A stretch of 12,936 bases of DNA from Nitrospinota bacterium. GTDB taxonomy: Bacteria > Nitrospinota > Nitrospinia > JACRGO01. Positions within the stretch are counted from its first letter, which is position 1. The number at the start of each line of letters is the position of its first letter. Below the pieces are notes generated by a model. It saw only the letters and a program-made list of their open reading frames with translations, was not told where the DNA came from and searched no databases. Below, one piece after another: positions 1-12,936 of the stretch. The translations under genes were made by a program, and so were the position numbers. The stretch spans positions 1 to 12,936 of the forward strand of contig JACRGO010000182.1 of the NCBI GenBank assembly GCA_016212295.1, given 5' to 3'.

Positions 1-315
1 AGAAGCTGTCTTGAAAAAAGCGTTTATTCTGAAAAGCAAACGTGCGGTTGTAATTTAAGAAGCCCGTTGACACACCCCGGCCTTCGGCCACCCCTCTCAA
101 GAGGGGAATTTTTCAGAGGAAAAAATTTTTAATCGCCGGCGGTATGATTTCCCGCGGTTTGCCGCGACGCCTTATTCCTTAACCCCATATTGAAAGGGCG
201 CCGGCACCTATAAATTCCCCTCTTGAGAGGGGTGGCCGAAGGCCGGGGTGTGTTAAGGATTCCCACGGCTGTTTGCAAGCCGACGGGCCGTAATGTTTTT
301 TCAAGACAGCTTCTT
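1..315. repeat. Nested inverted-repeat element (MITE-like)
   Basis: Positions 1-19 are the exact reverse complement of 297-315. Inside these, positions 70-111 are the exact reverse complement of 212-253, a 42-nt perfect arm. Each inner arm contains its own small hairpins (a CCGG-type and a CCCCTCT/AGAGGGG-type). The stretches between outer and inner arms (20-69 and 254-296) are only weakly complementary, sharing a short GCAAAC core, as if an originally longer palindrome had decayed. No coding potential is visible. The architecture fits a non-autonomous, MITE-like element or a large REP-type repeat. The element may begin upstream of base 1, so the left boundary is uncertain. It ends 22 nt from the stop codon of the convergent cyclase gene. 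Confidence 0.8.
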
Positions 316-336
316 AATTTCATTAACCTTGGCATA

Positions 337-2301
337 TCAATCTTTCTCCTGCCCCTTTAGGCCAAGGACCTTATAAGTCATGACCGGGTGGAAGATTCCC
401 TTGACGTTTATGGTTCCCGTATATTCGCAATCCACAATGTCCTTCACAAAGGCGTAGGTGGAATGGCTTAGCGTTATTTCTCCGGGTTGCGAGGAGCTTT
501 CAAGCCTGGAGGCCAGATTGACCTGGCCGCCTATAGCCGTATAGTCCATTCTGCTGTCTGAGCCGAAGTTGCCCACTGTCGCGTATCCGGTATTGATCCC
601 TATCCGGATCTCAAGCGGGAATTCAATGCCCCGGTCCACCCATTTTACCCTCAAGGTCTTCATTCTCTCCCTCATGCTCAACGCCATCAGGACGCATTTC
701 CTGGCGCTTTCCTTATGGGGCGACGGCTCCGGCGCTCCGAAAAAGATCATGATTGCGTCCCCGATGAATTTATCAATAGTCCCCCCGAATTCAAAGGCTA
801 TCTGCCCCATCTCAAGGAGGTATTCATTTAGAAGTTCGCTCAATTCCTCGGCCTCCATGGAATCGGTGATCTGGGTGAACCCCTTGATGTCCGAGAAAAA
901 AATGGTCAGTTTCCTGCGTTCATGCTGGATGGATACGTCTTTTTCCCCCTTCATGATCTGGTTCACCAATTGAGGGGCGAGATATCTTTTAAGGAGATCG
1001 CTTTTTTGAAGCACCCCCACCTGCTCCCGCACCTTCCTTTCCAACTCGCGGTTAAAATTGCTCAATTCCTCCTGCGCTGTTTTCAGATCTTCATTGGATT
1101 TTGAAATGGCCTGGTTGGCCTCTTTCAACTCAGCGGTCCTTTCCTCCACCTTGGTCTCAAGGTTTTCGATCATTTCCTTCAGGGAGAGCCGCATTTTTTC
1201 AAAGGCGCGGGCCAGAGTCCCTACCTCGTCGACGGAAGAGACCTGGACCGATTGGGACAAATCTCCCCCTGCAAGCCGGGTTGCGGAGGATTCGAGTAGG
1301 TTAATTGGCCGGGATATCCGGCCGGAAATGAGCATGCCGGTGAGAAACCCTATGCAGGTCGCGGAAATACAAAGAAGGAAAATCACAGTGGAAGTGGCAT
1401 GGACGCTGTTGTCCACGTCTATATTCGCCCTTTCCATGTCTTTCCAGCCGCGTTGGGCTATTCTGTCCGCGACTGACACAATCTGAGGGGCGTAAGGTCC
1501 CAAGGTCTGCTTGATTTCAGAATCCAGCTTCAGGATAATGGACGAAATGCCTGAAAAGGTGTCAAAGTAATCCTCAATTGCCTCCGCCAGGGACTCAAGA
1601 GCGGGTGCGAATTCCCGGTCTTTTTTCTCCTTCAGCAGGGAATGAAGGTCCGGTATTTGTTGGCTGGTGATCTTGTCAAAGAGTGAAAATGCCTCGTCAC
1701 GGCCCCCTGCTTCAGGGACGAACAAAAATTGGTCGATTTTTTCCTGGATCTCCGAGATCCGGTAAAAAAGGTCCACGCACATGGAAGCGGCCTTTTTGTT
1801 GCCCATGACGGATTTGGCGAACTCAGTGATTCGCTTGGATACCGTTACTCCCTCGGCCTTCAGCTTTACAACGTTTTCATTTCTGGACTGGAGGCGGAGC
1901 GCCGCGTTTTTGTATTTATTGACATACTCCTCGATTAAACCGGCGATCTCCTTGAGGTCCTCCCTGGTCTTGTCCTCATTGATTTCCCTTTCGGCGTCAT
2001 GTAGCAGAAGGCGCAGGTTCTTAATATGCTCGCTTGCGCGGTTGTCGTCTTCCTCCTTTTGGAAGGCCAGGAAGGAGTCCACGCTCGACCTCATGGAAAG
2101 GGTCTGGAAAACGATCCTGTCCGAAATCCTTACTTCCCTGGCAACGTCCTGCGTGAGGTGTTCGACCTCCTTGTTGAGGGAGTGGAGCTGCCGGTAGGCA
2201 AGCCAGCAGACCACGTTCATTAAAAGAATGATGAGCAGGTAGCCGCCGATTATCTTGGCCCTAAGCCTGGACGCCAGTAAATTTTTAACCGACCTCAGCA
2301 T
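337..2301 (-). CDS. Membrane-bound class III adenylate cyclase with HAMP domain
   Basis: This 654-aa protein is predicted to make cAMP from ATP in response to a periplasmic signal. An N-terminal membrane segment (about residues 17-37) and a second one (about 303-327) bracket a roughly 265-residue helical extracytoplasmic region. A HAMP linker (about 320-375) and a coiled coil (about 378-435) lead into a class III cyclase domain (about 462-648). Metal-binding aspartates appear in FFSDIKGFT (D471) and FIGDAIMIFFGAP (D515). Purine-recognition K511 and T588, and transition-state residues N595 and R599 (VNLASRL), are present. Thr in the second purine-recognition position is the pattern known for class IIIb enzymes. 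The catalytic set therefore looks intact, and ATP rather than GTP is the expected substrate. The start keeps the first membrane helix, but no clear Shine-Dalgarno precedes it. The gene is divergent from the glycosyltransferase. The sensor region has no recognised ligand domain beyond being four-helix-bundle-like. Confidence 0.9.
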   Translation of the reverse strand: MLRSVKNLLASRLRAKIIGGYLLIILLMNVVCWLAYRQLHSLNKEVEHLTQDVAREVRISDRIVFQTLSMRSSVDSFLAFQKEEDDNRASEHIKNLRLLLHDAEREINEDKTREDLKEIAGLIEEYVNKYKNAALRLQSRNENVVKLKAEGVTVSKRITEFAKSVMGNKKAASMCVDLFYRISEIQEKIDQFLFVPEAGGRDEAFSLFDKITSQQIPDLHSLLKEKKDREFAPALESLAEAIEDYFDTFSGISSIILKLDSEIKQTLGPYAPQIVSVADRIAQRGWKDMERANIDVDNSVHATSTVIFLLCISATCIGFLTGMLISGRISRPINLLESSATRLAGGDLSQSVQVSSVDEVGTLARAFEKMRLSLKEMIENLETKVEERTAELKEANQAISKSNEDLKTAQEELSNFNRELERKVREQVGVLQKSDLLKRYLAPQLVNQIMKGEKDVSIQHERRKLTIFFSDIKGFTQITDSMEAEELSELLNEYLLEMGQIAFEFGGTIDKFIGDAIMIFFGAPEPSPHKESARKCVLMALSMRERMKTLRVKWVDRGIEFPLEIRIGINTGYATVGNFGSDSRMDYTAIGGQVNLASRLESSSQPGEITLSHSTYAFVKDIVDCEYTGTINVKGIFHPVMTYKVLGLKGQEKD

Positions 2302-2430
2302 GGGGTTATTTTATAAAATCATTTGAAATTTGGCAATCGAATTTTTCGGAATAGAACATAACTTCCAACTTGATTAATGAAAATAATTGATTTTCCGAAA
2401 AGTTTGGTGACTAAAGTATCTAAAGTTGTG

Positions 2431-2449
2431 TGGTATTATAATGTATAAT
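2431..2449 (+). promoter_or_regulatory. Possible extended -10 / TATAAT cluster upstream of the glycosyltransferase
   Basis: A TGG-TATTAT extended -10 pattern (2431-2439) overlaps two perfect TATAAT hexamers (2437-2442 and 2444-2449). No good -35 sits at 17 bp from either TATAAT. The placement, about 110 nt ahead of the preferred ATG in a divergent gap, suits a promoter, but this is only pattern matching in AT-rich DNA. Confidence 0.25.
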
Positions 2450-2452
2450 TCT

Positions 2453-2520
2453 TTGTGTTTCTTTGTGGCTTTGTGTCTTAGTGGCAAAAAAAAATGATAG
2501 CCACAAAGCCACAAAGACTC
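2453..2520. repeat. Imperfect palindromic repeat, CTTTGTGGC type
   Basis: The left arm (about 2461-2485, CTTTGTGGCTTTGTG then GTGGC) and the right arm (2500-2517, GCCACAAAGCCACAAAG) can fold on each other with few mismatches around an A-rich loop (2486-2499). The first in-frame ATG of the downstream gene (2494) lies inside this loop, which argues against that start. This is one of four unrelated palindromic repeats in intergenic gaps of the window. On the plus strand it could form a hairpin in the leader of the glycosyltransferase mRNA. Confidence 0.6.
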
Positions 2521-2553
2521 CAAGGTGGGGGGAGTGTAAAATACGCAGGAACT

Positions 2554-3993
2554 ATGAACCAACAAATTTCCCTTGAACTTAAAAGTCGGCACTTCGCTGG
2601 AACCCTGGCCTTCCTGGCGCTTCTCCTGGCCTTCAACCAGCCCTGGTCCACCTCCATGGACGGAGACTCCATAGTCTACGCCACTATCTCCAGGACCATC
2701 GCGGAGGGAGGAAACTGGCTGACCCCGGTTTATAATTTCCGTAACTTTTTCGACCACCCGCCGCTGGTGTTTTGGGTCAACGCCCTCCTTTTTAAATTGC
2801 TCGGGCCAGGGGAATGGGTGGCCAAGCTTTTTTCAGGTTTTTGCGGACTGGGCGCGGTGCTCCTCGTTTATCATATCGGCAGGCGTTACGGAAATTTCTA
2901 TCTTGGGTTTTACGCGGCCCTATCCATGCTTCTTACCTATGACTTCACCAAATACCTCAACAAATGCCGCCTGGACATGCCATTGGTCCTTTTTTTCGCC
3001 TGCGGTTTGTACTCCTTCCTGAGGGGGCTGGAAGGGGAAAAGAAGGGATTTTACTTGTGTGGACTATTCGCCGGTCTGGCCTTTTTCACCAAGGGAATCG
3101 TGGCCGCCGGAATTTTTCTCATCTCGCTTTTGCTGCTGGTAGACCTCAAAAAGCTGTCTTTTCTCAAAAAAAAAGAAATATGGTTTGCGGCCATTATTTC
3201 CGTGGCTGTTCCAGGACTGTGGGTCGCGGCCCAGTATCACGCGAACGGCCCGGAGTTTTTTGAAAGATATTTCCTGGAGCAGGTGCGGAGGTCGATTCAG
3301 GGCCGTGACCGTCCATACGGGCCATTTTATTATTCAGGCCACCTTATTGCCGTGTACTGGCCCTGGCTCCCGTTCCTGTTTCATGGGATCGCCCTCAGTG
3401 TCCGCGATAAAGAAAAACATCCCTTGTGGCGAATGGCCCTGCTTTGGTGCGGAGTGGTTTTCATCGCCTTTTCCCTGGCCCGTTTCAAGATCCACTACTA
3501 CCTCCTTCCCATGTTTCCGGCCATGGCCCTTCTGGCCGGGCGCTCACTGGACCGGACGCTTTCCGATGGGGCTAAACTCGCGGGATTCAAACTCACGGCC
3601 GCGGCGGGGGTGTTGGCCGCTTTCTTCCTGGCTGTCTCGCCTTTGCCCTTGCACCACAATCGTTATCCGGAGATATACAAAATGGCGCCTTACATGAAGG
3701 AGTTGCTGAAGGAGGACGACCTCATAATCGCGTACCGGAACCAGGAAGGAATCACCACCCCCTCCCTCTATCTCGTAAACCCCAGGCTGCGCATAGTGTA
3801 TTGCCGGGAACCCCATGAGCTCCGCGAGATACTCCAGGAAAACGGGTCCAGGCGGATCATCATTTACACAAGCGACAGGAACGTACAGGAGAACCCCACT
3901 ATCATTAAAGGCTTCCACCCATTCCTGGAAAATAACGGGATGCGGTTTTACTCCATGGACCCCGGTGTTAAACTATCCGGGAGGATTTATTGA
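2554..3993 (+). CDS. GT-C family (GT39 / ArnT-PMT-like) membrane glycosyltransferase
   Basis: This polytopic inner-membrane protein has about 479 aa from the preferred ATG. It is predicted to transfer a sugar from a polyprenyl-phosphate donor to lipid A, another glycolipid or protein on the periplasmic side. The first luminal loop carries the acidic GT-C signature (MDGDSIVYA, D36/D38) and the PMT_2-type HPPLVFW motif at 68-74. These are followed by KYLNKCRLDMP and FFTKG segments and many hydrophobic helices, then a soluble C-terminal part of about 110 residues. An in-frame ATG 60 nt upstream (2494) is rejected because it lies in the loop of a palindromic repeat. The chosen ATG is preceded by a modest CAGGA. 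The acceptor cannot be told from sequence. It is followed by an independent promoter, so it is probably monocistronic. Confidence 0.82.
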   Translation: MNQQISLELKSRHFAGTLAFLALLLAFNQPWSTSMDGDSIVYATISRTIAEGGNWLTPVYNFRNFFDHPPLVFWVNALLFKLLGPGEWVAKLFSGFCGLGAVLLVYHIGRRYGNFYLGFYAALSMLLTYDFTKYLNKCRLDMPLVLFFACGLYSFLRGLEGEKKGFYLCGLFAGLAFFTKGIVAAGIFLISLLLLVDLKKLSFLKKKEIWFAAIISVAVPGLWVAAQYHANGPEFFERYFLEQVRRSIQGRDRPYGPFYYSGHLIAVYWPWLPFLFHGIALSVRDKEKHPLWRMALLWCGVVFIAFSLARFKIHYYLLPMFPAMALLAGRSLDRTLSDGAKLAGFKLTAAAGVLAAFFLAVSPLPLHHNRYPEIYKMAPYMKELLKEDDLIIAYRNQEGITTPSLYLVNPRLRIVYCREPHELREILQENGSRRIIIYTSDRNVQENPTIIKGFHPFLENNGMRFYSMDPGVKLSGRIY

Positions 3994-3995
3994 AA

Positions 3996-4083
3996 CCATG
4001 CCGCGCTATGAAAATAACATTTGACAATTTTTTCCTTTGGGTATATATTCATTTCTAACTGGAAAAGGCATAGCGCGGCATGG
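3996..4083. promoter_or_regulatory. Consensus sigma70 promoter bracketed by a perfect 15-bp inverted repeat
   Basis: TTGACA (4021-4026), a 17-nt spacer and TATATT (4044-4049) make a near-ideal sigma70 promoter for the small gene starting at 4080. It is flanked by CCATGCCGCGCTATG (3996-4010) and its exact reverse complement (4069-4083). The right arm covers the start codon of the downstream gene. Each arm is itself an imperfect palindrome (CAT-N2-CGCG-N2-ATG), as expected of a dimeric regulator's site. Arm centres are 73 bp apart, close to seven helical turns. The left arm lies upstream of the predicted transcription start, so the promoter's own mRNA cannot form this hairpin. Operator function is inference. 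Confidence 0.65.
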
Positions 4084-4502
4084 CCGCAACCAAAATAAAT
4101 TTTGACGTATTCAAACGTTCGATGGCCCGAAAAAATAAATTCCTTCATTCAACTTTCGTTCTTTTCTTCACCCTCTGTCTGGCGGGTTTGAATCCTGGGG
4201 CTATTTCCATGAAACCCGGGGCGGCCCGGCCCGATGCGCCAGTGGCGGAGCATTCCCGCCATTCGGGTGGCCATCACCAGGACAAGGGAAGCAATGGCCA
4301 TGATCCAGCGGGGAAAGCCCATCACGGAGACTGCGCCGGGCATGTGGGTCTGGTCAGCTCCTGTTGCATGAGCGCGGCATTGCCCAAGGCATTTCCCGCA
4401 CTCCCCTCATTTGATCTTCATGACGCAATCTTTTCCAATTATCTCTTCACGCTCTTGCCGGGTTTTGACTCCCCCCCATTCCACCCTCCGATCCTTTCAT
4501 AA
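4080..4502 (+). CDS. Small secreted His/Cys-rich protein, possibly metal-binding
   Basis: This 140-aa protein has a signal peptide-like N-terminus. Basic residues around RKNK (17-20) precede a hydrophobic run (about 23-40). Mature residues 58-88 are rich in histidine (58, 61, 65, 66, 74, 81, 82, 88) and carry the motif HHGDCAGH followed by SSCCM (C95, C96). The C-terminus ends in a proline-rich SPPFHPP. His/Cys-rich small exported proteins ending in a Pro-rich tail are known next to copper and Co/Zn/Cd efflux genes (DUF2946- or CzcI-like proteins). I infer that type by resemblance only, as no efflux gene is present here. ATG 4080 has an AAAGG 11 nt upstream and lies about 24 nt after the predicted transcript start. 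Met15 (4122) would leave a more typical signal peptide but has no ribosome-binding site. Confidence 0.6.
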   Translation: MAATKINFDVFKRSMARKNKFLHSTFVLFFTLCLAGLNPGAISMKPGAARPDAPVAEHSRHSGGHHQDKGSNGHDPAGKAHHGDCAGHVGLVSSCCMSAALPKAFPALPSFDLHDAIFSNYLFTLLPGFDSPPFHPPILS

Positions 4503-4654
4503 GATTTCTCCATTTTCGCTGCTCGAATAATTCGTGATCTCAAAATACGCTGATCGCGGGATTTCTTCCGCGCCCGCATAAGGAAAAACCGCGCGCGCCG
4601 GATCGAAGTGTCTCGTGTTCCGTTCTATATTTATATACTTGGAGGAAGATGTCC

Positions 4655-5237
4655 ATGAAGGGAAAAGTTTGTTTGCTCGTAGCCTTAGTCCTTTTTTACA
4701 CAATTTTAATGGAAGTATTTTTACCCCCCGAGGCCGGGGCAACTCCCGCCTTTGGCCGGACAATCGAGCGGCACGGGCTTTAACTCCAATGGACCGCTCA
4801 GCGGCGGCCTCGAGGCGGCCAAGACGAAATCCATCGGCATGGACCTTCAGGCCCAGGGAAATATAACGAAGGATATCACCCTTGGGCTCACCTCCATGCT
4901 CCTCTTCGATACGGGCGACAATTCGCCGAGGAACATCTACGGAAAGAATGATAACGAGGCTTATGGCGTGAACATCGATCTCGGTTTTCTCGATGACCGG
5001 GCCATACTGAAACTCAACTATACAAACCAGCAAGCGAATTTTCTTGAGGAGAATGTTGATGTCTATTCCGTCGGGGCCCAGTACTCCATAGCCCAGAACG
5101 TGCAACTTAGAGTCAGTTGGTCGTTTTACGATGGCGATATAGACGGTCTTGGCCTGGGGCCGATGGGCGGGATGGGAGGCATGGGGAACAGCGCGAATGA
5201 TACGGAATTCGCAACGACCCTTTACTTTGCCTTTTAA
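4655..5237 (+). pseudogene. Outer-membrane beta-barrel (porin-like) gene, frameshifted and probably truncated
   Basis: ATG 4655, nine bases after GGAGG, begins a good signal peptide (MKGKVCLLVALVLFYTILM, then EAGATPAFG). That frame stops soon after, near 4783. From about 4710 a second frame is open. It encodes a barrel segment ending in the outer-membrane signature TTLYFAF at 5234, with a TAA stop. Without repair, this segment could only start at TTG 4752 and would lack any export signal. About seven amphipathic strands can be counted, for example DITLGLTSMLLF, YGVNIDLGF, RAILKLNY, VYSVGAQYSI and VQLRVSWSFY. An odd count suggests the N-terminal part of a larger barrel was deleted. Alternatives are a sequencing indel in a small eight-strand barrel or a remnant of a porin. 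A Gly/Met-rich loop (about residues 137-147 of the open segment) precedes the last strand. Confidence 0.6.
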
Positions 5238-5280
5238 AAAAATACGCATCGAAGTAGCTTCCTTGCGTGAAAAATCATGG

Positions 5281-5296
5281 CGCTTTTTAAAAAGCG
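5281..5296. promoter_or_regulatory. Perfect 16-bp palindrome CGCTTTTTAAAAAGCG
   Basis: This loopless perfect dyad sits in the 85-nt gap between the barrel remnant and the lipoprotein gene. Six bases later comes a perfect TATAAT (5302-5307), but it is too close to the start codon (5323) for a usual promoter and has no -35. The dyad could be an operator or an intrinsic bend. Function is unknown. Confidence 0.35.
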
Positions 5297-5322
5297 TTGA
5301 CTATAATTTTCAGGAGAACATA

Positions 5323-5454
5323 ATGAAACAGATTTTTATAAAAATAACTGGCGTGTTGTTGCTGTTGGTTGCTGTAAGTGGTTGCGTGACTACGCCGAAT
5401 GACGGGTCCGGCAAACAATCGAGCAGCAGCAGATCGCTGGGTCATCAGCATTAA
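5323..5454 (+). CDS. Small outer-membrane lipoprotein
   Basis: This 43-aa protein begins MKQIFIKITGVLLLLVAVSGC. It has a charged N-terminus, a hydrophobic core and a lipobox VSGC, so Cys21 would be lipidated by signal peptidase II processing. The mature part is only 23 residues, rich in Ser and Gly, ending SLGHQH. A CAGGAG Shine-Dalgarno (5311-5316) is well placed before ATG 5323. Longer in-frame starts upstream would put the signal sequence internally and are rejected. Such tiny lipoproteins are common and seldom characterised. It could be part of the unit with the following kinase, although a stem-loop lies between them. Confidence 0.6.
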   Translation: MKQIFIKITGVLLLLVAVSGCVTTPNDGSGKQSSSSRSLGHQH

Positions 5455-5488
5455 CGGCTGATTGAGTTTGTGACGGAGGGTATTGGCG

Positions 5489-5522
5489 AGGACGCCGGGA
5501 CTGCTGTAGGTTCCGGCGTCCT
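5489..5522 (+). terminator. 12-bp stem-loop after the lipoprotein gene
   Basis: AGGACGCCGGGA (5489-5500) pairs with TTCCGGCGTCCT (5511-5522), including one G-T pair, around a 10-nt loop. It is a strong hairpin 35 nt after the lipoprotein stop and 51 nt before the kinase start. No T-run follows (TAAGAAAAATT), so it is a poor intrinsic terminator. mRNA stabilisation or attenuation of the kinase are alternatives. Confidence 0.4.
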
Positions 5523-5572
5523 TAAGAAAAATTGGAGAGGGATGAAGAGGGAAAAGAGGAAGGCTTTTAAAA

Positions 5573-6889
5573 ATGATTAATTTCCTGAAAAATATTTTTG
5601 GTTTCGATAATGATGTATTTCCCCATGGCTTGGCTAACCCCATGGAACCGGGCCTATCTTGGTTCCACGCGGTCTCGGAATTACTCATAGGTCTTTCCTT
5701 TGTCTCGATTTCCCTTTCCCTGCTTTTTTTCGTTTGGAAAAGTCGAAGGGTCCCTTTCCCCTGGGCGTTTTCGGCCTTTGGGTTGTTTATCATATTGTGC
5801 GCGGCGCACCACCTTCTGGAGGTATTGAATATATGGGTGCCGGCCCATTGGCTCGCAGGGTATGTAAAAGGAATCACGGCCCTGGCCTCGGTTGCAACCG
5901 CGGCGCTGCTGTTTCCGTTAATGCCCAAGGCCCTGGCCCTGCCAAGTCCGACAGAACTCCTGGAGGCCAATGAACATTTACAGCGTGAAATAACCATAAG
6001 AAAACAGGTTGAAGAGGAATTACGGAGGTCCAGGGATGAGTTGGAGTTGAGAGTAAAAGAAAGAACCTTCACCCTGGCTCAATTAAATGAAGAACTTCTA
6101 AAGGAGATAGAGGAGCGCAAGCAAGTGGAAGAAAGATTATGGCTGGCGAAGGAGGACGCCGAGGCCGCGAATCGAGCCAAAAGTGAATTTTTATGCAATA
6201 TGCGCCATGAACTGTGCACCCCCCTGACCTCTATCATTGGTTTCACGGATATCCTCATTGCGGAAAACGGTCTTTCTGAAGAACAGCGCAAATTTCTTGA
6301 AATAGTAAAATCTTCAGGCAACAATTTGTTGAGTCTGATTAACGAAATACTGGATATCTCCAGGATAGAATCCGGAAAACTGGGATTGAAAGAAACTGCC
6401 TTCGATTTGCGGGATACCATGGAGAAAAGCCTGCTGCCGCTTGCCAGAAAGGCCCGGCAAAAAAACCTTGAATTTTTTATTTTTATCAAGCCGGATACCC
6501 CTACCGCGTTAATTGGAGATATGGTTTGCCTTCGCCGGGTCATCCATAATCTTGTGGACAACGCCATAAAATTCACTAAAACGGGGGAAATCGAAATATC
6601 CGTTTCGTTAAAAGACACGACAAACGACGGCGCAAGATTTCATTTCTCCGTTCGCGACACCGGCATAGGGATTCCCAGGGAGAAGCAGGAAATTATTTTC
6701 GGCATTTTTACGCAAGCGGATGGATCAAGCACACGAAGGTATGGCGGCGCCGGTTTGGGGCTGTCCCTTTCAAGGAAACGGGTGGAGTTGATGGGCGGCG
6801 GAATATGGGTGGAGAGCGAGGAAGGGGCGGGAAGCGCCTTCCATTTTGAGGTTCCCTTCAAATTCTCTAATAGAGAGAAGATATTTTAG
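5573..6889 (+). CDS. Histidine kinase with ETR1-like (ethylene-receptor-type) membrane domain
   Basis: This 438-aa sensor kinase has three N-terminal membrane helices (about 34-55, 66-86 and 94-118) that align without gaps to the plant/cyanobacterial ethylene-receptor domain as I remember it. C76 and H80 (ILCAAHH) match the copper-ligand Cys65/His69 of ETR1, and I73 matches Ile62. The Asp25 position is Glu36, Tyr32 is Phe43, Pro36 is Ser47 and Glu38 is Ser49. A coiled coil follows (about 128-200, with two similar RKQVEEEL/RKQVEERL heptad blocks). The kinase core has phospho-acceptor H212 in RHELCTPL (an altered SHELRTPL), N330 in the N box (NLVDNAIKF), DTGIGIP (362-368) and GGAGLGLSL (391-399). 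There is no GAF and no receiver domain, so a separate response regulator is needed and none is nearby. The start has GAGGAAGG upstream. Kinase function is firm; the ligand (ethylene, copper or another small molecule) is inference. Confidence 0.88.
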   Translation: MINFLKNIFGFDNDVFPHGLANPMEPGLSWFHAVSELLIGLSFVSISLSLLFFVWKSRRVPFPWAFSAFGLFIILCAAHHLLEVLNIWVPAHWLAGYVKGITALASVATAALLFPLMPKALALPSPTELLEANEHLQREITIRKQVEEELRRSRDELELRVKERTFTLAQLNEELLKEIEERKQVEERLWLAKEDAEAANRAKSEFLCNMRHELCTPLTSIIGFTDILIAENGLSEEQRKFLEIVKSSGNNLLSLINEILDISRIESGKLGLKETAFDLRDTMEKSLLPLARKARQKNLEFFIFIKPDTPTALIGDMVCLRRVIHNLVDNAIKFTKTGEIEISVSLKDTTNDGARFHFSVRDTGIGIPREKQEIIFGIFTQADGSSTRRYGGAGLGLSLSRKRVELMGGGIWVESEEGAGSAFHFEVPFKFSNREKIF

Positions 6890-7006
6890 ATTTAAGATTG
6901 GAGAAATACATGAAAAGAAAAACCTTCAACAAATCTAAAATCATAAATTTCATTATCGAACCACGGAATCAAGAAAGAGTATTTCGATGGAGAAAAAATA
7001 TGCAGG

Positions 7007-7273
7007 GTGACATTCCGCCTGCCAAAATCAGCCGCGCTTAGCTGTAACAGCGTGTTCATCGTTGGCGATTTCAACAATTGGAATATCCACGCGCACCAAA
7101 TGAAGAAGCAAAAAAACGGGGACCACACCATCTCCCTGAATATAGCGGCAGGCAAGGAATACCAGTTCCGCTACCTTATTGACGAATCAAAGTGGGAAAA
7201 CGACTGGAAGGCGGACAAGTATGTAAAGAGTCCCTATGGGGACTACGACAACTCCGTTGTGGTTGTTTGGTGA
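7007..7273 (+). CDS. Glycogen-binding / isoamylase N-terminal-like (CBM48, AMPK-beta type) domain protein, 5' end disturbed
   Basis: The open frame ends with a typical CBM48-like fold: VTFRLP, VFIVGDFNNWN, HQMKKQKNGDHTISLNI, GKEYQFRYLID, WENDWKADKYV and a terminal NSVVVVW. These small stand-alone domains resemble the glycogen-binding module of AMPK-beta and the N-terminal domain of branching enzymes. GTG 7007 is only the first legal start in this frame. The same frame reads sensibly upstream (KKEYFDGEKICR) to a stop at 6944, with no ATG, GTG or TTG. A well-spaced GGAG-ATG (6899/6910) exists but in the neighbouring frame, which stops at 7039. A one-base change around the AAATTT run (6945-6950) would join them into a protein of about 120 residues. 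The gene lies directly behind the kinase. Its role, carbohydrate or protein binding, is not known. Confidence 0.65.
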   Translation: MTFRLPKSAALSCNSVFIVGDFNNWNIHAHQMKKQKNGDHTISLNIAAGKEYQFRYLIDESKWENDWKADKYVKSPYGDYDNSVVVVW

Positions 7274-7290
7274 AATTAATTTTAGAAAGG

Positions 7291-7507
7291 GTAACCGTTA
7301 ACGTGGTTGTCATGAAAAACCGGAGAAAGCCTCATTGGCTATTTTTTACATCTCCCTTTGTCCCCCTTTGCTAAGGGGGAATTAAAGCAGGGTCCATTTT
7401 AGGGGTGTTTCCCGTATTCCCCCTTAGCAAAGGGGGACAAAGGGGGATGTGGTTTCCCCTGCAATTGAGCGTGAAGCTGTTTTCCATGACATCCCGTGAA
7501 CGGTTAC
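7291..7507. repeat. Second nested inverted-repeat element (MITE-like)
   Basis: The outer ends match as inverted repeats: GTAACCGTT at 7291 and its complement AACGGTTAC ending at 7507. Similarity extends, with a few mismatches and a gap, over about 28 bp through TGTCATG. The inner arms 7348-7382 and 7416-7450 are 35-nt reverse complements with one mismatch, and each contains CCCCCTTTGCTAAGGGGG-type mini-hairpins. No ORF and no obvious target-site duplication are seen. The design (short terminal repeats around long G/C-rich arms) is the same as that of the 1-315 element, but the sequences differ. Confidence 0.75.
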
Positions 7508-7693
7508 GTTTTTTTTTATAGCAGAAAAATAACTATTAGAGTAAGGGCGAATCATTATTCGCCCCAACAATTTTAGTCACTTTAAACTTTAGCTCACTTT
7601 AGGCGCTCGCGCTGCAATCTCGTTGATTTTAAAAAAAACTTTGAAATTCCGATACATTAAGTTTCGGAAATATTTTCTTCCGGGAGAATAAGC
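7508..7693 (+). other. Intergenic stretch with short hairpins upstream of the DUF2231 gene
   Basis: GGGCGAAT (7545-7552) and ATTCGCCC (7557-7564) form a perfect 8-bp stem with a 4-nt loop. An 8-bp direct repeat TCACTTTA occurs at 7577 and 7594. A weaker hairpin (TTCCGA/TCGGAA, about 7647-7672) precedes the GGGAGAA ribosome-binding site at 7681. No gene and no confident promoter are seen. With the preceding palindromic element this gives about 420 nt without coding sequence (7274-7693). Confidence 0.5.
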
Positions 7694-8191
7694 ATGAATA
7701 TATTTGAAGGTCTACAGGCCGCGGTGAATGTCCACCCCCTCTTTGTCCATTTCCCCATCGCGCTCCTTATGATCGCGGGCGTCTTGTTTATTGTATGTTA
7801 TTTTATGGATCTGCCGGAGTTGCGGGCCGCCGCGAAATGGAACCTTATTTTGGGATCTTTGTCAGCAATTGCCGCCGCCGTAACCGGTTTTATCGCGGCC
7901 AATAGCCTGCCCCACAACCAGGAAATCCACGAGGCGATGCTCATGCACAGGAATATCATGGTTCCGGCAACCCTCCTTTCCCTGGCGCTGGGCGGCTGTC
8001 TTTTCTTCAAAAAAGACCTGTCTCTTATTCATAAACAAAAGGTTTTTCTTGCGGGTTTGATTTTAATCCTGGGACTCCTTGCCGTTGGCGCCGATTACGG
8101 CGGCAAGATGGTCTTTAAATACGGGGCCGGGACGGAATTATTCAAAAAACTAAACGCTGAAGAGGGAGTCGGGCACAAACATGTTGACTAA
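7694..8191 (+). CDS. DUF2231-type four-helix membrane protein
   Basis: This 165-aa inner-membrane protein has four predicted helices (about 16-38, 50-70, 88-103 and 117-132). It shows the family-typical opening VHPLFVHFPIALL (H14, H19), a histidine-containing loop (H74, H79, H85) and the conserved GADYGGKMVFKYGAG (132-146). DUF2231 proteins are uncharacterised. The membrane-facing histidines make heme or metal binding conceivable, but that is inference. GGGAGAA sits 8 nt before ATG 7694. The 3' end overlaps the HD-GYP gene by 11 nt in another frame, so the two are likely translated together. The DUF2231 protein may then be a membrane partner for, or signal input to, that phosphodiesterase. 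Confidence 0.82.
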   Translation: MNIFEGLQAAVNVHPLFVHFPIALLMIAGVLFIVCYFMDLPELRAAAKWNLILGSLSAIAAAVTGFIAANSLPHNQEIHEAMLMHRNIMVPATLLSLALGGCLFFKKDLSLIHKQKVFLAGLILILGLLAVGADYGGKMVFKYGAGTELFKKLNAEEGVGHKHVD

Positions 8192-9371
8192 CACATATGA
8201 AAATATTATCATCCCCGGCAATATAAGGGAAAAAACGGCTGATGTTTCCAGGGGAATAAAGTTCCCAGCGGTTGTAATCACCTTTGCCCTCTCTCTTTCC
8301 GTGGCAATCCTGATCATCCTGCTGGCGGCGAGGGTCGTGGATTTCAGCGCGCAGGTGACTGAACATTATGCTCCTACCATACATGGAGTTAAATCCCTTG
8401 CCGAGGCCGTAGGGCATGTAAGGGCGCACATTGAAAAGGATGGAACTCTTGACCAAACCACGCTGCTTCATTTTAAAGAAGCCACGGAAAGGCTCAGGAA
8501 ATTATCGTCCAATTGGTTTCCCGCTTATATGGAACATATAGACGGCATGCTTAAAAAAGCGGAAAAAATTCTCTCGGAATTGCCGGACAAAAATTTTCCA
8601 GGGGAATTTTTGCCGGATTTAAGGGCCTTGAACGGGGAGGCCCTGAAACATGTCGTATTGCACGACGCCGAGTTGGAAAAAGCGCGGATTGGAATAAAAA
8701 ATTCGGCCATGGAAATAAGAATGGCCGCATTGGCGATGTTATTGGCCGGAGCTATTTTCTCTTTCCGAGAGTTCCAAATGCGCCGGTTGAGGGAACTGGA
8801 AAAGGAGAAGCTAGCCGCTATAAAGGCGTTCGTTTCGGCCCTTGAAGCCCGGGACCCTTATACCAAGGGCCACTCCGTAAGGGTTGCGGATTATGCGGCA
8901 TTGATCGGGAAGAAGATGGGACTTAAAAAAGAGACCCTGGAACATCTCAATATAGCGGCCCTTATGCACGACATCGGCAAGATAGCCGTCCCTGACGGCA
9001 TTCTCCGAAAGGCGGGGAAACTAAGCGATGAGGAATGGAAAGAGATGAGGAATCATCCTGTTGTTTCCGCCAGGACCTTAGAGACCTTTGACTCCCTTAA
9101 AAACATCCTGCCCTGGACCTTATATCACCATGAAAGGTTTGACGGAAAAGGGTATCCTGAAGGAAAAGCCGGGATGGATATACCGCTGCCGGCGCGGATC
9201 ATAGCGCTTGCGGACGCATTTGACGCCATGACGTCGGACAGGGCGTATAGAAAGGCGTTGCCCGTGGAGAGCGCCCTGTCCGCCTTGAGGGAAGGAAGAG
9301 GCTCACAATTCGACCCAAGGATAGTGGACGGCTTCCTGGAACTTTTGAGCTTAACGCCTCCGGCGAGCTAA
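8181..9371 (+). CDS. Membrane-anchored HD-GYP cyclic-di-GMP phosphodiesterase
   Basis: This 396-aa protein has a membrane helix (about 28-53), a periplasmic helical region of roughly 125 residues, a second helix (about 179-196), a short coiled coil and an HD-GYP domain (about 213-390). Metal and catalytic residues are intact: H231 (KGHSVRVADYA), H263-D264 in HDIGK, H292 (NHP), H316-H317 with the GYP signature (HHERFDGKGYP, 316-326), D345 (ALADAFDAM) and TSDRAYR (351-357). HD-GYP enzymes hydrolyse c-di-GMP to pGpG or GMP, lowering the messenger and usually promoting motility over biofilm. The periplasmic region is unassigned; it resembles four-helix sensors of chemoreceptors in general character. 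ATG 8181 lies inside the end of the DUF2231 gene, with GAAGAGGGA about 13 nt upstream, suggesting translational coupling. Confidence 0.9.
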   Translation: MLTNTYENIIIPGNIREKTADVSRGIKFPAVVITFALSLSVAILIILLAARVVDFSAQVTEHYAPTIHGVKSLAEAVGHVRAHIEKDGTLDQTTLLHFKEATERLRKLSSNWFPAYMEHIDGMLKKAEKILSELPDKNFPGEFLPDLRALNGEALKHVVLHDAELEKARIGIKNSAMEIRMAALAMLLAGAIFSFREFQMRRLRELEKEKLAAIKAFVSALEARDPYTKGHSVRVADYAALIGKKMGLKKETLEHLNIAALMHDIGKIAVPDGILRKAGKLSDEEWKEMRNHPVVSARTLETFDSLKNILPWTLYHHERFDGKGYPEGKAGMDIPLPARIIALADAFDAMTSDRAYRKALPVESALSALREGRGSQFDPRIVDGFLELLSLTPPAS

Positions 9372-9375
9372 AAAA

Positions 9376-9459
9376 TAGAACGCGGATAATACGGATTATC
9401 GCGGATAAAATTTTTTTAAATCCGTGAAAATCAGCCTAATCCGTGTCATCCGTGTTCTA
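9376..9459. repeat. Imperfect palindromic repeat, ACGGAT type
   Basis: TAGAACGCGGATAATACGG (from 9376) pairs with the stretch ending at 9459. The 23-nt arms (9376-9398 and 9437-9459) have three mismatches, all transitions that allow G-U pairs in RNA. A second inner pairing, CGCGGAT with ATCCGTG, continues the stem. It starts five bases after the HD-GYP stop codon, so it could act as a 3' mRNA hairpin although no T-run follows. It lies 65 nt upstream of the group II intron insertion point. Confidence 0.65.
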
Positions 9460-9723
9460 TTAAAAAAAAGTTGATTTTCACGTTACCTATTTGATTTTTA
9501 AAGATTTAAAATGGAAATTCCTAGTGCGCCAGGCCAAGCTTGCGCGATCCAGTTGGTTGAGAAGCCAACCTGACAAAGTCAGCCGACCGTCAGAACCGAG
9601 TCTTGCGCTTATGAAGGTAACTTCATGAGTGAAGCGTAGACAGGGAGGCAGTAGGCCGTAATCCGAAAGGGTGAAGGTGTTCAGCTCCGAAAATGCTTAT
9701 GTTGTGGAGCCAGCCGACGTGGT

Positions 9724-9729
9724 TAGGAA
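9724..9729 (+). other. Exon-binding site EBS1 of the group II intron
   Basis: TAGGAA pairs over all six bases with the exon sequence TTCCTA (9518-9523) immediately preceding the intron. It lies 200 nt into the intron, where domain I normally presents EBS1. A six-base match at this place is suggestive but could arise by chance; no EBS2 was found. Confidence 0.6.
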
Positions 9730-9961
9730 CACGGAAGGCAGCAACGAAGCCATCGTTATAGGCGAGATGGCGGAACTCCACCGGGGTCAGAGTCCACGGC
9801 ATGTTGTCCAAGGGATTTCGCGGGAACCTGGGAGAACCTGTGTCTTCCTTCTGAAAAGAGGGTACCCGAAACCGAGGAAACGAGGCCAGGGGACAAGACA
9901 TGGGTAGTCGGATCAACTCATAGTACCGTCGAGGCCGGGTAATGCCGGAGGAGGGAAGGGG

Positions 9962-11338
9962 TTGACAAGCAGATGTACCGAGGAGGTGACACAATTGCCG
10001 GACATGGAACCGGACACCAAATTGTCAACACAACTGAATCGGCTATCAGAGATTGCGCGAAACAAACCAAAGACCCGGTTTATTTCTCTGGCCCATCTGT
10101 TGGATGAAGAAAGCCTGATGGAATGCTATTGGGAACTCAATCAGAACGCCGCTGCGGGAGTGGATGGGATAAGCTATGACAGGTATGGCAGGAATTTAGA
10201 AGAGAACATAGCGGACCTGGTAAAACGTCTCAAGAGCAAGAAATATCGAGCGACGGATATACGCCGGGTGAAAATCCCCAAACCCGATGGTGGAGAGCGT
10301 CCCTTGGGCATACCTGCGCTGGAAGACAAGATAGTCCAAAGAGGCGTGGCTAAGATATTAAGTGCCATATACGAAGAGGACTTTTTAGGCGTTTCCTACG
10401 GATTTCGACCCAAAAGAAATGGGCATGATGCGCTCAGGGCGGTGGAACTGAGCGTTATCAAAGGAGGGATAAACCACCTGCTGGACGTAGATATCAGAGG
10501 GTTCTTTGATAATCTCGACCACTCCTGGCTTATGAGGATGCTGGGAGAGCGTATCAAGGATCGAACGATATTGCGTTTGATAGGAAAGTGGCTTAAGGCC
10601 GGGGTATTGGAAGAAGGCAAAAGGACCCGCAATGAAGATGGAGTGCCTCAAGGGGGCGTGATTTCTCCCATCTTATCGAATATCTATCTTCACTATGTCT
10701 TGGACTTGTGGCTCATCCGGAAGGTATGCAAAGAGATAAACGGCAGGGCATATTTGACCCGTTATGCCGATGACTTTGTAATCGGATGCACGAACCGGAC
10801 AGACGCGAAGAAGATATGGGAAATGCTTGAGGGCCGGTTGAAGCAATTCGGCCTTGAGCTATCCCAGGAGAAAAGCCGCCTGATTGAATTCGGCAAGAAA
10901 GCGTACCTGGAATGCGAACGTAAAGGGATAAAGCCATCAACCTTTGATTTTCTTGGGTTTACGCATTATATGGACAGAAGCCGCAAAGGCGGCCTGAAAT
11001 TAGGCCGCAAAACCATTGGCAAACGCATGAGAAGAAAACTTGTGGCCTTGAATGATAAACTCAGAAAACTGAGGAATGCGCTTCCCTTTCGTGAGCTTCA
11101 TGAGCATTTGTGTCGGATTTTAAAGGGGTATTACAACTACTTTGGATTTGCGGGAAACGCGGCTACTTTGAGAAGATTTGGCTACATAGCCGGAAGATTG
11201 TGGTTCAAGTGGCTCAATCGGCGTAGTCAAAGAAAGAGCTTCAACTGGGAAGAGTTTAACAAGCTTCTTGGGCGCTATCCTTTGCCGAAACCAAGAATCC
11301 TGAAAGGGTATAACTGGATTTATTCGCCAGGTTTGTGA
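9962..11338 (+). CDS. ltrA: Group II intron reverse transcriptase/maturase
   Basis: The protein has about 458 aa. Its reverse transcriptase domain shows IPKPDGGERPLGIP (105-118), YGFRP (146-150), motif A DIRGFFDN (D177), VPQGGVISPILSN (228-240) and catalytic YADD (268-271). The X/maturase region includes FDFLGFTHY, LKGYYNYFG and WLNRRSQRKSFNWEEFNKLL (418-436). It ends soon after, with no HNH endonuclease domain, so target cleavage must use replication forks or single-stranded DNA. It splices its host intron and reverse-transcribes it into new sites. TTG 9962 follows GGAGGAGGG at 6 nt spacing. In-frame TTG 9995 follows AGGAGGTGA at 8 nt, and ATG 10004 is a third option. I kept 9962 because the extra N-terminal residues resemble those of homologues I recall. 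All motifs are intact, so the element could be active. Confidence 0.9.
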   Translation: MTSRCTEEVTQLPDMEPDTKLSTQLNRLSEIARNKPKTRFISLAHLLDEESLMECYWELNQNAAAGVDGISYDRYGRNLEENIADLVKRLKSKKYRATDIRRVKIPKPDGGERPLGIPALEDKIVQRGVAKILSAIYEEDFLGVSYGFRPKRNGHDALRAVELSVIKGGINHLLDVDIRGFFDNLDHSWLMRMLGERIKDRTILRLIGKWLKAGVLEEGKRTRNEDGVPQGGVISPILSNIYLHYVLDLWLIRKVCKEINGRAYLTRYADDFVIGCTNRTDAKKIWEMLEGRLKQFGLELSQEKSRLIEFGKKAYLECERKGIKPSTFDFLGFTHYMDRSRKGGLKLGRKTIGKRMRRKLVALNDKLRKLRNALPFRELHEHLCRILKGYYNYFGFAGNAATLRRFGYIAGRLWFKWLNRRSQRKSFNWEEFNKLLGRYPLPKPRILKGYNWIYSPGL

Positions 11339-11349
11339 ATCTGTTTGAA

Positions 11350-11382
11350 GAGCCGGATGCGGTAGTTCCGCAAGTCCGGTTC
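11350..11382 (+). ncRNA. Group II intron domain V catalytic hairpin
   Basis: GAGCCGG (11350-11356) pairs with CCGGTTC (11376-11382), and TGCGG pairs with CCGCA above a two-sided bulge. The AGC catalytic triad is at 11351-11353. Size and pairing match the approximately 34-nt domain V of bacterial group II introns. It starts 11 nt after the maturase stop codon. Confidence 0.85.
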
Positions 11383-11503
11383 TGTGAGGGGCCGGAGCCA
11401 ACTGGTGTGTGGTTGAAATATTGTGGCACCGCCGGGAAACCAGGCGGCAAACGGAGAAAACAAACCTCAACCTGAAGCAACAGGAGAAACCGGTCTAGTC
11501 GAC
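11383..11503 (+). ncRNA. Enlarged domain VI region / intron 3' end
   Basis: GGGCCGG (11389-11395) can pair with CCGGTCT (11490-11496), making a 7-bp basal stem directly before the presumed branch A and 3' splice site. The 94 nt enclosed (11396-11489) contain further small hairpins, CCGCC/GGCGG (11429-11433 with 11443-11447) and CCTG/CAGG (11471-11474 with 11481-11484). Domain VI is normally about 35-45 nt, so this would be an expanded version. Confidence 0.45.
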
Positions 11504-11521
11504 TCAAGCCCGTAATTTTTT

Positions 11522-12343
11522 TCACTGATTTAGCAAATTTAAAACTCGCACTCTTACTCTCCCACCGACTTCATAATAACCAAAAGTAACACTAAGATTA
11601 AATCCTCTGTCAATATCAAAAGGATAATTATTACTACCACTGTAATCACTTCCTTTTACTAGGGCTGTTTCACTCGGCGATAAAGGTCGATCTCTATTGA
11701 CTTCCCCCACCCATTCTGCTAGATTACCAACCAAATCGCAAACTCCGTCAGAAGAAAAATCATCGGAGGCGCAACTCTCGGTCATTTTTCCACTATTCAC
11801 ATTTCCTTTGCTGGGGTCAGCGTGGCGGGTGGCGGTTTCCCATTCCGCTTCACTGGGGAGATTAACATCAAGGTTAATACCATCTATAATATCGACCTGA
11901 TCAGGAAACTTGCTTTTCAAATGTTCTCTTAAGGAGGGTAATAATTGTTTTTTTGTAAAAAAATCCGCATATTTTTTTACATCATAGTTATTAATATCAA
12001 TCCTTGGGTAATTAGGACCACTATCCCATTTGTCTTCTACAGCCATACAATACCCGTTGTTTACACATTCATCAAACTGGCTTTCAGTTATCTCAGTTTT
12101 TGAAATATGAAAATCGGTGCCAGCAATATGGGGAAAACCATTTTCAGTTAAAAACTTTTTAGCTTCTTCAGCCATCGCCAGCAAGACAGTTGCACTATCT
12201 TCAGGTATTTTTATTATTTTCTTGCCACTCACACTATTACTATCTAGTTTTATACTAACCATCACTTGCTTCCCGGCTTTTATATTTGCCGGCAAAGGAG
12301 CGTTAATAAAAACTTTTTTACCATTTATGGTCGGTGTTGGCAC
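11522..12343 (-). CDS. FGE-sulfatase-like (SUMF1 / formylglycine-generating enzyme fold) protein, main part of a split gene
   Basis: This 273-residue open frame starts at GTG 12343. Residues about 78-268 follow the FGE/C-type-lectin-like fold: SKTEITESQFDECVNNGYC (81-99), LPSEAEWETATRH (162-174), DGVCDLVGNLAEWV (199-212), KGSDYSG in place of RGGS, and a final GGRVRVRV in place of GFRV. No cysteine occurs after residue 202. The C-terminal catalytic cysteines of true formylglycine-generating enzymes are therefore missing, and enzymatic sulfatase activation is unlikely. Residues 1-35 read as the second half of a beta-sandwich domain whose first half is in the upstream frame (12346-12618), so the natural protein was probably about 360 aa. 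The DNA is clearly more AT-rich than the rest of the window, which points to acquisition. The function of such inactive FGE-fold proteins is unknown; some bind ligands or surfaces. Confidence 0.65.
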   Translation of the reverse strand: MPTPTINGKKVFINAPLPANIKAGKQVMVSIKLDSNSVSGKKIIKIPEDSATVLLAMAEEAKKFLTENGFPHIAGTDFHISKTEITESQFDECVNNGYCMAVEDKWDSGPNYPRIDINNYDVKKYADFFTKKQLLPSLREHLKSKFPDQVDIIDGINLDVNLPSEAEWETATRHADPSKGNVNSGKMTESCASDDFSSDGVCDLVGNLAEWVGEVNRDRPLSPSETALVKGSDYSGSNNYPFDIDRGFNLSVTFGYYEVGGRVRVRVLNLLNQ

Positions 12344-12345
12344 TT

Positions 12346-12618
12346 TTACGTATAGGGACCAATTTTTACATAAGCCATTTTTACTTCTACCACTGGTTTT
12401 TTACATAAAACTTCAATATCAACACTTTTTTCGCCAACTGTGATTTTTTCTAGATTACAGAAATTTCCTTTAGTGCCAGCTTCCGCAACCCCAGTATTTA
12501 CAATTCCTAAAACAGCGCTCCCCGTCATAGCTAACAAAGAAACAATTTCTTTTGGACTTAAGTTTTTTAGCGTTTCAACCATTTTGCTAACAGAGAGACC
12601 ATGTTCGGCGGTTTTCAT
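12346..12618 (-). CDS. N-terminal fragment of the FGE-like gene (exported, beta-domain start)
   Basis: This 90-aa frame has a hydrophobic segment (about 25-43, IVSLLAMTGSAVLGIVN) after a charged stretch, ending VAEAG, which is compatible with an export signal. A short beta-rich part with C54 and C72 follows. It stops at 12346, and two bases later a neighbouring frame starts with GTG. That frame reads backward sensibly (SLYVKVPTPT) and is open to 12401. A one-base indel between 12346 and about 12400 would restore a single exported FGE-like protein. No ribosome-binding site is seen before ATG 12618. It could be a true gene pair, but the abrupt stop in a beta strand favours a broken gene or sequence error. 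Confidence 0.5.
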   Translation of the reverse strand: MKTAEHGLSVSKMVETLKNLSPKEIVSLLAMTGSAVLGIVNTGVAEAGTKGNFCNLEKITVGEKSVDIEVLCKKPVVEVKMAYVKIGPYT

Positions 12619-12636
12619 AATTTTAGGGGGTTAAGA

Positions 12637-12823
12637 AATAAAAATTGGGAATCAGTATAGCGTTTGCAAAATACTTTGTCAAGAGGCAAAAAAATTCTTT
12701 TTCCTTTACTTTTCTTTTCTTTCTAAAATCCCCAAGAATTTAGGAGACCTGCGTTTTCATTGTAAGAGTGGTTTGTTTTATTGTCAAGGGGAAAGGTGCA
12801 CGGTAAATTTGTTCTACCATATC
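12637..12823. other. AT-rich non-coding stretch
   Basis: No convincing ORF, hairpin or RNA gene was found. It contains pyrimidine-rich tracts (around 12700-12725) and must hold the promoter of the minus-strand FGE-like gene. No clear -35/-10 pair could be chosen. Confidence 0.4.
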
Positions 12824-12936
12824 TCACACGCCATTAAGGGTGCAGGAGTTTTTTGTCATGCGCAGGTAATCGAAGACCAACCTGGCGCTACGGTGTAGTT
12901 GCCTCATCTTTTGCGCGACATTGGAGACACCTTTGG
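12824..12936 (-). CDS. Possible C-terminal end of an unrecognised protein (partial)
   Basis: On the minus strand one frame is open from the window edge through 36 codons to TGA at 12824-12826. It reads VAQKMRQLHRSARLVFDYLR and ends NSCTLNGV. The other two minus frames stop within it. Base composition is more GC-rich than in the adjoining FGE-like region. The Arg/Lys-rich character would suit the tail of a transposase, but I do not recognise the family and the fragment is short enough to be chance. Confidence 0.25.
   Translation of the reverse strand, partial: KGVSNVAQKMRQLHRSARLVFDYLRMTKNSCTLNGV

Follow-up and report, generated by a model that had tools for sequence, protein, structure and literature searches.

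A Nitrospinota sensor histidine kinase of the ETR1_N family with an altered ethylene pocket

What does a bacterial sensor kinase perceive when it keeps the two copper ligands of the Arabidopsis ethylene receptor ETR1 and replaces other residues of the ethylene pocket? The question is raised by a gene found on a 12,936-nucleotide stretch of DNA from a Nitrospinota bacterium. We refer to the whole of this stretch as the window; it is contig C142 of a 3.74-Mb assembly, which consists of 237 contigs and is 90.5% complete. The reading that we prefer, and to which we give a probability of about one half, is that the product would be a sensor that holds Cu(I) and retains the acid of the pocket, with a lowered or altered affinity for ethylene and a partner that is not encoded nearby. 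Three other explanations, and a variant in which the site has been re-specified for another ligand, are weighed below against the evidence that bears on each of them.

The protein and its register to ETR1

The reading frame is intact and encodes 438 amino acids. Searches with Pfam found only three domains in the product, an ETR1_N domain (PF25487) that begins near the N-terminus and covers residues 28-123, followed by HisKA (residues 202-268) and HATPase_c (residues 317-429); no receiver domain was found in the kinase. With a score of 102.9 bits (cut-off 27; E 1.1e-29), the PF25487 match is far above chance, and the protein is almost certainly a genuine bacterial member of the ETR1_N family. 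The features of the gene are as follows.

5573-6889 (+): ETR1_N-type sensor histidine kinase, without a receiver domain (open reading frame and Pfam)
6176-6376 (+): HisKA domain (Pfam)
6206-6208 (+): phospho-acceptor His212 in the H-box MRHELCTP (codons read)
6521-6859 (+): HATPase_c domain; N, G1 and G2 boxes all intact (Pfam and translation)

An H-box usually reads SHELRTP; the other boxes of this kinase are HNLVDNAIKF (N), DTGIGI (G1) and GGAGLGLS (G2). Because all four boxes are present, the kinase half looks competent. An AlphaFold2 model, run on an alignment of 81 rows from which the plasmid-collection rows were left out, has three long helices ahead of the kinase (mean pLDDT 90.2), while no related solved structure was found either by sequence search or, at E ≤0.001, by fold. 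The predicted helices are listed here with the pocket residues that they carry.

5648-5740 (+): TM helix 1, residues 26-56, carrying Glu36 (AlphaFold2 model)
5759-5836 (+): TM helix 2, residues 63-88, carrying Cys76 and His80 (AlphaFold2 model)
5846-5938 (+): TM helix 3, residues 92-122, carrying Lys99 (AlphaFold2 model)

For the register to ETR1 we used a reference sequence whose numbering matches that of residues given in PMC11819568 and PMC6586836; the same register was obtained with the locus of AzoEtr1 from Azospirillum brasilense (L097:1977-3554; 525 aa, with Asp35, Cys75 and His79 as published). Alignment to ETR1, AzoEtr1 and others bears out the proposal of the initial annotation that Cys76 and His80 are the ETR1 copper pair; both residues fall in modelled TM helix 2, and a placement away from the copper site was not seen. 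The alignment had been described as gapless, which is true of the stretch spanning helices 1 and 2, but the loop between TM2 and TM3 is three residues shorter than that of ETR1. The residues of interest are the following.

5633-5644 (+): residues 21-24, Ala-Asn-Pro-Met, versus Cys-x-x-Trp of relatives (alignment, codons read)
5678-5680 (+): Glu36, at ETR1 Asp25 (alignment)
5699-5701 (+): Phe43, at ETR1 Tyr32 (alignment)
5711-5713 (+): Ser47, at ETR1 Pro36 (alignment)
5798-5800 (+): Cys76, at the copper ligand Cys65 of ETR1 (alignment)
5801-5809 (+): Ala77-Ala78-His79, replacing Gly-x-Thr/Gly between the copper Cys and His (alignment)
5810-5812 (+): His80, at the copper ligand His69 of ETR1 (alignment)
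5867-5869 (+): Lys99, at ETR1 Lys91, the predicted polar partner of Asp25 (alignment; role from PMC11819568)

In addition, Ile46 corresponds to ETR1 Ile35, which is thus kept, as is the equivalent of Ile62, and Ser49 corresponds to ETR1 Glu38. We take the seven ETR1 residues of Wang et al. to be Asp25, Tyr32, Ile35, Pro36, Ile62, Cys65 and His69, and at these positions the window protein has E, F, I, S, I, C and H, four of the seven being canonical. The initial annotation had correctly read Glu for Asp25, Phe for Tyr32 and Ser for Pro36. The Ser opposite Glu38, on which it also remarked, is correct as a letter but gives no sign of a change: Glu38 is not among the seven essential residues, the position is mostly Ala, Met, Thr, Leu, Ile or Val in our bacterial survey, where the sole Glu is that of ETR1 itself, and since Glu38 is not conserved in bacteria the Ser is uninformative. 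We know of no test in ETR1 of the conservative swaps Asp25Glu, Tyr32Phe and Pro36Ser.

That seven residues of ETR1 are required for ethylene binding is stated, with reference to Wang et al. 2006, in PMC11819568 and PMC6682694; Ile35, Pro36, Ile62, Cys65 and His69 are named in PMC6586836, Asp25 and Cys65 in PMC11819568, and Tyr32 in PMC8879215. According to modelling, Asp25 positions His69 and forms a pair with Lys91 (PMC11819568); its mutation eliminates or diminishes ethylene binding according to the same paper, as does Ala in place of Tyr32 (PMC8879215). With Asn at position 25, ETR1 is described in PMC13012798 as a functional receptor of approximately 100-fold lower affinity, and changes at this position therefore tune affinity.

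The window protein also shows larger departures, which the initial annotation had not mentioned. The motif PHGxCxxW is usual in bacterial members, although not part of the Pfam definition, and it reads PHGLANPM here, where the Cys is present in 99.1% and the Trp in 99.5% of 220 relatives; ETR1 itself is without the motif, so that its loss does not exclude the protein from the family. The Gly at residue 77 (ETR1 Gly66), present in 97.7% of relatives, is Ala, and the protein departs as well at Arg57 (93% of relatives) and at Tyr92 (96.8%; window numbering), which is His. The His at residue 79 (ETR1 position 68) is shared with only two other relatives and, judged by its place next to the copper pair, is a possible extra copper ligand. 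Altogether 6 of 21 highly conserved positions are changed, whereas 194 of 221 domains have no such change or one, and only a few of the 221 have six or more. Phe69, Cys76 and His80, which are invariant in an alignment whose rows were selected for an intact Cys/His pair, are all retained. A compensating double frameshift behind the lost Cys-x-x-Trp was also considered and dropped, as several edits would be needed to restore the motif.

In its general layout the protein is like AzoEtr1 (PMC11819568), with a three-TM ETR1_N domain, the copper Cys and His, the equivalent of Lys91 and a C-terminal histidine kinase that has no receiver. It is unlike AzoEtr1 in that the latter keeps all seven residues together with PHGxCxxW, binds ethylene, and has a PAS domain and an adjoining response-regulator gene. 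With ETR1, the namesake of PF25487, it shares the order of the helices, Cys65/His69, Ile35, Ile62 and Lys91, but in addition to the three pocket substitutions it has no GAF domain, receiver or N-terminal cysteines.

Natural variation of the pocket among ETR1_N domains

Domains for comparison were gathered by a scan of GTDB contigs and by whole-genome searches centred on loci of six inferred groups (Nitrospinota, Myxococcota, Pseudomonadota, Wallbacteria, Cyanobacteriota and Alphaproteobacteria). This gave 263 unique ETR1_N domains, 242 of which, besides the window, have both copper residues; the frequencies that follow are approximate since the loci were partly picked by score. Among the 242, position 25 is Asp in 221, Asn in 16, His in two and Glu in one, position 32 is Tyr in 236 and Phe in two, position 36 is Pro in 213, Ser in 15, Ala in 10 and Thr in three, and all seven residues are canonical in 189. 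The combination of Glu25, Phe32 and Ser36 occurs in the window and in none of the 242 others, and no second member was found in about 1,925 genomes or when the GTDB contig collection was scanned for the pattern. In L150 (Pseudomonadota), the sole other domain to combine Glu25 with both copper ligands, positions 32 and 36 are Tyr and Pro, but position 91 is Leu. Glu25 is therefore rare, and it is absent from AzoEtr1, the proven ethylene binder compared here, which carries the canonical seven when its locus is read directly. With three of seven essential residues different, in a combination unique in the survey, these results support the suggestion of an ETR-like sensor with an altered pocket.

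Perhaps Glu, Phe and Ser are conservative enough for ethylene to bind normally, in which case this would be an ordinary ethylene receptor. Both copper ligands, Lys91 and an acid at position 25 are indeed retained, and each of the three residues is found among the relatives. Nevertheless, the three changes occur together nowhere else in the survey, the Geitlerinema receptor and AzoEtr1 are both reported to be canonical at the seven positions (PMC6682694, PMC11819568), and further near-invariant positions have been lost in the window, and we consider an ordinary receptor unlikely. From its sequence, the domain would likewise be unlikely to bind ethylene with the nanomolar affinity of the plant receptors.

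A second kind of evidence concerns the partner of position 25. Lys91 is lost in 17 of the 21 domains without Asp25, versus 26 of the 221 with Asp25 (Fisher p 3e-11, a value that ignores kinship), and Asn25 is often paired with Arg91. Domains with this pairing are L112, L120, L122, L123, L083, L161, L210 and L211. When independent pairs were compared, the covariation never ran in the opposite direction, with three usable pairs only; kinship accounts for part of it, and it is inseparable from shared ancestry. It is consistent with the proposed Asp25-Lys91 bridge, and the presence in the window of both an acid and Lys91 argues that the coupling of the two positions may be retained.

Two domains from the cyanobacterial search (L204 and L205) have His25 and His-His at positions 68-69 with Cys65 kept, a natural rearrangement of the copper site. 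The same search also gave five divergent ETR1_N domains (L194, L196, L198, L201 and L209) with Gly for Cys65 and His69 kept; these domains, called by profile, are likely not copper-ethylene sites.

In a maximum-likelihood tree of 85 domains (120-126 columns) the window stands on a long end branch of 0.98 changes per column and groups with domains that carry Ser36 or Asn25 and came from the cyanobacterial and myxococcal searches. When columns 25, 32, 36, 66, 68 and 91 were removed, it was still found in a set of 12 rows (support 99/96) made up of the window, Ser/Ala/Thr36 and Asn25 relatives and three canonical relatives. Holding the window together with the eight Ser/Ala/Thr36 members, a group chosen after the tree had been seen, was not rejected (AU p 0.6), and positions 25 and 36 have each changed at least seven times on the tree. 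A clade defined by Glu, Phe and Ser, which the initial annotation had envisaged, is absent from the sample. As the grouping with Ser/Ala/Thr36 and Asn25 members holds with the trait columns removed, the set lies at the far end of a natural tendency: as far as the sequences tell, it is no new clade but the most extreme case in a lineage that readily changes positions 25 and 36. Four of the clade mates (L208, L109, L213 and L215) combine Ser36 with Lys91 as the window does; these four and L112, L120, L122 and L123 have Asp or Asn at position 25 and, unlike the window, keep Tyr32, Cys21, Trp24 and Tyr92.

A canonical copy in the same genome, and the neighbouring genes

ETR1_N is present in 3 of 77 genomes of the phylum. 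It was not found in a genome of the same genus, and the other 76 genomes hold no close relative of the window protein. A viral or plasmid origin was rejected, given that no relative was found in viral contigs and that the 12 plasmid matches were distant, all below 60% identity; the latter were used only as relatives.

The genome itself has one further ETR1_N copy, at C215:1989-3119 (equivalent to L009:1423-2553), in which all seven residues are intact. This second kinase is of similar size and has 46-47% identity to the window protein over the sensor domain but, unlike it, has PHGxCxxW, an H-box of the form SHDLQEP and response regulators next to it, in the form of two following genes with receiver domains (read from sequence). 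The kinase half of the window protein is closest to other kinases of its own genome (51-52% identity) and that of the C215 protein is of a different subtype, which makes them separate sensor-kinase fusions. No response-regulator gene was found in the ORF list and Pfam scan of the window.

The canonical copy might then do the sensing, leaving the window sensor to drift under relaxed constraint with its kinase constitutive or otherwise driven. The changes at six of the 21 conserved positions, the long end branch, the scarcity of relatives within the phylum and genus and the absence of an adjoining response regulator would all agree with such drift. However, the reading frame and all the kinase boxes are intact, Phe69, Cys76, His80 and Lys99 are kept, and position 25 is still an acid, so that drift alone appears improbable to us. 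The copper pair and Lys91, the confident three-helix model and the natural variability of position 25 speak rather for a retuned sensor, although the lost Cys and Trp of PHGxCxxW, Gly66 and Tyr92 and the long branch fit relaxed constraint equally well.

A further explanation concerns copper, and depends on the genes around the kinase.

337-2301 (-): HAMP-adenylate/guanylate cyclase (ORF, Pfam)
3996-4083 (+): perfect inverted repeat of 15 nt; the 58 nt between its arms hold a strong promoter-like site, TTGACA-17-TATATT (11/12)
4122-4502 (+): His/Cys-rich, probably exported, weakly CopL-like protein (profile match, sequence)
4655-5237 (+): porin-like gene, apparently broken, with the signal-peptide start and the beta-barrel C-terminal part in different frames
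5323-5454 (+): small predicted lipoprotein of 43 aa, directly upstream of the kinase (sequence read)
7007-7273 (+): CBM48-like protein of 88 aa, directly downstream of the kinase (ORF, Pfam)
7348-7450: inverted repeat downstream of the kinase, its arms of 35 nt being 97% complementary and 33 nt apart
8181-9371 (+): HD-GYP protein (ORF, Pfam)
9560-11338 (+): group II intron (Rfam RF02005 at 9560-9796, 127.8 bits)
9962-11338 (+): reverse transcriptase/maturase frame of the intron (TIGR04416, 350 bits)

The inverted repeat at 7348-7450 resembles a mobile or palindromic element of small size. The ORF of the CopL-like gene is listed from 4080, with its first codons inside a dispersed repeat, and codons 1 to about 16-25 recur at several places in the genome. 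The segment 3996-4083 looks like a dispersed element that may give this gene a promoter together with a false start codon, and the true start is probably 4122. The porin-like gene has a weak Porin_4 match and a Met/Gly-rich stretch, and profile searches gave no convincing match for the family of the 43-aa lipoprotein.

The CopL-like protein matches CopL_fam over most of its length, at 19.8 bits versus a cut-off of 40, and this sub-threshold neighbour weakly suggests copper sensing: the Cys/His site, with the extra His79 alongside the kept copper pair, would read Cu(I) itself and the gene would serve copper resistance. Such a site would be buried in the membrane and not placed in a periplasmic sensor domain, and indeed the protein, unlike copper kinases of the CusS/CopS type, is without a periplasmic metal-sensing domain. 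No copAB/cusA-type gene was found among the window proteins scanned, the broken porin gene and the lipoprotein gene separate the CopL-like gene from the kinase, and for the CopL-like protein there was no match in the same-genus genome and only marginal, partial matches elsewhere in the phylum. We therefore regard a copper sensor as very unlikely.

A proposed mechanism and its meaning

A sensor with lowered or altered ethylene affinity, which we prefer, may have come about when a second copy of the ETR1_N sensor domain, fused to a histidine kinase of orthodox type, diverged. It would be a membrane dimer with one Cu(I) per monomer at Cys76/His80, and binding of Cu(I) by the domain is, from the residues kept, somewhat probable. 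Glu36 would still reach His80 and Lys99, through which the coupling of the pocket to the kinase would be kept, while the Phe and Ser changes and the extra methylene of Glu would lower or alter the affinity for ethylene. The outcome may be a low-affinity or retuned sensor of small olefins or gases working beside the canonical copy, with phosphate passing from His212 to an unlinked response regulator. Because a canonical copy with its response regulators is already in the genome, the window copy would have been free to diverge. A stronger version, in which the Glu/Phe/Ser pocket and the extra His form a site re-specified away from ethylene, for another olefin, for CO or for Cu(I) itself, seems to us distinctly unlikely; if true, the genome would run two ETR1_N sensors of different ligand range.

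The window protein thus probably belongs to a known kind of gas sensor, in retuned or weakened form, and does not represent a new protein type. What is known of the need for individual pocket residues comes mostly from Arabidopsis ETR1 with one residue substituted at a time. In the window protein three conservative changes have occurred naturally and at once, with the copper pair and Lys91 kept, and the canonical copy of the same genome is an internal control; a comparison of binding by the two could tell if an acid at position 25 is enough without Tyr32 and Pro36. Asn25 and Ser/Ala/Thr36 arise repeatedly in bacteria, and consequently lists of putative bacterial ethylene receptors that were compiled by profile only include many with altered sites.
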